From: an uncultured Pelagibacteraceae bacterium
GTDB taxonomy: Bacteria; Pseudomonadota; Alphaproteobacteria; Pelagibacterales; Pelagibacteraceae
Assembly (NCBI GenBank): GCA_902611845.1
Contig: CACMAX010000002.1
Location: 1-64,000 of the forward strand
Reading direction: 5' to 3'
DNA: 64,000 nt
This document shows, one piece after another, positions 1 through 64,000 of the stretch. Position numbers and translations under genes: made by a program. The notes below the pieces were generated by a model, which did not search any database, had not been told where the DNA came from, and saw nothing but the letters and a program-made list of their open reading frames with translations. Within the stretch, counting starts at the first letter, position 1, and every line of letters begins with the position of its first letter.

Positions 1-2
1 AT

Positions 3-173
3 AATTGTAGATATCTTCCAACCTGTTCAGAGTATTTTATTGATAGTTTAAATGAATATGGTGTTTTGAAAGGTTGTTACAAAGGCATTAAAAGAATTTT
101 AACTTGTCATCCTATAAAAATTTTGGGAGGAGGACATGGGTATGATCCGTTAAAGAAAAAGAACATGAAATAA
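3..173 (+). CDS. yidD: YidD membrane protein insertion efficiency factor, 3' part only
   Basis: The window opens inside this gene. The readable part encodes 56 residues beginning at a CRYLPTCSEY motif and containing GVLKGCYKGIKRI, TCHP and GGHGYDPL. These match the conserved core of the small YidD family (CRFxPTCSxY, RCHPxxxGGxDPVP). YidD is a short, membrane-associated amphipathic protein that assists YidC-dependent insertion of inner-membrane proteins. Its stop codon shares a base with the yidC start (TAATG), so the two are translationally coupled, as in many proteobacteria. The N-terminal part lies outside the window; rnpA would be expected upstream. Confidence 0.9.
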   Translation, partial: NCRYLPTCSEYFIDSLNEYGVLKGCYKGIKRILTCHPIKILGGGHGYDPLKKKNMK

Positions 174-1855
174 TGGACACAAGAAACGTAATAGCGGCAA
201 TTTCATTAAGTGCAGCAGTAATAATTCTCTATGGATTATTTTTTGCTCCGCCAAGTCCTGATCAAAAGCAGATAACTAATAGTGATAAGAATAAGAACAA
301 TCTTCAACTAAACGAAGCACCAAAAATAGAGCAAAATATTGAGAATAATAAAATTTCTAGATCAGAGGCAATTAACAAAGTTGAAAGGATACTTTTTGAA
401 AATGAAAATATTAAAGGTTCTATTTCTCTAGAAGGATCGTTAATTGATGATCTGATTTTTAAGAAATATACTGAAACTCTAGACTCAGATGAAAATGTGG
501 TTTTACTTAATCCTAAAGAGTCTGAAAATGGTTATTATATAGAAACAGGTTGGGCTATAAATAATAAAGATATCAAAGTTCCTAATTCAAACACAAAATG
601 GGAAATTGTCGGCAATAAATTACTAACACCGAACAGTCCAATTAAATTAGTATGGAATAACCAGCAGAATATAACTTTTGAGAAAGAAATAAGTATAGAT
701 GATAAATTTTTATTTACTGTTAACCAAAAAATTACAAATAATACTCAAAATACTTATAACTTTTATCCCTACGGGCAGATTATTAGAAATCTGGCTCCTG
801 ATGTAACTGATTTTTATATATTACATGAAGGTTTATTAGGTGTTTTTGATGATAATCTTGTTGAAGAAGATTACGATGACATTAAAGACAAGAAGTACTC
901 TGTAAATGCTAACAAAGGATGGATGGGTATTACAGATAAATATTGGATAACAAGTTTAATCCCGGAAAGTAATAAAAGTTTTAGATCAGATTTCGATTAT
1001 AAAAATAAATTTAAAGCTAACTTTATTGAGACTGCTGCAACAGAAGTTAGAGCTAATGAAAGTAAAACTAATCAAGTGAAAGTGATTATTGCAGCAAAAG
1101 AAGTGGATGTTGTTGATGGTTATGCAGAACAACTAAATATTAATAAATTCGATTTAGCAATTGATTGGGGTTTCTTATATTTTTTAACAAAACCCATATT
1201 TTTAATATCAGATTATTTTTTTAAATTAACTGGCAACTATGGAATTGCAATTATACTAATTACTGCTTGTATAAGAATATTATTTTTTCCTCTAGCTAAC
1301 TACTCATTTAGATCAATGGCAAAAATGAAAGTTCTCCAACCCGAAATGGTAAGGCTTAAAGAGCTTCATAAAGAAGATAAAATGAAGTTACAGCAAGAAA
1401 TGATGGCTCTTTACAAAAGAGAGAAGGTGAATCCTGTAAGCGGATGTTTGCCCATTTTAATTCAAATACCATTCTTTTTTGCAATTTATAAAATGTTGTT
1501 TGTTACAATTGAAATGAGACATCAGCCTTTTTTTGGTTGGATACATGATCTAAGTGAAAGAGATCCAACAAGTTTATTTAATTTATTTGGTTTATTACCA
1601 TATGATGTACCGTCATTTTTAATTATCGGCGCTTGGCCTGTGGCAATGGGTGTAACAATGTGGATGCAACAAAAGCTTAATCCAACACCGCCAGATCCAA
1701 TTCAGCAAAAAATTTTCATGTTTTTTCCTGTATTCTTAACAGTTATACTTGCGCCTTTTCCATCAGGGCTAGTTATATATTGGACAATTAATAACGTGCT
1801 TACAATGGCACAACAGTATGTAATTATGAAGAGAACTTCAGTTAAAACAGTTTAA
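173..1855 (+). CDS. yidC: Membrane protein insertase YidC
   Basis: This 560-residue protein is of normal length for a Gram-negative YidC/Oxa1 insertase, which inserts inner-membrane proteins alone or with SecYEG. Residues 5-25 form the N-terminal membrane anchor. A large periplasmic beta domain follows to about residue 320. The conserved C-terminal core has membrane segments near 325-350, 355-380, 423-445, 482-500 and 515-550. The cytoplasmic loop after the second core segment is rich in Lys and Met, as usual. The ATG is fixed by its overlap with the yidD stop. argB begins directly after the stop codon. The GTPase gene engB, often found next to yidC in alphaproteobacteria, is not here. Confidence 0.97.
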   Translation: MDTRNVIAAISLSAAVIILYGLFFAPPSPDQKQITNSDKNKNNLQLNEAPKIEQNIENNKISRSEAINKVERILFENENIKGSISLEGSLIDDLIFKKYTETLDSDENVVLLNPKESENGYYIETGWAINNKDIKVPNSNTKWEIVGNKLLTPNSPIKLVWNNQQNITFEKEISIDDKFLFTVNQKITNNTQNTYNFYPYGQIIRNLAPDVTDFYILHEGLLGVFDDNLVEEDYDDIKDKKYSVNANKGWMGITDKYWITSLIPESNKSFRSDFDYKNKFKANFIETAATEVRANESKTNQVKVIIAAKEVDVVDGYAEQLNINKFDLAIDWGFLYFLTKPIFLISDYFFKLTGNYGIAIILITACIRILFFPLANYSFRSMAKMKVLQPEMVRLKELHKEDKMKLQQEMMALYKREKVNPVSGCLPILIQIPFFFAIYKMLFVTIEMRHQPFFGWIHDLSERDPTSLFNLFGLLPYDVPSFLIIGAWPVAMGVTMWMQQKLNPTPPDPIQQKIFMFFPVFLTVILAPFPSGLVIYWTINNVLTMAQQYVIMKRTSVKTV

Positions 1856-1858
1856 TTG

Positions 1859-2707
1859 ATGGAATTAGATAAGATTATCCCATCAGATGGTCCGAATATC
1901 AAGGAAGTTGAAAAATATATAAACAAATATCAGTCTGAGGTAATAGTAATTAAATGTGGTGGATCTGTTTTATTAAATAAAAAACTATTTAATCAGTTCG
2001 TAGAAGATATTTCAGTAATAAACAAAATTGGTTTATCAGCAATAGTCGTTCATGGTGGAGGTAAAAATATTAAAAAAAAATTAGATGAAAATAATATTGA
2101 AACAAGATTTATCAATGGACTTAGGGTTTCAGACGAAAAAACAATAAGATATATAGAGGAGGCTTTACTAGAGCTTAATTTAGAGATTTTACATGAATTA
2201 AAATCTAAAAACACTAATGTTTGTTCAATATCACCTAAAGAAAATAATGTCATTAATATTGTTCCTGAAAGAAAAGAATTGGGATATGTCGGAACACCAA
2301 AAAAAATTAACAAACAGAAAATATTAAATTTTATTAATAACAAACAAATTCCAATTGTTGTCCCTTTGGGAATGGGTGATGATGGCAGAGTTTACAATAT
2401 TAATGCAGATGTTGCCGCAGGTTCAATTGCAAAAGAGATCGATGCTAGAAGACTTCTTTTGATGACAGATGTAGAAGGAGTTCTTGATGAAAATCAAAAA
2501 CTTATATCTGAAATTAATCTCAATAGAGCCAATGAAATGTTAAAAAATAATACTATTTCTGGAGGCATGATACCGAAAATAAACACTTGTTTAGATGCAA
2601 TATCTAATGGTGTTAGAGGTGTTGTTATTGTTGATGGAAGAAAACCACATTCAATACTATTTGAGTTATTTTCTGATAAGGGCGCAGGAACATTAATAAG
2701 AAAATGA
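1859..2707 (+). CDS. argB: Acetylglutamate kinase
   Basis: ArgB phosphorylates N-acetylglutamate with ATP, the second step of arginine synthesis. The 282-residue product has the amino-acid-kinase fold signatures: VIKCGGSVL near residue 32 (phosphate-binding Lys), VVHGGGKNI near 65, an NINADVAAG substrate segment near 180, and SGGMIPK near 235. Length is close to the usual 290-300. A TTG at 1856 adjoins the yidC stop, but I choose the ATG at 1859 because it gives an ordinary N-terminus. The stop overlaps the next start (ATGA), so argB is coupled to the HAD gene. The partner gene argH sits far away at 61463. Confidence 0.95.
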   Translation: MELDKIIPSDGPNIKEVEKYINKYQSEVIVIKCGGSVLLNKKLFNQFVEDISVINKIGLSAIVVHGGGKNIKKKLDENNIETRFINGLRVSDEKTIRYIEEALLELNLEILHELKSKNTNVCSISPKENNVINIVPERKELGYVGTPKKINKQKILNFINNKQIPIVVPLGMGDDGRVYNINADVAAGSIAKEIDARRLLLMTDVEGVLDENQKLISEINLNRANEMLKNNTISGGMIPKINTCLDAISNGVRGVVIVDGRKPHSILFELFSDKGAGTLIRK

Positions 2708-3375
2708 ATAATCTAAAAAATATAAAGAATATTTTGTTCGACTGTGATGGTGTTTTATATAATGATTTAGAAGCAGTTTTTGGTCAAGTTAGTAAGAGAA
2801 TGACAAAATATATTTCGAATAAACTTAACTTAGACCTTACAAAAGCCAAAGAATTACAAAGAGATTATTTTCATAAATACAACACAAGTTTAAATGGATT
2901 GATGATACATCATGATATACCGCCAGAAGAATTCTTGGAGTATGTTCATGATATTGATCTTTCATTTATGGAAAAAGATCTTGTTTTAAGAAATGAGCTT
3001 GAAAAGATAAATTTAAATAAATTCGTATTCACAAACGGAAGTAGAGCACACGTAAAAAATATAGTTAAAACCCTTGGTATAGAAGACCAATTTAAAGATA
3101 TATTTGATATCGTAGACGCAAAATATCACCCAAAGCCTGAAGCCAAAGCTTTTGATCTTATGATTGATAAATTTAAGATTAATCCAAAAGAAACTCTCTA
3201 TATTGAGGATATAGCTAAAAATTTATCAATAGGTAAAGAGCGGGGGACTATAACAGCTTGGCTTATCAATAATGAATACTGGGGTAAAAAAGAGTCTGAT
3301 AAGGATTACATCGACTATAAAATAGAAAATCTCTCTTTATTTTTAAAAGAAATAAGGTTATTAAAAAACTCATAA
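2704..3375 (+). CDS. HAD-family pyrimidine 5'-nucleotidase-like phosphatase
   Basis: This 223-residue haloacid dehalogenase-superfamily hydrolase has all four catalytic motifs: FDCDGVLYND (nucleophile and acid/base Asp) near residue 13, FTNGS near 108, the KPEAKAF lysine near 143, and YIEDIAKN near 165. The helical cap between motifs I and II and the YHPKP context match the SDT1/pyrimidine 5'-nucleotidase group, which dephosphorylates UMP/CMP-like nucleotides and is common beside argB in alphaproteobacteria. Family membership is secure; the exact substrate is inferred. It overlaps argB by 4 bases and ends 4 bases before dapD, so it belongs to the same transcript. Confidence 0.88.
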   Translation: MNNLKNIKNILFDCDGVLYNDLEAVFGQVSKRMTKYISNKLNLDLTKAKELQRDYFHKYNTSLNGLMIHHDIPPEEFLEYVHDIDLSFMEKDLVLRNELEKINLNKFVFTNGSRAHVKNIVKTLGIEDQFKDIFDIVDAKYHPKPEAKAFDLMIDKFKINPKETLYIEDIAKNLSIGKERGTITAWLINNEYWGKKESDKDYIDYKIENLSLFLKEIRLLKNS

Positions 3376-3379
3376 AATT

Positions 3380-4207
3380 ATGAGTATTGAAAAAATTATA
3401 AATGAAGCTTGGGAAAATAAAGACCAAGTAAACCAAAATTCAGATAAATCTTTAAAGAATGCTGTTAATCAAATTATTAATGATCTAGACAGTGGAAAAG
3501 CAAGAGTAGCTGAAAAGATCAATGGTGAATGGGTTACTCATCAACATCTAAAAAAAGCTATCATGTTAAGTTTTCGAATGCATGGAATGGATATCATGGC
3601 GGGACCATATTCAACATGGAGAGATAAGAGTCACTTATTAAAAGGTAAAACTGCTGGCTGGACGAATGAAGATTTTGAAAAAGCTGGGTTCAGAATGGTC
3701 CCCAACACAGCAGCAAGACGTGGTTCCTTTGTTGCAAAAAATGCTGTTCTTATGCCATGTTATGTAAATATTGGAGCGTACATAGACGAAGGTACTATGA
3801 TGGATACATTCAGTCGTGCAGGAAGTTGTTGTCAGATTGGAAAAAATTGTCATATCTCGGCCGGAACTGGAGTTGGTGGAGTATTAGAACCAGCCCAAGC
3901 ATTACCAACAATTATTGAAGATAATGTTTTTTTAGGAGCAATGTCAGAAGTAGTAGAAGGTGTGATAGTTGGAGAAGGCTCTGTTTTAAGTATGGGAATG
4001 TATATTGGGCAATCAACAAAAATTGTTAATAGAAAAACTGGTGAAATAACTTATGGAAAAATTCCACCTTACTCAGTAGTAGTTCCAGGATCTTTGCCAG
4101 ATAAAAACAATTCACAAGCACCATCTTTATATTGTGCAGTAATAATTAAACAAGTTGATGAAAAAACTAGATCAAAGACATCTGTTAATGATCTTTTAAG
4201 AGAATAA
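3380..4207 (+). CDS. dapD: Tetrahydrodipicolinate N-succinyltransferase
   Basis: DapD transfers succinate from succinyl-CoA to tetrahydrodipicolinate in the succinylase branch of DAP/lysine synthesis. The 275-residue length is the family norm. After an N-terminal helical domain (1-100) the protein becomes a left-handed beta helix of hexapeptide repeats (about 105-240), with the typical segments RRGSFVAKNAVLMP, YVNIGAYIDEGTMMDTF and GGVLEPAQALP. The acceptor enzyme dapE starts 4 bases downstream and lysA lies at the window end, so three steps of the DAP pathway are in view. The ATG is preceded by only 4 intergenic bases after the HAD gene. Confidence 0.97.
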   Translation: MSIEKIINEAWENKDQVNQNSDKSLKNAVNQIINDLDSGKARVAEKINGEWVTHQHLKKAIMLSFRMHGMDIMAGPYSTWRDKSHLLKGKTAGWTNEDFEKAGFRMVPNTAARRGSFVAKNAVLMPCYVNIGAYIDEGTMMDTFSRAGSCCQIGKNCHISAGTGVGGVLEPAQALPTIIEDNVFLGAMSEVVEGVIVGEGSVLSMGMYIGQSTKIVNRKTGEITYGKIPPYSVVVPGSLPDKNNSQAPSLYCAVIIKQVDEKTRSKTSVNDLLRE

Positions 4208-4211
4208 ACTA

Positions 4212-5354
4212 ATGAAAACTTATAATGAACTAAAGTTAGCTCAAGAGCTAATAAAATTTCAAACTATTAAAACTGAAGATAAAGGGATTATGAAGTTTCT
4301 TTCAAAGAAACTTTCCTCATTAGGTTTTAAATGTCAGATAATAAAATCAAAAGGCACAGGTGCTAAACCTGCATTAAATTTATATGCAAAATTTGGTAAA
4401 TCAAAACCTAACATTAATTATTTGGGTCACACAGATGTTGTTGCTAACCTTAATAATTGGGAGTTTCCGCCATTTAAAGCATTAGTAAAAAAAGGATATT
4501 TATATGGCAGAGGATCTCAAGACATGAAGGGTAGTGTAGCGTGTTGGATAAGTGCTGTAAGTGATTTTATTAAAAATAAAAAATTTAAAGGTTCTATATC
4601 AATAATAATTACAGCTGATGAAGAAACTACAGGCCATGGTTGTCCAGCAGTTATGAAATATTTAAAGAAAAAAAAAGAAAAAATTGACTTTTCAATAGTA
4701 GGCGAACCGTCTTCAAATAAATCAGTTGGGGATGAAATCAGGATTGGAAGAAGAGGTTCTATGAATGCAACAGTAACAGTGTACGGAAAAAGTGGACACT
4801 CTGCATTTTATGGGACATATATAAATCCATGTACTGCTCTTGCTAAAATAATATCTAAACTGAAAAGTGTTCCGCTAGACAAAGGAACAAAGTATATGCC
4901 ACCGTCAAATTTAGAATTTACAAAAATGAATGTGGATAATATATCTGAAAATGTAGTCCCACAATCTGCAAATGCTAAATTTAATGTTAGGTTTAATTCT
5001 TCTTATAAATCAACATCTTTGAAAAAAAAACTTAATAAAATTATTAATGCAGTTGCAAAAAAAGAAAATTGCAAAATAAAAATAGAATATAAAGTAAGTG
5101 GAGAAGCATTTTATACAGTACCAAATAAAGAAATTTATATGGTAAAAAAAGTTGTAAAAAAAGTTACAGGGAACAATGCAAAATTAAATTGTAGAGGTGG
5201 CACAAGTGACAGCAGATTTTTAGGTTCGATACCACGTCTTGAGCTGGGGTTAAGAAATAATACTATTCATATGGTTAACGAGAGAACATCGATCTCAGAT
5301 TTAAAAAAGTTAACTAAAATTTATAAGAATATTTTACACAATTATTTCACTTGA
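4212..5354 (+). CDS. dapE: Succinyl-diaminopimelate desuccinylase
   Basis: DapE is a dinuclear zinc M20-family peptidase that hydrolyses N-succinyl-LL-DAP to LL-DAP and succinate. The 380 residues include the metal and catalytic signatures LGHTDVV (H73), GRGSQDMKG (D104), DEET (E137/E138), a VGEPSS ligand segment near 165, and a C-terminal HMVNE histidine near 355. The central dimerisation domain (about 180-290) is present. It follows dapD directly and its TGA overlaps the TTG start of the deacetylase gene (TTGA), so translation is probably coupled. Nothing essential appears missing. Confidence 0.96.
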   Translation: MKTYNELKLAQELIKFQTIKTEDKGIMKFLSKKLSSLGFKCQIIKSKGTGAKPALNLYAKFGKSKPNINYLGHTDVVANLNNWEFPPFKALVKKGYLYGRGSQDMKGSVACWISAVSDFIKNKKFKGSISIIITADEETTGHGCPAVMKYLKKKKEKIDFSIVGEPSSNKSVGDEIRIGRRGSMNATVTVYGKSGHSAFYGTYINPCTALAKIISKLKSVPLDKGTKYMPPSNLEFTKMNVDNISENVVPQSANAKFNVRFNSSYKSTSLKKKLNKIINAVAKKENCKIKIEYKVSGEAFYTVPNKEIYMVKKVVKKVTGNNAKLNCRGGTSDSRFLGSIPRLELGLRNNTIHMVNERTSISDLKKLTKIYKNILHNYFT

Positions 5355-6280
5355 AAACTGCAATTATAACATCTGAATCTTCAGAAAAACATATAACAGG
5401 CGATGGTCATCCAGAGCAACCGAAGAGAGTGGTTTCAATAATTGGTACTTTAAAAAAAAATAAAGAACTGCTTTGGGATAAGCCAGATGTTGTTCCTAAT
5501 GATATTCTTAATATGACTCATTCTGAAGATTATATTAATAATTTAAATAACTCATTTCCTAAAAGTGGCTTAAATTTTTTAGATGGTGATACAGTTGTAT
5601 CGCCTGGAAGTAAAGATGCAGTATTTCAGGCTGCAGGATCGGCTATAAGCGCAATAGATGGAATTGAGAGCAAAAAATATAAAAATGCTTTTTGCGTTGT
5701 AAGACCACCAGGACACCATGCTGAAAAAAACAAATCAATGGGCTTTTGCTGTATTTCTAATGCAGGTGTTGCAGTTAATTATTTAATTAAAAAATATAAT
5801 TATAAAAGAATTGCATGTGTAGATTTTGATGTTCATTGGGGAAATGGAAATTATGATGTTATGTATGACAACAAAAATTCACTTTATATATCAACACATC
5901 AATATCCATTTTATCCAGGTGGTGGCTCAGAAAAAGACAAGGGAAAGTATAATAATTCTCTTAATATACCTCTTCCTGCTGGCACAAATTCTGAGGAGTA
6001 TTTTAATGCTTATGATAGAGTTTTAGATAGGTTAATTGAATATAAACCTGATTACCTAATCTTTTCTGCTGGCTTTGATGCTCACAAGAACGATCCATTA
6101 GCTCAATTTGAACTTTCATCCAAAGATTTTTATGAAATAACAAGAAGAACACTAAAAGCCACTAATAAATTTACTAACGGGAAAGTGGTATCTTTATTAG
6201 AAGGTGGATACGACCTAAAAGCACTTGCTGAAAGCGCTAATTATCATGTAAATGCATTAATCGAGTCGGAAAATACATAA
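5351..6280 (+). CDS. Histone deacetylase / AcuC-AphA family zinc deacylase
   Basis: This 309-residue protein carries the complete arginase-deacetylase active site. The catalytic His pair is in RPPGHHA (H122/H123). The zinc ligands are D160 and H162 in DFDVHWGNG and D243 in AGFDAHKNDP. The transition-state Tyr is in EGGYDL (Y287). Bacterial members remove acetyl groups from lysines of proteins or from small acetylated amines; which applies here cannot be read from sequence. The start is TTG at 5351, nested in the dapE stop; no in-frame ATG preserves the N-terminal MKTAIITSE strand. It is followed 2 bases later by a SET-domain gene, so potential lysine-deacetylase and lysine-methyltransferase genes share one transcript. 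Confidence 0.92.
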   Translation: MKTAIITSESSEKHITGDGHPEQPKRVVSIIGTLKKNKELLWDKPDVVPNDILNMTHSEDYINNLNNSFPKSGLNFLDGDTVVSPGSKDAVFQAAGSAISAIDGIESKKYKNAFCVVRPPGHHAEKNKSMGFCCISNAGVAVNYLIKKYNYKRIACVDFDVHWGNGNYDVMYDNKNSLYISTHQYPFYPGGGSEKDKGKYNNSLNIPLPAGTNSEEYFNAYDRVLDRLIEYKPDYLIFSAGFDAHKNDPLAQFELSSKDFYEITRRTLKATNKFTNGKVVSLLEGGYDLKALAESANYHVNALIESENT

Positions 6281-6282
6281 TC

Positions 6283-6744
6283 ATGAAACTATATAAACAA
6301 AAATCATCAAATATTGATAACAGGGGACTGTTTGCATCTAAAAATATAAAAAAAGGAACTAAGATTATTTATTACACAGGTAAAATAATTACAAAAAAAC
6401 AGACCGAAAACAATCCAAAATTTGATAATGATAAAGCGATTTATCTTTTTAACTTAAATAATAGATATGATTTAGACGGTGATTTTGCTTACAATACTGC
6501 AAGACTTATTAATCACTCTTGTGATCCAAACTGTGAAGTTGAAGGCAAAGGTTTAAAATTATGGATTAGTTCTATTAAAGATATAAATAAAAATGAGGAA
6601 CTAACTTATGATTATGGGTTTAGTTTTGATGAAAATTATAAGGATTTTCCTTGTAAGTGTGGCTCCAAAAATTGTTGTGGTTACATAGTTAGAGAGGGAT
6701 CAAGATGGAGAATAAAAAAGAAAAAAAAGAAATCTAATAAATAA
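6283..6744 (+). CDS. SET-domain protein (lysine methyltransferase fold)
   Basis: The 153 residues form a minimal SET domain. GLFASKNIKKGTKI lies at 15-28, the cofactor-binding pseudoknot motif RLINHSCDPNC at 74-84, EELTYDYG at 105-112, and a post-SET zinc-type cluster CKCGSKNCC at 124-132. The tail is a basic KKKKKK stretch. SET proteins methylate lysine side chains using S-adenosylmethionine; bacterial targets include ribosomal or histone-like proteins but are unknown here. The catalytic motifs look intact. The gene is co-directional with and 2 bases from the deacetylase gene, and its 3' end overlaps the convergent truA by 11 bases. Confidence 0.9.
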   Translation: MKLYKQKSSNIDNRGLFASKNIKKGTKIIYYTGKIITKKQTENNPKFDNDKAIYLFNLNNRYDLDGDFAYNTARLINHSCDPNCEVEGKGLKLWISSIKDINKNEELTYDYGFSFDENYKDFPCKCGSKNCCGYIVREGSRWRIKKKKKKSNK

Positions 6745-7474
6745 TTTTCTCAAGATATAAACCATGTGCAGGGGCAATAGGAGCACAATTTTTTCTAGAT
6801 TTTGATTTAAATATACTGATAAATTTTTTTAAGTTCCATTTTTTTTCACCAAGGTATTTAAGTGAACCAACCATGGATCTAACTTGACTCTTAAGAAATG
6901 ATTTTGACACAAATTGAATTTTTATAACATTTTTAACTTTGGTTATTTTTACTTTTTTCATGGTTCTTACTGGACTTTTTGCAGCACAATTAGATGCTCT
7001 AAAAGTTGAAAAATCATGAGTTCCAATTAATTTTTTTGCTCCTTTTTTCATCAATTCAACATCAATTTTTTTTTTAATATGCCACTCTCTGTTAAAATTG
7101 ATAACTGAAGGAGAAATATCATTTCTGATTAAGTACGTATACCGTCTTTCTTTTGCAGAATGTCTTGAATGAAAAAGTTTATTTTTTTTCTTTATTTTTA
7201 AAATAGATATTTTTTTTTTATTTAAAAAAAAGTTTAGTGAATTTATTAATTTATCTTTTTGAATAATTTTGTTTGTAGTATCAAAGTGAGCTGATTGCTC
7301 TTTAGCATGAACTCCTGTGTCTGTTCGTCCAGACCCGTAAATTTTTATTTTTTCTCTTAATAGTCTAGATAAGACAATCTCAATATTTTCCTGGATTGAC
7401 TTACCTTTTTTTTGAATTTGCCAACCATTGTATAAAGTGCCTTCGTATTCTATTAGAATCTGATATCTATTCAC
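6734..7474 (-). CDS. truA: tRNA pseudouridine(38-40) synthase TruA
   Basis: TruA isomerises uridines 38-40 in the anticodon arm of many tRNAs. The 246-residue length is normal. The N-terminal strand YQILIEYEGTLYNGWQ and the catalytic motif GSGRTDTGVHA (Asp nucleophile near residue 50) are clear, as are HDFSTFRA and the C-terminal QVRSMVGSL segments. The start is GTG at 7474, inside the end of fmt (8-base overlap), so it is the third gene of a def-fmt-truA transcript. The gene is exceptionally Lys-rich, in line with the AT bias of its neighbours. Confidence 0.95.
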   Translation of the reverse strand: MNRYQILIEYEGTLYNGWQIQKKGKSIQENIEIVLSRLLREKIKIYGSGRTDTGVHAKEQSAHFDTTNKIIQKDKLINSLNFFLNKKKISILKIKKKNKLFHSRHSAKERRYTYLIRNDISPSVINFNREWHIKKKIDVELMKKGAKKLIGTHDFSTFRASNCAAKSPVRTMKKVKITKVKNVIKIQFVSKSFLKSQVRSMVGSLKYLGEKKWNLKKFISIFKSKSRKNCAPIAPAHGLYLEKIIY

Positions 7475-8381
7475 TTGTAATTATTGTTCCTTTTCTAACC
7501 TTATTCCCTAATAAAAATTCCTTAATTAATTGAGGATTCTTGCCCTCTTTTTGTATCTCAATAATATTTATTGAATTTTCACCACATGCTATTGTCATTT
7601 GTTCATCGATTACTTCACCGATTTTTGCTGACTGCTTGTTTATTTTGGCTTTTAATATTTTATGTCTTTTGTTGTTAAGCTCAAACCATGCACCAGGTTT
7701 TGGATATAATCCATTTATTTGAGCAATTATTTTACGAGCACTATTATTCCAATCTATCTTTCCCTCTATTTTTTGAATTTTCTTTGCGTAGGTAGCTTTT
7801 GCATGATCTTGCTCTTTAAAGATTGCCTCTCCGTCTAAAACTTTTTGTACATTTTCTAAAATTTTTTCTGTGCTCAAATAAGATAATTTTTCTGATAAAA
7901 TTTCTGCGTTATCTTGATCAAGAATATCTATTGAATATTTATTACATACTGGTCCAGAATCTAATTTTTCATCAATTTTCATAAATGATATACCAGTTTT
8001 TTTTTCATTGTTTAAAATGGATCTTTGGATTGGTGCCGCACCTCTCCATTTTGGCAATAATGAAGCATGAATATTCAAAAAACCTTTTTTACTCAAATCA
8101 AGAATTTTTTTTGAAATTAATTGTCCGTATGCAACAACAACTACAAGATCTAAATTTAATTCTTTAAGATATTCAAATTCTTCATCAATTTTTTTTGGAG
8201 TTTTAACTTTTATATTAAGTTCCTCTGCACATATATGAATTGATGATTTCGTAAACTTTTGACCTCTATTTGACTTACTTGGAGGCTGAGTAAATACACA
8301 GTTAATTTTATATTTTTGATTAATTTTTTTTAGGATGGGCACAGCAAACTGTGGTGTGCCCATGAATACAATATTAGACAT
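7467..8381 (-). CDS. fmt: Methionyl-tRNA formyltransferase
   Basis: Fmt formylates the initiator Met-tRNA using 10-formyl-tetrahydrofolate. The 304-residue protein starts with FMGTPQFAVPIL, has the catalytic segment NIHASLLPKWRGAAPIQ (Asn-His plus the SLLPKWRG signature) near residue 106, and an MKIDEKLDSGPV stretch near 143. The C-terminal tRNA-binding domain covers about 205-304. It begins immediately after the def stop codon with no intervening base, giving the classic def-fmt pair: one enzyme formylates the starter methionine and the other removes the formyl group. Confidence 0.96.
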   Translation of the reverse strand: MSNIVFMGTPQFAVPILKKINQKYKINCVFTQPPSKSNRGQKFTKSSIHICAEELNIKVKTPKKIDEEFEYLKELNLDLVVVVAYGQLISKKILDLSKKGFLNIHASLLPKWRGAAPIQRSILNNEKKTGISFMKIDEKLDSGPVCNKYSIDILDQDNAEILSEKLSYLSTEKILENVQKVLDGEAIFKEQDHAKATYAKKIQKIEGKIDWNNSARKIIAQINGLYPKPGAWFELNNKRHKILKAKINKQSAKIGEVIDEQMTIACGENSINIIEIQKEGKNPQLIKEFLLGNKVRKGTIITSE

Positions 8382-8903
8382 TTAAACAACAACTCTATTA
8401 GAAGTTTTTTGTTTAGACAATTTTTTTATTATTAAATCTTTTTTGATTTTAGATAAATAATCAATTATTAGTTTTCCATCTAGGTGATTTATTTCATGTT
8501 GTAAACATGTTGAGAGTAATCCATCGCATTCCATTTCTTTCTTATCACCATTTTCATCTATATAAGATACTGTACAAATTTCTGGTCTCTCTATCTCAAT
8601 AAAGGTATTAGGTATTGATAAACAACCTTCCTCATATGTAGACATTTTTTCACTTAAAGTTTTTATTTGTGGATTAATAAAGCATAAAGGTTCTTTTTCA
8701 TTTTCATTTTTTGAGACATCTAAAACAATTACCCTTTTAAGTATTCCAACTTGAACGGCTGCCAAACCTATACCATTGTGATGGTACATAGTTTCAAATA
8801 AATCTTTTATGAGTTTTTTTTCATTAACATCAACTTTATTTAAAGGCTCAGATTTTTTTCTAAGAATATCATCAGGTACTGTGATTAGTTCTTTTACTGA
8901 CAT
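8382..8903 (-). CDS. def: Peptide deformylase
   Basis: Def removes the N-formyl group from nascent proteins. The 173 residues contain the three family motifs in order: GIGLAAVQVG near 45, EEGCLSIP near 92 (metal-binding Cys) and QHEINHLDGKL near 134 (HExxH metal site). It is of normal length. It is first of the def-fmt-truA set and lies 14 bases after the unknown exported-protein gene, so all may be transcribed together from a promoter upstream of 10772. Confidence 0.96.
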   Translation of the reverse strand: MSVKELITVPDDILRKKSEPLNKVDVNEKKLIKDLFETMYHHNGIGLAAVQVGILKRVIVLDVSKNENEKEPLCFINPQIKTLSEKMSTYEEGCLSIPNTFIEIERPEICTVSYIDENGDKKEMECDGLLSTCLQHEINHLDGKLIIDYLSKIKKDLIIKKLSKQKTSNRVVV

Positions 8904-8917
8904 AGTTTATTTATTGT

Positions 8918-10657
8918 TTAGACTTTTAAAGGCAAGACTTCTATTAGAATTTCATTCCTTAAATCTACATTTTTTAGCTCATTCATAGTTGAAACTAATA
9001 AATTCACAGTGTTTATATCTAGATCTTCAAGGTTACTTTCACCAACAATATCTACTATTTTAATTAATAATAAGCCTAACTCTCCATTCGATAGCATTTG
9101 TTTTATATCAGAGGAAAATTGATAGTTGTATTCATAAAGGTTTGCGTATTTTTTATCTATTTTTACTCCATCTGATTTGAGCGATTCAATAAGAATCATA
9201 TCTTTTGTTGAAAAAACATATTTTTTGTTTCTTTTAATTTTTTTTAAAATATCGTTTGTTTCCTTTTCAGCTTTAGGCAAACTAGTTTTATTTAAAAAGT
9301 AATTCAATAATTTTGACTGATGTATTTTTTTATTATTAAATTTTATCTTTCTCTCCTTTTTTAAATTGTTGTCGGTATGATTTTCATAAAAGGTTGTAAA
9401 ATTCGAGGGAACATCATCTTTTTTTATTTTTTTTAATATTACTTTGATTTCATTATCAAACGCATTATCTAATTTTTTTTTTTGGAAAGATTTATATAAT
9501 TCAGAAGCCATACTTAATCTTTGCTCGACATCAACAGATAAAAGTAATCTTTGATATAATAAAGCTCTGCCCTCATAATCTGGAAGTAGCTTATAAGCAT
9601 CTTTGGCATTTAATAGTTGTGTTATGTTAAATTGAAATTTTTTATATGTATCTAGTAGTTCTCTCTCATCAAACACATTTTCGTGAGTTGCTCTTTCTAA
9701 TAATCTTAAATCTTCTGGATTTTCAATATCAAAGGAATTTGCATTTTTAAGAATATTTGACGACGACAAATAACTCCAGATATATCTAGGTGAGTCCATT
9801 TTTGGCTCATAATTGAAATCATTATTTGTTTTATGAGATAAGTGAAAATATAAAATATTTTCGTCTGAAATTATTTCATCTTTGCTTGCGTAACCCATTA
9901 ATATATTAAATTTATTTTCAAAAAAAGTGTCAATCTCATCCAACTCTTTTGACAAATCAAAAAGTAGTTGAGCTTGTTCTTTTTTATCTTCTAGAATTAA
10001 ACAATAAATTTTAAAATTATTTAAATATTTATCGGTAATAGCACCACTAACATCAAATATTTCACATGCTTTTTTTACTTCAGAGTTTGAAAGAAAATAT
10101 TCTGAATAAAATTTAATCAATTTATTTTTATTTGAAACTTCAGAATTATTGATTAAAAATTCTTTAATTAATTCAAAATCTTTTTTGTTTATTAAATGAT
10201 TAAATTTAAACTCTAAAAATTCCTCTTCAGTAATATTATTTGTTGGAATATATGAATTTGTTAGTAAAGCTATGTCTAATATTTTTTTTGAAAACTCAGA
10301 TAAGTTTCTATTTAAGTTTTTACTTAATATACTTTTAATTAATTCACCATCACTGTTTGACCACATGTCAATTTTTAGGCCATTCTGCGCGGGATCATAT
10401 AATCCAGCTAATTTTATAGTAGATGTCTCAATTTCTTTATTTATCACTATCTCGGAACTAGATTGAACTGATAATGTTGTATTAGTATTTAGATTATTAT
10501 TTGCGTTTATATCTGAGGTTGAATTTTCTTTATTAATAATGTCTTTTTTTTCAATTTTCCAAATATCGATTGGTTCATTTGCAAAAGAATAATTATAAAA
10601 AAATAAAATTAAGGTTATTTTGAGAATTATTTTACTTAATTGTTTTAAAATTTTCAT
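8918..10657 (-). CDS. Exported helical protein of unknown function, 579 residues
   Basis: I do not recognise a characterised family. The first 26 residues form a signal peptide (basic start, hydrophobic LILFFYNYSFANE region, likely cleavage near SFA-NE), so the product probably acts in the periplasm. A low-complexity Asn/Ser/Thr region follows to about residue 60. From about 80 onward the protein reads as alternating amphipathic helices rich in Leu, Lys, Asp and Glu, suggesting an all-helical solenoid (TPR-like in appearance, no repeat consensus confirmed). No catalytic motif, lipobox or C-terminal anchor is visible. It overlaps a small membrane peptide gene at its start and precedes def by 14 bases. 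The conserved-looking GLYDPAQNG segment follows the low-complexity linker. Confidence 0.85.
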   Translation of the reverse strand: MKILKQLSKIILKITLILFFYNYSFANEPIDIWKIEKKDIINKENSTSDINANNNLNTNTTLSVQSSSEIVINKEIETSTIKLAGLYDPAQNGLKIDMWSNSDGELIKSILSKNLNRNLSEFSKKILDIALLTNSYIPTNNITEEEFLEFKFNHLINKKDFELIKEFLINNSEVSNKNKLIKFYSEYFLSNSEVKKACEIFDVSGAITDKYLNNFKIYCLILEDKKEQAQLLFDLSKELDEIDTFFENKFNILMGYASKDEIISDENILYFHLSHKTNNDFNYEPKMDSPRYIWSYLSSSNILKNANSFDIENPEDLRLLERATHENVFDERELLDTYKKFQFNITQLLNAKDAYKLLPDYEGRALLYQRLLLSVDVEQRLSMASELYKSFQKKKLDNAFDNEIKVILKKIKKDDVPSNFTTFYENHTDNNLKKERKIKFNNKKIHQSKLLNYFLNKTSLPKAEKETNDILKKIKRNKKYVFSTKDMILIESLKSDGVKIDKKYANLYEYNYQFSSDIKQMLSNGELGLLLIKIVDIVGESNLEDLDINTVNLLVSTMNELKNVDLRNEILIEVLPLKV

Positions 10658-10772
10658 TAGGCAAAATCACTTCAATTTTTTTGTTGGGAGATGGGAAATC
10701 AATCTGACTTAAAACAACAATAGACAAAATTAATATAAAAAATATAATTCCAGCTTTAATTGCAAATTTCAT
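10632..10772 (-). CDS. Small single-pass membrane protein, 46 residues, overlapping the next gene
   Basis: This ORF of 46 codons starts with ATG at 10772 and has a Lys-containing N-terminus, one hydrophobic segment (residues 8-22, IIFFILILSIVVLSQ) and a short polar tail of about 24 residues. It ends 26 bases inside the 579-residue exported-protein gene, which uses another frame. The arrangement looks like translational coupling. An AGAGGA sequence lies about 12 bases before the ATG, which is distant for a ribosome site. Length alone would be weak evidence, but the tight overlap, plausible membrane topology and codon use like the surroundings make it credible. Function unknown; it could anchor or chaperone the exported protein. 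Confidence 0.55.
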   Translation of the reverse strand: MKFAIKAGIIFFILILSIVVLSQIDFPSPNKKIEVILPNENFKTIK

Positions 10773-10868
10773 ATTATGTTATATTCCTCTGTAGTATAAT
10801 GTTTTAAAAGCATATAATTTTGTAAAATCAAAATAAGACATATTTGTGTTTTTTCAACTTAGAAATAT

Positions 10869-11393
10869 ATGGAATCAAATAAAAATCTAGTTTTAGTAGG
10901 TATGATGGGTTCGGGAAAGACATTAATAGGAAAATTGATTTCTAAACAAACCAAACTTAAATTTATTGATATAGATAATAAAATTGAAGAAAGAGAAAAA
11001 ATGAAAATTGCAGAAATTTTCAAAAAAAAGGGAGAAAAATTCTTCCGTGAATGTGAAGAAGAAGTAACATTATCATGTTTAAAAGGTGAGAAACAAATTT
11101 TATCACTAGGTGGAGGTGCATATATTAATACTAATATTAGGAAAGAATGTAAGAAGAGTTCTTTTAGTTTTTGGTTGAATTGGAAAAAAGATATAATAAT
11201 TAAAAGAATAAATGGTAGCAAAAAAAGACCTCTGGCTATGACATTAAGTGAAACAGATCTAGAGAGACTAATAAATGAAAGAGCTAAAATATATAGTTTG
11301 GCAGACTTCACAATTAATTGTGATCAGCTAAATAAAAATGAAATAGCAAATAAAATTATAAAAAAATATGAAATCAAAAATAATAAAGGTTAA
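10869..11393 (+). CDS. aroK: Shikimate kinase
   Basis: AroK phosphorylates shikimate with ATP, a step toward chorismate. The 174-residue protein has the P-loop GMMGSGKT near residue 12, DIDNKIEERE near 37 (DxD-type shikimate contact), FRECEEEV near 58, the GGGA motif near 80 and the RPLA lid region near 120. Length is normal. The start codon lies 97 bases from the divergent small membrane gene, so promoters for both directions should lie between 10773 and 10868. aroB overlaps its 3' end by 26 bases, the usual alphaproteobacterial aroK-aroB pair. Confidence 0.95.
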   Translation: MESNKNLVLVGMMGSGKTLIGKLISKQTKLKFIDIDNKIEEREKMKIAEIFKKKGEKFFRECEEEVTLSCLKGEKQILSLGGGAYINTNIRKECKKSSFSFWLNWKKDIIIKRINGSKKRPLAMTLSETDLERLINERAKIYSLADFTINCDQLNKNEIANKIIKKYEIKNNKG

Positions 11394-12483
11394 AACTAAA
11401 AGTAAAAATTACGAAGTTCATATTGGTACCAATCTAATCCCAATGTTTAAAAATATTTTAAAAAAAAATAAATTATTATTTTCAAAATGTTTGATCGTAA
11501 TTGACAATAAGATACCAAAAAAATTTAGAACATTACTTTTAAAAAATTTAAAAAATCAAAAAATTTATACTTTAAATTTTAATGCAAATGAAAAAAATAA
11601 AAGTTACTTAAGTATCGATAAAATACATAATGTTCTATTTAAAAATAATTTTTATAGAGAGGACTGTATAATTTCATTTGGTGGAGGAATTACAGGAGAT
11701 GTAGTTGGATATGCAGCCAGTACATATAAAAGAGGAATAAAATTTATTAATATACCGTCTACTTTATTAGCTCAAGTCGATTCTTCGATAGGTGGCAAAA
11801 CAGGTATTAATAATAAATTCGGAAAAAATCTTGTAGGAAGTTTTTATCAGCCAGATTTAGTAATTTCAGATATTAATTTACTACGTACCCTCCCTAAAAG
11901 AGAAATTATATGTGGATATGCTGAAATACTAAAAAGTAGTTTAATTGATAATAAAAAAAATTTTGTTTTTTTAGATAAAAATTTAAATAATATTTTAAAC
12001 CTAAAAGGAAATTTTATAATTAATGCAATTTTAAATAGCTGTTTATTAAAAAAAAAAATTATTGAAAAGGATGAGAAAGAAAAAAATTTAAGAAAATCTT
12101 TAAATCTTGGCCATACCTTTGCTCACGCATATGAGGCTACACTCGGTTACTCAAAAAAATTAAATCATGGAGAAGCTGTCATATTTGGTTTAATGAATGC
12201 TGTAAATTTTAGTAAAGAAAAAAAAATTATTTCAGATTCAAATTCAGAATTGATAAATAATCATATTAAAAAGATAGAAATTAAAAATAAATATAAAGAT
12301 CTTTTTAATAAAAGGAAAATTACATTAATTCTAAATTTTATGAAAAGTGATAAAAAAAATAAATCAGATAGTATAAACTTGATACTAATAAGGAATTTTG
12401 GAAAATTAGACCTAAATTATCAAGCCAAATCTGGTGAATTGAACAAGTTTTTATTAAAAGAATTAAATAAAGCTTATTTGTAA
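11368..12483 (+). CDS. aroB: 3-dehydroquinate synthase
   Basis: AroB converts DAHP to 3-dehydroquinate using NAD and a divalent metal. The 371 residues include the nucleotide-binding GGGITGDVVGYAAS near 107, the STLLAQVDSSIGGKTGIN signature near 135, and zinc-ligand stretches HTFAHAYE and NHGEAV near 247-270. The start at 11368 lies within aroK. The 3' end overlaps the convergent bolA-like gene by 21 bases, the largest convergent overlap in the window. Lys and Asn are very frequent, in line with local base composition. Confidence 0.95.
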   Translation: MKSKIIKVKTKSKNYEVHIGTNLIPMFKNILKKNKLLFSKCLIVIDNKIPKKFRTLLLKNLKNQKIYTLNFNANEKNKSYLSIDKIHNVLFKNNFYREDCIISFGGGITGDVVGYAASTYKRGIKFINIPSTLLAQVDSSIGGKTGINNKFGKNLVGSFYQPDLVISDINLLRTLPKREIICGYAEILKSSLIDNKKNFVFLDKNLNNILNLKGNFIINAILNSCLLKKKIIEKDEKEKNLRKSLNLGHTFAHAYEATLGYSKKLNHGEAVIFGLMNAVNFSKEKKIISDSNSELINNHIKKIEIKNKYKDLFNKRKITLILNFMKSDKKNKSDSINLILIRNFGKLDLNYQAKSGELNKFLLKELNKAYL

Positions 12484-12723
12484 AGAATGAATATCAGTTT
12501 TCAATTCTTCGCTTAAAATTTTGTAAATTAACTTATTAGACTCAATTCTATTCGTTTTTTTTAATATGTTAGAACTTATTTCTAATTTAATATGAAATTT
12601 GCCTTTCTGATGTGAATTGTGTTTTAAATGCTTATAAGTGTTGTCAATTATCTTTACGTCTTTTATGGAAGCGTCTTCTAAAAGTTTATTTTCAATTTTT
12701 TTTGAAAGTTGATTAATATCCAT
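12463..12723 (-). CDS. BolA-family protein
   Basis: This 86-residue protein matches the BolA/IbaG fold: an N-terminal helix (MDINQLSKKIENKL), then the HNSHQKGKFHIKLEISS strand region containing the family-typical GxHF-like segment, and the C-terminal ESNKLIYKILSEELKTDIHSLQI with the helix-turn and HSL motif. BolA proteins work with monothiol glutaredoxins in iron-sulfur trafficking, or as regulators. The start at 12723 is chosen because the longer reading frame runs into the divergent J-domain gene. Only 20 bases separate the two divergent start codons. It ends inside aroB. Confidence 0.85.
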   Translation of the reverse strand: MDINQLSKKIENKLLEDASIKDVKIIDNTYKHLKHNSHQKGKFHIKLEISSNILKKTNRIESNKLIYKILSEELKTDIHSLQISFI

Positions 12724-12733
12724 TAAACTTGAT

Positions 12734-12743
12734 ATTATATAAT
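12734..12743. promoter_or_regulatory. Symmetric ATTATATAAT box between divergent starts
   Basis: The 20 bases between the bolA-like and J-domain start codons contain the perfect 10-base palindrome ATTATATAAT, which reads as a TATAAT -10 hexamer on both strands. On the minus strand it would place transcription start a few bases before the bolA-like ATG, giving a nearly leaderless mRNA. On the plus strand the predicted start would fall inside the J-domain gene, so that gene probably uses another promoter within the bolA-like gene. This is a composition-prone motif in AT-rich DNA. Confidence 0.35.
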
Positions 12744-13277
12744 ATGAAAAATATTTGTGAATGGAATAATTGTAACGAAGAGGGACTTTACAAAGCTCCA
12801 AAAGAAAAGGATAACAGCAAAGAATATAGGCTTCTCTGTCTTGAGCATGTAAGAGAGTTTAATAAAAGCTGGAATTATTTTTCAGGTATGAGTGACGAAC
12901 AAGTAATCAACTTTTTGAAGTCTGACATTACATGGCATAAGCCAACACAGAGTTTCAGCTCTTCAGATAATTTTTTCAAAATATTGTGGAATAATACTTT
13001 AAAAGATGAAAATGGAAAATTTAAAGATTTTAATAACTTGAATCACATGAATAAGTTTAAGTTTAATAGTAATGATCTTAAAGCCTTTGAAATTTTAGGT
13101 GTTGGAGTTGGTTTAAAATGGGCCAAAATACAAGAAAAATTCAAAAGACTTGTGAAAAAATTTCACCCTGATATGAATGCTGGCAATAAAAAATTTGAAG
13201 ATAAGCTTAAAGTGATAACTTTAGCTTATACCCAATTAAAAAATACTTATAAGGATAAAATTGACAACAAATATTGA
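12744..13277 (+). CDS. J-domain protein with N-terminal Cys/His motif
   Basis: The 177-residue protein has a C-terminal DnaJ domain (about 110-177) with the essential HPD tripeptide at 141-143, preceded by an [11 protein letters not shown] helix. The N-terminus carries CEWNNC and later [10 protein letters not shown], resembling a small metal-binding site, followed by [10 protein letters not shown], typical of a conserved alphaproteobacterial J-protein encoded just before cobS. J-domains recruit and stimulate Hsp70 (DnaK); the client is unknown. I use the ATG at 12744 rather than 12729 because the CEWNNC motif follows it directly. It overlaps the cobS TTG start by 17 bases. Confidence 0.88.
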
Positions 13278-14235
13278 TCAGACCCCAGATATTAAATTAT
13301 CAATTAAACAAACATTCGGTATAGATTCTGATATGGAAGTGGACGCATTTTCAAAAAAAACTGACTATGTACCAGATATAGATAAATCTTATAAATTTGA
13401 TAAAGATACAACTTTAGCAATTCTCTCTGGATTTTCATTTAATAAGAGAGTCTTAGTGCAAGGTTATCATGGAACAGGTAAATCAACTCATATAGAACAA
13501 ATTGCAGCCAGATTGAACTGGCCATGTATCAGAATTAACTTAGATAGTCATGTTAGTAGAATAGATTTAATTGGTAAAGACTCAATTGTAATCAAAGATG
13601 GCAAACAAGTCACAGAATTCAAGGAGGGAATTCTTCCTTGGTCGATACAAAATCCTGTGGCTTTAGTATTTGATGAATATGATGCTGGAAGACCAGATGT
13701 TATGTTTGTAATTCAAAGAGTTTTGGAAGCCGAGGGAAATTTTACTTTATTAGATAAGAATAAGGTCATTAAACAAAATAAATATTTCAGATTATTTGCA
13801 ACTTCAAATACCGTTGGTTTAGGAGATACAACTGGCCTCTATCATGGAACACAACAAATCAACCAGGGGCAGATGGATAGATGGAATATCGTTACAACAT
13901 TAAATTATTTAGCCTTGGAAAAAGAAATGGAAATTATTTTAGGAAAAAATAAATCTTTAGATAATAATAAAGGTAAAGAGAGAGTTGCAAACATGATAAA
14001 AGTTGCGACACTTACAAGAAAAGGCTTTATGGCTGGAGATATTTCAACTGTAATGAGTCCTAGGACAGTACTACATTGGGCAGAAAATTCTGAAATATTT
14101 AAAGATGTGGGCTATGCGTTCAGAGTAACTTTTTTAAATAAATGTGATGATGTAGAAAAGAATACAATTGCAGAATACTATCAAAGATGTTTTGGCGAAG
14201 AACTGCCAGAGTCAATGATAAATATTCAGGTTTAA
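13261..14235 (+). CDS. cobS: CobS-type AAA+ ATPase (cobaltochelatase subunit homologue)
   Basis: The 324 residues match CobS almost from end to end: an N-terminal [12 protein letters not shown] segment, Walker [10 protein letters not shown] at 68-76, [17 protein letters not shown] sensor/arm region, Walker [13 protein letters not shown] near 134-145, and [18 protein letters not shown]. CobS is the MoxR-like ATPase that, with CobT, drives cobalt insertion by the large chelatase CobN. The start is TTG at 13261: the first ATG (M24) would cut off conserved N-terminal sequence. It shares a base with the cobT start (TAATG). No cobN or other cobalamin gene is in the window, so the real partner is uncertain. 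Confidence 0.92.
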
Positions 14236-16025
14236 TGAACAAAGATGATCTTATAAAAGAGCAATTTAAACAAGCTTTAAACTCAACAATTAAAGCCATT
14301 TCAGGTGAAACATATCCATTAAAAGACAAAAAAAATTTAAAAGAATTTAATATTTCCAAGTTTGATAATTTAAAAGATAAAGAAAACTTTATTAAATTAA
14401 GAGCCGAGGCAGATTCAGAGGCATTAAAAAGAAAATTTTCTGATAATTCTACATTGGAACAAAATATTCCAAAAACACCTACTTGTCATACACTTTATAA
14501 AATTTCTGAAAAAATAAGATATGAACTTTTAGGTTCACAAATGATGAAGGGAATTTCTAAAAATTTAATGACCAAATATAACAATAAAATTCGTATGGCA
14601 AAATCTGAAAACATAAAAAAGAAAGAAGAGTCTAATGTTTCTGAAGCTTTTGAATATTACATGCTTAATAAACTAATGAATGTAAGTTTATCAGAAAGTT
14701 CTGAAAAAATTTTATCATATTGGAAAGATGATTTTGAAAAATCTTTAGATAAACACATAGACTTTTTAAAAGAAAATGCTGAAAATCAAGACATATACAA
14801 TTCTAAAATATCAGAAATTCTTCAGAATATGGAAATCTTTGAGTCCGAAGAAGAAAACAAAAGAGAAGAACAGAAAGAAGATGAGCAAGATAATAATAAT
14901 TCAAAAGATGATCAAAAAACAGATAGTGGAGAATCTCAGGAAAGAGAAGAGGAAGACAGTATAAATGAAGGTGTTGATAGTTCTGACGAAATGAATGAAT
15001 TTAGACTTGATGAACAATTAGGAAATGATGATGCTGAAAATAATGAAATAGAAAATATTGTTCAGAAAAAAAATTTAGGAATAAGTAATAAAGAATATAA
15101 AATTTATACTTCAGAATTTGATGAGATAGCAAAAGCAGAAACACTGGAAAACTCTGATGAAATTTCTAAATTAAGAAAAAATTTAGATCAACAGCTAACT
15201 AGTTTCCAAGATATAATTACAAAACTTGCAAATAAATTACAAAGACAGTTACTTGCAAAACAAAATAGATCTTGGGAGTTTGATCTTGAAGAAGGATTAT
15301 TAGACAGTTCAAAATTACCAAGAATAATAATTGATCCATACAATTCTCTTTCTTTTAAAAAAGAGAAAGATTTAGAATTTAAAGATACAGTCGTGACTTT
15401 ACTCATAGATAATTCTGGGTCAATGAGAGGGAGGCCAATTACTATTGCTGCTCTTTGTGCTGATATATTATCAAGAACACTAGAAAGATGTTCGGTTAAA
15501 GTAGAAATTCTTGGTTTTACGACAAAAAATTGGAAGGGTGGTAAGAGTAGAGAAAAGTGGAATAAACTTGGAAAATTAAAAAACCCGGGACGTTTAAATG
15601 ATTTAAGGCATATAATTTATAAATCTGCTGATACTCATTGGAGACAATCGAAAAAAAATTTAGGCTTAATGCTAAAAGAAGGTTTGCTTAAAGAAAATAT
15701 TGATGGTGAAGCTATTACTTGGGCTTTCAATAGACTTAAAAAAAGAAAGGAAGAAAGAAAAATTCTTATGGTTATTTCGGATGGAGCTCCAGTTGATGAT
15801 TCAACATTATCTGTAAACTCAGGTGATTTTTTGGAAAAACATCTAAAGCAAACTGTAAAATCAATAGAAAACAAAAGTGATATAGAAATTCTTGCCATAG
15901 GTATAGGCCACGATGTTTCGAGATATTACAAAAAAGCTATAAAGATTGCTGATGTTCAAGAGTTAGGGGATGTAATGATTGGTCAGCTTAGTGGTTTGTT
16001 TGAAAATAATAAAAAATTACACTAA
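14235..16025 (+). CDS. cobT: CobT-type VWA-domain protein (cobaltochelatase subunit homologue)
   Basis: This 596-residue protein has the CobT layout. A helical N-terminal domain covers about 1-200. A strongly acidic Glu/Asp/Gln-rich linker covers about 205-275. A C-terminal von Willebrand A domain has the metal-ion-dependent adhesion site DNSGSMRG (D392, S394, S396), a later [10 protein letters not shown] segment and [11 protein letters not shown]. CobT and CobS form the AAA+/VWA motor of metal chelatases. The ATG at 14235 follows directly on the cobS stop; a longer frame from 14187 lies inside cobS and is rejected. The 3' end overlaps regB by 9 bases. Function beyond chelation is possible, since CobST-like MoxR/VWA pairs can also be assembly chaperones. 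Confidence 0.92.
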
Positions 16026-17297
16026 TTTTTTTAAATTTTTATTCTCCCACTCTATTTTTACTTCAGCCCCACCTCTAGTTTCTGAATTTCTAATTGTTAT
16101 TTTGGCAGAATTTTTTTCTAACAAAGTTTTGCCTATAAAAATTCCTAAACCTAATCCAGTTTTTTTATTATCTTTAGGTTTAAGTGTCTTAATATAAGGT
16201 TCTCCAATCTTATTAATTATATCTTTTGGTATACCAGGCCCATCGTCCTCTATTGTTATTTCAGTCTTTTGACTATCACTTTTGATAGCAATATAGATAT
16301 TTTCATTTGAAAATTTGTTAGCATTTCCAATAAAATTTCTCAAACCATAAACAATTTCAACAGATTTTAATATTTCAAATGAGTTAGAATCTTGCTCTTT
16401 ATCAATATTGAAATTCTTATTAGAAATTTCCTTAAATGAGTTAACTATCTCACTAATATAATCGTAAAGCGTTTTATTTTTGTCAATAAAATCATCTTCT
16501 ATAGTAGGATTTAATGTTAATTTTTTTAAAATATCATTACACCTATTAACCTGACTAATTAATAGTTCGAGATCTTTTTTTACATCATTATTATCTTTAA
16601 ATTGATCAAATAAATCGTGAGAAATAATTTTAATTGTAGACAAAGGAGTACCAAATGAATGAGCTGCAGCTGCAGCCTGTCCACCAAGTGAAACAAGTTC
16701 GTGTTCTTTGGAAATTACTTCTTGAATTTTATCTAAAGCATCTTTCCTTAAATTTGTTTCTTGTCCAAAAATAAATGCAAAATAATTTAAAAAAAATAAC
16801 GCAATTATTAATGCAAGAGGAATTGCATAGTAATAATACAGACTAATACTATATTCATCTAATGGTTTTGGCAATTCATAATGATAAAAAGTTAAAATTA
16901 TAATTGATGCTAGAGTAATTAAAATTAAAGCAATATTTGTTTTAATATTTAAGTTGGATGCAGCAAATACGCTTGGTATCAAAAGGAATATTGAAAATGG
17001 ATTTAAAATACCCCCAGATAAGAAAAGTAAAGCACTCAATTGAAGTATATCTAAAGATAAAAAATTAAAAGAAGTTGTGTTTGAAAGTACTGGTTTTTTA
17101 TAAAAAAACATTAAGTAAAAGTTACTTAATGCTCCAACAAAGATTATAAGATTAGATAAAATAAAGTTGAACTCAAAACCAAAAATAAATTTGACTGTGT
17201 TTATAGTTATAAATTGACCTAAAATCCCTATCCATCTTAAATTAATATATGTTGACTTGTTTAATGATGCTGCTTTGACAGATTGTTTTAAATCCAT
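16017..17297 (-). CDS. regB: RegB/PrrB/ActS-type redox sensor histidine kinase
   Basis: The 426-residue protein has about six membrane segments in residues 22-178, with the quinone-site motif SGGILNPF at 94-101. An H-box [14 protein letters not shown] (H213), a Cys at 253 in RCNDIL exactly 40 residues after the His, and an ATPase domain with [18 protein letters not shown] and GLGLGIFIG follow. RegB autophosphorylates and passes phosphate to RegA to control respiration and carbon genes according to redox state; the Cys matches the redox-sensing position of the Rhodobacter protein by spacing. Unusually the residue after the catalytic His is Ser, not Glu. regA is not in the window. The start abuts the gyrB stop, so the two are one transcript. 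Confidence 0.93.
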
Positions 17298-19361
<2,064 letters not shown>

Positions 19362-19428
19362 TTAATATGGAAGAAATTTTTATAACATTTTTAGGAAAAA
19401 TTTAAAAATGGTAGAAGAGCAAATGCTT

Positions 19429-19457
19429 AAATAAGTGTTGAATACCAACATTTATTT
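19429..19457 (+). terminator. Hairpin followed by a T-run in the gyrB upstream region, function uncertain
   Basis: Between gyrB and tRNA-Ser (19356-19525) a 12-base-pair stem (AAATAAGTGTTG with CAACATTTATTT, one G-U pair) encloses an AATAC loop. On the plus strand it is followed by GATGTTTTTT, resembling an intrinsic terminator. No plus-strand gene precedes it, and on the minus strand one pair becomes a mismatch and no T-run follows. It may stop antisense transcription coming out of gyrB, or be an operator-like inverted repeat for gyrB control. The remaining 170 bases hold no ORF of note. Confidence 0.4.
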
Positions 19458-19525
19458 GATGTTTTTTAGATTTTTTTTCTATTTCAGCAAAACACATTAA
19501 AAAGATCATTTTTCTAACAAAAATA

Positions 19526-19615
19526 TGGCGGAGAGAATGGGATTCGAACCCATGATAGAGTTTCCCCTATACACGCTTTCCAAGCGTGCGCCTTCAACCA
19601 CTCGGCCACCTCTCC
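19526..19615 (-). tRNA. tRNA-Ser (anticodon GGA), CCA encoded
   Basis: On the minus strand the sequence folds as a long-variable-arm tRNA. The acceptor GGAGAGG pairs with TCTCTCC, followed by discriminator G and an encoded CCA. The D arm contains GGCCGAGTGG, the anticodon stem-loop reads ACGC-TTGGAAA-GCGT with anticodon GGA, and the T arm is ATGGG-TTCGAAT-CCCAT. It decodes UCC/UCU serine codons. Its 5' end lies 1 base after the stop codon of the upstream methyltransferase gene, so it is probably cut from the 3' end of the lepA-methyltransferase mRNA. Confidence 0.97.
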
Positions 19616-19616
19616 T

Positions 19617-20405
19617 TTAATCACTATTTCTAAATACACATAATGATGTATTTCTTATATTTAAGATGTTTTTCTCTTTAGAAATTTCATTTAAGTAATT
19701 CACAACGTTTTTAGCAGACTCTTTACCAGGAACGTAATCATGCCATAAAATTATTCCATTTTTATTGAGCATTTTGAAAGATTTCTCCGTATCATTTTTT
19801 ACAACTGAATACGTATGACCTCCATCTATAAATATTAAATCAAATTTATTTATATATTTGCTCTCATCAAAATTGGTTGAATCTTCAAAAATAATATTAA
19901 TTTTATTTTCAACATCAGTACCTGAAAATAAAAATTTTTCATATATACTCTCATTTATTATATTTCTAAATGAAATCTTATTATCTATATTTTCTTTATT
20001 TAAATTTTTTACCTGGTCTGGCCCAAGAGTTAAGGATATAATTTTAGCATCTTTATTTGAATTAAGTGCCATTAAATAAGTAGTTTTTCCACTACAAGTG
20101 CCAAATTCAAATATATTATTACTTTTTTTACTTAATACAGATATTATCCATGCTTCATAATCAGAGGTCATTCCTACAATTTTGTTTTGTGGAGAAATAA
20201 TAAAACTTTTAATTATAGTTTCTTCTTTTGGGCCTTTTAAATTTTTGCTTATCAATTTCTCGTCAAAGATTTTGTCTAGCTCAGATACATCTATTTGTTT
20301 TATTTTGCTTTTATAAAATAAATTTTTAATTTTTTTTTTATTTGTTTTATATGTTAAAAAAAAAATTATTAAAAATAAAATTAAGATTATTAAGTCTTTG
20401 GTCAT
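19617..20405 (-). CDS. Membrane-anchored class I SAM-dependent methyltransferase
   Basis: The 262-residue protein begins with one hydrophobic segment (residues 4-18, [15 protein letters not shown]) and a Lys-rich stop-transfer, so it is tethered to the inner membrane with the rest in the cytoplasm. The soluble domain has the Rossmann methyltransferase pattern: [12 protein letters not shown] near 97 (SAM loop), an [11 protein letters not shown] acidic step, and [12 protein letters not shown] near 188, then [11 protein letters not shown]. This resembles the Methyltransf_24 group, whose members often act on sugars, lipids or small molecules. The substrate is not predictable. It overlaps lepA by 4 bases and ends 1 base before tRNA-Ser. 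Confidence 0.85.
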
Positions 20406-22210
20406 TCTTTATTAATTCTTAAAACACCTATAAATGCTTCTTGTGGTATCTCAACTTTTCCAAATTGCTTAGCCCTAGCTTTACCTTTTTTCTGTTTTTC
20501 TAGAAGTTTTCTTTTTCTATCTGTCGCTCCACCTCCATGAATTTTTGTTAATACATCCTTTTTAAAACCTTTGATAGTTTCTCGAGCAATAATTTTACCC
20601 CCAATGGCTGCTTGGACTGGGATCATAAAATTATGCCTTGGAATTAAATCTTTTAATTTTTCACATACCTCCCTACCAGTAGTTTGAGCAAAATCTTTAT
20701 GTATCATCATTGCAAGAGCATCAACAGGCTCTGAGTTTACAAGTATATTCATTTTCACAAGGTCTCCTTCTTTGTGATCAATAATTTCATAATCAAAACT
20801 AGCATATCCACTCGTCATAGATTTTAGACGATCATTAAAATCAAATACGACCTCATTTAAAGGTATCTCATAATTAACTACTGCACGATTTCCTGAATAA
20901 CTTAAATTTGTTTGTATACCTCTTTTATTTTGACATAACTTAATAATTGATCCTAAATACTGATCTGGAGTGATAATTGTTGCTTTAATCCATGGTTCTT
21001 CAATAAATTTTATATAAGTAGGATCTGGTAAATTCGAGGGATTTTGAAGTTCGACAATTTCACCGTTATTTAAGTGAACTTTATAAACAACACCTGGTGT
21101 TGTGGTTAATAAATTTATATCAAATTCTCTTTCAAGCCTCTCTGTGATTATTTCAAGGTGCAAAAGACCTAAAAATCCACATCTAAAACCAAGTCCTAAA
21201 GCAGATGATGATTCTGCTTCATAAGAAAAACTTGCATCATTTAATTGTAATTTAGCCAGTCCATCTTTTAACTTTTGATATTCTGAACTATCAACTGGAA
21301 ATAAACCACAAAAAACAACTGGTTTACTTGGTTTAAAGCCAGGTAATGCTTCCCGGAGAGGATTTTCTACATCGCAAATAGTGTCTCCAACTTTAGTCTC
21401 TGATAAAATTTTAATACCAGTTGTAATAAAACCTATTTCTCCAGCGTTAAGTTCACTCACATCTTTTGCCTTAGGTGTAAAAACTCCAACTTTTTCTACT
21501 ATATATTCTTGATTTGTAGACATCATTTTTATTTTCATATTTTTTTTTAGTTTTCCGTCTATAATTCTAACCAATATAACTACTCCAAGGTAAGTGTCAT
21601 ACCAGCTATCAACTAATAAACATTTCAACTTGCTATTTTTTTCACCTTTAGGTCCTGGCAAAGAATTAATAATTTGCTCAAGAATTTCATCTATTCCTTG
21701 TCCAGTTTTTCCAGAGCAAGGAACAGAATTAGATGTATCTATCCCAATAACATCCTCGATTTGATTATTTGTTCTCTCAAGATCAGATGCTGGTAGATCA
21801 ATTTTATTTAATACTGGAATAATCTCATGATTTATATCAAGTGCTTGATATACATTTGCAAGTGTTTGGGCTTCTACGCCTTGTGTACTATCTACAATTA
21901 ATATTGAGCCTTCGCACGCATAAAGGCTTCTACTAACTTCATAACTAAAATCTACATGGCCTGGGGTATCTATAATATTTAATATATAATTTTTACCATT
22001 TTTAGCTTTATAATTTAATTTAACTGTTTGTGCTTTAATTGTTATCCCTCTCTCTCTTTCTATATCCATAGAGTCAAGCACTTGAGATTTCATTTCTCTA
22101 TCACTCAAACCTCCACATCTATGGATTATTCTATCCGCTATAGTTGATTTACCATGATCTATATGAGCTATAATTGCAAAATTCCTAATGTTGTCTATTG
22201 TATCACCCAT
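20402..22210 (-). CDS. lepA: Elongation factor 4 (LepA)
   Basis: LepA is a ribosome-associated translational GTPase that aids initiation or back-translocation under stress. The 602 residues are family length. GTP motifs are visible: AHIDHGKST near 15 (P-loop), [12 protein letters not shown] near 80 and NKIDLPASD near 134. The EF-G-like domains and the LepA-specific C-terminus ([31 protein letters not shown] split over 530-560, then [13 protein letters not shown]) follow. It starts 2 bases after pheT, extending the translation-gene cluster, and overlaps the methyltransferase downstream. Confidence 0.97.
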
Positions 22211-22212
22211 TT

Positions 22213-24621
22213 TTAGGATCTAATTTTTGCGCCAGACTTTGACTCAACTGAGGAGATAATTAGTTTATTAATATTGTCCAGGTCGTTTTCATTTAATGTT
22301 TTTTCTTCTGACTGAATGGTTACATTAACAGCTATTGATTTTTTTCCCTGTGGTATATTTTCTCCCTCAAAAACATCAAATACTCTTACTGACTTTATTA
22401 ATTTGTTATCAACAGATTTAATCATATTAACTAATTCTTGAGATTTAAAATTTTTATTAATAATAAATGCAAAATCTCTCTCTGATTTTTGGAAATCAGA
22501 AAATTTATATTCAGATTTTGAATCTTTTATCTTTTGTTTTGACGCTCTTATATAATCAAGACAAATTTCAAATATTACCAAACCTTCGGTTTTTATATCT
22601 AATTTTTTTATTATGTTTGGATGTATTTCACCAAAATATGCTATAGCATTTTTTTCATTTTTATTTTGGTACACTCCTCCAGATTTTCCTGGGTGATAGT
22701 AAGAAGGAGTTCTATCATCTATTATAATATCATCTTTATTAATCCCTGCTTCAAAAAGACTTTGTATTACATCTTTTTTTACATCGAATGTATCTACAAT
22801 TCTTTCTTTATCATTCCAAGATAATCTTGAAACCTTTCCTGCTCTTAGAGCACCTATCACAGTAAGTTGATCTCCAGGATTTTTTCCTTTAAACGCAGGA
22901 CCAATTTCAAATAAAGAAATGTCTTTAAATCCTCTATCTAAATTTTTCTTCAAATAAAATAATAAATTTGGGAAAATAGAATTTCTTAAAACATTTAGAT
23001 CTGAACTAATCGGATTTACAATTGGTATTTCTTCTTCATGTTCTTTAAATAATTGATTAATTTTAGAGTCAGTAAATGACCATGTCACGGTCTCTAAATA
23101 ACCTTTAGATGCGACAGATCTTTGTAAAAAATGAAATAATTTCTGATAATAGTTAAGTGTTGGCTTTAATCTTGTCTTAATGGGTTCTGAAGTATTAATA
23201 TGCTCGTAGCCTTTTATTCTCACTATTTCTTCAACAATATCAATTGATTGAGTTATGTCTGGTCTCCAAGAGGGTACTACTAACTTTAAAATTTTTTTAT
23301 TCTTAGATACATCAAAACCTAGCTTTTCAAGTATTTTAATTAATTCTTTATTTTCAACATTAAATCCGGTTGTTTTTTCAAAAAGAAATGGATCAAAATT
23401 AATTATTGTTTTTTTATGATTTTCAATTTTTTTTATATCTAAATTACTTATTTCACCTCCACAAATTTGTTTTATTAGCTCAGATGCCTTTATTAATCCT
23501 TCTTGAATGGAAAGGGGATCTATGCCTCTTTCGAATCTGAATTTTGCATCTGTATCTATATTTAATTGTTTAGAGGTTTTTCTTATTGAACGTGGTAAAA
23601 AATAAGCAGATTCTAATAATATATTTTTAGTCGAATATTCTGTTCCAGATCTTGTCCCACCAATTATGCCGCCAAGACCAAGGACTCCAGATCTGTCAGA
23701 AATAACGCACATATCATTTTCTAAAATATATTTTTTATTATCTAAGGCTTCGAAGCTTTCTCCTTTAGAAGAACTTCTAACAATAATTTCATTATCTATT
23801 TTATCTGCATCATAAGCGTGTAATGGTCTATTTAAATCAAACATTACATAATTAGTAATATCGACTATCGCAGATATTGGTTTTTGGCCTAAAGACAGAA
23901 TTTTATCTTTTAGCCATTTTGGACTCTCTTTATTTATTACACCTTTTATTAAACAACTTCCAAATGTTGTGCATCCTTGAGCTTTTTCTTTTTTTATTGT
24001 TACGTTTATATTTTGATTACCTTTAAATTTTAAATTGGATTTTTTATTAATTTTTAATTTACCAGCACCAGCAGCAGATAAATCTCTAGCAATTCCTCTT
24101 ACTCCTAAACAATCTGGTCTATTGGGTGTAATTGATAAATCTATCACTTTTTCAGAAGTGTTTTTAAAATATTTTTCTCCAATTTTATTTGCATATTTAT
24201 TGTTTTTTAATTCTATAATTCCATCACTTTCATTGGATAATAGTAATTCTGACTCAGAACAAAGCATTCCATATGATGTTACACCTCTTATTTTACTTAC
24301 AGATAATTTCATTTGATTTTTAGGAATAATCGATCCTGGAGGTGCATAAACAGTCAAAAGACCATTTTTTGCATTTGGGGCTCCACATACTACTTCAATT
24401 GTTTTGTCGCTACCTATATCAACATCACATAACTTCAATCTGTCAGCATTTGGATGAGTTTTGGCATTTATAATTTTTGCAACAATAAATGTATCTAATT
24501 CAGATGTAGAACTCTCAAAACTTTCTACTTCTAGACCAATATTAGTTAATTTATCTATTATTTGATTATTGTTAAATTTTGTATCAAGATGGTTTTTTAA
24601 CCAGTCAACTGTGAACTTCAT
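22213..24621 (-). CDS. pheT: Phenylalanyl-tRNA synthetase beta subunit
   Basis: PheT pairs with PheS to charge tRNA-Phe; the beta chain contains the editing site and tRNA-binding domains. The 802 residues include the N-terminal EMAP/OB tRNA-binding domain ([17 protein letters not shown] near 46), the B3/B4 editing region ([22 protein letters not shown] split near 160-185), the B5 helix-turn region, the catalytic-like B6/B7 domain, and a C-terminal ferredoxin-fold anticodon-binding domain ending in GAKIRS. It overlaps pheS by 4 bases (ATGA), the standard arrangement. Confidence 0.97.
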
Positions 24622-25685
24622 CTACTTAGTCCTCTATAATTTGAAGGGACATCCAATGGATCGAAGCCAAAGTGACTTAACCATCTATAATCAGTCTCAA
24701 AAAAGGCTCTTAAATCATTAATTCCATATTTTAACATTCCAAGTCTGTCTATGCCAATTCCAAAGGCATATCCTTGATATTTACTTGGATTAACATTTAC
24801 ATTTTTTAAAACATTTGGATGAACCATTCCACAGCCTAGAATTTCTAACCATTTATTACCTTCACCAATTACTATCTTTCCATTTTTAATTTCATATCCT
24901 ATATCTACTTCTGCTGAAGGTTCTGTAAATGGAAAATGACTTGGTCTGAATCTCATTTTAATTTTATCAACTTCAAAAAACTCCTTAATAAAATAATTTA
25001 AACATCCTTTTAAATGTCCCATATTTATATTCTTATCTATATGAAGTCCCTCAACTTGATGAAACATCGGAGCATGGGTTTGGTCGCTATCTGATCTGTA
25101 AGTTCGTCCTGGAGCAATAATTTTAAAAGGAGGTTTGCCTTTTAGCATAGTTCTTACCTGCACTGGAGATGTGTGAGTTCTCAAAAGTAATTCCTTATTA
25201 TTATCAAGGTAAAAAGTATCATGCATATCTCTAGCTGGATGGTTATCCGGTGTATTTAATGCTGTAAAATTATTATATTCATTTTCTACATCTGGGCCTT
25301 CCTCAACACTAAATCCTATTTCAGAAAATATAGATGAAATTTCATCTATTACCTGGGAGACTGGATGAATTTTACCAATTTCAATATTTCTTTCTGGAAG
25401 AGTTACATCAATTTTTTCTTTCTCAAGCTTTAAATTAATTTCTTTAGTTTCAATTTCTTGGATTTTGATTGATATTTTATTTTGAAGTTCATCTTTAATA
25501 TTATTTAAATTTGAGGCTAATTTTTTTCTTTCCTCTACAGAAATCGAACCTAATTTTTTAAATTCATTCGATATAATTCCATTTTTTCCGAATAGTTCGG
25601 ATTTGATGTTATTTACTTTTTCAATGTTATTTTCTGTGTTAAGCTTATCAATATAATCATCTTTTATTTTTTTAATATCAGACAT
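24618..25685 (-). CDS. pheS: Phenylalanyl-tRNA synthetase alpha subunit
   Basis: PheS is the catalytic chain of the class II Phe-tRNA synthetase. The 355 residues have an N-terminal coiled coil (1-100), then the class II motifs: [10 protein letters not shown] near 107 (motif 1), [12 protein letters not shown] and [21 protein letters not shown] near 195-215 (motif 2, read in two parts), and a C-terminal GFGIGIDRL-like [15 protein letters not shown] (motif 3). All are intact. It follows rplT after 43 bases; no clear terminator or leader peptide is seen there. Confidence 0.97.
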
Positions 25686-25728
25686 TTTAATAGAATATTT
25701 GTTAAAGGAAGAAAAACAATAGTCTTGA

Positions 25729-26085
25729 TTAATTTAATGCTGCTTGAGCCTTTTTAACTATAGTTTTGAATGCTTCGGGGTTATCGTAAGCAATTTCTGC
25801 AAGAATTTTTCTATCTAATTTAATTCCTGATTTGCTTAAACCATTAATAAACTTTGAATATGTTATACCTTCTGATCTGACACCAGCATTAATTCTTTGT
25901 ATCCACAGTGATTTGAAATCCCTTTTTTTATTTCTTCTATCTCTATAAGCATACTGCATAGCTTTTTCCATTGCTTGTCTTGCAACTCTTATGGTATTTT
26001 TTCTTCTTCCCCACTGACCTTTAACAGCTTTTAAAACTTTTTTGTGTTTAGCTCTGCTTGTAACTCCTCTTTTAACTCTTGCCAT
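25729..26085 (-). CDS. rplT: 50S ribosomal protein L20
   Basis: L20 binds 23S rRNA early in 50S assembly. The 118 residues begin [16 protein letters not shown] and contain the basic N-terminal tail and [16 protein letters not shown] segments that are diagnostic of the family. Length is typical. It lies 1 base after rpmI. In many bacteria L20 represses its own operon by binding the leader mRNA; I could not identify such a site here. Confidence 0.98.
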
Positions 26086-26086
26086 T

Positions 26087-26293
26087 TTATCCTCTTATGC
26101 TGTAAGGCATATAAGATTTTACTATCTTACCATCTTGTTTGGATAAAACAGTCGTGCCTCTTTGTTTTCTAATTTGTGAATTCGTTCTTTTAATCATGCC
26201 GTGTCTTTTTCCAGCCTGTGGGGTAATAACCTTGCCTTTAGCTGAGATTTTAAATCTTTTTTTAGCTGAACTTTTTGTTTTTAACTTGGGCAT
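26087..26293 (-). CDS. rpmI: 50S ribosomal protein L35
   Basis: L35 is a small basic 50S protein. The 68 residues [14 protein letters not shown]...[14 protein letters not shown] and [10 protein letters not shown]-like segment match the family over the full length. It sits between infC (52 bases upstream) and rplT (1 base downstream), in the widely conserved infC-rpmI-rplT order. Confidence 0.98.
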
Positions 26294-26345
26294 AATTTTC
26301 GGGGTTATACAAATATTAAATTAAATTTACAACTAGAAATATGGC

Positions 26346-26891
26346 TTATAAAGGCTGGATTACCATAATCATTTGCTTTCCATCAAATTTTGGCTGAAGC
26401 TCTACTCTCCCAATAGTCTCCATATCTACCTTAATTTTATCCATTAATTCATTGCCAAGGTTTGAATGTTGTAACTCTCTCCCTTTGAACCTTATTGTAA
26501 ATTTGACTTTATCACCTTTTGCCAAAAATTTCTGAGCATTTTTAATTTTGAAAGTGTAGTCATGAACTTCTGTAACTGGCCTTAATTTTATTTCTTTTAA
26601 TTCAATTTTCTTTTGTTTTTTTTTTGCTTTGTTAGCTTTTTTTTGTGCGTCGTATTTATATTTACCCATGTCCATAATTTTACAGACAGGTGGTTTTGCA
26701 TTCGGAGCAATTTCGATTAAATCTAAACCTTCATTTTTTGCTTTATTGATAGCCTCATTTAAATTTAAAATTCCTAAATTTTCTCCATCACTTGCAATAA
26801 CTTGAACTTCATTTGATGTAATCCTGTTGTTAGACCTTGGGCCTCTTGCTTTAGTTCTTTTTTGAAAATAATTTTGTTTAAAATCAGCCAC
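26346..26891 (-). CDS. infC: Translation initiation factor IF-3
   Basis: IF-3 binds the 30S subunit and controls start-codon and initiator-tRNA choice. The 181 residues have the N-terminal domain (NNRITSNEVQVI near 21), a Lys-rich linker (KANKAKKKQKK near 90) and the C-terminal domain (RPVTEVHDYTFKIKNAQKFL split near 105-125, KVKFTIRFKGRE). The start is GTG at 26891, directly after the thrS stop codon. Enterobacterial infC uses the rare AUU start for self-regulation; that device is not present here. Confidence 0.97.
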   Translation of the reverse strand: MADFKQNYFQKRTKARGPRSNNRITSNEVQVIASDGENLGILNLNEAINKAKNEGLDLIEIAPNAKPPVCKIMDMGKYKYDAQKKANKAKKKQKKIELKEIKLRPVTEVHDYTFKIKNAQKFLAKGDKVKFTIRFKGRELQHSNLGNELMDKIKVDMETIGRVELQPKFDGKQMIMVIQPL

Positions 26892-28811
26892 TTAGATTGA
26901 AGGGGCTTTATTTAGATCTGAATATTTTTTTATAAATTCTTTCAAAGCCATATTTTCTTGTTTATTAGAATCCAATCTTCTAATAGTTACACTGTTGGAG
27001 TCAACTTCTTTTTTTCCACAAATCAATAACATTGGTACTTTTGTTAAAGAATGATCTCTTATTTTATAATTTAAATTGTGATTTTTAAGATCCACCTCCA
27101 CAATCAAACCACTTCGTTTTAATTCCTTAGCTACACTTTTAGCATATTCATCAAAATCACTGGAGATTGGAATAACTACTGCTTGTAAAGGTGATATCCA
27201 AAATGGCAGCTTACCTGCATAATTCTCAATAAGGATACCTATGAACCTTTCTAAAGATCCAAATAATGCTCTGTGTAACATTACAGGCACTTTTTTAGTT
27301 CCATCTTTATCAACAAAAGAAGCCCCTAATCTACCTGGTAAATTTAAATCTACTTGCAAGGTTCCACACTGCCAATCTCTACCGATTGCATCTCTTAAAA
27401 CAAATTCAATTTTTGGTCCATAAAATGCGCCCTCACCTTTATTGATTGAGTACTCTAGCTTTGTCGCTTTAATTGCCTCTAACAACGCAGCCTCTGATTT
27501 ATCCCAAACTTTATCGTCACCAACTCTTAAATCTGGTCTATCTGAATATTTTAAAATAACATCTTCAAAACCAAGATCTTTATAAATTTCTAAAATTAAA
27601 TTTGTAACACTCAAACATTCTTCGGTAATTTGTTCTTCTGTACAAAAAATATGTGCATCATCTTGAGTAAAGGCTCTTACACGTAATAATCCATGCAATG
27701 CACCTGAAGGTTCATATCTATGAACTTTTCCAAATTCTGACATCTTTAAAGGTAAATCTCTATAACTTTTAAGTCCTTGATTAAATACTTGAACACACCC
27801 AGGACAATTCATGGGTTTAATTGCAAATACTTTTTCATCTGGTGTAGTTGAAGTATACATATTAGCTCCAAATTTTTCCCAGTGGCCAGATTTTTCCCAC
27901 AAAGATCTATCAAGTATTTCTGGCGTATTTATCTCTTTGTAACCATCGTGATCTTGTTTCATTCTCATATATGAAACTAATTTTTGGAACAAATTCCATC
28001 CTTTCTGATGCCAAAACACAGATCCAGGACTTTCTTCTCTAAAATGAAATAAATCCATTTCTTTTCCAATTTTTCTATGATCTCTTTTTTCTGCTTCCTC
28101 AATTCTCTGAAGATAAAGGTCTAATTCTTTTTGAGTTGCCCAACCAGTACCATATATTCTTTGAAGCATTTCATTATTAGAGTCACCACGCCAATAAGCT
28201 CCAGATACTTTTGTCAGTTTAAAAGCCTTACCTATTTTACCAGAAGATACTAAATGTGGACCTCTACATAAATCATGCCATGTTTCGCCATGATGATAAA
28301 CCGTAAGTTCTTCGTTTTTAGGAATGCTCTCAATTATCTCGGCTTTGTATTTTTCTCCAATTTTTTTAAAATGACTTATTGCTTTATCTCTTTCCCAAAC
28401 TTCTTTTCTTGTTTTTACATCTTTATCTATTATCTCTGACATTTTTTTTTCAATCTTTTTTAAATCATCGCTAGTAAAAGGCTCTTTTCTTGCAAAATCA
28501 TAGTAAAATCCATTTTCTATAACTGGCCCAATTGTTACCTGTGTGCCAGGGTAAAGTTCTTGAACGGCCATAGCCATTATATGTGCAGTATCATGCCTGA
28601 TAACTTCTAAACCTTCTGGATCTTTAGCTGTAAATATTTTAATAGAACAATCATTTTCAATAACAGTATATAAATCTTTAAGTTCACCGTTTATGCTCAT
28701 TACTAAAGCTTGCTTACCTAAAGACTTGCTAATTTTTTCAGCAACCTCAGTACCTGTTATGCTTTTTTCAAAGTTTAATTTCTTTCCATCTGGTAGTGTA
28801 ATATTTGGCAT
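26892..28811 (-). CDS. thrS: Threonyl-tRNA synthetase
   Basis: ThrRS charges tRNA-Thr. The 639 residues show the TGS domain (1-60), the editing domain with HDTAHIMAMAVQELYP (zinc-like HxxxH) near 73 and a later Cys/His segment HDLCRGPHL near 180, the class II catalytic core with NCPGCVQVF near 333 (zinc Cys) and RYEPSGALHGLLRVR (motif 2), and the C-terminal anticodon-binding domain. Full length. Its start overlaps the glycosyltransferase stop by one base (TAATG), so the glycosyltransferase and thrS are co-transcribed. Confidence 0.97.
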   Translation of the reverse strand: MPNITLPDGKKLNFEKSITGTEVAEKISKSLGKQALVMSINGELKDLYTVIENDCSIKIFTAKDPEGLEVIRHDTAHIMAMAVQELYPGTQVTIGPVIENGFYYDFARKEPFTSDDLKKIEKKMSEIIDKDVKTRKEVWERDKAISHFKKIGEKYKAEIIESIPKNEELTVYHHGETWHDLCRGPHLVSSGKIGKAFKLTKVSGAYWRGDSNNEMLQRIYGTGWATQKELDLYLQRIEEAEKRDHRKIGKEMDLFHFREESPGSVFWHQKGWNLFQKLVSYMRMKQDHDGYKEINTPEILDRSLWEKSGHWEKFGANMYTSTTPDEKVFAIKPMNCPGCVQVFNQGLKSYRDLPLKMSEFGKVHRYEPSGALHGLLRVRAFTQDDAHIFCTEEQITEECLSVTNLILEIYKDLGFEDVILKYSDRPDLRVGDDKVWDKSEAALLEAIKATKLEYSINKGEGAFYGPKIEFVLRDAIGRDWQCGTLQVDLNLPGRLGASFVDKDGTKKVPVMLHRALFGSLERFIGILIENYAGKLPFWISPLQAVVIPISSDFDEYAKSVAKELKRSGLIVEVDLKNHNLNYKIRDHSLTKVPMLLICGKKEVDSNSVTIRRLDSNKQENMALKEFIKKYSDLNKAPSI

Positions 28812-29965
28812 TAGTTTATTAATTTTTTATACTCTGAATAAGTAGAAAAACACATTTTTTCAACATTAAATTTTGAAACAACATTTTTTCTACCTTCTAT
28901 GCCTATTTGATTGATGGTCTGTTCATCTAAATTCATAATTTCTATTAATTTTTTTGAAAGATCCTCAGAGTTATTTGCTTCAAATAAAAATCCTGTTTTA
29001 TTTTCATCTATAGTCTCTTTTGATCCCCCAATGTTACTTGCAACAATTGGTTTTTTCATTGCCTGAGCCTCAACAGATATTCTTCCAAAGGCTTCTGGTT
29101 CTATTGATGAGGAAACTATGATGTCTGAAACTTTGTAAGCTAATGGCATATTTTTACAATGATCTATGAATCTTACTTGGTTGGTTAATCTGTACTGTTC
29201 AACTAACCTAATAAGTTTCTTTTTGTAAAGTTCTCTTCCTTGATCGCTCCCAAGAATAATTACATCAAATACCTCGTGCCCTAAATTAATATTTACTTTA
29301 TTAATAGCATCTAAAAACATTTCTTGGCCTTTCCATTCTGTTAATCTTCCAGGTAATAGAACAGTTTTTCTCTCAATTTTTAGTCCCCATGATTTAAATA
29401 ATTCATCTTCCTCTGTTTCTATTGTAGTTGATGGATCAAAATAATCAGTATTAATGCCTCTAAATATCACCAAGAATTTTTTTTTATCATTAAGGTATTC
29501 GGAATAGTTTTCTTTAATATGCGAAAATATAAAATTAGACCCAGCAATAATTAAATCTGATCTCAACATTACAGAATTATATAATTTTTTTAATTTACTT
29601 TTGAAATTATATGTTCCATGAAATGTAGTTACAAATTTACGTCGTGTGATTTTGGTAGCTATCAAACAAGACCATGCAGGTGCTCTACTTCTAGCGTGGA
29701 CAATATTAATTCCATAAAATAAAATTATTAAAGAAATAATTATTGAATTAAAAAAAACCAAAATGGGGTTTTTGGAATTAACGGGTAATCTTATATATTT
29801 AACTTTTTTTTTATCTATAAACTTTGTTAATTCACCACCGTTGCAAATTAAAAAAGATTTACAATCATTTTCATGTAGATAGTGTGCGATATCATAACAA
29901 CCTGTTTCTGCGCCACCGTATCCAAGTTTTGGTATAACTTGCAGAACTTTCAATTTTGGATGCAT
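28811..29965 (-). CDS. GT4-type glycosyltransferase
   Basis: The 384-residue protein has the GT-B fold of family GT4. The N-terminal domain starts VLQVIPKLGYGGAE (Gly-rich acceptor loop). A hydrophobic stretch near residues 70-88 could associate with the membrane. The C-terminal nucleotide-sugar domain contains LLPGRLTEWKGQ near 205 and the EPEAFGRISVEAQAM signature near 295. Such enzymes build lipopolysaccharide or other surface glycans, but donor and acceptor are unknown. It is the first gene of the thrS-infC-rpmI-rplT-pheST-lepA run, an odd partner for translation genes. Confidence 0.9.
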   Translation of the reverse strand: MHPKLKVLQVIPKLGYGGAETGCYDIAHYLHENDCKSFLICNGGELTKFIDKKKVKYIRLPVNSKNPILVFFNSIIISLIILFYGINIVHARSRAPAWSCLIATKITRRKFVTTFHGTYNFKSKLKKLYNSVMLRSDLIIAGSNFIFSHIKENYSEYLNDKKKFLVIFRGINTDYFDPSTTIETEEDELFKSWGLKIERKTVLLPGRLTEWKGQEMFLDAINKVNINLGHEVFDVIILGSDQGRELYKKKLIRLVEQYRLTNQVRFIDHCKNMPLAYKVSDIIVSSSIEPEAFGRISVEAQAMKKPIVASNIGGSKETIDENKTGFLFEANNSEDLSKKLIEIMNLDEQTINQIGIEGRKNVVSKFNVEKMCFSTYSEYKKLIN

Positions 29966-29975
29966 ATGGTAGAGT

Positions 29976-29981
29976 TATAAT
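29976..29981 (+). promoter_or_regulatory. Possible -10 box (TATAAT) for the alpha/beta hydrolase
   Basis: The divergent spacer 29966-30007 is only 42 bases. It contains a consensus TATAAT on the plus strand 26 bases before the hydrolase ATG, a normal distance for a short leader. No convincing -35 is seen. The minus-strand glycosyltransferase and the whole thrS operon must also start transcription in this spacer or inside the hydrolase gene. The hexamer is common by chance in such AT-rich DNA. Confidence 0.4.
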
Positions 29982-30007
29982 ATTTCAAATCAATTTTAGT
30001 ACTTTAT

Positions 30008-30769
30008 ATGAAAAAATTTAAATTTCTAAAAATTTCTAAAACAAAAAAACTAAGATATATAAGCAATTATTATAAGAAAAATCTTTATATTATATTTTTA
30101 CCAGGTTTTGCATCCGATATAGAAGGAGATAAACCTAAAAGATTTTTAAACTATGCTAAAAAAAATAAATTGGGTTTTTTGGCACTAGAATATTCTGGAT
30201 ACGGAAAATCTTCAGGTGAATTTACAAAAGGAAATATTTCCACTTGGGCAAATGATGCAAAACAGACTATTAAGAATATAGTTAAAAAAAATGATATAAT
30301 TTTAATAGGTTCTAGTATGGGTGCTTGGATTTCTTTATTATTATTTAAATCAATTAAGAAACAGATTAAAGGCTTTATGGGAATTGGCTCTGCTCCAGAA
30401 TTTTTAACAAGAATAATGTGGAAAAAATTTTCAAAAAAGACAAAGAGTGAAATTATCAAAAAAGGTATTAGCAAAATTAAAAATGGTGGGTATGAGTATC
30501 TCATATCTAATCAATTAATTAAAGATGGAAGAAAAAAACAAAATAAAGTTTTGAATGTTAAAATTCTAATGAAAATACCTGTTACTATGGTCCATGGTCA
30601 AAAAGATGAAGTTGTACCAATTAAATACTCAAGAGAAGTTTTAAAAATCTTCAGCAAAGCAAAAAAAAAATTAAATATAATTAAGAAGGGTGACCATAGT
30701 CTCTCATCAAAAAAAAATCTAAACATTATTTGTAAAGAGTTAGATAATATTATTAAAAATACTAACTAG
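30008..30769 (+). CDS. Alpha/beta hydrolase (ABHD10-like esterase or thioesterase)
   Basis: The 253 residues form an alpha/beta hydrolase with LPGFASDIEGDK near 31 (oxyanion region), the nucleophile elbow GSSMG with Ser103, a catalytic Asp in HGQKDEVVP near 197 and His in KGDHSL near 232. The FLPGF.SD..GDK pattern resembles the ABHD10 group found in mitochondria and alphaproteobacteria, which includes acyl-protein thioesterases and acyl-glucuronide esterases. Substrate is therefore inferred only. The gene stands alone on the plus strand and overlaps the end of gltB by 8 bases. Confidence 0.85.
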   Translation: MKKFKFLKISKTKKLRYISNYYKKNLYIIFLPGFASDIEGDKPKRFLNYAKKNKLGFLALEYSGYGKSSGEFTKGNISTWANDAKQTIKNIVKKNDIILIGSSMGAWISLLLFKSIKKQIKGFMGIGSAPEFLTRIMWKKFSKKTKSEIIKKGISKIKNGGYEYLISNQLIKDGRKKQNKVLNVKILMKIPVTMVHGQKDEVVPIKYSREVLKIFSKAKKKLNIIKKGDHSLSSKKNLNIICKELDNIIKNTN

Positions 30770-33700
30770 CTTGACCGACTAATTTTTTGTTTGATATAGG
30801 ATTTTCTAACTTATCTAACATTTCTTTTGGACAAACTTGGACGAAATTATTTATTTCATTTTCAAAATTCTCAACAATTTTTTTCGAGATTGTTGAATTT
30901 GTTTCTATCGCATGCTCTTGAATCAATTTCCTTAGGTGTTCAATCCAAAATTTAGTTTCTGGAGTTTGCCAAACTACACTTTCAGGATTTACTTTTTTTT
31001 CAAATTGATTTTCAGGGTCATAAATAAATGCCATACCTCCTGTCATTCCAGCTCCAAAATTATCACCAATATCTCCTAATACAATAATGTTTCCACCTGT
31101 CATGTATTCACAACCATTTGAATCACAACCTTCTACTACTGCAGTTGCACCTGAATTTCTAACAGCAAATCTCTCTCCTGCTTGTCCTGCTGCTAATAAT
31201 TTTCCTGAAGTAGCTCCATACAAAACAGTATTTCCAATAATAGTATTTTCATTTGAAACAAGGTTGCTTTCATCTTGTAATTTAATCACAATAGTTCCAC
31301 CTGATAATCCTTTGGCAACATAATCATTTGCATCCCCTTTTAAAATTAGTTTTAATCCTTTAATAGCAAAAGCACCAAAGGATTGGCCGGCTGAACCTTT
31401 AAAATTTAATTCGATTGAATTTTCATCAAGATTGTTATTTCCAAATTTTTTGTACAAATGATAAGAAATTCTAGTACCAACTGCTCTATCAGTATTTTGA
31501 ATTTCAAATTCTTGATTTATTTTTTCTTTTTTATCTATTTTGTCTTCTATTTCTGGCCATAATTTTTGATCTAAAGTATCTGGAACAGAATTAATTTCAG
31601 GTTTCTCACAATATCTTTTATTTTTTCCAGGATCTGCTTGAACAAAAAGAGGATTTAAGTCTAAATCATCCAAGTTTGGTGATCCTTTGCTTACTTGCCT
31701 TAGTAAGTCAGTTCTTCCAATTACTTCATTTAAAGATTTGAAACCAAGATCAGCAAGTATTTCTCTTACTTCCTCTGCTATAAATGTAAAAAGGTTTACT
31801 ACTTTTTCAGGAGTTCCTGTAAATTTCTCTCTTAATTTATCATCTTGTGTGCAAACACCCACTGGACATGTATTTGAATGACATTGTCTGACCATTATAC
31901 ATCCCATTGCGACTAAAGCAGTTGTTGCTACGCCAAATTCTTCTGCTCCCATCATGGCTGCAATTACAACATCTCTTCCTGTTTTTATTCCACCGTCAGT
32001 TCTAAGCGTCACTTGATGTCTCAAGTTATTTAAAGTCAATACCTGATTTGCTTCTGTTAATCCCATCTCCCAAGGAACTCCAACATATTTAACGCTTGTC
32101 TGTGGAGTGGCTCCTGTACCTCCTGAGTGCCCTGAGATTAAAATTATGTCTGCTTTAGCTTTTGCAACTCCAGCAGCTATCGTTCCAATACCTGATGAAG
32201 CAACTAATTTAACTCCAACCCTAGCCTTAGGATTTATTTGTTTTAAATCATAAATTAATTGAGCTAAATCTTCTATTGAGTAAATATCATGATGTGGTGG
32301 AGGTGATATTAAAGTAACTCCTGGCGTTGAGTGTCTCAATCTCGCAATTTCATCCGTAACTTTAAAACCTGGTAATTGTCCACCTTCACCTGGTTTAGCG
32401 CCCTGTGCAATTTTGATTTCAATCTCATTACAATTATTTAAGTAATTAATTGTTACTCCAAATCTAGCTGATGCAATTTGTTTAACCCTTGAATTTGCAC
32501 TATCTCCATTCTCCATAATCTTAAATCTTTTTTCATCTTCTCCACCTTCACCACTACAAGATGCGCCTTTAATTCTGTTCATACCAACAGCAAGAGTTTC
32601 ATGTGCTTCTTTAGATAAAGCTCCATGAGACATACTTCCGCTTCCAAATCTTTTTAATATATTAGATGCAGGCTCAACATTAGATATATCGATAGGATTT
32701 TTAGATTTAAAATCTATTAAATCTCTTAAACTTATTGGATTTAGATTGTAAATACCTTTTGTGTATTTTTTATATATTTCATAAGATCCTTGTCCAACCG
32801 CAGTTTGCAGTAAATGAATTAGTTTGCCTTGATACTGATGTGTTTCACCATTTTTTCTATATCTGTAAATACCTCCAATTGGTAAAATATTTGAATTATT
32901 GAAAAATGCTTCTTCGTGTATAGTTCTAATTTTCTTTTCTATTCCTTTTAAACCAATTCCAGAAATCTTTGATAACATTCCAGGAAAGTAATCTTTCACA
33001 ATTGTTCTGCTTAGTCCCACAGTTTCAAAATTACATCCACCTCTGTAAGAACTTAAAACAGAAATTCCCATTTTAGACATTATTTTAAGAAGACCGAGAT
33101 TGACTGATTTAATGTATCTTGAAACACATTCATCAAAAGTGAAATTTCCAAATAATTTCTTAGAATGTCTTTGATGTAAGCTATCAAAAGCTAAATAAGG
33201 GTTCACTGTAGTAGCACCAACACCAATTAATGTTGCAAAAGAGTGAGTATCTAAAGCATCTCCAGTTTGAACATTAATAGAAACATAACCTCTTAAACCT
33301 AATTTAACTAAGTGCGTATTTATTGCCCCTATACATAAAAGCATCGGCATTGGCATTCTATTTTCTGAAATATTTTTATCTGATAATATTATCTGTTTAA
33401 TTCCTTCTCTAACAGCTTGTTCAGATTTAACTTTGAGTAAATTTATTGATGTCTCTAAATCATCATCCTTGCTGAATGTACAATCTAAAACTTTATTATT
33501 ATTTCCAAAGAATTTCAAAAATTTTTCAAATTGTGCATTTGATAATATCGGACTATTTAAAACATAAATATTGTCTTTAGTTAATTTACTAAAATCTAAA
33601 ATATTACCAAGGTTTCCAAATCTTGTCTTTAAACTCATAACTTTATTTTCTCTAAGAGAGTCAATTGGTGGATTTGTAACCTGACTAAAGTTTTGTCTAA

Positions 33701-35258
33701 AGTAATGATATAGTGGTCTATATTTGTCAGATAAAACTGCTAAAGGCGTGTCATCACCCATTGAGCCTGTTGCTTCTTTAGCATCTTCTGCCATTGGATG
33801 AAGAATTAATTCTAAATCTTCTATGCTATATCCAAAACAATGTTGAAAATTCCTCAAACTTTGGCCTTCTAACTCTACTTTTTCAGTTTCTGCCTCTAAT
33901 TTTTTATCGAGATCAATAATCTGATTGTTGTAATGCTTATATTCTTTTGAAAGGTAGTTTTTTATTTCATCGTTTGAATACACTTTGCCTTTTTCTATTC
34001 TTACTCCTAATATTTCTCCAGGTCCTAATCTTCCTTTAGATACAATTTTTTTCTCATTTAAATCTATCATTCCTGTTTCACTTCCTGCAAAAAGAAGTTT
34101 GTCTCTTGTCACTGTATATCTAAGTGGTCTTAATCCATTTCTGTCAGTTGCAACAATCACCCATTCATTATCTGTTGCAGCTATAGCAGCTGGCCCATCC
34201 CAAGGCTCCATGGTACTATTTAAAAAATTGAATAGTTGTTGATGATCTTTTTTTAATACCTTATTTTTTTTTGACCAAGCGTCTGGTATTAACATTAGTT
34301 TTGCTAGAGGAGCAGGCTGTCCAGAAATATTTAATAACTCAAAAACATTATCTAATGATGCAGAGTCAGAATTTCCAGCCGGTATTACAGGCTTAAGATT
34401 CTCTATATCTTCGAAAACTGGACTAAACATCTCTTCTTCGTGAACTTTCATCCAATTAACATTTCCTTTAAGGGTATTTATTTCACCATTATGCGCTATT
34501 GATCTAAACGGTTGAGCTAAGTCCCAACTTGGCGCAGTATTTGTTGAAAATCTTTGGTGAAATATTGCATACCTAGATATAAATCTTTCATCTTTTAAGT
34601 CAGTATAAAAATCTGACAAAGCTTCTGCTAAAAACATTCCTTTATAAATGATAGATTTAGAACTAAATGAACATATATAAAAATTATTTAATTGATTATT
34701 GAGAGCTTCTTTTTCAATTACTCTTCTAGTTTCATACAATTTTTGTTCCAGAGATTTATTGACAACTTTTTTGTCATTGTATGTGAACAATACTTGAGTA
34801 ATTTCAGGTCTTGTTTGTTCAGCTTTTTCTCCTAAGACAGAGGGATCAACAGGAACTTGTCTCCAGCCATAGATAATAAAATTTCTCTTTGTTAGTTCAC
34901 TTTCAACAATAGTTCTACATTGCTCTTGAGCGCTATAATCATTTCTTGGTAAGAAAATCATACCCACGCATAGTTCAGAATTATCATGTTTATGACCAGT
35001 GACTTCAATTTTTTCCTCAAAGAAATCTTTAGGAATTTCAATATGAATTCCAGCACCATCTCCTGTTTTTCCGTCTGCATCGATTGCACCCCTATGCCAA
35101 ACAGCTTTTAAGGCATCGATTCCATATTCTACGACTTTTCTTGATTTTAGACCTTCGGTAGATGCTACTAAGCCTACACCACATGCATCATGTTCCATTT
35201 CTTCCGAGTAAACATGATTACTTTTTAAAATTTTTAAATTTTTATTTCTTAGTTTCAT
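30762..35258 (-). CDS. gltB: Glutamate synthase (NADPH) large subunit
   Basis: GltB makes glutamate from glutamine and 2-oxoglutarate. The 1498-residue length is normal. The N-terminal glutaminase nucleophile is Cys26 in HDACGVGLV, so a 25-residue propeptide is expected to be removed. The central and FMN-binding domains follow (GEGGEDEKRF near 935, HHDIYSIEDLAQLIYDLK near 995). The 3Fe-4S cysteines are in CIMVRQCHSNTCPVGVC near 1125, and the Gly-rich beta-helix domain is at the C-terminus. With gltD it forms the ammonia-assimilating GOGAT. The start overlaps the gltD stop by one base. Confidence 0.97.
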   Translation of the reverse strand: MKLRNKNLKILKSNHVYSEEMEHDACGVGLVASTEGLKSRKVVEYGIDALKAVWHRGAIDADGKTGDGAGIHIEIPKDFFEEKIEVTGHKHDNSELCVGMIFLPRNDYSAQEQCRTIVESELTKRNFIIYGWRQVPVDPSVLGEKAEQTRPEITQVLFTYNDKKVVNKSLEQKLYETRRVIEKEALNNQLNNFYICSFSSKSIIYKGMFLAEALSDFYTDLKDERFISRYAIFHQRFSTNTAPSWDLAQPFRSIAHNGEINTLKGNVNWMKVHEEEMFSPVFEDIENLKPVIPAGNSDSASLDNVFELLNISGQPAPLAKLMLIPDAWSKKNKVLKKDHQQLFNFLNSTMEPWDGPAAIAATDNEWVIVATDRNGLRPLRYTVTRDKLLFAGSETGMIDLNEKKIVSKGRLGPGEILGVRIEKGKVYSNDEIKNYLSKEYKHYNNQIIDLDKKLEAETEKVELEGQSLRNFQHCFGYSIEDLELILHPMAEDAKEATGSMGDDTPLAVLSDKYRPLYHYFRQNFSQVTNPPIDSLRENKVMSLKTRFGNLGNILDFSKLTKDNIYVLNSPILSNAQFEKFLKFFGNNNKVLDCTFSKDDDLETSINLLKVKSEQAVREGIKQIILSDKNISENRMPMPMLLCIGAINTHLVKLGLRGYVSINVQTGDALDTHSFATLIGVGATTVNPYLAFDSLHQRHSKKLFGNFTFDECVSRYIKSVNLGLLKIMSKMGISVLSSYRGGCNFETVGLSRTIVKDYFPGMLSKISGIGLKGIEKKIRTIHEEAFFNNSNILPIGGIYRYRKNGETHQYQGKLIHLLQTAVGQGSYEIYKKYTKGIYNLNPISLRDLIDFKSKNPIDISNVEPASNILKRFGSGSMSHGALSKEAHETLAVGMNRIKGASCSGEGGEDEKRFKIMENGDSANSRVKQIASARFGVTINYLNNCNEIEIKIAQGAKPGEGGQLPGFKVTDEIARLRHSTPGVTLISPPPHHDIYSIEDLAQLIYDLKQINPKARVGVKLVASSGIGTIAAGVAKAKADIILISGHSGGTGATPQTSVKYVGVPWEMGLTEANQVLTLNNLRHQVTLRTDGGIKTGRDVVIAAMMGAEEFGVATTALVAMGCIMVRQCHSNTCPVGVCTQDDKLREKFTGTPEKVVNLFTFIAEEVREILADLGFKSLNEVIGRTDLLRQVSKGSPNLDDLDLNPLFVQADPGKNKRYCEKPEINSVPDTLDQKLWPEIEDKIDKKEKINQEFEIQNTDRAVGTRISYHLYKKFGNNNLDENSIELNFKGSAGQSFGAFAIKGLKLILKGDANDYVAKGLSGGTIVIKLQDESNLVSNENTIIGNTVLYGATSGKLLAAGQAGERFAVRNSGATAVVEGCDSNGCEYMTGGNIIVLGDIGDNFGAGMTGGMAFIYDPENQFEKKVNPESVVWQTPETKFWIEHLRKLIQEHAIETNSTISKKIVENFENEINNFVQVCPKEMLDKLENPISNKKLVGQAS

Positions 35259-36691
35259 TAAGCAACTCTAAGTTTTTGTTTACTTTGTAAATAATTATCA
35301 ATTGATGTTGCAGCATCTCTTCCATCTTTGATGCCCCAAACCACTAAAGATGCTCCACGAACTATATCTCCAGCTGCAAAAACTCCCTCTATACTAGTTT
35401 CCATTGTATCAAAATCCGCTTTTATTGTTCCCCATCTTGATACTTGTAATTTTTCTTCATTAAATAATTTTGGAAGATCTTCTGGATCAAATCCAAGTGC
35501 TTTGATTACAAGATCAGCTTTAATTTCAAAATCTGAATTTTCTTCAATAACTGGTTTTCTTCTACCACTATCATCTGGCTCACCCAATTTCATTTTATTA
35601 ACAACTACACTTTCAATTTTATTTGTTCCCTTAAACTCTTTAGGGCTTGTTAACCATATGAATTCAACACCTTCTTCTTCTGCATTGCCAACTTCTCTTG
35701 CTGATCCTGGCATATTTTCTCTATCTCTTCTATATAAACATTTTACAGATTTAGCATTCTGTCTCACTGAAGTCCTTAAGCAGTCCATTGCTGTATCTCC
35801 ACCTCCAATTACTACAACATCTTTGCCTTCAGCATTTAAAGTTCCGTTATCAAATAACTCAACTTTATCACCTAATCCTTTTTTATTTGATGCTGTCAAA
35901 AATTCCATGGCAGGAAAAATATTACTCAAATCATTACCGGGTAGATTAACTTCTCTAGCTTTATAAACTCCTGTAGCTATTAAAATTGCATCATGTTTTT
36001 CTCTTAACTCCGTCAAGCTGGAATCTTTTCCAACTTCAAAGTTTAAAACAAATTTAATTCCGCTTTCTTCCAAAAGTTTTATTCTTCTTTGAACAACATG
36101 CTTTTCTAATTTAAATCCTGGGATACCATATATTAGTAGCCCTCCAGCTCTGTCATAACGATCATATATAGTTACCTTATATCCTTTTTTTCTGAGTTGT
36201 TCTCCACAAGCAAGTCCAGCAGGACCAGAACCTATAATTCCTACACTCTCATTTTTTTCACTATTTATTTCTATTGGTTTAACCCAACCATTTTCCCAAG
36301 CTTTCTCTGTGATATATTTTTCTATTGATCCAATAGTTACTGTTCCATGACCCGATTGCTCTATTACACAATTCCCTTCACACAGCCTATCCTGGGGGCA
36401 AATTCTTCCACAAACTTCTGGCATGTTGTTTGTGCTTTGTGATAATTGATAAGCTTCCTCATATCTTCCTTCAGCAGTTAGTTTAAGCCAATCTGGTATA
36501 TTGTTACTTAATGGACAATGAACTTGGCAAAATGGTACTCCACATTGGGAACATCTGCTTGACTGCTGAACAGCTCTATCTTTTAGAAATTCTTGATATA
36601 TTTCATCAAAATCATCTTTTCGGTCTGATATATCTCTTTTAGGTGGATTTTGTTGACCTATATCAACAAACTTAAGCATTTTTTCTGACAT
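35258..36691 (-). CDS. gltD: Glutamate synthase (NADPH) small subunit
   Basis: GltD passes electrons from NADPH via FAD and 4Fe-4S clusters to GltB. The 477 residues have N-terminal cluster motifs CSQCGVPFCQVHCPL near 46-60 and CGRICPQDRLCEGNC near 92-107, then FAD-binding GSGPAGLACGEQL near 153 and NADPH-binding VIGGGDTAMDCLR near 295. The C-terminal GVFAAGDIVRGASLVVW completes the FAD site. It is the first gene of gltDB. Upstream to the uppP start there are 178 bases that must hold both promoters. Confidence 0.97.
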   Translation of the reverse strand: MSEKMLKFVDIGQQNPPKRDISDRKDDFDEIYQEFLKDRAVQQSSRCSQCGVPFCQVHCPLSNNIPDWLKLTAEGRYEEAYQLSQSTNNMPEVCGRICPQDRLCEGNCVIEQSGHGTVTIGSIEKYITEKAWENGWVKPIEINSEKNESVGIIGSGPAGLACGEQLRKKGYKVTIYDRYDRAGGLLIYGIPGFKLEKHVVQRRIKLLEESGIKFVLNFEVGKDSSLTELREKHDAILIATGVYKAREVNLPGNDLSNIFPAMEFLTASNKKGLGDKVELFDNGTLNAEGKDVVVIGGGDTAMDCLRTSVRQNAKSVKCLYRRDRENMPGSAREVGNAEEEGVEFIWLTSPKEFKGTNKIESVVVNKMKLGEPDDSGRRKPVIEENSDFEIKADLVIKALGFDPEDLPKLFNEEKLQVSRWGTIKADFDTMETSIEGVFAAGDIVRGASLVVWGIKDGRDAATSIDNYLQSKQKLRVA

Positions 36692-36799
36692 GGTGGACGC
36701 TGTATATACGATAAAAATTTAATAATAAACAATTACAAGGTCATAAATATTGACTAATATTTCACGAAACTTAAGTAAATCAGCGGTTTTTTCTTATTA

Positions 36800-36816
36800 T
36801 GCATAGATGATATGCA
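36800..36816. promoter_or_regulatory. Inverted repeat TGCATA-N5-TATGCA in the gltD/uppP spacer
   Basis: The 178-base divergent spacer 36692-36869 holds a perfect 6-5-6 inverted repeat, TGCATA then GATGA then TATGCA, about 54 bases before the uppP ATG and 109 bases before gltD. It has the shape of a dimeric regulator site but matches no operator I can name. It could also be chance. Nothing else in the spacer stands out. Confidence 0.3.
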
Positions 36817-36869
36817 AATATGTAATTGCTTTAATTTGGTTACAATTTCATTATGAAGTATTGGATCTA

Positions 36870-37637
36870 ATGATTTCAAAATATGTAGAGACGCTAATTT
36901 TATCAATTATTCAAGGAATATCTGAATTTATTCCAGTTAGCTCGTCTGCACATCTTTTAATTATATCAAGATTGAGTGACTTCAATGTTAGCAACCTACA
37001 ATTAGATATTAGTCTGCATTTAGGTTCTTTGTTAGCAATTATTTTATTTTTTAGAAAAGAGTTAATAAATATCATTAAAAATAAAAATATATTTCTACTA
37101 ATAATTCTTGGGTCTATACCTTTGGTTATTGTTGGTTATATTTTTTACTCAACAAATTTAATTGATCAATTTAGAAACTTAAAAGTTGTCGCTTGGACAA
37201 CTTTGATTTTTGGAATTTTATTATACTTTTCAGATAAGTTTGAATTGAAAAATAAAATTTCTTCAGAATTAAATATTAAAAGTATTATTATAATAGGGTT
37301 ATTTCAGATTTTAGCTATTATTCCAGGAGTCAGTAGATCAGGTATAGTAATTACAGCTTCAAGATTTTTAAAATTTGACAGAGTTGAATCATCAAAGATA
37401 GCTTTTTATTTGTCTATTCCAGCTTTAGCAGGTGCAAGTGTTTTGGGATTTAAGGATATTATTGATGATCAAATAAATTTTGATGCTATATTTATTTTTT
37501 CTACTACAGCTTCATTTTTATTTTCTTATTTTACAATTAAATATTTTCTTATTTATGTTAAAATGTTTAGTTTGAGTTTTTTTGTTATTTATAGAATAGT
37601 TTTAAGTATTATTCTTTTTTCAATTATTTACTTATGA
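36870..37637 (+). CDS. uppP: Undecaprenyl-diphosphate phosphatase
   Basis: UppP recycles undecaprenyl diphosphate to the monophosphate carrier lipid used for peptidoglycan and surface glycans. The 255-residue integral membrane protein has about eight hydrophobic segments and both active-site signatures: GISEFIPVSSSAHL near residue 16 and PGVSRSG near 153. I use the ATG at 36870, since the longer frame from 36807 adds an atypical N-terminus. The 3' end overlaps the DMT permease gene by 6 bases. Confidence 0.94.
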   Translation: MISKYVETLILSIIQGISEFIPVSSSAHLLIISRLSDFNVSNLQLDISLHLGSLLAIILFFRKELINIIKNKNIFLLIILGSIPLVIVGYIFYSTNLIDQFRNLKVVAWTTLIFGILLYFSDKFELKNKISSELNIKSIIIIGLFQILAIIPGVSRSGIVITASRFLKFDRVESSKIAFYLSIPALAGASVLGFKDIIDDQINFDAIFIFSTTASFLFSYFTIKYFLIYVKMFSLSFFVIYRIVLSIILFSIIYL

Positions 37638-38519
37638 TTTTTTGGACGTTGGAGCAATTTGAGAAAATATTACGGCAATAAGAATTAATACACATCCTAT
37701 AATATTATTTATGTTAAGAACTTGACTTAATATAATCCATCCAGCAATTGTTGCAAAGACACCTTCAAGAGAGTAAATTATTGCTGCTGGAGCTTCTTCA
37801 ATATTTTTTTGTGCAAACATTTGTAAAGTAAAAGCAATTCCTCCAGATAAAACGCCTGCGTATAATATTGAACTATACTCATTTAAAATTTTTGTAATAA
37901 CTACTTCCTCTAAAATAAAAGCAAATATAAGAGATAAGCCAAATACAAGAGCTGCTTGTAATGCTGCATAAAAAATTGGTATATTAAACTTCTCCATAAA
38001 TTTTCCAGCGAAAATTATATGTAAAGCCCAAAATAATGAGCATAGAATAACTAAAGCATCACCTATCATAATTTCTGAGTTTGAAAAATCACTTAATAGG
38101 TAAACACCTATTATACATAAACCTATTGAAGGCCAAAGACTCCAATGGACTTTAATAGAATAAATAAAAAATAATAAAATTGGAACTAACGGAACGTAAA
38201 AAACTGTAAAGAAAGCTGCATTAGCTATATTCGTATATTGTAATGCGGCTTGCTGCAAGTAGGTGCCCAAAAATAATGATATACCCATTAAAAATAAATA
38301 TTTTAAAAATAATTTTTTATTAGAATTGATTTCATAATTAATTTTTTTTCTCTCTAAAATTAAAGCAATTGGCAGGACTGTAAGAAAACCAACAAAAAAT
38401 CTAGATGCATTGAATGTTAATGGACCAATATTGTCCATGCCTGTGTCTTGAGCAATGAAAGCAGTACCCCAAATAAATGTTGTTATCAAAGCGCATATAA
38501 GCGATGTAGTTTTGGACAT
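37632..38519 (-). CDS. DMT-superfamily (EamA) permease
   Basis: The 295-residue protein has ten predicted membrane segments in two EamA repeats (about 5-140 and 150-290), including the typical FIWGTAFIAQ and SLEGVFATIAGWI stretches. DMT permeases export or import metabolites such as amino acids and amines; direction and substrate cannot be read here. It lies 14 bases after the BBOX-like dioxygenase gene and on the aceEF side, so it is probably the last gene of that transcript. A role in handling the dioxygenase substrate or product is only a guess. Confidence 0.9.
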   Translation of the reverse strand: MSKTTSLICALITTFIWGTAFIAQDTGMDNIGPLTFNASRFFVGFLTVLPIALILERKKINYEINSNKKLFLKYLFLMGISLFLGTYLQQAALQYTNIANAAFFTVFYVPLVPILLFFIYSIKVHWSLWPSIGLCIIGVYLLSDFSNSEIMIGDALVILCSLFWALHIIFAGKFMEKFNIPIFYAALQAALVFGLSLIFAFILEEVVITKILNEYSSILYAGVLSGGIAFTLQMFAQKNIEEAPAAIIYSLEGVFATIAGWIILSQVLNINNIIGCVLILIAVIFSQIAPTSKKS

Positions 38520-38533
38520 TAATTTAATTAAAT

Positions 38534-39631
38534 TTAGATAATATTATTCATTCTACAACAGCTATCAAAATCTTCTTTATTGATATAGCAACCAGCCATT
38601 TTTCTTATACCTAAAAATGCACCTCTACCATGCATTACTCTCCAATTATTAAAAATTAGTAATTCACCAGGTTTTAAAATATGCCTCCACTGATATTGCT
38701 TTTGGTTTGCCATCGTATCAAATACTTTAATTGCTTTATAAAAATTAATTGTTTTCTGATTAGTTTCTCTAAAAGGTGCTCTATCGTAATTATTAAAACT
38801 AATTTGATCAAAATTATTTTTTTCATTTAATTTTATTATTGGTCTTTTTGCTTCAAGGCGAACACCATCACCAATATAAGAACCTTTAACTTTCGTATTT
38901 GTTAAAGTTTTAAAATGTTTTTTATATTTTTGTTTGATTTCATTTGCCAATCTAAATCCATCTACCATTATAGAATCTCCACCTTTAGCATCATACTCAC
39001 AACAAAGCAGTAATTGTAAACCTGGAGCATCATTACTATATGTAGAGTCAGTATGTGGTCTCAGTTCTTGGTTCGAATATGCACTGTCTGCTTTTTTATT
39101 ATTTGACTCAAAAGTCCACAATCCTCCAAAAATTGAATTTCTGACATAACCTATTTTTTTAGCTATATATTCAACAGAGTTTAAATTCTTTGAACAATTT
39201 CTTACGACTGCAAAACCATATATGTGGATTTTTTTTAATAAATTTTTAAATCCAACTTTAGTTTTTAATTGTTTATAGTTAATGAAAATTTGATTTTTTA
39301 TGTCTTTATCTTTCCAAAATTGAGTATCTCTTTTAGTTTTTTCTTTTTTTAAAGAATTTTTTTTTAAAAATTCATATGAATATTTAGTTGGTTTATTTTC
39401 ATCAGACCATAATATTTCAATGAATTTCCCTTTTTTTAATAATTTTGCTTTTTTAACATTGATATTAATGTCTAAATTTGCTGTATAAGTTTTTCTTTGA
39501 TTGGTTTTAAAATCCCAGTTTTCTTTATTTTTAATATGATCTCTTAACCAAATATTAGGAAATATTTCAAACTTATTGTCATTAAAGTAAAATACAGTTT
39601 TATTTTTTAAAAGTTTAAAATTTTTAATCAT
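38534..39631 (-). CDS. Gamma-butyrobetaine hydroxylase-like Fe(II)/2-oxoglutarate dioxygenase
   Basis: The 365 residues resemble gamma-butyrobetaine or trimethyllysine hydroxylases of the TauD superfamily. The iron ligands are visible as HTDS near 192-194 and a distal His in NWRVMHGRGAF near 333, with the 2-oxoglutarate Arg shortly after (GRGAF). The N-terminal domain has IWLRDH near 27-32 where family members normally carry a LRDxCxCxxC zinc site; here no cysteines are found, so that zinc site appears lost. The start overlaps the aceF stop (ATGA), coupling it to pyruvate dehydrogenase. Substrate could be a betaine or another organic acid. Confidence 0.85.
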   Translation of the reverse strand: MIKNFKLLKNKTVFYFNDNKFEIFPNIWLRDHIKNKENWDFKTNQRKTYTANLDININVKKAKLLKKGKFIEILWSDENKPTKYSYEFLKKNSLKKEKTKRDTQFWKDKDIKNQIFINYKQLKTKVGFKNLLKKIHIYGFAVVRNCSKNLNSVEYIAKKIGYVRNSIFGGLWTFESNNKKADSAYSNQELRPHTDSTYSNDAPGLQLLLCCEYDAKGGDSIMVDGFRLANEIKQKYKKHFKTLTNTKVKGSYIGDGVRLEAKRPIIKLNEKNNFDQISFNNYDRAPFRETNQKTINFYKAIKVFDTMANQKQYQWRHILKPGELLIFNNWRVMHGRGAFLGIRKMAGCYINKEDFDSCCRMNNII

Positions 39632-40911
39632 TGCTTAGCTAATTTGTAGGCAAAGTTTTTACCAAGGTTATTTTTTAATTCATTATTAAATCTTGAACCC
39701 TCAGCACCGTCAATAATTCTATGATCGTAAGAGAGAGATAAAGGCAACATTGTTCTAGGTTTAAATTGTCCATCAATATAAACAGGTTTAATATAAGTCC
39801 TTCCAATTCCTAAAATAGCAACTTCAGGATAATTTATTATAGGAGTAAAATAAGTTCCTCCAATGCCACCTAGGCTTGTTATAGTTATGGATCCTCCATA
39901 AAACTCTTTTTTATCTATCTTCAAATTTCGGCAATCATCACTAACTTTTTTTAGATCCTTGCTTATTTGATCTATATTCTTTTGATTAGCATTTCTTATT
40001 TTTGGCACCATTAAACCATTGGGAGTATCAACTGCAATTCCTACATGGAAGTATTTTTTTAATGTTATTTTTCCATTTTCAATATTGTCAATAGAACTAT
40101 TAAATCTTGGAAAAACTTTCAAAGCTTCCACAACTGCCTTTATAATAAATGCCAATGGAGTAATTTTCTTTTTTTCTCCAGTAAAAGTATCAGTCAAATT
40201 TTGTCTAAATTCTTCTAACTCAGTGATGTCTGCTTCATCACAACTAGTAACATGCGGTATTGTTTGCCAAGAATTTGATAAATGTGGAGCAGCAATTCTT
40301 TTAATTCTTGGTATATCTTGAATTTCTACATCTCCAAAATCAGCGTGATCATATTCTGAGGGCTTTATAGATGGAGCCTTCTTTTCTTCTTGAGGTTTAT
40401 TAAAATTAGAAGATACGAATTTTTTTATATCCTCCTCTACAATTCTTCCTGATCTTTGTGATCCAGTAATATTATTAATATCAACACCAAGTTCTCTTGC
40501 AAATTTTCTAGTTTTTGGGCTTGCAAGCGCTTTGTTTGATTTGAATACATTAACTCTATTATTTTTTAATATTTCTTTTGGTTTTGAAATTACTTTTTCG
40601 GGTGGTTTTTGTATGATAGTTTCTTCTTTAATCTCTTTGACCTCTTCTTCAATTTGCTCATCTGGTTTTTCTTCTTCTGAACCAATTATTAGTATTAATG
40701 AACCCTCTGAAACCTTGTCACCAACTTTTAAATTAACTTTTTTAACACTACCTGAGTATGGGCTTGGGATCTCAACACTTGATTTATCGCTTTCTATTGT
40801 AATTATTGGATCATCTTTATTAATATTTGATCCTGCCTCTATTAATACCTCAATTACTTCAACATCTTTAAAATCACCAATGTTAGGAACTAATACTTCT
40901 TTCTCGCTCAT
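39628..40911 (-). CDS. aceF: Pyruvate dehydrogenase E2 (dihydrolipoyl acetyltransferase)
   Basis: The 427-residue E2 has one N-terminal lipoyl domain (1-78, lipoyl Lys43 in ESDKSSVEIP), an acidic Glu/Pro/Lys linker, a peripheral-subunit-binding domain (about 128-165, SPKTRKFARELGVD then GRIVEEDIKKF), and a catalytic core ending with SYDHRIIDGAEG (His397, Asp401). It forms acetyl-CoA from the acetyl group carried on lipoyl arms. E. coli AceF has three lipoyl domains; here there is one, with a second on E1. It is joined to aceE by a one-base TAATG overlap. No E3 (lpd) gene follows. Confidence 0.95.
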   Translation of the reverse strand: MSEKEVLVPNIGDFKDVEVIEVLIEAGSNINKDDPIITIESDKSSVEIPSPYSGSVKKVNLKVGDKVSEGSLILIIGSEEEKPDEQIEEEVKEIKEETIIQKPPEKVISKPKEILKNNRVNVFKSNKALASPKTRKFARELGVDINNITGSQRSGRIVEEDIKKFVSSNFNKPQEEKKAPSIKPSEYDHADFGDVEIQDIPRIKRIAAPHLSNSWQTIPHVTSCDEADITELEEFRQNLTDTFTGEKKKITPLAFIIKAVVEALKVFPRFNSSIDNIENGKITLKKYFHVGIAVDTPNGLMVPKIRNANQKNIDQISKDLKKVSDDCRNLKIDKKEFYGGSITITSLGGIGGTYFTPIINYPEVAILGIGRTYIKPVYIDGQFKPRTMLPLSLSYDHRIIDGAEGSRFNNELKNNLGKNFAYKLAKQ

Positions 40912-43900
40912 TATAATTTTGTGGGCATAGGCTTATCTTTATCAATTTTATATTTTTTAATTGCATCTACCGCATGTTTAGAGGCAATTAATTGTTCATT
41001 AGATAAAATACTTAAGCCATATGCAACTATATGCTCTTTATCGACTTCAAAAAATTTTCTTAGATTTTTTCTTGTATCACTTCTACCAAATCCATCTGTA
41101 CCCAATGAATAAAAGCTTTTATTTATGTATGGTCTAATTTGGTCAGAATTCATTCTCATGTAATCTGAAGCTGCTAAAATAGGACCTTCGGTTTTTCCAA
41201 GGCATTTTTCAACGTAAGAAATTTTTTTCTCTCCTCCTGGATTAAGCAAATTATACCTTTCTGTTTCAAGTCCATCTTTTCTTAATTCATTAAAACTAGT
41301 AACACTCCATACTTCACTATCAACTTGATATTCATTTTGTAAAATTTCTGCTGCTTCAATCATCTCTCTTAAAATTGTTCCTGAACCCAATAATTGAATC
41401 TTATTTTTTTTATTCTTGCTGAAATCTTTTATTTTATACATCCCTTTTAATATGCCTTCTTCACAATCTTTGGGCATCTCTGGATGAGAATAATTTTCAT
41501 TCATTGTTGTAATATAGTAAAAAATATTTTCATGTTTTTCATGCATTCTTCTTAAACCTTCTTTAAAAATTGTAGCTAATTCATAATGAAAGGTTGGATC
41601 ATAAGAAACACAATTTGGAATTGTTGATGCTAATAAATGACTGTGACCATCTTGGTGTTGAAGACCTTCTCCAGCCAAAGTTGTTCTTCCAGCTGTAGCT
41701 CCAATTAGAAATCCTCTTGTTTGACTATCACCAGCTGCCCACGCAAAATCGCCAGTTCTTTGAAAACCAAACATAGAATAAAAAAGATAAATTGGTATCA
41801 TTTCTATATCATGATTTGAATACGATGTTCCTGCAGCTATCCATGATGCCATGGATCCAGCCTCATTTATTCCTTCCTCTAAAACTTGACCACTTTTCTC
41901 TTCCTTGTAAGAGCTTAATTGAGCTGAGTCCTCTGGCTCATATTTTTGACCTTCATGCGCATATATACCTATTTTTTGGAAAAACCCTTCCATACCAAAT
42001 GTTCTTGCTTCATCAGGGATTATTGGAACAAGTCTTGGAGCAACATTTTTATCTCTTAGCAAATTCGTCAACATCCTAACAAGTGCCATAGTAGTTGACA
42101 TTTCTTTTTCACCGGTTGATTTTTTCATAAAGTCAAAAATATCATTACTTGGTGTTTTGATTGGTTTCGAAAAAGACGATCTCTCAGGAATATATCCTCC
42201 TAAAGCCAATCTTCTTTTTTTTAAGTATTTTATTTCCTCTGAATTTTCATCAGGTCTAAAGTATTCTATATTTTTGACTTGTTCATCTGTTAATGGAACA
42301 TCAAATCTATCTCTATAATATAGCAAATCATCTACACCTAATTTTTTTTGCTGATGGGTTGTATTTATACTTTCACCAGATTTTCCCATACCGTATCCTT
42401 TAATTGTTTTAGCTAATATGACTGTTGGTCTGTCTTTTGTATTAATAGCTTTATGATAAGCAGCATAAACTTTATGCGGGTCGTGACCGCCTCTATTTAA
42501 TTTCCAAATATCGCTATCCGTATAACTTGCAACTAGATTTTTAAGTTCAGGGTATTTCCCAAAGAAGTTATCTCTAACATATAAACCCCCTTTTGCTTTA
42601 AAGGCTTGGTATTCTCCATCAACTGCTTCGTTCATTCTTTTTACAAGTAAACCTGATTTATCATTTGCGAGTAAAGGATCCCAATATGATCCCCAAATGA
42701 CTTTTATTACATTCCATCCAGCTCCTCTAAAAATTCCTTCTAATTCTTGAATAATTTTACCATTGCCTCTTACTGGACCATCTAATCTTTGCAGGTTGCA
42801 GTTCACAACATAAATCAAGTTATCTAACTTTTCTCTTGCTGCTAAACCAATAGATCCTAGAGCTTCTGGCTCGTCTATTTCACCATCTCCTAAGAAAGAC
42901 CAAACTTTTCTATTCTCATCTTTTATTAATTTTCTATTAATAAGATATTTCATAAATCTTGCCTGATAGGTTGCCATCATTGGTCCAAGACCCATGGAAA
43001 CAGTTGGAAACTGCCAAAACTTAGGCATCAGCCATGGATGAGGATAAGATGACAAACCTCCTGGGTAAACTTCCTGTCTGAACCTATCTAATTGCTTCTC
43101 GTCAAGTCTTCCTTCCAAAAAAGCTCTAGCGTAAATACCTGGCGCTGAATGTCCTTGGAAATAAATTAAATCTCCACCAAATTTATTGCTTTTAGCTCTC
43201 CAAAAATGATTCATTCCTATATCATAAAGAGTTGCTGCTGAAGCGAATGTCCCAATGTGACCTCCTAATGAAGGATCTCTCATGTTTGCTCTGACAACCA
43301 TCACTGCTGAATTCCATCGAATTAGTGCTCTGATTTTTCTTTCGATATTTTGATCGCCTGGAGATTTTATCTCTTCATCTGCTGGTATAGTGTTTATGTA
43401 TGGTGTATTTTGGGTGTAAGGTATATTTGATCCCTCTTTATATGCCTGATCAATTAATTGTTTAATTAAAAAATGAGCTCTCTCAGGTCCTTCGGAATGT
43501 ACTACAGCAGACAAAGATTCTAACCATTCTTTTGTCTCTTGAGGATCAATATCATTATTATTTTCAACTATTTCTAATCTTTCACTATGTTCTTCTACTT
43601 GTGTATTTTCTGCTTTGATCTCTTTATGTGCACTCGTATCTAATTCAGAATTATTATATCCATTAGAATTTTCTGCTTCAGCAATTATTTTTTCCGTTGC
43701 AGGTGGTATCTTTTCAATAGTTTCTTGTTTTTGCTGAGTTCCATTCTCAGAGGATAATGTTAGTATCAAATCTCCTTTAGAAACTTTATCACCAATCTTT
43801 ATGTTAATGCTATCTACAACACCCTCAAAAGCAGATGGTACTTCAACACTTGATTTATCACTTTCTAAAGTTATTACAGGGTCATTTTTAGAGATTTTAT

Positions 43901-43979
43901 CTCCTTCTTTTACAAGAATTTCTATGATTTCTACTTCTTCAAAATCTCCAATATCTGGAACTAGTAATTTTTCACTCAT
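40911..43979 (-). CDS. aceE: Pyruvate dehydrogenase E1 (AceE type) with N-terminal lipoyl domain
   Basis: This 1022-residue protein is a homodimeric AceE-type E1, which decarboxylates pyruvate using thiamine diphosphate, with an added N-terminal lipoyl domain. Residues 1-77 form a full biotinyl/lipoyl domain with lipoyl Lys42 in ESDKSSVEVP, closely paralogous to that of the adjacent E2. Residues 78-150 are an acidic flexible linker. The E1 body starts near 150 (DPQETKEWLES) and has GGHIGTFASAATLYDIG near 230, the ThDP motif GDGEIDEPEALG ... NCNLQRLDGPVRGN near 370-405, and the transketolase-like halves to the end. Usual AceE is about 890 residues, so the surplus matches the extra domain. Confidence 0.95.
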   Translation of the reverse strand: MSEKLLVPDIGDFEEVEIIEILVKEGDKISKNDPVITLESDKSSVEVPSAFEGVVDSINIKIGDKVSKGDLILTLSSENGTQQKQETIEKIPPATEKIIAEAENSNGYNNSELDTSAHKEIKAENTQVEEHSERLEIVENNNDIDPQETKEWLESLSAVVHSEGPERAHFLIKQLIDQAYKEGSNIPYTQNTPYINTIPADEEIKSPGDQNIERKIRALIRWNSAVMVVRANMRDPSLGGHIGTFASAATLYDIGMNHFWRAKSNKFGGDLIYFQGHSAPGIYARAFLEGRLDEKQLDRFRQEVYPGGLSSYPHPWLMPKFWQFPTVSMGLGPMMATYQARFMKYLINRKLIKDENRKVWSFLGDGEIDEPEALGSIGLAAREKLDNLIYVVNCNLQRLDGPVRGNGKIIQELEGIFRGAGWNVIKVIWGSYWDPLLANDKSGLLVKRMNEAVDGEYQAFKAKGGLYVRDNFFGKYPELKNLVASYTDSDIWKLNRGGHDPHKVYAAYHKAINTKDRPTVILAKTIKGYGMGKSGESINTTHQQKKLGVDDLLYYRDRFDVPLTDEQVKNIEYFRPDENSEEIKYLKKRRLALGGYIPERSSFSKPIKTPSNDIFDFMKKSTGEKEMSTTMALVRMLTNLLRDKNVAPRLVPIIPDEARTFGMEGFFQKIGIYAHEGQKYEPEDSAQLSSYKEEKSGQVLEEGINEAGSMASWIAAGTSYSNHDIEMIPIYLFYSMFGFQRTGDFAWAAGDSQTRGFLIGATAGRTTLAGEGLQHQDGHSHLLASTIPNCVSYDPTFHYELATIFKEGLRRMHEKHENIFYYITTMNENYSHPEMPKDCEEGILKGMYKIKDFSKNKKNKIQLLGSGTILREMIEAAEILQNEYQVDSEVWSVTSFNELRKDGLETERYNLLNPGGEKKISYVEKCLGKTEGPILAASDYMRMNSDQIRPYINKSFYSLGTDGFGRSDTRKNLRKFFEVDKEHIVAYGLSILSNEQLIASKHAVDAIKKYKIDKDKPMPTKL

Positions 43980-44090
43980 TTCGCTATTTGTATATATATA
44001 TATTATTTACTTTTAATAGATGTATATTTTTGACCATTATTAAAATTTAGTAAAATTAATAATAAATGTTAAAAGAATAGATTATATTTA

Positions 44091-44167
44091 GCGCCTGTAG
44101 CTCAATTGGATAGAGCGCTTGGCTACGGACCAGGAGGTTCTGGGTTCGACTCCTAGCAGGCGCACCA
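44091..44167 (+). tRNA. tRNA-Arg (anticodon ACG), CCA encoded
   Basis: The sequence folds as a standard cloverleaf: acceptor GCGCCTG pairs with CAGGCGC, then discriminator A and CCA. The D arm contains AGCTCAATTGGATAGAGC. The anticodon stem-loop CTTGG-CTACGGA-CCAGG gives anticodon ACG, and the T arm is CTGGG-TTCGACT-CCTAG. It reads CGU/CGC/CGA after A34 is converted to inosine. A small hydrophobic ORF begins 13 bases after the CCA, so the tRNA is probably processed from a longer transcript. Confidence 0.97.
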
Positions 44168-44180
44168 AAAAGAAGGAAAA

Positions 44181-44264
44181 ATGAAAATATCTTTGCAAAA
44201 ATCTGTAATTTATTTTTTTGTGATAGTATTAATAATATTATTTTTAATAACTTTAATAATTTAA
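44181..44264 (+). CDS. Possible 27-residue hydrophobic peptide
   Basis: An ATG preceded by AGAAGGA at good spacing opens a 27-codon frame. It has a short polar start (MKISLQKS) and an almost unbroken run of Val, Ile, Leu and Phe, enough for one membrane helix. Its TAA shares a base with the thioesterase ATG (TAATG), which suggests coupled translation. It lies between tRNA-Arg and the thioesterase gene and is too short for routine gene callers. It may be a genuine small membrane protein or just a leader that loads ribosomes for the downstream gene. Confidence 0.4.
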   Translation: MKISLQKSVIYFFVIVLIILFLITLII

Positions 44265-44683
44265 TGAAAAAATTTAAACAAATTAGCGTTAAAAAAGGTT
44301 TCATGAGACACAATGGTGGTTTGCTACTAAGAGATATCTCAAAAACTAAATATGAATTTAAAACTAAAATAAAAAAAAACCATCTTAACAGAGCTGGCAT
44401 AACACATGGTGGGTATATAGCATCGATCATAGATACCGGGTGTGGATCTGGAGCCCATAGAATTTCGGGTAATCAGCCTTGTGTAACTATAACACTTAAT
44501 ATCAACTTTATCGGACCTTCAACTATTGGTGATGAAATTTTTGGATATGTAAAAATTAAAAAAAAGACAAAAAGCATGGTTTTTTTAGAATGCTATTTAG
44601 AATGTAAAGGTAAAATAATTGCATCTGCTTCAGGTATTTGGAAAATACTTCAACGTAAGTTACCCCATGCAGGTCTAAGCTAA
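44264..44683 (+). CDS. PaaI-type hotdog-fold thioesterase
   Basis: The 139-residue protein has the acyl-CoA thioesterase hotdog fold: the signature HGGYIASIIDTGCG near residue 47-60, preceded by LNRAGITHGG (where the catalytic Asn/His pair typically lies) and followed by TITLNINFIGPSTIGDEIFGYV split near 78-98. Such enzymes hydrolyse acyl-CoAs such as phenylacetyl- or medium-chain CoA. The actual substrate is unknown. It is expressed from the tRNA-Arg side and overlaps the TRAP permease end by 4 bases. Confidence 0.85.
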   Translation: MKKFKQISVKKGFMRHNGGLLLRDISKTKYEFKTKIKKNHLNRAGITHGGYIASIIDTGCGSGAHRISGNQPCVTITLNINFIGPSTIGDEIFGYVKIKKKTKSMVFLECYLECKGKIIASASGIWKILQRKLPHAGLS

Positions 44684-47001
44684 ATTCTTCTTCTTATATT
44701 TAAATAACCAAAGATTGATAAAAGAATAAGAGCAATAGGATAAATTATTTCTTTGTTTGGTCTATTCTGATTTTCAATTTTAAATTCATTAATAATATCT
44801 CCCATATCTAAACCAGATTTTTTTGCAATTCCATTCCATTTTAAAGTATCAATTATGGTTTTATTATCTTCTACAACTAAGCTCATTCCATAATCATCTA
44901 AACTGAAATTTTCATCAAAACTATTTTTTTCAATTACAAATAATTTATATCTTTCGCCGTACTCTGTAAGTCTAGTAATTTTAATTCTTATCTCTTTATT
45001 ATAATCAAACTGTTTTTTGTTTATTTCTTCAATACTTAAATAGTTATATTTTGGGTAAAATTTATTTAGAATAAATTCTGGAGATAATAATGATATTGAA
45101 ATTATTAAAAAAATAATAATCTCATACCATCTCAGTTTATTTATAAACCATCCCTGAGTAGCAGAAGTAAATACTAAAATCCCAATCAATGAGGTTGCTA
45201 TGACCATTAAGCCATGCCATATACTTTCAATACCAATTAATAATAACTCGCTGTTAAATAAGAATACAATAGGAAGTATTCCTGTTCTTAGACTATACCA
45301 AAATGCCTGGGCTCCTGTTCTTAATGGGTCTCCACCAGAAATTGCAGCAGCTGCGTAAGATGCTAAGCCAACTGGAGGTGTCACGTCTGCCATTAGACCA
45401 AAATAGAATACGAATAAATGAACCGCAATTAAAGGAAAAATAAATCCTGATGCATTTCCAACATCAACAAGAACTGTTGCCATTAGAGACGCTACAACAA
45501 CATAGTTTGCCGTAGTTGGTAAACCCATACCCAGCAGTAAACACAAAATAATAGTCAAAAATAAAAGAATAATAACATTATCTTTTGCAATCGACTCGAT
45601 TACAATTATTAAATTAGTGCTCAAACCTGTAGATCCAACTGCACCAACTATAATACCTGCTGTTGCAATTGCTATTCCGACACTAACCATATTCAAGGCG
45701 CCCTTTTCGAAACCAACAACAGTTTGGTTATACCAATATATTAAAGCATTCTTAAAATTCTTTTCTTTGAAAAATTTATTTAAAAGATTGACTATAATTA
45801 AAGTTATGGTTGCAAAAAAAATAGAGTAAGAAGCTGTAAGTCTCATATAAACTAGTAGATATATGAGAACGAATATTGGAACTAAAAAATGTATTCCTTC
45901 AAAAAATGTTTTTTTTAATTTTGGAATATCGTTTTCATCCATACCTTTTAAATTTAATTTAAGCGCTTCAAGGTGAGATATATAAAATAGCGCAATGTAA
46001 GAAATTATAGCTGGTAAAAAAGCATGTTTTACAACTTCAAAATATGTCACTCCAATAAAACTTGCCATCACAAAAGCAGCTGCTCCCATAACTGGAGGCA
46101 TTATTTGACCATTAACTGATGAAGATACTTCGATTGCACCCGCTTTTTCTTTTGAAAAACCTGTCTTTTTCATAATTGGAATTGTAAATGTTCCAGTTGT
46201 AACTGTATTAGCAATTGATGATCCTGAGATTAATCCTGTCATACCAGATCCAAGAATAGCTGCTTTGGCAGGACCACCTCGCATTTTCCCAACCATTGCA
46301 AAAGCTAAATCTAAAAAATATTTGCCTCCTCCAGCAGTTTCTAAAAGTGCTCCAAAAAGTACAAAGAGAAAAATGAAATCAACAGAAACACCTATTGGGA
46401 TTCCAAAAATTGCTTCTTGGTCAAACCATTGAAAACCAACTAAACGTTTTAATGATAATCCACCATGTGAAATTATATCTGGTGCATATTGCCCAAAATA
46501 AGAAAATAACAAGAAACAAACTGCTATAACAACTAAAGGAATACCTATTACTCTGCGTGTAGCCTCTAGAAGAATTAATATTCCAATTATTCCGAATATT
46601 AACTCAATTGGAATAGTAAAATTATCATAAAGATTTATTTTAAGTAATATTCCACCCCTATCTACTAATTGATCATAAAAAAAATAAATATATAAACAAC
46701 AAACCGCACCTGTTATCGCAATTAATATATCTATAAAATTTACTTTTTTACCTCGTGCATATGGAAATATTAAAAAAGCTAACAAAAGTGCAAAACCAAG
46801 ATGAATTGCTCTAGCAGGTAAACCTTTAAACATTCCAAAATTAAGCCAAAAAGGAAATGGAGAAGCATACCAAAGCTGAAATAAAGACCAAGTTATTGCA
46901 ATAACTGCAACTAACTTTAAATGAAATCCTGATAGGTTTCTTGTAGGAGAAAGATCTTCTTTAATCTTATTTTCAATTTTTTTTTCTATGTCTGCTGACA
47001 T
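44680..47001 (-). CDS. TRAP transporter fused permease, 4TM/12TM type, with C-terminal DUF3394-like domain
   Basis: The 773-residue protein is a fused small-plus-large TRAP permease. About four membrane segments (30-165) correspond to the Q-like part. The long M-like part (about 190-660) contains the conserved GGGKYFLDLAFAMVGKMRGG, GLISGSSIANTVTTG, GLPTTANYVV and DVTPPVGLASYAAAAISGG motifs. Residues about 670-750 make a C-terminal soluble region like DUF3394 (SLVVEDNKTIID, SGLDMGDIINEF), before a final hydrophobic helix. It pairs with the TAXI binding protein encoded upstream and imports an organic anion such as a dicarboxylate or glutamate using an ion gradient. Confidence 0.93.
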   Translation of the reverse strand: MSADIEKKIENKIKEDLSPTRNLSGFHLKLVAVIAITWSLFQLWYASPFPFWLNFGMFKGLPARAIHLGFALLLAFLIFPYARGKKVNFIDILIAITGAVCCLYIYFFYDQLVDRGGILLKINLYDNFTIPIELIFGIIGILILLEATRRVIGIPLVVIAVCFLLFSYFGQYAPDIISHGGLSLKRLVGFQWFDQEAIFGIPIGVSVDFIFLFVLFGALLETAGGGKYFLDLAFAMVGKMRGGPAKAAILGSGMTGLISGSSIANTVTTGTFTIPIMKKTGFSKEKAGAIEVSSSVNGQIMPPVMGAAAFVMASFIGVTYFEVVKHAFLPAIISYIALFYISHLEALKLNLKGMDENDIPKLKKTFFEGIHFLVPIFVLIYLLVYMRLTASYSIFFATITLIIVNLLNKFFKEKNFKNALIYWYNQTVVGFEKGALNMVSVGIAIATAGIIVGAVGSTGLSTNLIIVIESIAKDNVIILLFLTIILCLLLGMGLPTTANYVVVASLMATVLVDVGNASGFIFPLIAVHLFVFYFGLMADVTPPVGLASYAAAAISGGDPLRTGAQAFWYSLRTGILPIVFLFNSELLLIGIESIWHGLMVIATSLIGILVFTSATQGWFINKLRWYEIIIFLIISISLLSPEFILNKFYPKYNYLSIEEINKKQFDYNKEIRIKITRLTEYGERYKLFVIEKNSFDENFSLDDYGMSLVVEDNKTIIDTLKWNGIAKKSGLDMGDIINEFKIENQNRPNKEIIYPIALILLSIFGYLNIRRRI

Positions 47002-47023
47002 TCAGCTTAATATATAAAAAAAA

Positions 47024-47047
47024 AGGCCCAATAGATATATTGGGCCT
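47024..47047 (-). terminator. Intrinsic terminator between TAXI binding protein and permease
   Basis: A perfect 9-base-pair stem (AGGCCCAAT paired with ATTGGGCCT) with a 6-base loop lies in the 69-base gap between the binding-protein stop and permease start. On the minus strand it is followed by a run of nine T residues, and on the plus strand by a T-run after two bases. It probably stops most transcripts after the binding protein, so that the permease is made in smaller amounts, a common ratio for binding-protein transporters. Confidence 0.85.
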
Positions 47048-47070
47048 CAATTTTTTTTATATAGATTTAA

Positions 47071-48078
47071 TTACATTAAACCAGCTTCTTTGTAGTATTT
47101 AACAGCTCCAGGATGAAGTGGTGCTGATAAACCATCAGCTATCATATTTTTTTTCTCTAAAGGAGCAAAAGCTGGGTGTTGTTTTCTAAAATCATCAAAA
47201 TTTTCAAAAACAGCTTTTGTAACTTGGTAAACTAAATCTTCAGATACATCCACACTAGTTACTACCGTAGCTTTAACACCGAATGTAGTTACATCTTTTT
47301 TCTGTTTAGTATAAGTACCTTTTGGAATTGTTGCAGAAGCATAATAATCGGCTCCGCTTATAATTCCATTAATTACATCTCCTGTTAAATTGATTGGCAT
47401 AGCTTTAGCTGCACATGTTGCTGCTTGTTCCATTGCCCCATTTGGAAAACCTACTGAATATCCAAACGCATCAATTTTACCATCACATAGAGCTTTTACT
47501 TGCTCTGAAGATGTTAGCTCAGTAACTGATTTAAAGAAACTGTTATCAACGCCCATAGCTTTCATTAATTCTTCCATTGTTCCTCTTTGACCAGAACCTG
47601 GGTTCCCAATGTTTACTACTTTTCCTTTAAGACCCATAAAATCTTTGACTTTTGCTTTTTTTCTAGCCCAGATTTGAAATGGCTCGTTATGTACTGAGAA
47701 AACAGCTCTTAAATTTTTGAATTGTTTTCCTTCCCATTTGCTTGATCCATTGTAAGCATGATATTGCCAGTCAGATTGTGCTACACCAAATTGAAACTCG
47801 CCATCTTTTATTTGTCCGATGTTATAATTTGAGCCTCCAGTTGAAGGAGCAGTGCATCTGTAAGCTTTATCTTTCATACCTTTTTTTCTACCATGCTCAG
47901 CACTAATCGCTGACTTGTGTAACATTTTACAAATGGCGTTTCCTGTCTGAAAGTAAACTCCAGTTGGTCCTCCTGTACCTATTGTAAAAAACTCTGCTGA
48001 TTTTGCTATTGATCCAAATGAAAATATAGCAGCAAATATAATCAGAGAGCTTGATATTGTTGATAATATTTTTTTCAT
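47071..48078 (-). CDS. TAXI-family TRAP solute-binding protein
   Basis: The 335-residue precursor has a signal peptide (1-28: basic MKKIL, hydrophobic SSSLIIFAAIFSFGS, likely cleavage after AKSA). The mature start EFFTIGTGGPTGVYFQTGNAICK carries the TAXI-family signature GTGGxxGxYxxxG. It captures its ligand in the periplasm for the fused TRAP permease. The ribosome site AGAGGG lies just upstream, suggesting strong translation. Ligand is unknown; characterised TAXI proteins bind glutamate/glutamine, 2-oxoglutarate and related acids. Normal length. Confidence 0.94.
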   Translation of the reverse strand: MKKILSTISSSLIIFAAIFSFGSIAKSAEFFTIGTGGPTGVYFQTGNAICKMLHKSAISAEHGRKKGMKDKAYRCTAPSTGGSNYNIGQIKDGEFQFGVAQSDWQYHAYNGSSKWEGKQFKNLRAVFSVHNEPFQIWARKKAKVKDFMGLKGKVVNIGNPGSGQRGTMEELMKAMGVDNSFFKSVTELTSSEQVKALCDGKIDAFGYSVGFPNGAMEQAATCAAKAMPINLTGDVINGIISGADYYASATIPKGTYTKQKKDVTTFGVKATVVTSVDVSEDLVYQVTKAVFENFDDFRKQHPAFAPLEKKNMIADGLSAPLHPGAVKYYKEAGLM

Positions 48079-48186
48079 ATACCCTCTCTAAAGTTTTAAA
48101 ATCGAATCTAACTATTTATTACTTCGAGTGTCTAGTAAATTCATTGAATATAAGTATTGTTAATAAAGGAATTTTTAAACTGATTA

Positions 48187-49410
48187 TTATTTTTCAACCC
48201 AAGATTTTAATTTATTTACTCCTTCAACAACCTTTGGGGCATACAATTTTATTAACTCATCATTAATATCTGTTTGTTCATCAATATTTTTCATGAATGT
48301 ATCTCCATCAAAGTCTGTAAAACTTAAACGAACTATCATCCTTTTTTGATCAAATCCAAAATCACTTCCTGGAAGTAAAGCAACATTTAAATTAGTTAAA
48401 ATTTCATCACATAAAATGGAAGAACTATCAAATTTTTTGTTCAAAAATTCTGGCAATAAATAAAAGCCTCCCATTGGTTTGTTCATAATAATATTATTAG
48501 ATGATAAATTTTTATATACGTATTCTCCAACAGCTTTAAGAATTTTTTTTGATTTTAAAATATATTCTTCATGATTAGAATTAAATGCAGATATTGCAGC
48601 AAACTGGATTGGTGAACTTACTGCAGAAAATGTTTCACTTGCTAAAACTTTCATAGATTTAAGTAATTCAATTTTTTTCTTAGGTATTATAAAGTATCCA
48701 AGTCTCCATCCTCCAGCACCACACCACTTACTAAGTCCATTACTTATTATGACATCATCAGGGCAGTGTTCGAAAATAGAATTATAATTTTTATCAAATA
48801 TTAATTCAGAATAAATTTCATCTGATAAAACTAAAATATTATATTTTTTTATTACAAAAGAAATTTCTTTTAAATTTTTGCATACTTGTCCTGATGGGTT
48901 ATTTGGAGAATTAAGAAATAAAAGATATTTTTTATCTGCACTTTTTGAAATAATTTTTTCTATTTCTTGAGCTTTCGGGAACCAATTGTTTTCAGCAGAT
49001 GTTTGAATCCAATGATATTTGTTATTAGCTATAATTGATTGTGGTTTATAAGATACCCAACTTGGAGCTGGTAACAAAACTTCACCTTCAAATGCTAAAT
49101 GCATCAAGAACATTAATTCTTTGGTTCCAGGACCTACAATGACCTGATCTGATTTAAAATTGTAATTTTTCTTTTTTGACTCATATTTTGCGATTGAGTC
49201 TCTTAGTTTATCTAATCCTTGGATAGGTAAATAACTTTTCTGATGAGCATTTTTTTTTAATTCTTCAACAATAGTAATTGGAACTGGGAATGGTGATTGT
49301 CCAAATCCAAACTTAATAATATTTTTTCCTTCATTTTCGATAACTTTTGATTTTTCATTTATTTTTAGTGTTGCTGATAAATTAAGGCTTTTAATAGTAT
49401 CTTTGATCAT
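48187..49410 (-). CDS. PLP-dependent class I/II aminotransferase
   Basis: The 407 residues fit fold-type I aminotransferases: KSYLPIQGLDKLRDSIAKY near 73, a VGPGTKELMFLMH cofactor loop near 107, LNSPNNPSGQVC near 180, VLSDEIYSELIF near 210, the PLP lysine in SNGLSKWCGAGGWRLGY near 238, and RLSFTDFDGDTF near the C-terminus. It resembles aspartate- or aromatic-type aminotransferases. The amino-acid substrate cannot be decided from sequence alone. It overlaps acetoacetyl-CoA synthetase by one base and is the last gene of that pair. Confidence 0.88.
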   Translation of the reverse strand: MIKDTIKSLNLSATLKINEKSKVIENEGKNIIKFGFGQSPFPVPITIVEELKKNAHQKSYLPIQGLDKLRDSIAKYESKKKNYNFKSDQVIVGPGTKELMFLMHLAFEGEVLLPAPSWVSYKPQSIIANNKYHWIQTSAENNWFPKAQEIEKIISKSADKKYLLFLNSPNNPSGQVCKNLKEISFVIKKYNILVLSDEIYSELIFDKNYNSIFEHCPDDVIISNGLSKWCGAGGWRLGYFIIPKKKIELLKSMKVLASETFSAVSSPIQFAAISAFNSNHEEYILKSKKILKAVGEYVYKNLSSNNIIMNKPMGGFYLLPEFLNKKFDSSSILCDEILTNLNVALLPGSDFGFDQKRMIVRLSFTDFDGDTFMKNIDEQTDINDELIKLYAPKVVEGVNKLKSWVEK

Positions 49411-51365
49411 TACGATTTTAACTCAATAAGATTTTTATATTCATTTAAAGCAGATGGATTGGATAATGCCTCAATATTATTTATTTTGTTACCATCTATG
49501 ACATTTTTAACAGCTACTTCTACAATTTTACCATTTTTAGTTCTTGGAATATCATTTACCGTAATAATTTTAGCAGGTACGTGCCTAGGAGAAGCCTCAT
49601 ATCTAATTGTTCTTTTTAGTTTCGAAATTAATTTTTCATCTAATTTATTATTTTTTGACAAGATTACAAAAAGTATTATTCTTACATCGTTATCCCAAGA
49701 TTGACCTACTACAATAGACTCTTTTATTTCCTTAAATTTTTCTACAACAGAATAAATTTCAGCTGTACCAAGTCGAACACCGCCTGGGTTTAATGTTGCA
49801 TCTGATCTTCCATAAATAATATAAGACCCATTATTCTTTCTTTCAGCATAATCTCCATGATGCCAAATATTTTTAAATTTTGAAAAATAAGCTTTTTTAT
49901 ATTTAACTTTTCCAGGATCATTCCAAAATTTTAAAGGCATCGATGGAAATGGGTTTCTACACACTAATTCTCCTTTTTTATTTAAAATTGATTTACCTTT
50001 TTCAGAAAATACCGCTGTATCCATGCCAAGACCATTATTTTGTATTTCACCGCTATTTACCTTTGAATAAATGTTTCCATTTACAAAACAGGAGACAATA
50101 TCTGTTCCTCCAGAAATAGAGGCTAAATGAACATTTTTTTTTATATTTCTATAAATAAATTCAAAACCATCTTTAGAAAGTGGAGACCCTGTAGAACAAA
50201 TAGTTTTTAAAGATTTAAGTTTAATTTTTTCTTTTACTTTAACATTCTGCTTAATAAGTTGATCAATATACTTTGCACTTATGCCAAATAAAGTAACTTT
50301 CTCTTTATTTGCAATTTTTAACAAAAGCTCTGTAGACTTATGCATAGGAAAGCCATCAAATAGCAATATTGATGCTTTAGATGCTAAGGCTGTAACAAGC
50401 CAATTCCACATCATCCACCCACAAGTTGTAAAATAAAATACGTTATCATTCGGTTTTATATTGCAATGTAATTGATGTTCTTTCAAATGTTGCAATAAAA
50501 CTCCACCAGATCTATGGCAAATACATTTTGGTTTTCCTGTTGTGCCACTTGAGTATAAAATTGCCAATTCGTGGTCAAAATCAAACTTTTTTAATTTATT
50601 TCTGCTTATTTCAAGTTTTTTAATTTCATTAAAATAATAAATTTTTATATTTTTTATTTTTTTTAATTTTGTTAATTTTTTTCCAGGGTAATTTAAAACT
50701 AATACTGATTTTATACTTTTTATTTTTTTTAATATTTTAGGTAATCTTTCAATAATATTTATTTCTTTTCCGTTATAATAATATTTATCAGAAATAATTA
50801 ATAATTTAGGTTTAATTTGGGAAAAACGTTCGATAACACCGGGAACGCCAAAATCGGGTGAGCACGAGCTCCAGATTGATCCTATAGCGCTAGCACTTAT
50901 GAAACACTCAACAGTTTCTATCTGATTTGGAGTATATGCTGCTATCCTTTCCTTTTCAGAAATATTTATTTTTTTGTAAAATGTAATTATTTTTTTTACA
51001 TCAATATTAAGCTCTCTCCAAGATTTTTGCTCTCTATATCCATTTTCACTAATAAATGTAATGGCTTTTTGATTTGAATTTTTTACTAAAAGATTTTCAG
51101 CATAGTTCAATTTTGAGTGAACAAAAAATTTACTATTTATAAGATCTTTTGTTAATTTAAATTTATTAGTTTTTGCTCCATTTATTTCAAAATAGTTCCA
51201 AATAGAATTCCAAAAATCTTTAGGGTTTTTTACACTCCAATCTAGTAACTTTTTATAATTTCCAGAAAAATTATATTTATAATTCTTTGAAACAAACTTC
51301 TCATATTTAAATAAATTCGAATTCTTTATAAGTGCTTTTGACGGTTCCCAAAGTTTTTTTGGCAT
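49410..51365 (-). CDS. Acetoacetyl-CoA synthetase
   Basis: This AMP-forming acyl-CoA synthetase has 651 residues, the length and architecture of acetoacetyl-CoA ligase. An N-terminal ACAS-type region (WSVKNPKDFWNSIWNYFEI near 48) is followed by the P-loop LYSSGTTGKPK near 267, TCGWMMWNWLV near 315, the SISGGTDIVSCFV motif near 420, and the C-terminal hinge GRSDATLNPGGVRLGTAEI near 520 with catalytic Lys in TKNGKIVEVAVKN near 615. The SGGTD.V..F and NPGGVR.GTAEIY forms favour acetoacetate over acetate. It supplies acetoacetyl-CoA from ketone bodies or leucine breakdown. Confidence 0.88.
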   Translation of the reverse strand: MPKKLWEPSKALIKNSNLFKYEKFVSKNYKYNFSGNYKKLLDWSVKNPKDFWNSIWNYFEINGAKTNKFKLTKDLINSKFFVHSKLNYAENLLVKNSNQKAITFISENGYREQKSWRELNIDVKKIITFYKKINISEKERIAAYTPNQIETVECFISASAIGSIWSSCSPDFGVPGVIERFSQIKPKLLIISDKYYYNGKEINIIERLPKILKKIKSIKSVLVLNYPGKKLTKLKKIKNIKIYYFNEIKKLEISRNKLKKFDFDHELAILYSSGTTGKPKCICHRSGGVLLQHLKEHQLHCNIKPNDNVFYFTTCGWMMWNWLVTALASKASILLFDGFPMHKSTELLLKIANKEKVTLFGISAKYIDQLIKQNVKVKEKIKLKSLKTICSTGSPLSKDGFEFIYRNIKKNVHLASISGGTDIVSCFVNGNIYSKVNSGEIQNNGLGMDTAVFSEKGKSILNKKGELVCRNPFPSMPLKFWNDPGKVKYKKAYFSKFKNIWHHGDYAERKNNGSYIIYGRSDATLNPGGVRLGTAEIYSVVEKFKEIKESIVVGQSWDNDVRIILFVILSKNNKLDEKLISKLKRTIRYEASPRHVPAKIITVNDIPRTKNGKIVEVAVKNVIDGNKINNIEALSNPSALNEYKNLIELKS

Positions 51366-51449
51366 TAAAAATTTATATTTATATTGTAAAATTTATGCTA
51401 ACCTTAGTTGATAAAAATTGAAAATGAGAACTTTTTCCTATCTGATTCG

Positions 51450-51463
51450 GACTAGTTTTAGTC
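51450..51463 (+). promoter_or_regulatory. Small hairpin in the Suv3-like operon upstream region
   Basis: The 162-base divergent spacer 51366-51527 contains GACTA-GTTT-TAGTC followed by TATTTTT on the plus strand, 64 bases before the helicase start. It is a weak 5-base-pair stem with a T-rich tail, compatible with a leader attenuator or chance. No other clear feature is seen in the spacer, which must hold promoters for both acetoacetyl-CoA synthetase and the helicase operon. Confidence 0.25.
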
Positions 51464-51527
51464 TATTTTTGTTCTTTTTGAGTAACAAAATATAGTAGGC
51501 CAAAAAAAGATCATACTAAAAGTTGAT

Positions 51528-54008
51528 ATGTCTAAAAATAAGATTACTGCAGTTCTTGGCCCTACAAATACTGGCAAGACTTTTTTAGCAATAGAGACAA
51601 TGCTTTCTTTTGACACTGGAATGATAGGATTTCCCCTGAGACTTCTAGCGAGAGAAGTTTATGACAAAATAATTCAAAAAGTAGATGCTACCAAGGTAGC
51701 TCTTATTACAGGGGAAGAAAAAATTATACCACTTAATGCTAAGTATTTTCTATGTACTGTAGAATCAATGCCTGTAGATAAGGTTTTAGATTTCGTAGGC
51801 ATTGATGAAATTCAAATGTGTTCTGATCATGAGCGAGGTCATATTTTTACAGATAGATTATTAAATCTAAGAGGTGAAAAATTAACAATGTTAATGGGTT
51901 CAAATACTATCAAAAATATTATTCAAAAACTTGATGAAGATATTGAATTTATAAATAAACAAAGATTATCAAAGCTTTCGTTCGGAGGACATAAAAAAAT
52001 TTCAAGAATTGAGAGAAAAAGTGCAATTATAGCTTTTTCAACAGAAGAAGTTTATGCGATTGCAGAATTATTAAGAAGACAAAAAGGTGGTGCGGCAATT
52101 GTAATGGGATCTCTCAGTCCTAAAACTAGAAATGCTCAAGTAAATTTATATCAATCAGGGGACGTCGATTATCTGGTTGCGACTGATGCTATTGGAATGG
52201 GCATAAATATGGATTTAGATCATGTTTACTTCTCAAACTTGAAAAAGTTTGATGGAAAAAAAATAAGAAGATTAAAAATATCAGAAATTGGGCAAATTTC
52301 AGGAAGAGCTGGTCGATATTTAAATGATGGGAGTTTTGGCATTACAGGAGACTGTAGTGAAATTAACCCAGAAGAGATTGAATTTTTAGAAAATCACAAC
52401 TTTCCAGAAATACAAAATATATTTTGGAGAAACTCAAATTTAAACTTTAATAATAAAGAAAAACTACTGAAATCATTAGAAGAAAAGCCTGATAAAGATT
52501 GGTTAAGAAGAATTGGAGAATGTGAGGATGAGAAAGTTTTAAAATATTTTTTAAAAGAAAATAATAACTCTATAGAAAATAATTCAAACATTTTAAAAAT
52601 TCTATGGGAATGCTGTCAAATACCTGATTTTGTCAAGAAAACTTATGGTCATCATTTAGATGTTGTTGGCAAGGTATTTAATTTTTTAATAAAGGAAGAA
52701 AAAAAAGTACCAAATTATTATATGAAAAAACAGCTTTCTATGCTTGATAAACTTGAAGGAAATGTAGACTCGATTTCAAATAGAATTTCTAATGTCAGAA
52801 CTTGGTCATATGTTTCAAACAAATCTAATTGGGTTGAGAACCAGGATTATTGGATTGAAAGAACTAAGAACTTAGAAGATAAATTATCTGATAGACTTCA
52901 TGATGAATTAACTAAAACTTTCATTGATAAAAGAGCTAGTGTATTAGCAAAAGGACTTAAACAAGATATTGAACTGAAAACTGAAATTCTTGAAAAGGAA
53001 AAGGTATTAATTAATGGTCAATATATTGGAATTTTAAAAGGTTTAAAGTTGCAATTAGATTTAAAGGTCGATGCGTTAGATGCAGATATCAAATCCTTAA
53101 AAAAAGCTGCGAGACAAAATGTAGGTCCAGAAATAATTAATAGAATACAACAAATAATAGATACTGGACTTATAGAGCTAAAAGATAATTTTAAAATTTA
53201 TTGGAGAAATGATCCTATAGCGAAACTAATTCCTGGATCTGATTACCTTAATCCAAAAATAGATTTAATAATTGATGAAATGATTGAAAATAACGATAGA
53301 AATAATTTAAACGATTATTTAAACCAATGGATAATAAAAAAAATTAAAACTGAACTTAATAGTTTAATTGAGTTAAAAAATATTAAGGAAGAAAACCCTG
53401 AGCTTAGAGCTTTAGCTTACAGACTTTACGAAAATAACGGTGTTATAAAAAGATCTGATATTTCTGATTACTTAAAAAAAATTAACCAAGATGATAGGAA
53501 AAAATTGAGAAAGCTGGGAGTTAAGTTTGGAAGATACCATATATTTCTATTTAAGTTATTCAAACCTAATTCTGTGTCTTTAAGAATATTATTATGGAAA
53601 AACTATAATAATGAATATTTAAATTTATCACCACCAACTTTTGGATTAAACTTTTTGAATAATATGAAATCTGCAAATAAAGATTTTATGTTACTTTGTG
53701 GCTTTGAAAAATTTGATGACATATACGTAAGAATAGATATACTTGAAAGACTATTCTTATTAATATTCAATTCAGAAAAAGATTACAAAAAAGAAATAAA
53801 AGTCATACCTGAAATGTTAAACTTACTTGGCTGTTCAAAAGAAAATTTTAATAAGCTTCTAAAAAAAATGAATTATAAAATTTATGAGAAAAAAAATGAG
53901 TTCTATATAAAATATATTCCTTTAAAAAAGAAAATTTTTAAAAAACATGACAAAAAGGACTATTCTAATAATCCTTTTAGTGTATTAAACGAATTAAACA
54001 TAAAATAA
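51528..54008 (+). CDS. Suv3-like ATP-dependent RNA helicase
   Basis: The 826-residue protein begins directly with helicase motif I GPTNTGKT (11-18) and has GFPLRLLAREVYD near 34, TGEEKI near 62, the DExH-type box DEIQM near 93, IVMGSLSPKTR near 186, ATDAIGMGINM near 215 and QISGRAGRYL near 250. These are diagnostic of the Suv3/mitochondrial degradosome helicase family, which is also common in alphaproteobacteria. It probably unwinds RNA for decay or processing. The C-terminal half (about 330-826) is helical and Lys-rich and is a long extension relative to the human core. It shares one base with the next start. Confidence 0.92.
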   Translation: MSKNKITAVLGPTNTGKTFLAIETMLSFDTGMIGFPLRLLAREVYDKIIQKVDATKVALITGEEKIIPLNAKYFLCTVESMPVDKVLDFVGIDEIQMCSDHERGHIFTDRLLNLRGEKLTMLMGSNTIKNIIQKLDEDIEFINKQRLSKLSFGGHKKISRIERKSAIIAFSTEEVYAIAELLRRQKGGAAIVMGSLSPKTRNAQVNLYQSGDVDYLVATDAIGMGINMDLDHVYFSNLKKFDGKKIRRLKISEIGQISGRAGRYLNDGSFGITGDCSEINPEEIEFLENHNFPEIQNIFWRNSNLNFNNKEKLLKSLEEKPDKDWLRRIGECEDEKVLKYFLKENNNSIENNSNILKILWECCQIPDFVKKTYGHHLDVVGKVFNFLIKEEKKVPNYYMKKQLSMLDKLEGNVDSISNRISNVRTWSYVSNKSNWVENQDYWIERTKNLEDKLSDRLHDELTKTFIDKRASVLAKGLKQDIELKTEILEKEKVLINGQYIGILKGLKLQLDLKVDALDADIKSLKKAARQNVGPEIINRIQQIIDTGLIELKDNFKIYWRNDPIAKLIPGSDYLNPKIDLIIDEMIENNDRNNLNDYLNQWIIKKIKTELNSLIELKNIKEENPELRALAYRLYENNGVIKRSDISDYLKKINQDDRKKLRKLGVKFGRYHIFLFKLFKPNSVSLRILLWKNYNNEYLNLSPPTFGLNFLNNMKSANKDFMLLCGFEKFDDIYVRIDILERLFLLIFNSEKDYKKEIKVIPEMLNLLGCSKENFNKLLKKMNYKIYEKKNEFYIKYIPLKKKIFKKHDKKDYSNNPFSVLNELNIK

Positions 54009-54433
54009 TGTTTAGCTTATTTAAAAAAGTGAAAGAGAATAAAGACGATGAGAGTCATTTATCTTTAACTAGTGTTGCCGCTCTTCTTATTCACTCAGCA
54101 AAAATAGATCAAAATTTTACTGAAAAAGAGAAAGATATAATTAAAAGGGCATTAATTGAAATGGGCGCTGATGAAAATAACTTAGATGAGATTATAAAAG
54201 AGGCAGAAATAAAAGAACAAAATTCAAATCAAATTTTAGAATTTACTAAAGAAGTAAAAAATAAAAATATTGATGAAAAAAAGATAGTTATAGAAGCATT
54301 GTGGAATATTATTTATTCGGATGAAAATGCTGATATGTATGAAGCCAACCTGATGAGACGATTATCTGGATTGTTATATCTTGATCCGAAGATTGTTGGC
54401 GATATAAAACAAAAAATTAAATCGAGCTTATGA
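54008..54433 (+). CDS. TerB-family protein
   Basis: The 141-residue all-helical protein has the TerB/DjlA-N pattern: [26 protein letters not shown] split near 20-45 (acidic residues at the start of the second helix), a matching second half [25 protein letters not shown] near 95-120, and LLYLDPK near the end. TerB domains bind divalent metal ions and occur in stress proteins and in co-chaperones. It overlaps the helicase by one base and the ferredoxin by four, so it is made with them. Its link to the helicase is unknown. Confidence 0.85.
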
Positions 54434-54756
54434 CATATCTAGTTAATGAAAAGTGTATAAAGTGTAAACACACTACATGTGTCGACGTATGTCCTGTTGA
54501 TTGTTTCTATGAAGGAAAGAATATGCTTGTAATTAAACCGGATGAGTGTATAGATTGTGGCGTTTGTGAACCAGAGTGTCCTATTGATGCTATAGTTGCA
54601 GACACAGAGGCAGGAAGTGAAAAATGGTTAGAAGTTAATACAAAGTATTCAGAAATATGGCCAAATATTTCTAAAGCAAAAGAACCTCTACCAGATCACG
54701 AAAAATACAAAAATGAAGAAAATAAGTTTGATAAATACTTTGAAGAAAACATTTAA
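54430..54756 (+). CDS. fdxA: 7Fe ferredoxin (FdxA / FdII type)
   Basis: This 108-residue ferredoxin carries cysteines at 9, 12, 17, 21 and 25 and at 40, 43, 46 and 50, matching the Azotobacter FdI-type pattern shifted by one. C9, C17 and C50 would hold a 3Fe-4S cluster and C21, C40, C43, C46 a 4Fe-4S cluster. The extended C-terminal part (60-108, with a [17 protein letters not shown]-like segment) is also typical. It is a low-potential electron carrier. It overlaps both the TerB gene and, by 44 bases in another frame, the CarD gene, which is the usual ferredoxin-carD neighbourhood in alphaproteobacteria. Confidence 0.95.
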
Positions 54757-55582
54757 AACAAAAAAATCTAATAGTAAGAAAAAAAACTCTAAAACCTTAA
54801 ATAAGGCAAATAAATCAAAAAAAACAATTAAAACGAAAAAAATAAAATCATCTCCCAAGCAAGCTAAATCAAAAGCAAAAAAACAAATTATTAAAAAGAG
54901 TATTAAAGCGAAACAAATAAAATCGGAAAATAAAGATAATTCTGAAACAGGTAATAACTTACTTCGTATTTCAAAAAGTAATGAACAAAAACCAGAAATT
55001 AAAAAAGTTAAAAAACAAGATACTGAAAAGAAAGAATATAAAGTTAAAGATTATGTTGTATATCCAAAACATGGAGTAGGACAAATAACCGAGTTTAAAA
55101 AACTGAATATTGGTGGAATTGATATAGAAGCTTATATTTTAAAATTTGAGAAAGATAAAGCTAGTGGAATGGTGCCAGTAAATAAACAATCACATCTAAG
55201 ACCATTAGCAACAATCAACCAAGTAAATAAATGTATTAGTATCTTGAAAAGTAAACCAAAAATAAAAAGAAGTATGTGGAGTAGAAGAGCACAGGAGTAT
55301 GAAGCAAAAATTTCATCAGGAAAAATTTATGAGTTAGCTGAAGTTGTAAGAGATTTGAATAAAGGCGATGACTTAATGGTTGATCAATCTTACAGTGAAA
55401 GGCAACTTTTTGAAAAAGCTTACGACAGAATACTTACAGAATTTCAAATTATATTAAATATTAGTTTGGAAGATACTCAAAAGAAGCTGGATAAAGCATT
55501 AAAAAGAAATCTTGAAAAGCAAGTTCAAAAAACTGAAGTTAAACCTCCCGAAGAAGAAATTTCAGACGAAATAGCTACATAA
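54713..55582 (+). CDS. carD: CarD-family RNA polymerase-binding regulator with Lys-rich N-terminal tail
   Basis: The CarD/TRCF-like domain occupies about residues 105-275: [17 protein letters not shown] (RNA polymerase-interacting Tudor-like part) near 107, [15 protein letters not shown] near 143, then a helical DNA-contact region with [15 protein letters not shown] near 182. CarD binds the beta subunit and stabilises open promoters, including rRNA promoters. Residues 1-100 are an unusual low-complexity tail rich in Lys, Ser, Thr and Asn. Typical CarD proteins lack such a long basic tail. The ATG at 54713 lies inside the ferredoxin gene; TTG codons at 54728 or 54740 are alternatives. Confidence 0.88.
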
Positions 55583-55586
55583 AAAA

Positions 55587-55619
55587 AACGCTCCTCACGC
55601 AAGCGCCATGAGAAGCGTT
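55587..55619 (-). terminator. Intrinsic terminator of the small basic-protein gene
   Basis: AACGCT pairs with AGCGTT, CTCA with TGAG, and an inner CGC-AA-GCG can extend the hairpin. On the minus strand it is followed by a run of about eight T residues that overlaps the carD stop codon at 55580-55582. It is therefore placed to end transcription of the tiny minus-strand gene at 55642-55725, and may also stop carD transcripts less efficiently since the plus side is only moderately T-rich. Confidence 0.8.
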
Positions 55620-55641
55620 ATTTAATAAAAAGAATACTAAA

Positions 55642-55725
55642 CTATTTTCTTCTTCTCTTCTTAGCTTTTTTCTTAGCTTTTTTCTTAGTTTTCTTTTTAG
55701 CAGCTTTTTTTCTTCTTTTAGCCAT
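55642..55725 (-). CDS. 27-residue Lys/Arg/Ala-rich basic peptide
   Basis: An ATG with a strong Shine-Dalgarno (AAGGGAG, 6 bases upstream) opens 27 codons: MAKRRKKAAKKK followed by TKKKAKKKAKK and an RRRK end. Nearly every residue is Lys, Arg or Ala, with one Thr. This resembles the basic tails of histone H1-like or HU-related proteins, but no family match is certain. Two copies of a 12-base unit encode the KKKA repeats. A consensus-like promoter and a hairpin terminator flank it, so it is a free-standing transcription unit. It probably binds DNA, RNA or the ribosome by charge; that is inference. It is too short for normal gene calling. Confidence 0.75.
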   Translation of the reverse strand: MAKRRKKAAKKKTKKKAKKKAKKRRRK

Positions 55726-55745
55726 CTTTAGCTCCCTTTTTTATT

Positions 55746-55764
55746 ACGAATCTTTTTGATTCGT
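55746..55764 (-). promoter_or_regulatory. 5'-leader hairpin of the small basic-protein gene
   Basis: ACGAATC and GATTCGT form a perfect 7-base-pair stem with a five-base loop. On the minus strand it would begin just after the predicted transcription start and end about 20 bases before the ATG. A 5' hairpin in this position often protects short mRNAs from decay. A second hairpin (AATTAC with GTAATT, 55767-55784) overlaps the predicted -10 region. Confidence 0.5.
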
Positions 55765-55775
55765 TTAATTACCTT

Positions 55776-55804
55776 TTTGTAATTTTTTTGAATAGTTATG
55801 TCAA
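55776..55804 (-). promoter_or_regulatory. Sigma70-type promoter of the small basic-protein gene
   Basis: On the minus strand TTGACA (55804-55799) is a perfect -35 hexamer, followed after exactly 17 bases by TACAAA (55781-55776), which matches the -10 consensus at four of six positions. Transcription would start near 55769, giving a leader of roughly 45 bases. The rest of 55805-55908 is almost pure A/T homopolymer tracts with no further feature visible. Confidence 0.6.
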
Positions 55805-55908
55805 TTACATAATTTTTTGTATTTTTTATTTTTTTTTTTAAAAAATAAAAAAAATTAAAAATTAAAAAAAGTTAAGTAAAATAGGGATTATTAAACAAAT
55901 TTTTTAAA

Positions 55909-57618
55909 TTAATTATAAAGATTTTCAAAATTATTTTTATATTTATTTATAATTTTATATCTTTTTAATTTTAATGTTGGAGTTAACATTCCATTTTCAA
56001 TTGAAAATTTTTCATTTATTAAAAAAAACTTTTTAATATTTTCTACTTTTGAAAGATTATTATTTAAATTATTTATTGCATGATTGATTTCCTCATTTGT
56101 AATATTAGTAAATTCATCATTTAATACTAATAATGCTACCAAATAAGGTTTGTTATCTCCATACACTATTGCTTGATCAATAAATTCTAGATTTACTAAT
56201 TCATTTTCAATTTTTAGTGGAGAAATATTATCTCCTCCAGGAGTAATGATAATATCTTTTTTTCTATCAGTAATTTTTAGAAAATTATTTTCAAATACTC
56301 CAATATCCCCTGTATGAAGCCAGCCATCTATTAAGACTTTTTCTGTTTCTTCTTTATTATTCCAATAACCTAACATTACATTTTCACCTTTTACTAAAAT
56401 TTCTCCATCTTCGGCTATTTTTACCTCATTTCCCTTAAAAGGTGGGCCAACGGTATCTATTCTAATATCATCTATTGGATTACAACTTACAACTGGAGAG
56501 GTTTCTGTTAAGCCATAACCTTGTAGAGTTGGTAAACCAATAGCATTAAGAAAATATCCAACTTCTTTATCTAATGCACCTCCACCGGAGACAAATGTTT
56601 TAAGGGATCCACCAAATTGTGATTTTATTTTTTTTCTTACCAATTTCTCTAAGATACTATCTTGTATTTTTTCAAAAATAGTTAAATTTTCTTTTTTTAT
56701 TTTTTTTAGACCTAATTCTAACATTTTAAATATTAATTTTTTTTTCAATCCTGTAGCTTTTTTAAAACTCGCATTAATTTTTTGAAAAAGATTTTGATAA
56801 AATCTTGGAACAGCAGTCATAATTTCTGGCGAGCAATCACCCATATTTTTAACTAATTTGTCAATGCTCTCTGCATAAAAAATTCTAGCTGCTACAGTAA
56901 TTTGCACAAATTGAACAGTGTGCTCGTAAGAATGTGAAAGTGGAAGCCATGTTAGGAACCTTGGCTGTTCTTCAGATAATAATGGTTTTAGAATATCTAT
57001 TGCACCCTCACAATTATTTATAATGCCCCCATGACTTAAAATTACTCCTTTTGGATTTCCTTGAGTACCTGAAGTGTAAATTATACAAGACGGATCTTTT
57101 CTTAAGGCTAAGGATTTGTGAAGTGGTATTTTTTTTTTAAAATTATTTCGGATTAATTCTTCTAAATTAATATATTCAATTTCTACATTTGGTAATTTTT
57201 CAAAAGAAAATATTTTTTTTATAAATTTTTTGTCTTTAATAATGTTTTTTAATTTATTGAATTGTTCAATGTTTGAGACAAAAATTATACTGGGAGTACA
57301 ATCATTGAGAATATAATTATAGTCATTTTCTGCATAAGTTGTGTAAGCTGGAACAGTTATCCCATCTGATAACATAATAGACAAGTCTGTAATAAACCAT
57401 TCAGGTCTATTTTCAGAAATTAACAAACATCTATCACCTTTTGATATTACTTTTCTTAATTCATTAGAAACCAAATTAATAAAATCGTGGGTTTCTTGCC
57501 AAGAATAATTTTTTCTTTTATCGCCTAATGTTGATAATAAAATTTTATCTTTATCAGTTTGTTTATTAAATTTATCAAAAAATAATTCAGTTAAATTATT
57601 AATTTGTTTTAATTTCAT
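55909..57618 (-). CDS. AMP-forming long-chain acyl-CoA synthetase
   Basis: The 569-residue protein is an adenylate-forming ligase of the FadD/long-chain type: P-loop YTSGTQGNPKGV near 183, the LPLSHSYEHT gate region near 225, SGGGALDKEVGYF near 338, GYGLTETSPVV near 360, GWLHTGDIG near 430 and KDIIITPGGDNISP near 452. The usual C-terminal catalytic Lys is in LKLKRYKI near 555. It activates fatty acids to acyl-CoA for lipid synthesis or breakdown. I use the ATG at 57618; the longer TTG frame would start inside tRNA-Leu. Only 8 bases separate the tRNA CCA from this ATG. Confidence 0.9.
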   Translation of the reverse strand: MKLKQINNLTELFFDKFNKQTDKDKILLSTLGDKRKNYSWQETHDFINLVSNELRKVISKGDRCLLISENRPEWFITDLSIMLSDGITVPAYTTYAENDYNYILNDCTPSIIFVSNIEQFNKLKNIIKDKKFIKKIFSFEKLPNVEIEYINLEELIRNNFKKKIPLHKSLALRKDPSCIIYTSGTQGNPKGVILSHGGIINNCEGAIDILKPLLSEEQPRFLTWLPLSHSYEHTVQFVQITVAARIFYAESIDKLVKNMGDCSPEIMTAVPRFYQNLFQKINASFKKATGLKKKLIFKMLELGLKKIKKENLTIFEKIQDSILEKLVRKKIKSQFGGSLKTFVSGGGALDKEVGYFLNAIGLPTLQGYGLTETSPVVSCNPIDDIRIDTVGPPFKGNEVKIAEDGEILVKGENVMLGYWNNKEETEKVLIDGWLHTGDIGVFENNFLKITDRKKDIIITPGGDNISPLKIENELVNLEFIDQAIVYGDNKPYLVALLVLNDEFTNITNEEINHAINNLNNNLSKVENIKKFFLINEKFSIENGMLTPTLKLKRYKIINKYKNNFENLYN

Positions 57619-57626
57619 ATATTTTG

Positions 57627-57713
57627 TGGTGGGCAAAGAGAGAATCGAACTCTCACAGTATTGCTACTATTGGATTTTGAGTCCAACGCGTCTACCAGTT
57701 CCGCCATTCGCCC
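57627..57713 (-). tRNA. tRNA-Leu (anticodon CAA), CCA encoded
   Basis: The minus-strand sequence folds as a type II tRNA. Acceptor GGGCGAA pairs with TTTGCCC, with discriminator A and encoded CCA. The D arm holds GGCGGAACTGGTAGACGC, anticodon stem-loop TTGGA-CTCAAAA-TCCAA gives CAA, a long variable arm follows, and the T arm is GAGAG-TTCGATT-CTCTC. It reads UUG leucine codons. The acyl-CoA synthetase start lies 8 bases beyond its 3' end. Its own promoter should be in 57714-57778, shared divergently with the YqaA gene. Confidence 0.97.
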
Positions 57714-57778
57714 ATATATTTTTGGTTTCATAGAATATAAATAATAGTATTAAAACACTATTTATATTAAAAGAAAAT

Positions 57779-58387
57779 ATGTTTAAGGAACTATTTAATA
57801 AAACAATTAAACTTGCAGGACATAAAAATTCAAAAAAAATTTTAGGGTTTATATCTTTTATTGAAAGTTTCATATTTCCTATTCCACCAGATGTTCTTAT
57901 TATTCCAATGACTATTGCCGACAGACAAAGATGGATAAAAATAGCAATTATTGCTACTACTGGATCCGTCTTAGGTGCATGTTTAGGATATTTCATAGGA
58001 TATGTTTTTTTCAATGAGATTGGAATTAAAATTTTTGAGCTTTACGGTGTAGACGATACTTCATTTTTAAAAGATAAAATTTCATCAGATGGAGGGATTT
58101 TTGCATGGGCAACGTTACTAGCTATAGCAGGATTTACACCTATCCCATTTAAATTGCTAACAATAACTAGCGGGTTTGTTCAATTTAATATTGTTTACTT
58201 TGTAATTGTCTCCTTGCTAACAAGAGGATCCAGATTTTTTATAATAGCCTTTTTGGTTGGAAATTTTGGTTCAGCTATGAAAGCAATAATCGAAAAAAAA
58301 CTTCTTAAAGTTTCAATTATAATTTCAATTGTATTAGTAGTTTTTGCTTTTTTAATTTATAAATTTTTACAAGACTTTACAAACTAG
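57779..58387 (+). CDS. YqaA/DedA-family membrane protein
   Basis: The 202 residues include about five hydrophobic segments, with the SNARE-associated/DedA signatures ESFIFPIPPDVLIIPM near 29 and GFTPIPFKLLTITSGF near 119, and RGSRFFIIAFLVGNFG near 160. DedA-family proteins work as lipid scramblases or flippases, such as recycling of undecaprenyl phosphate, and YqaA is a short relative. The exact role is not known. It is 1 base before dsbB in a plus-strand run YqaA-dsbB-coq7, a frequent order in alphaproteobacteria. Confidence 0.88.
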   Translation: MFKELFNKTIKLAGHKNSKKILGFISFIESFIFPIPPDVLIIPMTIADRQRWIKIAIIATTGSVLGACLGYFIGYVFFNEIGIKIFELYGVDDTSFLKDKISSDGGIFAWATLLAIAGFTPIPFKLLTITSGFVQFNIVYFVIVSLLTRGSRFFIIAFLVGNFGSAMKAIIEKKLLKVSIIISIVLVVFAFLIYKFLQDFTN

Positions 58388-58388
58388 G

Positions 58389-58862
58389 ATGAATTTTATT
58401 TTTAAAAGAAAAAATATTTATTTATTAATTTTTATATACTCAATTATTGCCATATTATCTGCGATCTATATTGAAAAAGTTTTGGGGTATTTGCCATGTA
58501 AATTATGTATTTATCAAAGAATTCCTTTTTTAGTAGCAATCTTCATTTGTTTTTTAGGATATAATTATTTTAAATCTGATAGAATATTAATTGCTTTGAT
58601 TATAACTTTTACTTTAAGTACCGCTCTATCTGGTTATCATTTTGGTATAGAAAATGGCTTTTTTAAGGAATATGCTGGTTGCACAAACGCAAATATAGAT
58701 ATTACAAATAAAGAAAAAATAATTGAGAATCTTGGAATGGTAAAAAATTGTAAAGATGTGGAGTTCACTATTTTAGGGATCTCTTTATCTGGATTGAATT
58801 TTTTAACATCTTTACTAATTGTATTATTTTCGCTAAGAGCTCTTGTTTATGAAAAAAACTAA
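58389..58862 (+). CDS. dsbB: DsbB-type disulfide oxidoreductase
   Basis: DsbB reoxidises periplasmic disulfide donors and passes electrons to ubiquinone. The 157-residue, four-helix membrane protein has the first redox pair CKLC (C37, C40) with PCKLCIYQRIPF, and a second periplasmic pair at C98 and C121 in the loop between helices 3 and 4. The nearby coq7 makes ubiquinone, its electron acceptor. No dsbA lies in the window, although a TlpA-like thioredoxin does (60913). The start is 1 base after the YqaA stop. Confidence 0.9.
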   Translation: MNFIFKRKNIYLLIFIYSIIAILSAIYIEKVLGYLPCKLCIYQRIPFLVAIFICFLGYNYFKSDRILIALIITFTLSTALSGYHFGIENGFFKEYAGCTNANIDITNKEKIIENLGMVKNCKDVEFTILGISLSGLNFLTSLLIVLFSLRALVYEKN

Positions 58863-59382
58863 TAAAAAAAAATTAGAAGAATTTATTAGAGTTGATCATG
58901 CAGGTGAAAGAGGTGCAATTAAAATATATGAAGGTCAACTTTTAGCACTGAAAACATTAAAAAAGGATCCTAAACTATTAAAATTAGTGGAAGAAATGAG
59001 AGAACATGAGCAAGAACATAGTGATTATTTTGAAAATGAAATCAGAGAAAGAAATATAAAACCAACTAAATTTTTACCACTATGGGATTTATTGGGAGTA
59101 GGTTTAGGTTTCGGCTCAACAATTTTAGGAAAAAAGGCAGCAATGCTTTGCACAGCCTCCGTTGAGGAAGTAATTGATAAACATTACCAAAGTCAAATAG
59201 ATCAATTACAAGATGATGAGAAAAAACTTAGAGAAAAAATTAAGAAATTTAGAGCTGATGAATTGGAACATAAAGATATTGCGTATGAGCACGGCGCAAC
59301 AAAAAAAGGATTATATTCAGTAATGGATAAAATTATTAAAACTGGCTCAAAAATTGCTATAAATATCTCTGAAAAAATTTAA
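58849..59382 (+). CDS. coq7: Demethoxyubiquinone hydroxylase (Coq7)
   Basis: Coq7 hydroxylates demethoxyubiquinone in ubiquinone synthesis through a di-iron site. The 177 residues show the duplicated ligand pattern: VDHAGERGAIKIYEGQ near 13, EMREHEQEHSDYF near 52, ASVEEVIDKHYQSQ near 105 and ADELEHKDIAYEHGA near 140. These supply the Glu and ExxH ligands. The ATG at 58849 lies 14 bases inside dsbB; an alternative TTG is at 58843. The 3' end shares the palindromic TTAA stop with the convergent HNH gene. Confidence 0.94.
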   Translation: MKKTNKKKLEEFIRVDHAGERGAIKIYEGQLLALKTLKKDPKLLKLVEEMREHEQEHSDYFENEIRERNIKPTKFLPLWDLLGVGLGFGSTILGKKAAMLCTASVEEVIDKHYQSQIDQLQDDEKKLREKIKKFRADELEHKDIAYEHGATKKGLYSVMDKIIKTGSKIAINISEKI

Positions 59383-59951
59383 CTAGGATCTAATTCCACA
59401 TCCCAATATAAATAATCCATCCAACTGCTGTGTAAAAAATTAGGAGGAAAATTCTTCCCATTTCTATGAAGATCTTCTGTTGTTGGTTGAAAAGGCCATT
59501 GATTTAACTTCATTCCAGAATTTTTTAGCAGTCTTCCACCTTTTTTTACATTACATGCTGAGCAAGCAGTAACAACGTTTTCCCAATCAGTTTTCCCACC
59601 TTTTGATCTTGGAAGAAGATGATCAAAAGTTAGCTCATCATTACTTCCACAATATTGGCAACTAAACTTATCTCGTAGAAAAACATTAAATCTTGTGAAA
59701 TTTGGATTTGAACGAGGCTTTATAAAAGATTTTAATGCAATAACACTCGGTAACTGCATAGAGAATGATGGGCTTCTTATCATTCTATCATAATGACTTA
59801 CAATTGAGACTCTATCTAAAAATACAGATTTAATAGCGTCTTGCCATGACCATAATGATAAAGGATAATAACTCAATGGTCTATAATCTGCGTTAAGAAC
59901 TAGAGCCGGACATTTTTCGAGTGAAAGGTTCTCGTTGATCATCAAAGTCAT
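59379..59951 (-). CDS. HNH endonuclease
   Basis: The 190-residue protein has an HNH zinc-nuclease domain: CQYCGSNDELTFDHLLPRSKGG near 98-119 (first Cys pair, catalytic His in DHLLP), then WENVVTACSACNVKKGGR near 122-140 (Asn and second Cys pair). The N-terminal part begins VLNADYRPLSYYPLSLWSW, typical of a widespread alphaproteobacterial HNH protein of unknown role, probably housekeeping rather than a restriction or homing enzyme, since nothing mobile surrounds it. The ATG at 59951 is used; M4 at 59942 is possible. Confidence 0.9.
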   Translation of the reverse strand: MTLMINENLSLEKCPALVLNADYRPLSYYPLSLWSWQDAIKSVFLDRVSIVSHYDRMIRSPSFSMQLPSVIALKSFIKPRSNPNFTRFNVFLRDKFSCQYCGSNDELTFDHLLPRSKGGKTDWENVVTACSACNVKKGGRLLKNSGMKLNQWPFQPTTEDLHRNGKNFPPNFLHSSWMDYLYWDVELDPS

Positions 59952-60009
59952 AATTATTTAATATATTATATGTTATTATTAATCAATGTAACAAAAAAGT
60001 TAATTCTCT

Positions 60010-60666
60010 TTAAATATCAAAATTATCTTTGATAAATTTTAATGCATTACTTGAAGCTTCAACTGGTATATGATGGTCGCAGTCTTTGATCATTAAAGTT
60101 TCTATACTAATATTATTGCGTGTAAAAAAATCTTTTGCTTCCAATAAATTGTAGGGTGGAACTATTTCATCTTTTTCACCATGAATTAACAAAGTTTTTG
60201 TTTTAGAAATTAATCTTAAACTAAGATCCTCTTTATCTATAATCTTTCCAGAAAATCCAACAATACAATTAAAGGGATCATTAGAAGTTAAGCCCAAGTT
60301 TATTGACATCATGCAACCCTGACTAAATCCAGATAAACATATCTTTGAATTTTCTAAATTATATTCTGCTTTAACTTCTTCAATGTATTTTCTTAATTTA
60401 TCTTCAGCTTTTTTTACTTCATTTAAAATATAATTTTTATCATTTGTTTCTAGATCAAACCATTGATAACCAATTGGATTAATTTTACACGGTTCATGTC
60501 CATTCGGACATAAGAATACTGTATTGGTTAAAAACCTTTTCCAATTCAGAGTTAACATACTTATATCTTTTCCATCTCCACCATATCCATGAAGTAAAAT
60601 TACTGCATTTTTGATGTCAGACCCAATTTCAGGTTTTATAATTGTTGATTCAAGGCAAAATGTCAT
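60010..60666 (-). CDS. Carboxylesterase/phospholipase-like alpha/beta hydrolase
   Basis: The 218 residues match the small serine carboxylesterase/lysophospholipase family (YpfH-like). AVILLHGYGGDGKDI lies near residue 22-36, the nucleophile motif LSGFSQGC near 112, the catalytic Asp in LIHGEKDEIVPP near 164 and the His in DCDHHIPV near 196. No signal peptide is visible, so it is cytoplasmic. The natural ester substrate is unknown. It lies 58 bases from the HNH gene on the same strand and 49 bases from the divergent HIG1 gene. Confidence 0.87.
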   Translation of the reverse strand: MTFCLESTIIKPEIGSDIKNAVILLHGYGGDGKDISMLTLNWKRFLTNTVFLCPNGHEPCKINPIGYQWFDLETNDKNYILNEVKKAEDKLRKYIEEVKAEYNLENSKICLSGFSQGCMMSINLGLTSNDPFNCIVGFSGKIIDKEDLSLRLISKTKTLLIHGEKDEIVPPYNLLEAKDFFTRNNISIETLMIKDCDHHIPVEASSNALKFIKDNFDI

Positions 60667-60715
60667 AGATAAGTAATTATGTTTTTTTATTTTAAAAAGA
60701 AACTAAAATCAAAGT

Positions 60716-60916
60716 ATGATTTCTGAAATATTTGTTAAAATTGCAGCGATTGTTTTGCTTGCAGCTGTAGCTATTGTCTTAATTCTTGGTATTAGAACAC
60801 TTTTTAAAGGAGATGGTGATAAAAAAACATCAAACAAATTAATGCAGCTAAGAGTTTTACTACAATTTGTTGCTATAATTGTGCTTGTAGCATTAGCTTA
60901 CTTTTATAAGAATTAA
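60716..60916 (+). CDS. HIG1-domain twin-transmembrane protein
   Basis: The 66-residue protein has two membrane helices (about 5-28 and 48-64) joined by a charged loop KGDGDKKTSNK, then LMQLRVLLQ, which fits the HIG1 motif (spacing of Arg and Gln). HIG1 proteins in mitochondria and alphaproteobacteria associate with cytochrome c oxidase and respiratory supercomplexes. A respiratory role is an inference from the motif. It stands alone on the plus strand, with its stop sharing TTAA with the TlpA-like gene. Confidence 0.8.
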   Translation: MISEIFVKIAAIVLLAAVAIVLILGIRTLFKGDGDKKTSNKLMQLRVLLQFVAIIVLVALAYFYKN

Positions 60917-61443
60917 TTTAATTCATTTAACCAATTTAAAAATTCATCACTGTTAAAATCTATTGAGCCAACAATTCTTGCAAACTCATAACCATCTTTG
61001 TCAATGAATATTGTTGTGGGTATTCCTCTTAATTTTAAATTTTTTGCAATTCCAGCACCATCACCAACAAAAACTTGTAATTCTTTTATGAGCAGGTCAT
61101 CAAAAAACTTCTTAGATTTACTAATATTTTCTCCACCTATGTTTATTGGGATAATCTTTATTTTTTTTTCATCATTATTTATTTGAAGGTTGTTTAAAGA
61201 TGGCATTTCCTCTTTACAAGGAGCACACCATGTTGCCCAAAAATTCAAAATAATTAATTCGGATTTAAAATCTTTCAAATTAACTTTATTTCCAGCCTCA
61301 TTTAAAAAGTCAAAAAACTTAATTTTTTGTTTTTCCTCATAAATTATTAGATTTTTTATATTTGGCGCTTCTATTGAATATGAAGAGCTAAATGATATGA
61401 AGTAAAGAAATATTATTTTAATGGATATAAATATAAATTTCAT
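60913..61443 (-). CDS. TlpA-like periplasmic thioredoxin
   Basis: The 176-residue precursor has a signal peptide (about 1-22, MKFIFISIKIIFLYFISFSS) and a TlpA/ResA-type thioredoxin domain with FWATWCAPCKEEMP (redox Cys73 and Cys76) and cis-Pro in RGIPTTIFID near 145. Such proteins reduce or oxidise disulfides during cytochrome c or cytochrome oxidase maturation. The longer frame from 61482 runs into the argH start region, so I use ATG at 61443. It is divergent from argH with only 19 bases between start codons. Confidence 0.9.
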   Translation of the reverse strand: MKFIFISIKIIFLYFISFSSSYSIEAPNIKNLIIYEEKQKIKFFDFLNEAGNKVNLKDFKSELIILNFWATWCAPCKEEMPSLNNLQINNDEKKIKIIPINIGGENISKSKKFFDDLLIKELQVFVGDGAGIAKNLKLRGIPTTIFIDKDGYEFARIVGSIDFNSDEFLNWLNELN

Positions 61444-61462
61444 AGATTTGTAATTGAATAAC

Positions 61463-62851
61463 ATGAGTAAAAATAAAAACAATAAACCAATTTGGGGTAC
61501 AAGAATTAAGAAAAATGCCTCAACTTTATTTAAAAAAGTTGGTGGTTCATTACCAGTAGATAAAAGACTATTTAAAGAAGATATCGAAGGATCAATTGCC
61601 CATGTCGAAATGCTTCACAAACAGAAAATTATAAATTTCAGAATAAAGAATAAAATAATCTGGGGATTAAAAAGAATTAAAAATGAAATTGTAAAGAAAA
61701 AATTCAATTTTGATTATGATTTAGAGGATATTCATATGAATATAGAAAACAGATTATTTGAACTAATTGGTGATGATGCTGGATATGTTCATACTGCTAG
61801 ATCTAGAAATGATCAGGTAATTACCGATCTTAAATTATGGTTAAAAGAAACAACAAAAAAAATAATAATTTTATTAGATAATACAAATTCAAATATTCTA
61901 AATCTTGCACAAAAAAATATTAGAACAATTATGCCAGGATTTACACATTTAAAAAATGCACAACCATTATCTTTAGCACATTATCTACTAGCATATGTTG
62001 AAATGTTTAAGAGAGATAAGAAAAAATTTAAGAATAATTTAGAATTTTTAGATGAAAATCCTTTAGGTGTAGGTGCTTTATCTGGCACTTCTTTTAAAAT
62101 TGACAGAAATTATACTACAAAAAAACTTAAATTTAAAAAACCAACAAACAATTCTGTAGATACTGTATCTGATAGAGATTTTGTTTTAGACTTTTTGTAT
62201 TCTTCTCTAGCTTGCTCTTTACACATTTCTAGAATTGCCGAAGAACTCATAATTTGGAATTCTGATGCCTTTAACATGATAACTTTAAACGATAAATTAG
62301 TGACTGGTTCTTCAATAATGCCACAAAAAAAGAATCCTGATCCATTGGAATATTTGAGAGGTAAAACCGGAATATTTATTGGAAATATCAATTCTATGAT
62401 TTCAATATTAAAGGGCTTACCTTTATCATATTTTAAAGATTTACAGGATGACAAAGAAATTGTTTTTAAAACTAATGATCAATTAAAAATATCACTGTCA
62501 TTGTTGAATGATGTATTAAGAAATTTAATAATAAACAAAAAAAGTATGCTTTCCCTTGCAGAAAAAGGATTTACTACAGCTACAGATTTATCTGATTACA
62601 TTGTAAGAGAACTTGGATACCCATTTAGAAAGGCATACATACAAACAGCAAAAATAATTAATTTAGCTGAAAAAAAAAACAAAAAACTTCACGAACTAGA
62701 ACTGAAAGAAATAAATCAAATTGAGCCAAAACTTACAATAAATGTCTATAAAATACTAAATCTAGAAAATTCAATTAATTCAAAAAAATCTTTTGGCGGA
62801 ACTTCTTTTGAGAACGTTAAGAAAATGATAAAAAAAGCAAAAAATGAGTAA
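61463..62851 (+). CDS. argH: Argininosuccinate lyase
   Basis: ArgH splits argininosuccinate to arginine and fumarate. The 462 residues show the fumarase/ASL fold signatures: SLPVDKRLF near 30, DIHMNIENRL near 89, HTARSRNDQV near 109, GFTHLKNAQP near 157 and the active-site loop GSSIMPQKKNPDPLE near 279-293. A TTG at 61454 precedes the ATG at 61463 that I use. Its stop overlaps the lptM start by 8 bases, giving the conserved argH-lptM-lysA run. Confidence 0.96.
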   Translation: MSKNKNNKPIWGTRIKKNASTLFKKVGGSLPVDKRLFKEDIEGSIAHVEMLHKQKIINFRIKNKIIWGLKRIKNEIVKKKFNFDYDLEDIHMNIENRLFELIGDDAGYVHTARSRNDQVITDLKLWLKETTKKIIILLDNTNSNILNLAQKNIRTIMPGFTHLKNAQPLSLAHYLLAYVEMFKRDKKKFKNNLEFLDENPLGVGALSGTSFKIDRNYTTKKLKFKKPTNNSVDTVSDRDFVLDFLYSSLACSLHISRIAEELIIWNSDAFNMITLNDKLVTGSSIMPQKKNPDPLEYLRGKTGIFIGNINSMISILKGLPLSYFKDLQDDKEIVFKTNDQLKISLSLLNDVLRNLIINKKSMLSLAEKGFTTATDLSDYIVRELGYPFRKAYIQTAKIINLAEKKNKKLHELELKEINQIEPKLTINVYKILNLENSINSKKSFGGTSFENVKKMIKKAKNE

Positions 62852-62960
62852 AAAAATTTTAATTATTATACTTTGTTTATATTTTGTAGTTGCTTGCGGG
62901 CGTAAAGGTGATCCAGAATATAAATCTGAATTAAATAATAACATTCAAAAAGTATTATGA
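62844..62960 (+). CDS. lptM: LptM-like small lipoprotein
   Basis: This 38-residue ORF lies between argH and lysA, overlapping both by a few bases. It has a Lys start, a hydrophobic stretch LIIILCLYFVV and the lipobox VVAC (C18), then the family hallmark CGRKGDPEY. LptM (YifL) is a tiny outer-membrane lipoprotein that helps oxidative assembly of the LptD LPS translocon in E. coli. Context and motif agree with that family, although the tail beyond the motif is short. It is too short for ordinary ORF detection. Confidence 0.88.
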   Translation: MSKKILIIILCLYFVVACGRKGDPEYKSELNNNIQKVL

Positions 62961-64000
62961 AATATATAAACAATAAATTTTTTATTGAAGGAAAAAATAT
63001 TAAGAGTCTAGCAAAAAAATTTAATACACCTCTATACTGCTACTCATATAAAAATTTAAGAGAAAATATAGAGAATTTTAAAAAAGCTTTTAAAGAAATT
63101 AGACCTTTGATTTGTTTTTCTGTAAAATCTAATTCTAATATTTCATTATTAAAAGAAATAAAAAAACTTGGACTTGGAGCAGATGTAGTTTCAAAGGGCG
63201 AGTTATATGCATCACTTAAAGCTGGTATTAATAAAAACAAGATAGTTTTCTCTGGAGTTGGTAAAACAAAAGATGAAATAGAGTACGCAATTAAACAAGA
63301 AATACTTTTAATAAATTCCGAGTCTTTGAGTGAAGTTTTGGCAATTGAAAAGGCTGCAAAAAAATTAAATAAAGTTGTTAGTATAGGGCTTAGATTAAAT
63401 CCAGATACAGATGCAGGAACACTAAAACAAATTTCTACTGGTAAAAGTGAAAATAAATTTGGTGTAGATAAAAAGACATTTGTAAAAATTATTAATTTGA
63501 TGAAAGATTCAGAATTTTTAAACATTAAATGTTTAAGTGTTCACATTGGTAGTCAAATCTTAAATCACAAGCCCTATGAAAAAATGTTGAATGTACTTGA
63601 TAAACTTTTAAGAAATCTGGATTACAAATTTGATTTTATTGACTTAGGTGGTGGGATGGGAATTAATTATGACGATAAAACAAAAAAACTTAATTATTTA
63701 AAATATAAAAAATCAATAATTAAATTTAAAAATAAATACAATTGTAAAATAATTTTTGAACCTGGAAGATCTATAATTGGAAATGTTGGAATACTTGCAA
63801 CTAAAGTAATTTATTTAAAACGTAATAAGACAAAAACATTTGTGATATTGGATGCAGCAATGAATGATTTGATAAGACCAGCTTTGTATAATGCGAAACA
63901 TAGAATAGTTCCGTTCCTAAGAAATAAGTCGCAATCAAAAAAAATTTTAGAATTTGTTGGCCCAGTATGCGAAACAACTGATAAATTTTTAACAGAAAGA
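62957..64000 (+). CDS. lysA: Diaminopimelate decarboxylase, 5' part (cut by window end)
   Basis: LysA decarboxylates meso-DAP to lysine with PLP. The 348 residues in the window contain the PLP-Lys in CFSVKSNSN (K57), a LGADVVSKGEL segment near 74, NKFGVDK near 165, the SVHIGSQI stretch near 195, the Gly-rich PLP phosphate loop DLGGGMGINY near 230 and EPGR near 270. The start at 62957 overlaps the lptM stop (ATGA). The gene runs off the window in frame; about 60-70 further codons are expected. Confidence 0.95.
   Translation, partial: MKYINNKFFIEGKNIKSLAKKFNTPLYCYSYKNLRENIENFKKAFKEIRPLICFSVKSNSNISLLKEIKKLGLGADVVSKGELYASLKAGINKNKIVFSGVGKTKDEIEYAIKQEILLINSESLSEVLAIEKAAKKLNKVVSIGLRLNPDTDAGTLKQISTGKSENKFGVDKKTFVKIINLMKDSEFLNIKCLSVHIGSQILNHKPYEKMLNVLDKLLRNLDYKFDFIDLGGGMGINYDDKTKKLNYLKYKKSIIKFKNKYNCKIIFEPGRSIIGNVGILATKVIYLKRNKTKTFVILDAAMNDLIRPALYNAKHRIVPFLRNKSQSKKILEFVGPVCETTDKFLTER

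Follow-up and report, generated by a model that had tools for sequence, protein, structure and literature searches.

Bacterial H1-like proteins such as Hc1, HC2 and AlgP are lysine-rich and contain Lys/Ala(/Pro) repeats that resemble the tail of histone H1. In the IstR-1/tisB system, a trans-encoded antitoxin RNA stops translation of a very short peptide by pairing with its mRNA; the peptides of such type I toxin systems are hydrophobic, and their genes are patchily distributed. Pelagibacter is among the ocean's most numerous bacteria, and regulation in SAR11 is thought to be sparse. In Chlamydia trachomatis, according to the relevant passages of published work (PMC4355289; see also PMC3469542), the small RNA IhtA (107 nt, three stem-loops, with a 7-nt functional core) occludes the start codon of hctA with its loop 1, and HctA condenses DNA. 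For Ca. P. ubique, passages in Meyer et al. 2009 (PMC2704228) describe rhtB RNA (Rfam RF01814) as a hairpin with a bulge, which lies next to rhtB and in about half of the examples has a poly-U track, and propose that it has a regulatory role or signals termination; a target is named in none of these passages.

We propose, with a probability of roughly two in three, that rhtB RNA is a trans-encoded antisense RNA controlling translation of a shrunken H1-like mini-protein in Pelagibacter. Of the systems compared, IhtA-hctA would be the best parallel for this pair: in each case the loop of a trans-encoded stem-loop RNA is complementary to, or lies over, the start codon in the mRNA of a small and very basic protein, and the start region of the target is conserved. 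In contrast to IhtA, however, the rhtB hairpin measures about 47 nt and has a 13-nt loop with 14-18 bp of exact pairing. The mini-protein is 20-32 aa long, has no family match and belongs to free-living marine SAR11, whereas HctA is presumably larger and has its own protein family; for the mini-protein, condensation of DNA is suggested by composition and synteny. As in IstR-1/tisB, the mRNA with which the RNA would pair encodes a very short peptide, but this peptide is polycationic and the pair is core to the genus. The Lys/Ala(/Pro) repeats of Hc1, HC2 and AlgP are likewise recognizable, especially in a 76-91 aa protein of the sister family, although no Pfam or NCBIfam model is matched and the protein has only 20-32 aa in this genus. 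Relative to the published passages on RF01814 (PMC2704228), the hairpin and its site beside rhtB/LysE are the same, and the trans target, the mini-gene, is assigned here.

The mini-gene lies on the minus strand of the window (the whole stretch of 64,000 nucleotides analysed), where re-reading recovered every element that the first-pass annotation had listed. A promoter-like TTGACA-17-TACAAA arrangement occupies positions 55776-55804 (TTGACA 55804-55799, TACAAA 55781-55776); it was not called by a consensus promoter scanner, the second hexamer being without a final T, and TTGACAT is found upstream of the mini-gene in 53/55 same-genus loci. It is followed by a 7-bp leader hairpin (ACGAATC-AAAAA-GATTCGT, 55746-55764), present in 54/55 of these loci, by an AAGGGAG Shine-Dalgarno (55738-55732) and by the ATG at 55725. 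The open reading frame, MAKRRKKAAKKKTKKKAKKKAKKRRRK, has 27 codons (55642-55725), within which a 12-base tandem repeat of 3.7 copies (55658-55701, unstranded) codes for the KKKA units, as had been suggested. An intrinsic terminator with a 13-pair stem and eight T residues (55581-55619, minus strand) closes the unit; its ACGCTTCT motif is present in 55/55 same-genus loci, and a terminator scan found one such element against 0.3 expected in shuffles. The predicted RNA fold of the mini-gene region is better than that of 199/200 shuffles (z -3.57).

Two neighbours frame the unit. A convergent gene (54713-55582, plus strand), which we take to be carD-like following the first-pass label and recall, defines the synteny and has a homologue beside the mini-gene in 53/54 loci; its sole family match is mfd, below the cut-off at 19.6 bits. 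Upstream and on the same strand as the mini-gene is a gene that we similarly presume to encode an acyl-CoA synthetase (55909-57636), with a homologue in 52/54 loci. The T-run of the terminator overlaps the stop codon of the carD-like gene. The terminator sits between two convergent genes, several relatives also have a T-run on the carD strand, and it may serve both genes. As for the leader hairpin, the CGAATC..GATTCG palindrome was found in its own genome at the mini-gene locus only, and a regulon based on it was therefore rejected. Its 5' half, CGAATCA (window 55757-55763), also precedes the mini-gene in four other genera of the family (g5, g6, g8 and g9), including cases in which the 3' half is different or forms a longer hairpin, and is absent from the 45 bases shown for a fifth (g7); the element may be bound by something, beyond its role in folding.

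Conservation within the genus argues for a protein-coding gene. BLAST with the 191-base unit located it in 47/60 same-genus genomes at E 1e-22 or better, with weak matches or none at the mini-gene locus in the other 13, genome completeness ranging from 55 to 100%. The RBS is visible in 47 of 48 genomes (these 47 and its own; the exception, G004, has its locus truncated at the end of a contig). The sequence in these 47 is GGGAGCTAAAGATG throughout, except for GGGAGCTAAAAATG in G037. According to the first-pass annotation, a frame broken in close relatives while the hairpins persisted would have pointed to a small RNA. The opposite was observed: the frame is open in 55/55 same-genus loci, a fetched set rather than a random draw, eight of them chosen for an unusual RBS or RNA loop or a low RNA score. 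These frames encode 20-32 aa in 12 distinct lengths, with both termini in one frame throughout, mostly beginning MAKRRKK or MPKRRKK and ending RRRR in 29/55. The flanking spacings vary by single bases (hairpin to Shine-Dalgarno 7-13 nt, stop to terminator 15-27 nt) and are not confined to multiples of three. The 27-aa peptide itself is too short and of too low complexity to serve as a protein query, matching in only 15/151 genomes, and DNA, pattern and synteny searches were therefore used. The mini-gene pattern had no matches in the viral_contigs set.

The peptide is a polycation. Over the 55 ORFs its composition is K 756, R 299, A 254, M 55, T 30, P 19 and S 2, so that K+R make up 75% of residues, and the mean net charge is +19; no strongly hydrophobic residue occurs except Met1. 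Outside the genus, a search anchored on the CarD-like protein covered 23 genomes and gave 22 matches (G207 had no anchor match). The slot beside CarD holds a Lys/Arg mini-ORF in 11/11 same-family loci from five other genera (g5-g9), 21-50 aa long when counted from MAK; the synteny proposed for checking thus extends beyond the genus, and together with the intact frame it bears out the initial view of a monocistronic protein gene. In the sister family, the same slot is occupied in 8/9 loci by a 76-91 aa Lys/Ala/Pro repeat protein that starts MEELK or MEDLK, the ninth locus being truncated at a contig end. Composition and position mark this protein as H1-like, and its presence there makes histone-like, as the peptide had been called, the best guess for the mini-gene product as well. 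Five proteins (four from the sister family and the window peptide) matched no model in Pfam or in NCBIfam at E-values up to 0.1, a test weakened by low complexity, nor did any of them match a curated profile of the Hc1/HC2 H1-like families; the H1-like label therefore rests on composition and synteny. The best explanation of the mini-gene product is a putative shrunken H1-like polycation, 20-32 aa in the genus with Lys+Arg at about 75%, whose most likely role is to bind and condense nucleic acid.

The 14-mer that spans the RBS from the Shine-Dalgarno to the ATG occurs twice in its own genome. Among 71 genus genomes, many of them incomplete, 37 have exactly two copies, 1 has three, 30 have one and 3 have none, and a reversed-pattern control gave no matches in the same 71. 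The second place is a hairpin (G000:C1:123354-123400, outside the window) that is matched by RF01814 at 78.8 bits against a gathering cut-off of 55 (L002 1471-1547, plus strand; G000:C1:123336-123412), on the strand antisense to the RBS; locus L182 also scores 78.8 bits. Sub-threshold Rfam matches on or opposite the mini-gene were not counted (BTnc049 at 22.5, ctRNA_pT181 at 28.5 and, on the opposite strand, rhtB at 28 bits), the last being expected because the sequence is shared.

A covariance-model search found RF01814 above cut-off in 144/247 genomes of the order and in 0/14 control genomes, with one match per positive genome. All 144 belong to this genus, which is Pelagibacter (144/159 genus genomes and 0/88 others, as read from list order). 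Each of the seven single-contig genus genomes (G012, G122, G192, G193, G196, G197 and G198) has a single RF01814 match, a single mini-gene RBS and a single antisense loop; one further, weak 3-mismatch match occurs elsewhere in G193 and in G198. The RF01814 match in G196 (L249, G196:C1:1297616-1297698) overlaps the intergenic region 1297623-1297755 given in a passage of Meyer et al. 2009 (PMC2704228). A stem-only search, blind to the loop, matched 88/111 genomes, and among the matches listed every loop is antisense except in two stray matches (G111:C3 and G141:C23). Similarly, 30/30 of the loci fetched from the 144 covariance-model matches carry the antisense loop. Several of the searches used the 14-mer itself; the whole-gene BLAST, stem-only and covariance-model sets are free of it, and all agree.

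RF01814 is missing in 15/159 genus genomes, again by list order. Among the 13 of these that were searched, a mini-gene-type RBS is present in 12 and an antisense loop within 3 mismatches in none; at their completeness of 87-97%, the absences may reflect either loss or assembly gaps. In other genera of the family RF01814 was not found and the mini-gene RBS differs. No second RBS copy was recognised in g6 and g9 among the matches read (all but G235:C10, L312 and L321), and the RBS look-alikes there were rejected as partner RNAs since the contexts read contain no hairpin. The absence outside the genus fits an origin of rhtB RNA within it; an RNA with a diverged loop is also possible.

The structure of the hairpin identifies its strand. 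The inner helix encloses a 13-nt terminal loop, AUCUUUAGCUCCC, which is a perfect complement to the stretch of the mini-mRNA that begins at the Shine-Dalgarno and ends with the AU of the start codon. In 18 loci chosen to span the variation (13 of them distinct), 99.5% of 182 stem cells hold standard pairs on the antisense strand, as compared with 90.7% on the other, where the U.G wobbles of the stem and one inner-helix G.U pair turn into C.A. Both-side changes occur at three stem pairs on the antisense strand. Stem pair 6 is U-A in 79, U.G in 8 and C-G in 1 of 88 rows (87 genomes, one twice). A TGCA-type box and a TAnnnT hexamer precede the stem at near-fixed spacing in 81/87 loci, hexamers of this kind being common in AT-rich DNA, and the RNA is probably made from its own promoter. 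It sits between a gene that we presume to be DUF2805-like and, in most loci, rhtB/LysE, with the start of the LysE-family gene 0-40 nt after the stem in 65/87 loci; 22/87 have no LysE/rhtB match, including one locus truncated at the end of its contig. Only 36/87 have a T-run (at least 6 of 9) after the stem. The upstream DUF2805-like gene (L002 1125-1424, minus strand) has a match in 85/87 loci. As a speculation, the position of the RNA ahead of a LysE-family exporter may point to a connection with basic amino acids.

The complement of the loop region in the window is the site GGGAGCTAAAGATGGCTA (55719-55736, minus strand), which runs from the Shine-Dalgarno into codon 3. A pairing table was compiled for 100 genomes from loci read directly and from 25-base pattern matches, single-locus genomes being left out. 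Across the 1,400 cells from GGGAG to ATG there are 0 mispairs and 4 wobbles, the rest being Watson-Crick; three wobbles are C>U changes in the RNA (G053, G124 and G268) and one is a C>U change in the mRNA (G139). Five mini-genes have a G>A change before the AUG (G037, G111, G119, G297 and G353), and the RNA has the matching C>U in 5/5 of these genomes and in 0/95 of the others, a co-occurrence that a hand calculation puts at about 1 in 75 million for independent genomes, which these are not. G106 also has the G>A, and no RNA locus was found there. In a tree of the acyl-CoA synthetase, at least two changes of the G>A state are needed among four of these genomes, with 0% of bootstrap trees allowing one; the shorter CarD tree (two labelled groups counted, 30 rows omitted) allows fewer origins, and such neighbour-gene trees may be blurred by recombination. 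The base just after the AUG mispairs (C:C) in 43/100 genomes, those with MPK starts, and pairing resumes beyond it in part. In 43 genomes the predicted duplex energy averages -39.4 kcal/mol against -18.8 with mononucleotide-shuffled RNA, and the weakest real duplex (-32.9) and the best single shuffle (-38.6 kcal/mol) mark the extremes. Complementarity to an RBS at another locus is therefore accompanied by compensatory change, the two signs expected of a trans-acting antisense RNA, and the sequences strongly support the predicted pairing of rhtB RNA with the mini-gene. With up to 2 mismatches allowed, the 14-mer has 14 other matches in the genome of the window; of the six read as possible further targets, five have short open frames or none at the site and one, L057, has a longer frame with a putative start.

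The mechanism we envisage builds on the observed gene, synteny, RNA structure, strand, complementarity and trans-compensatory change. If both RNAs are made together, the rhtB loop would contact the mini-mRNA at the Shine-Dalgarno and AUG, and the contact would zip out to 14-18 bp. Occlusion of the initiation codon is here predicted from complementarity, the 13-nt loop pairing from the Shine-Dalgarno through the AU of AUG; the duplex would hide both elements and block binding of the 30S subunit. Because the pairing spans Shine-Dalgarno and AUG, repressed initiation is the likeliest outcome, and rhtB RNA probably switches the mini-protein off. Given a conserved antisense RNA directed precisely at its start region, the gene is probably repressed for at least part of the time. 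The first-pass reading is supported in part: the unit is a real monocistronic protein gene, a histone-like role, one of several that the reading offered, is now the best guess, and the high expression it foresaw is putative. What it missed is the antisense target at the start region.

Other readings account for parts of these data. Poly-Lys/Arg peptides can be toxic, and a trans-encoded antisense RNA lying exactly over the RBS of a 20-32 aa peptide is what a type I toxin-antitoxin-like pair would look like, with a polycationic peptide that is harmful unless silenced and serves growth arrest. We consider this unlikely, because RF01814, with a single match above the cut-off in each positive genome and present in 144 of about 159 genomes of the genus, is a core element, neither mobile nor patchy, because the mini-gene also occurs in further genera of the family that gave no RF01814 match, and because in the 55 ORFs only Met1 is strongly hydrophobic, which does not suit a membrane-acting peptide. 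The position of the hairpin 0-40 nt before a LysE-family start in 65/87 loci, with a T-run in only 36/87, could instead mean that the RNA does its real work in cis on this rhtB gene and that the mini-mRNA is its sponge or co-regulator. That seems quite unlikely given that the loop is still antisense in the 22/87 loci without a LysE match (one cut by a contig end), nine of which came from the covariance-model search, in which the antisense motif used to collect the 87 was not required, and given that the mini-gene also occurs in genera without an RF01814 match.

The shared 14-mer might also be a same-strand feature, either a common protein site or an RBS mimic with no antisense pair, for the compensating G>A looks alike whether the copy is read sense or antisense. 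The stem wobbles and inner helix fit the antisense strand only (99.5% versus 90.7% of cells paired), however, and the Rfam model and promoter-like boxes favour that strand too, making this reading very unlikely. Finally, the window locus could be a structured RNA with an incidental ORF, since its leader hairpin and terminator are conserved and A/G-rich sequence opens frames easily; but the 12 in-frame lengths with conserved termini between freely varying UTR spacings, the coding counterparts in other genera and the 76-91 aa protein of the sister family render this highly improbable.

A fuller picture can be drawn, to which we would give somewhat less than even odds: a core two-part switch of Pelagibacter, in which a nucleoid protein of about 25 residues, H1-like, and a dedicated 47-nt rhtB hairpin that evolved only in the genus, co-evolving base by base with the start site, together set chromosome compaction. 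The peptide would act by binding DNA or RNA. Such a switch would be a free-living parallel to chlamydial IhtA-HctA, and the comparison suggests that start-codon control of a tiny H1-like protein by a small RNA arose separately from the Chlamydia case. The proposed pairing gives a candidate target to an Rfam RNA left without one in the passages of Meyer et al. 2009 (PMC2704228), adds to a model streamlined genome a core protein far under the usual annotation cut-offs, and offers, in its trans-compensatory evolution, direct evidence of an sRNA paired with an mRNA in SAR11. A literature search found no account of a lysine-rich small protein, a histone-like nucleoid protein or an rhtB sRNA in SAR11, and passages of an mdRNA-Seq paper (PMC5069720) name neither the mini-gene nor rhtB RNA. 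The CarD-like proteins beside the mini-gene (window 54713-55582; L349 1159-2004) themselves have long Lys-rich N-terminal extensions, with KKKVAKKK repeats in the sister family, and these extensions amount to H1-like tails on a putative transcription factor.
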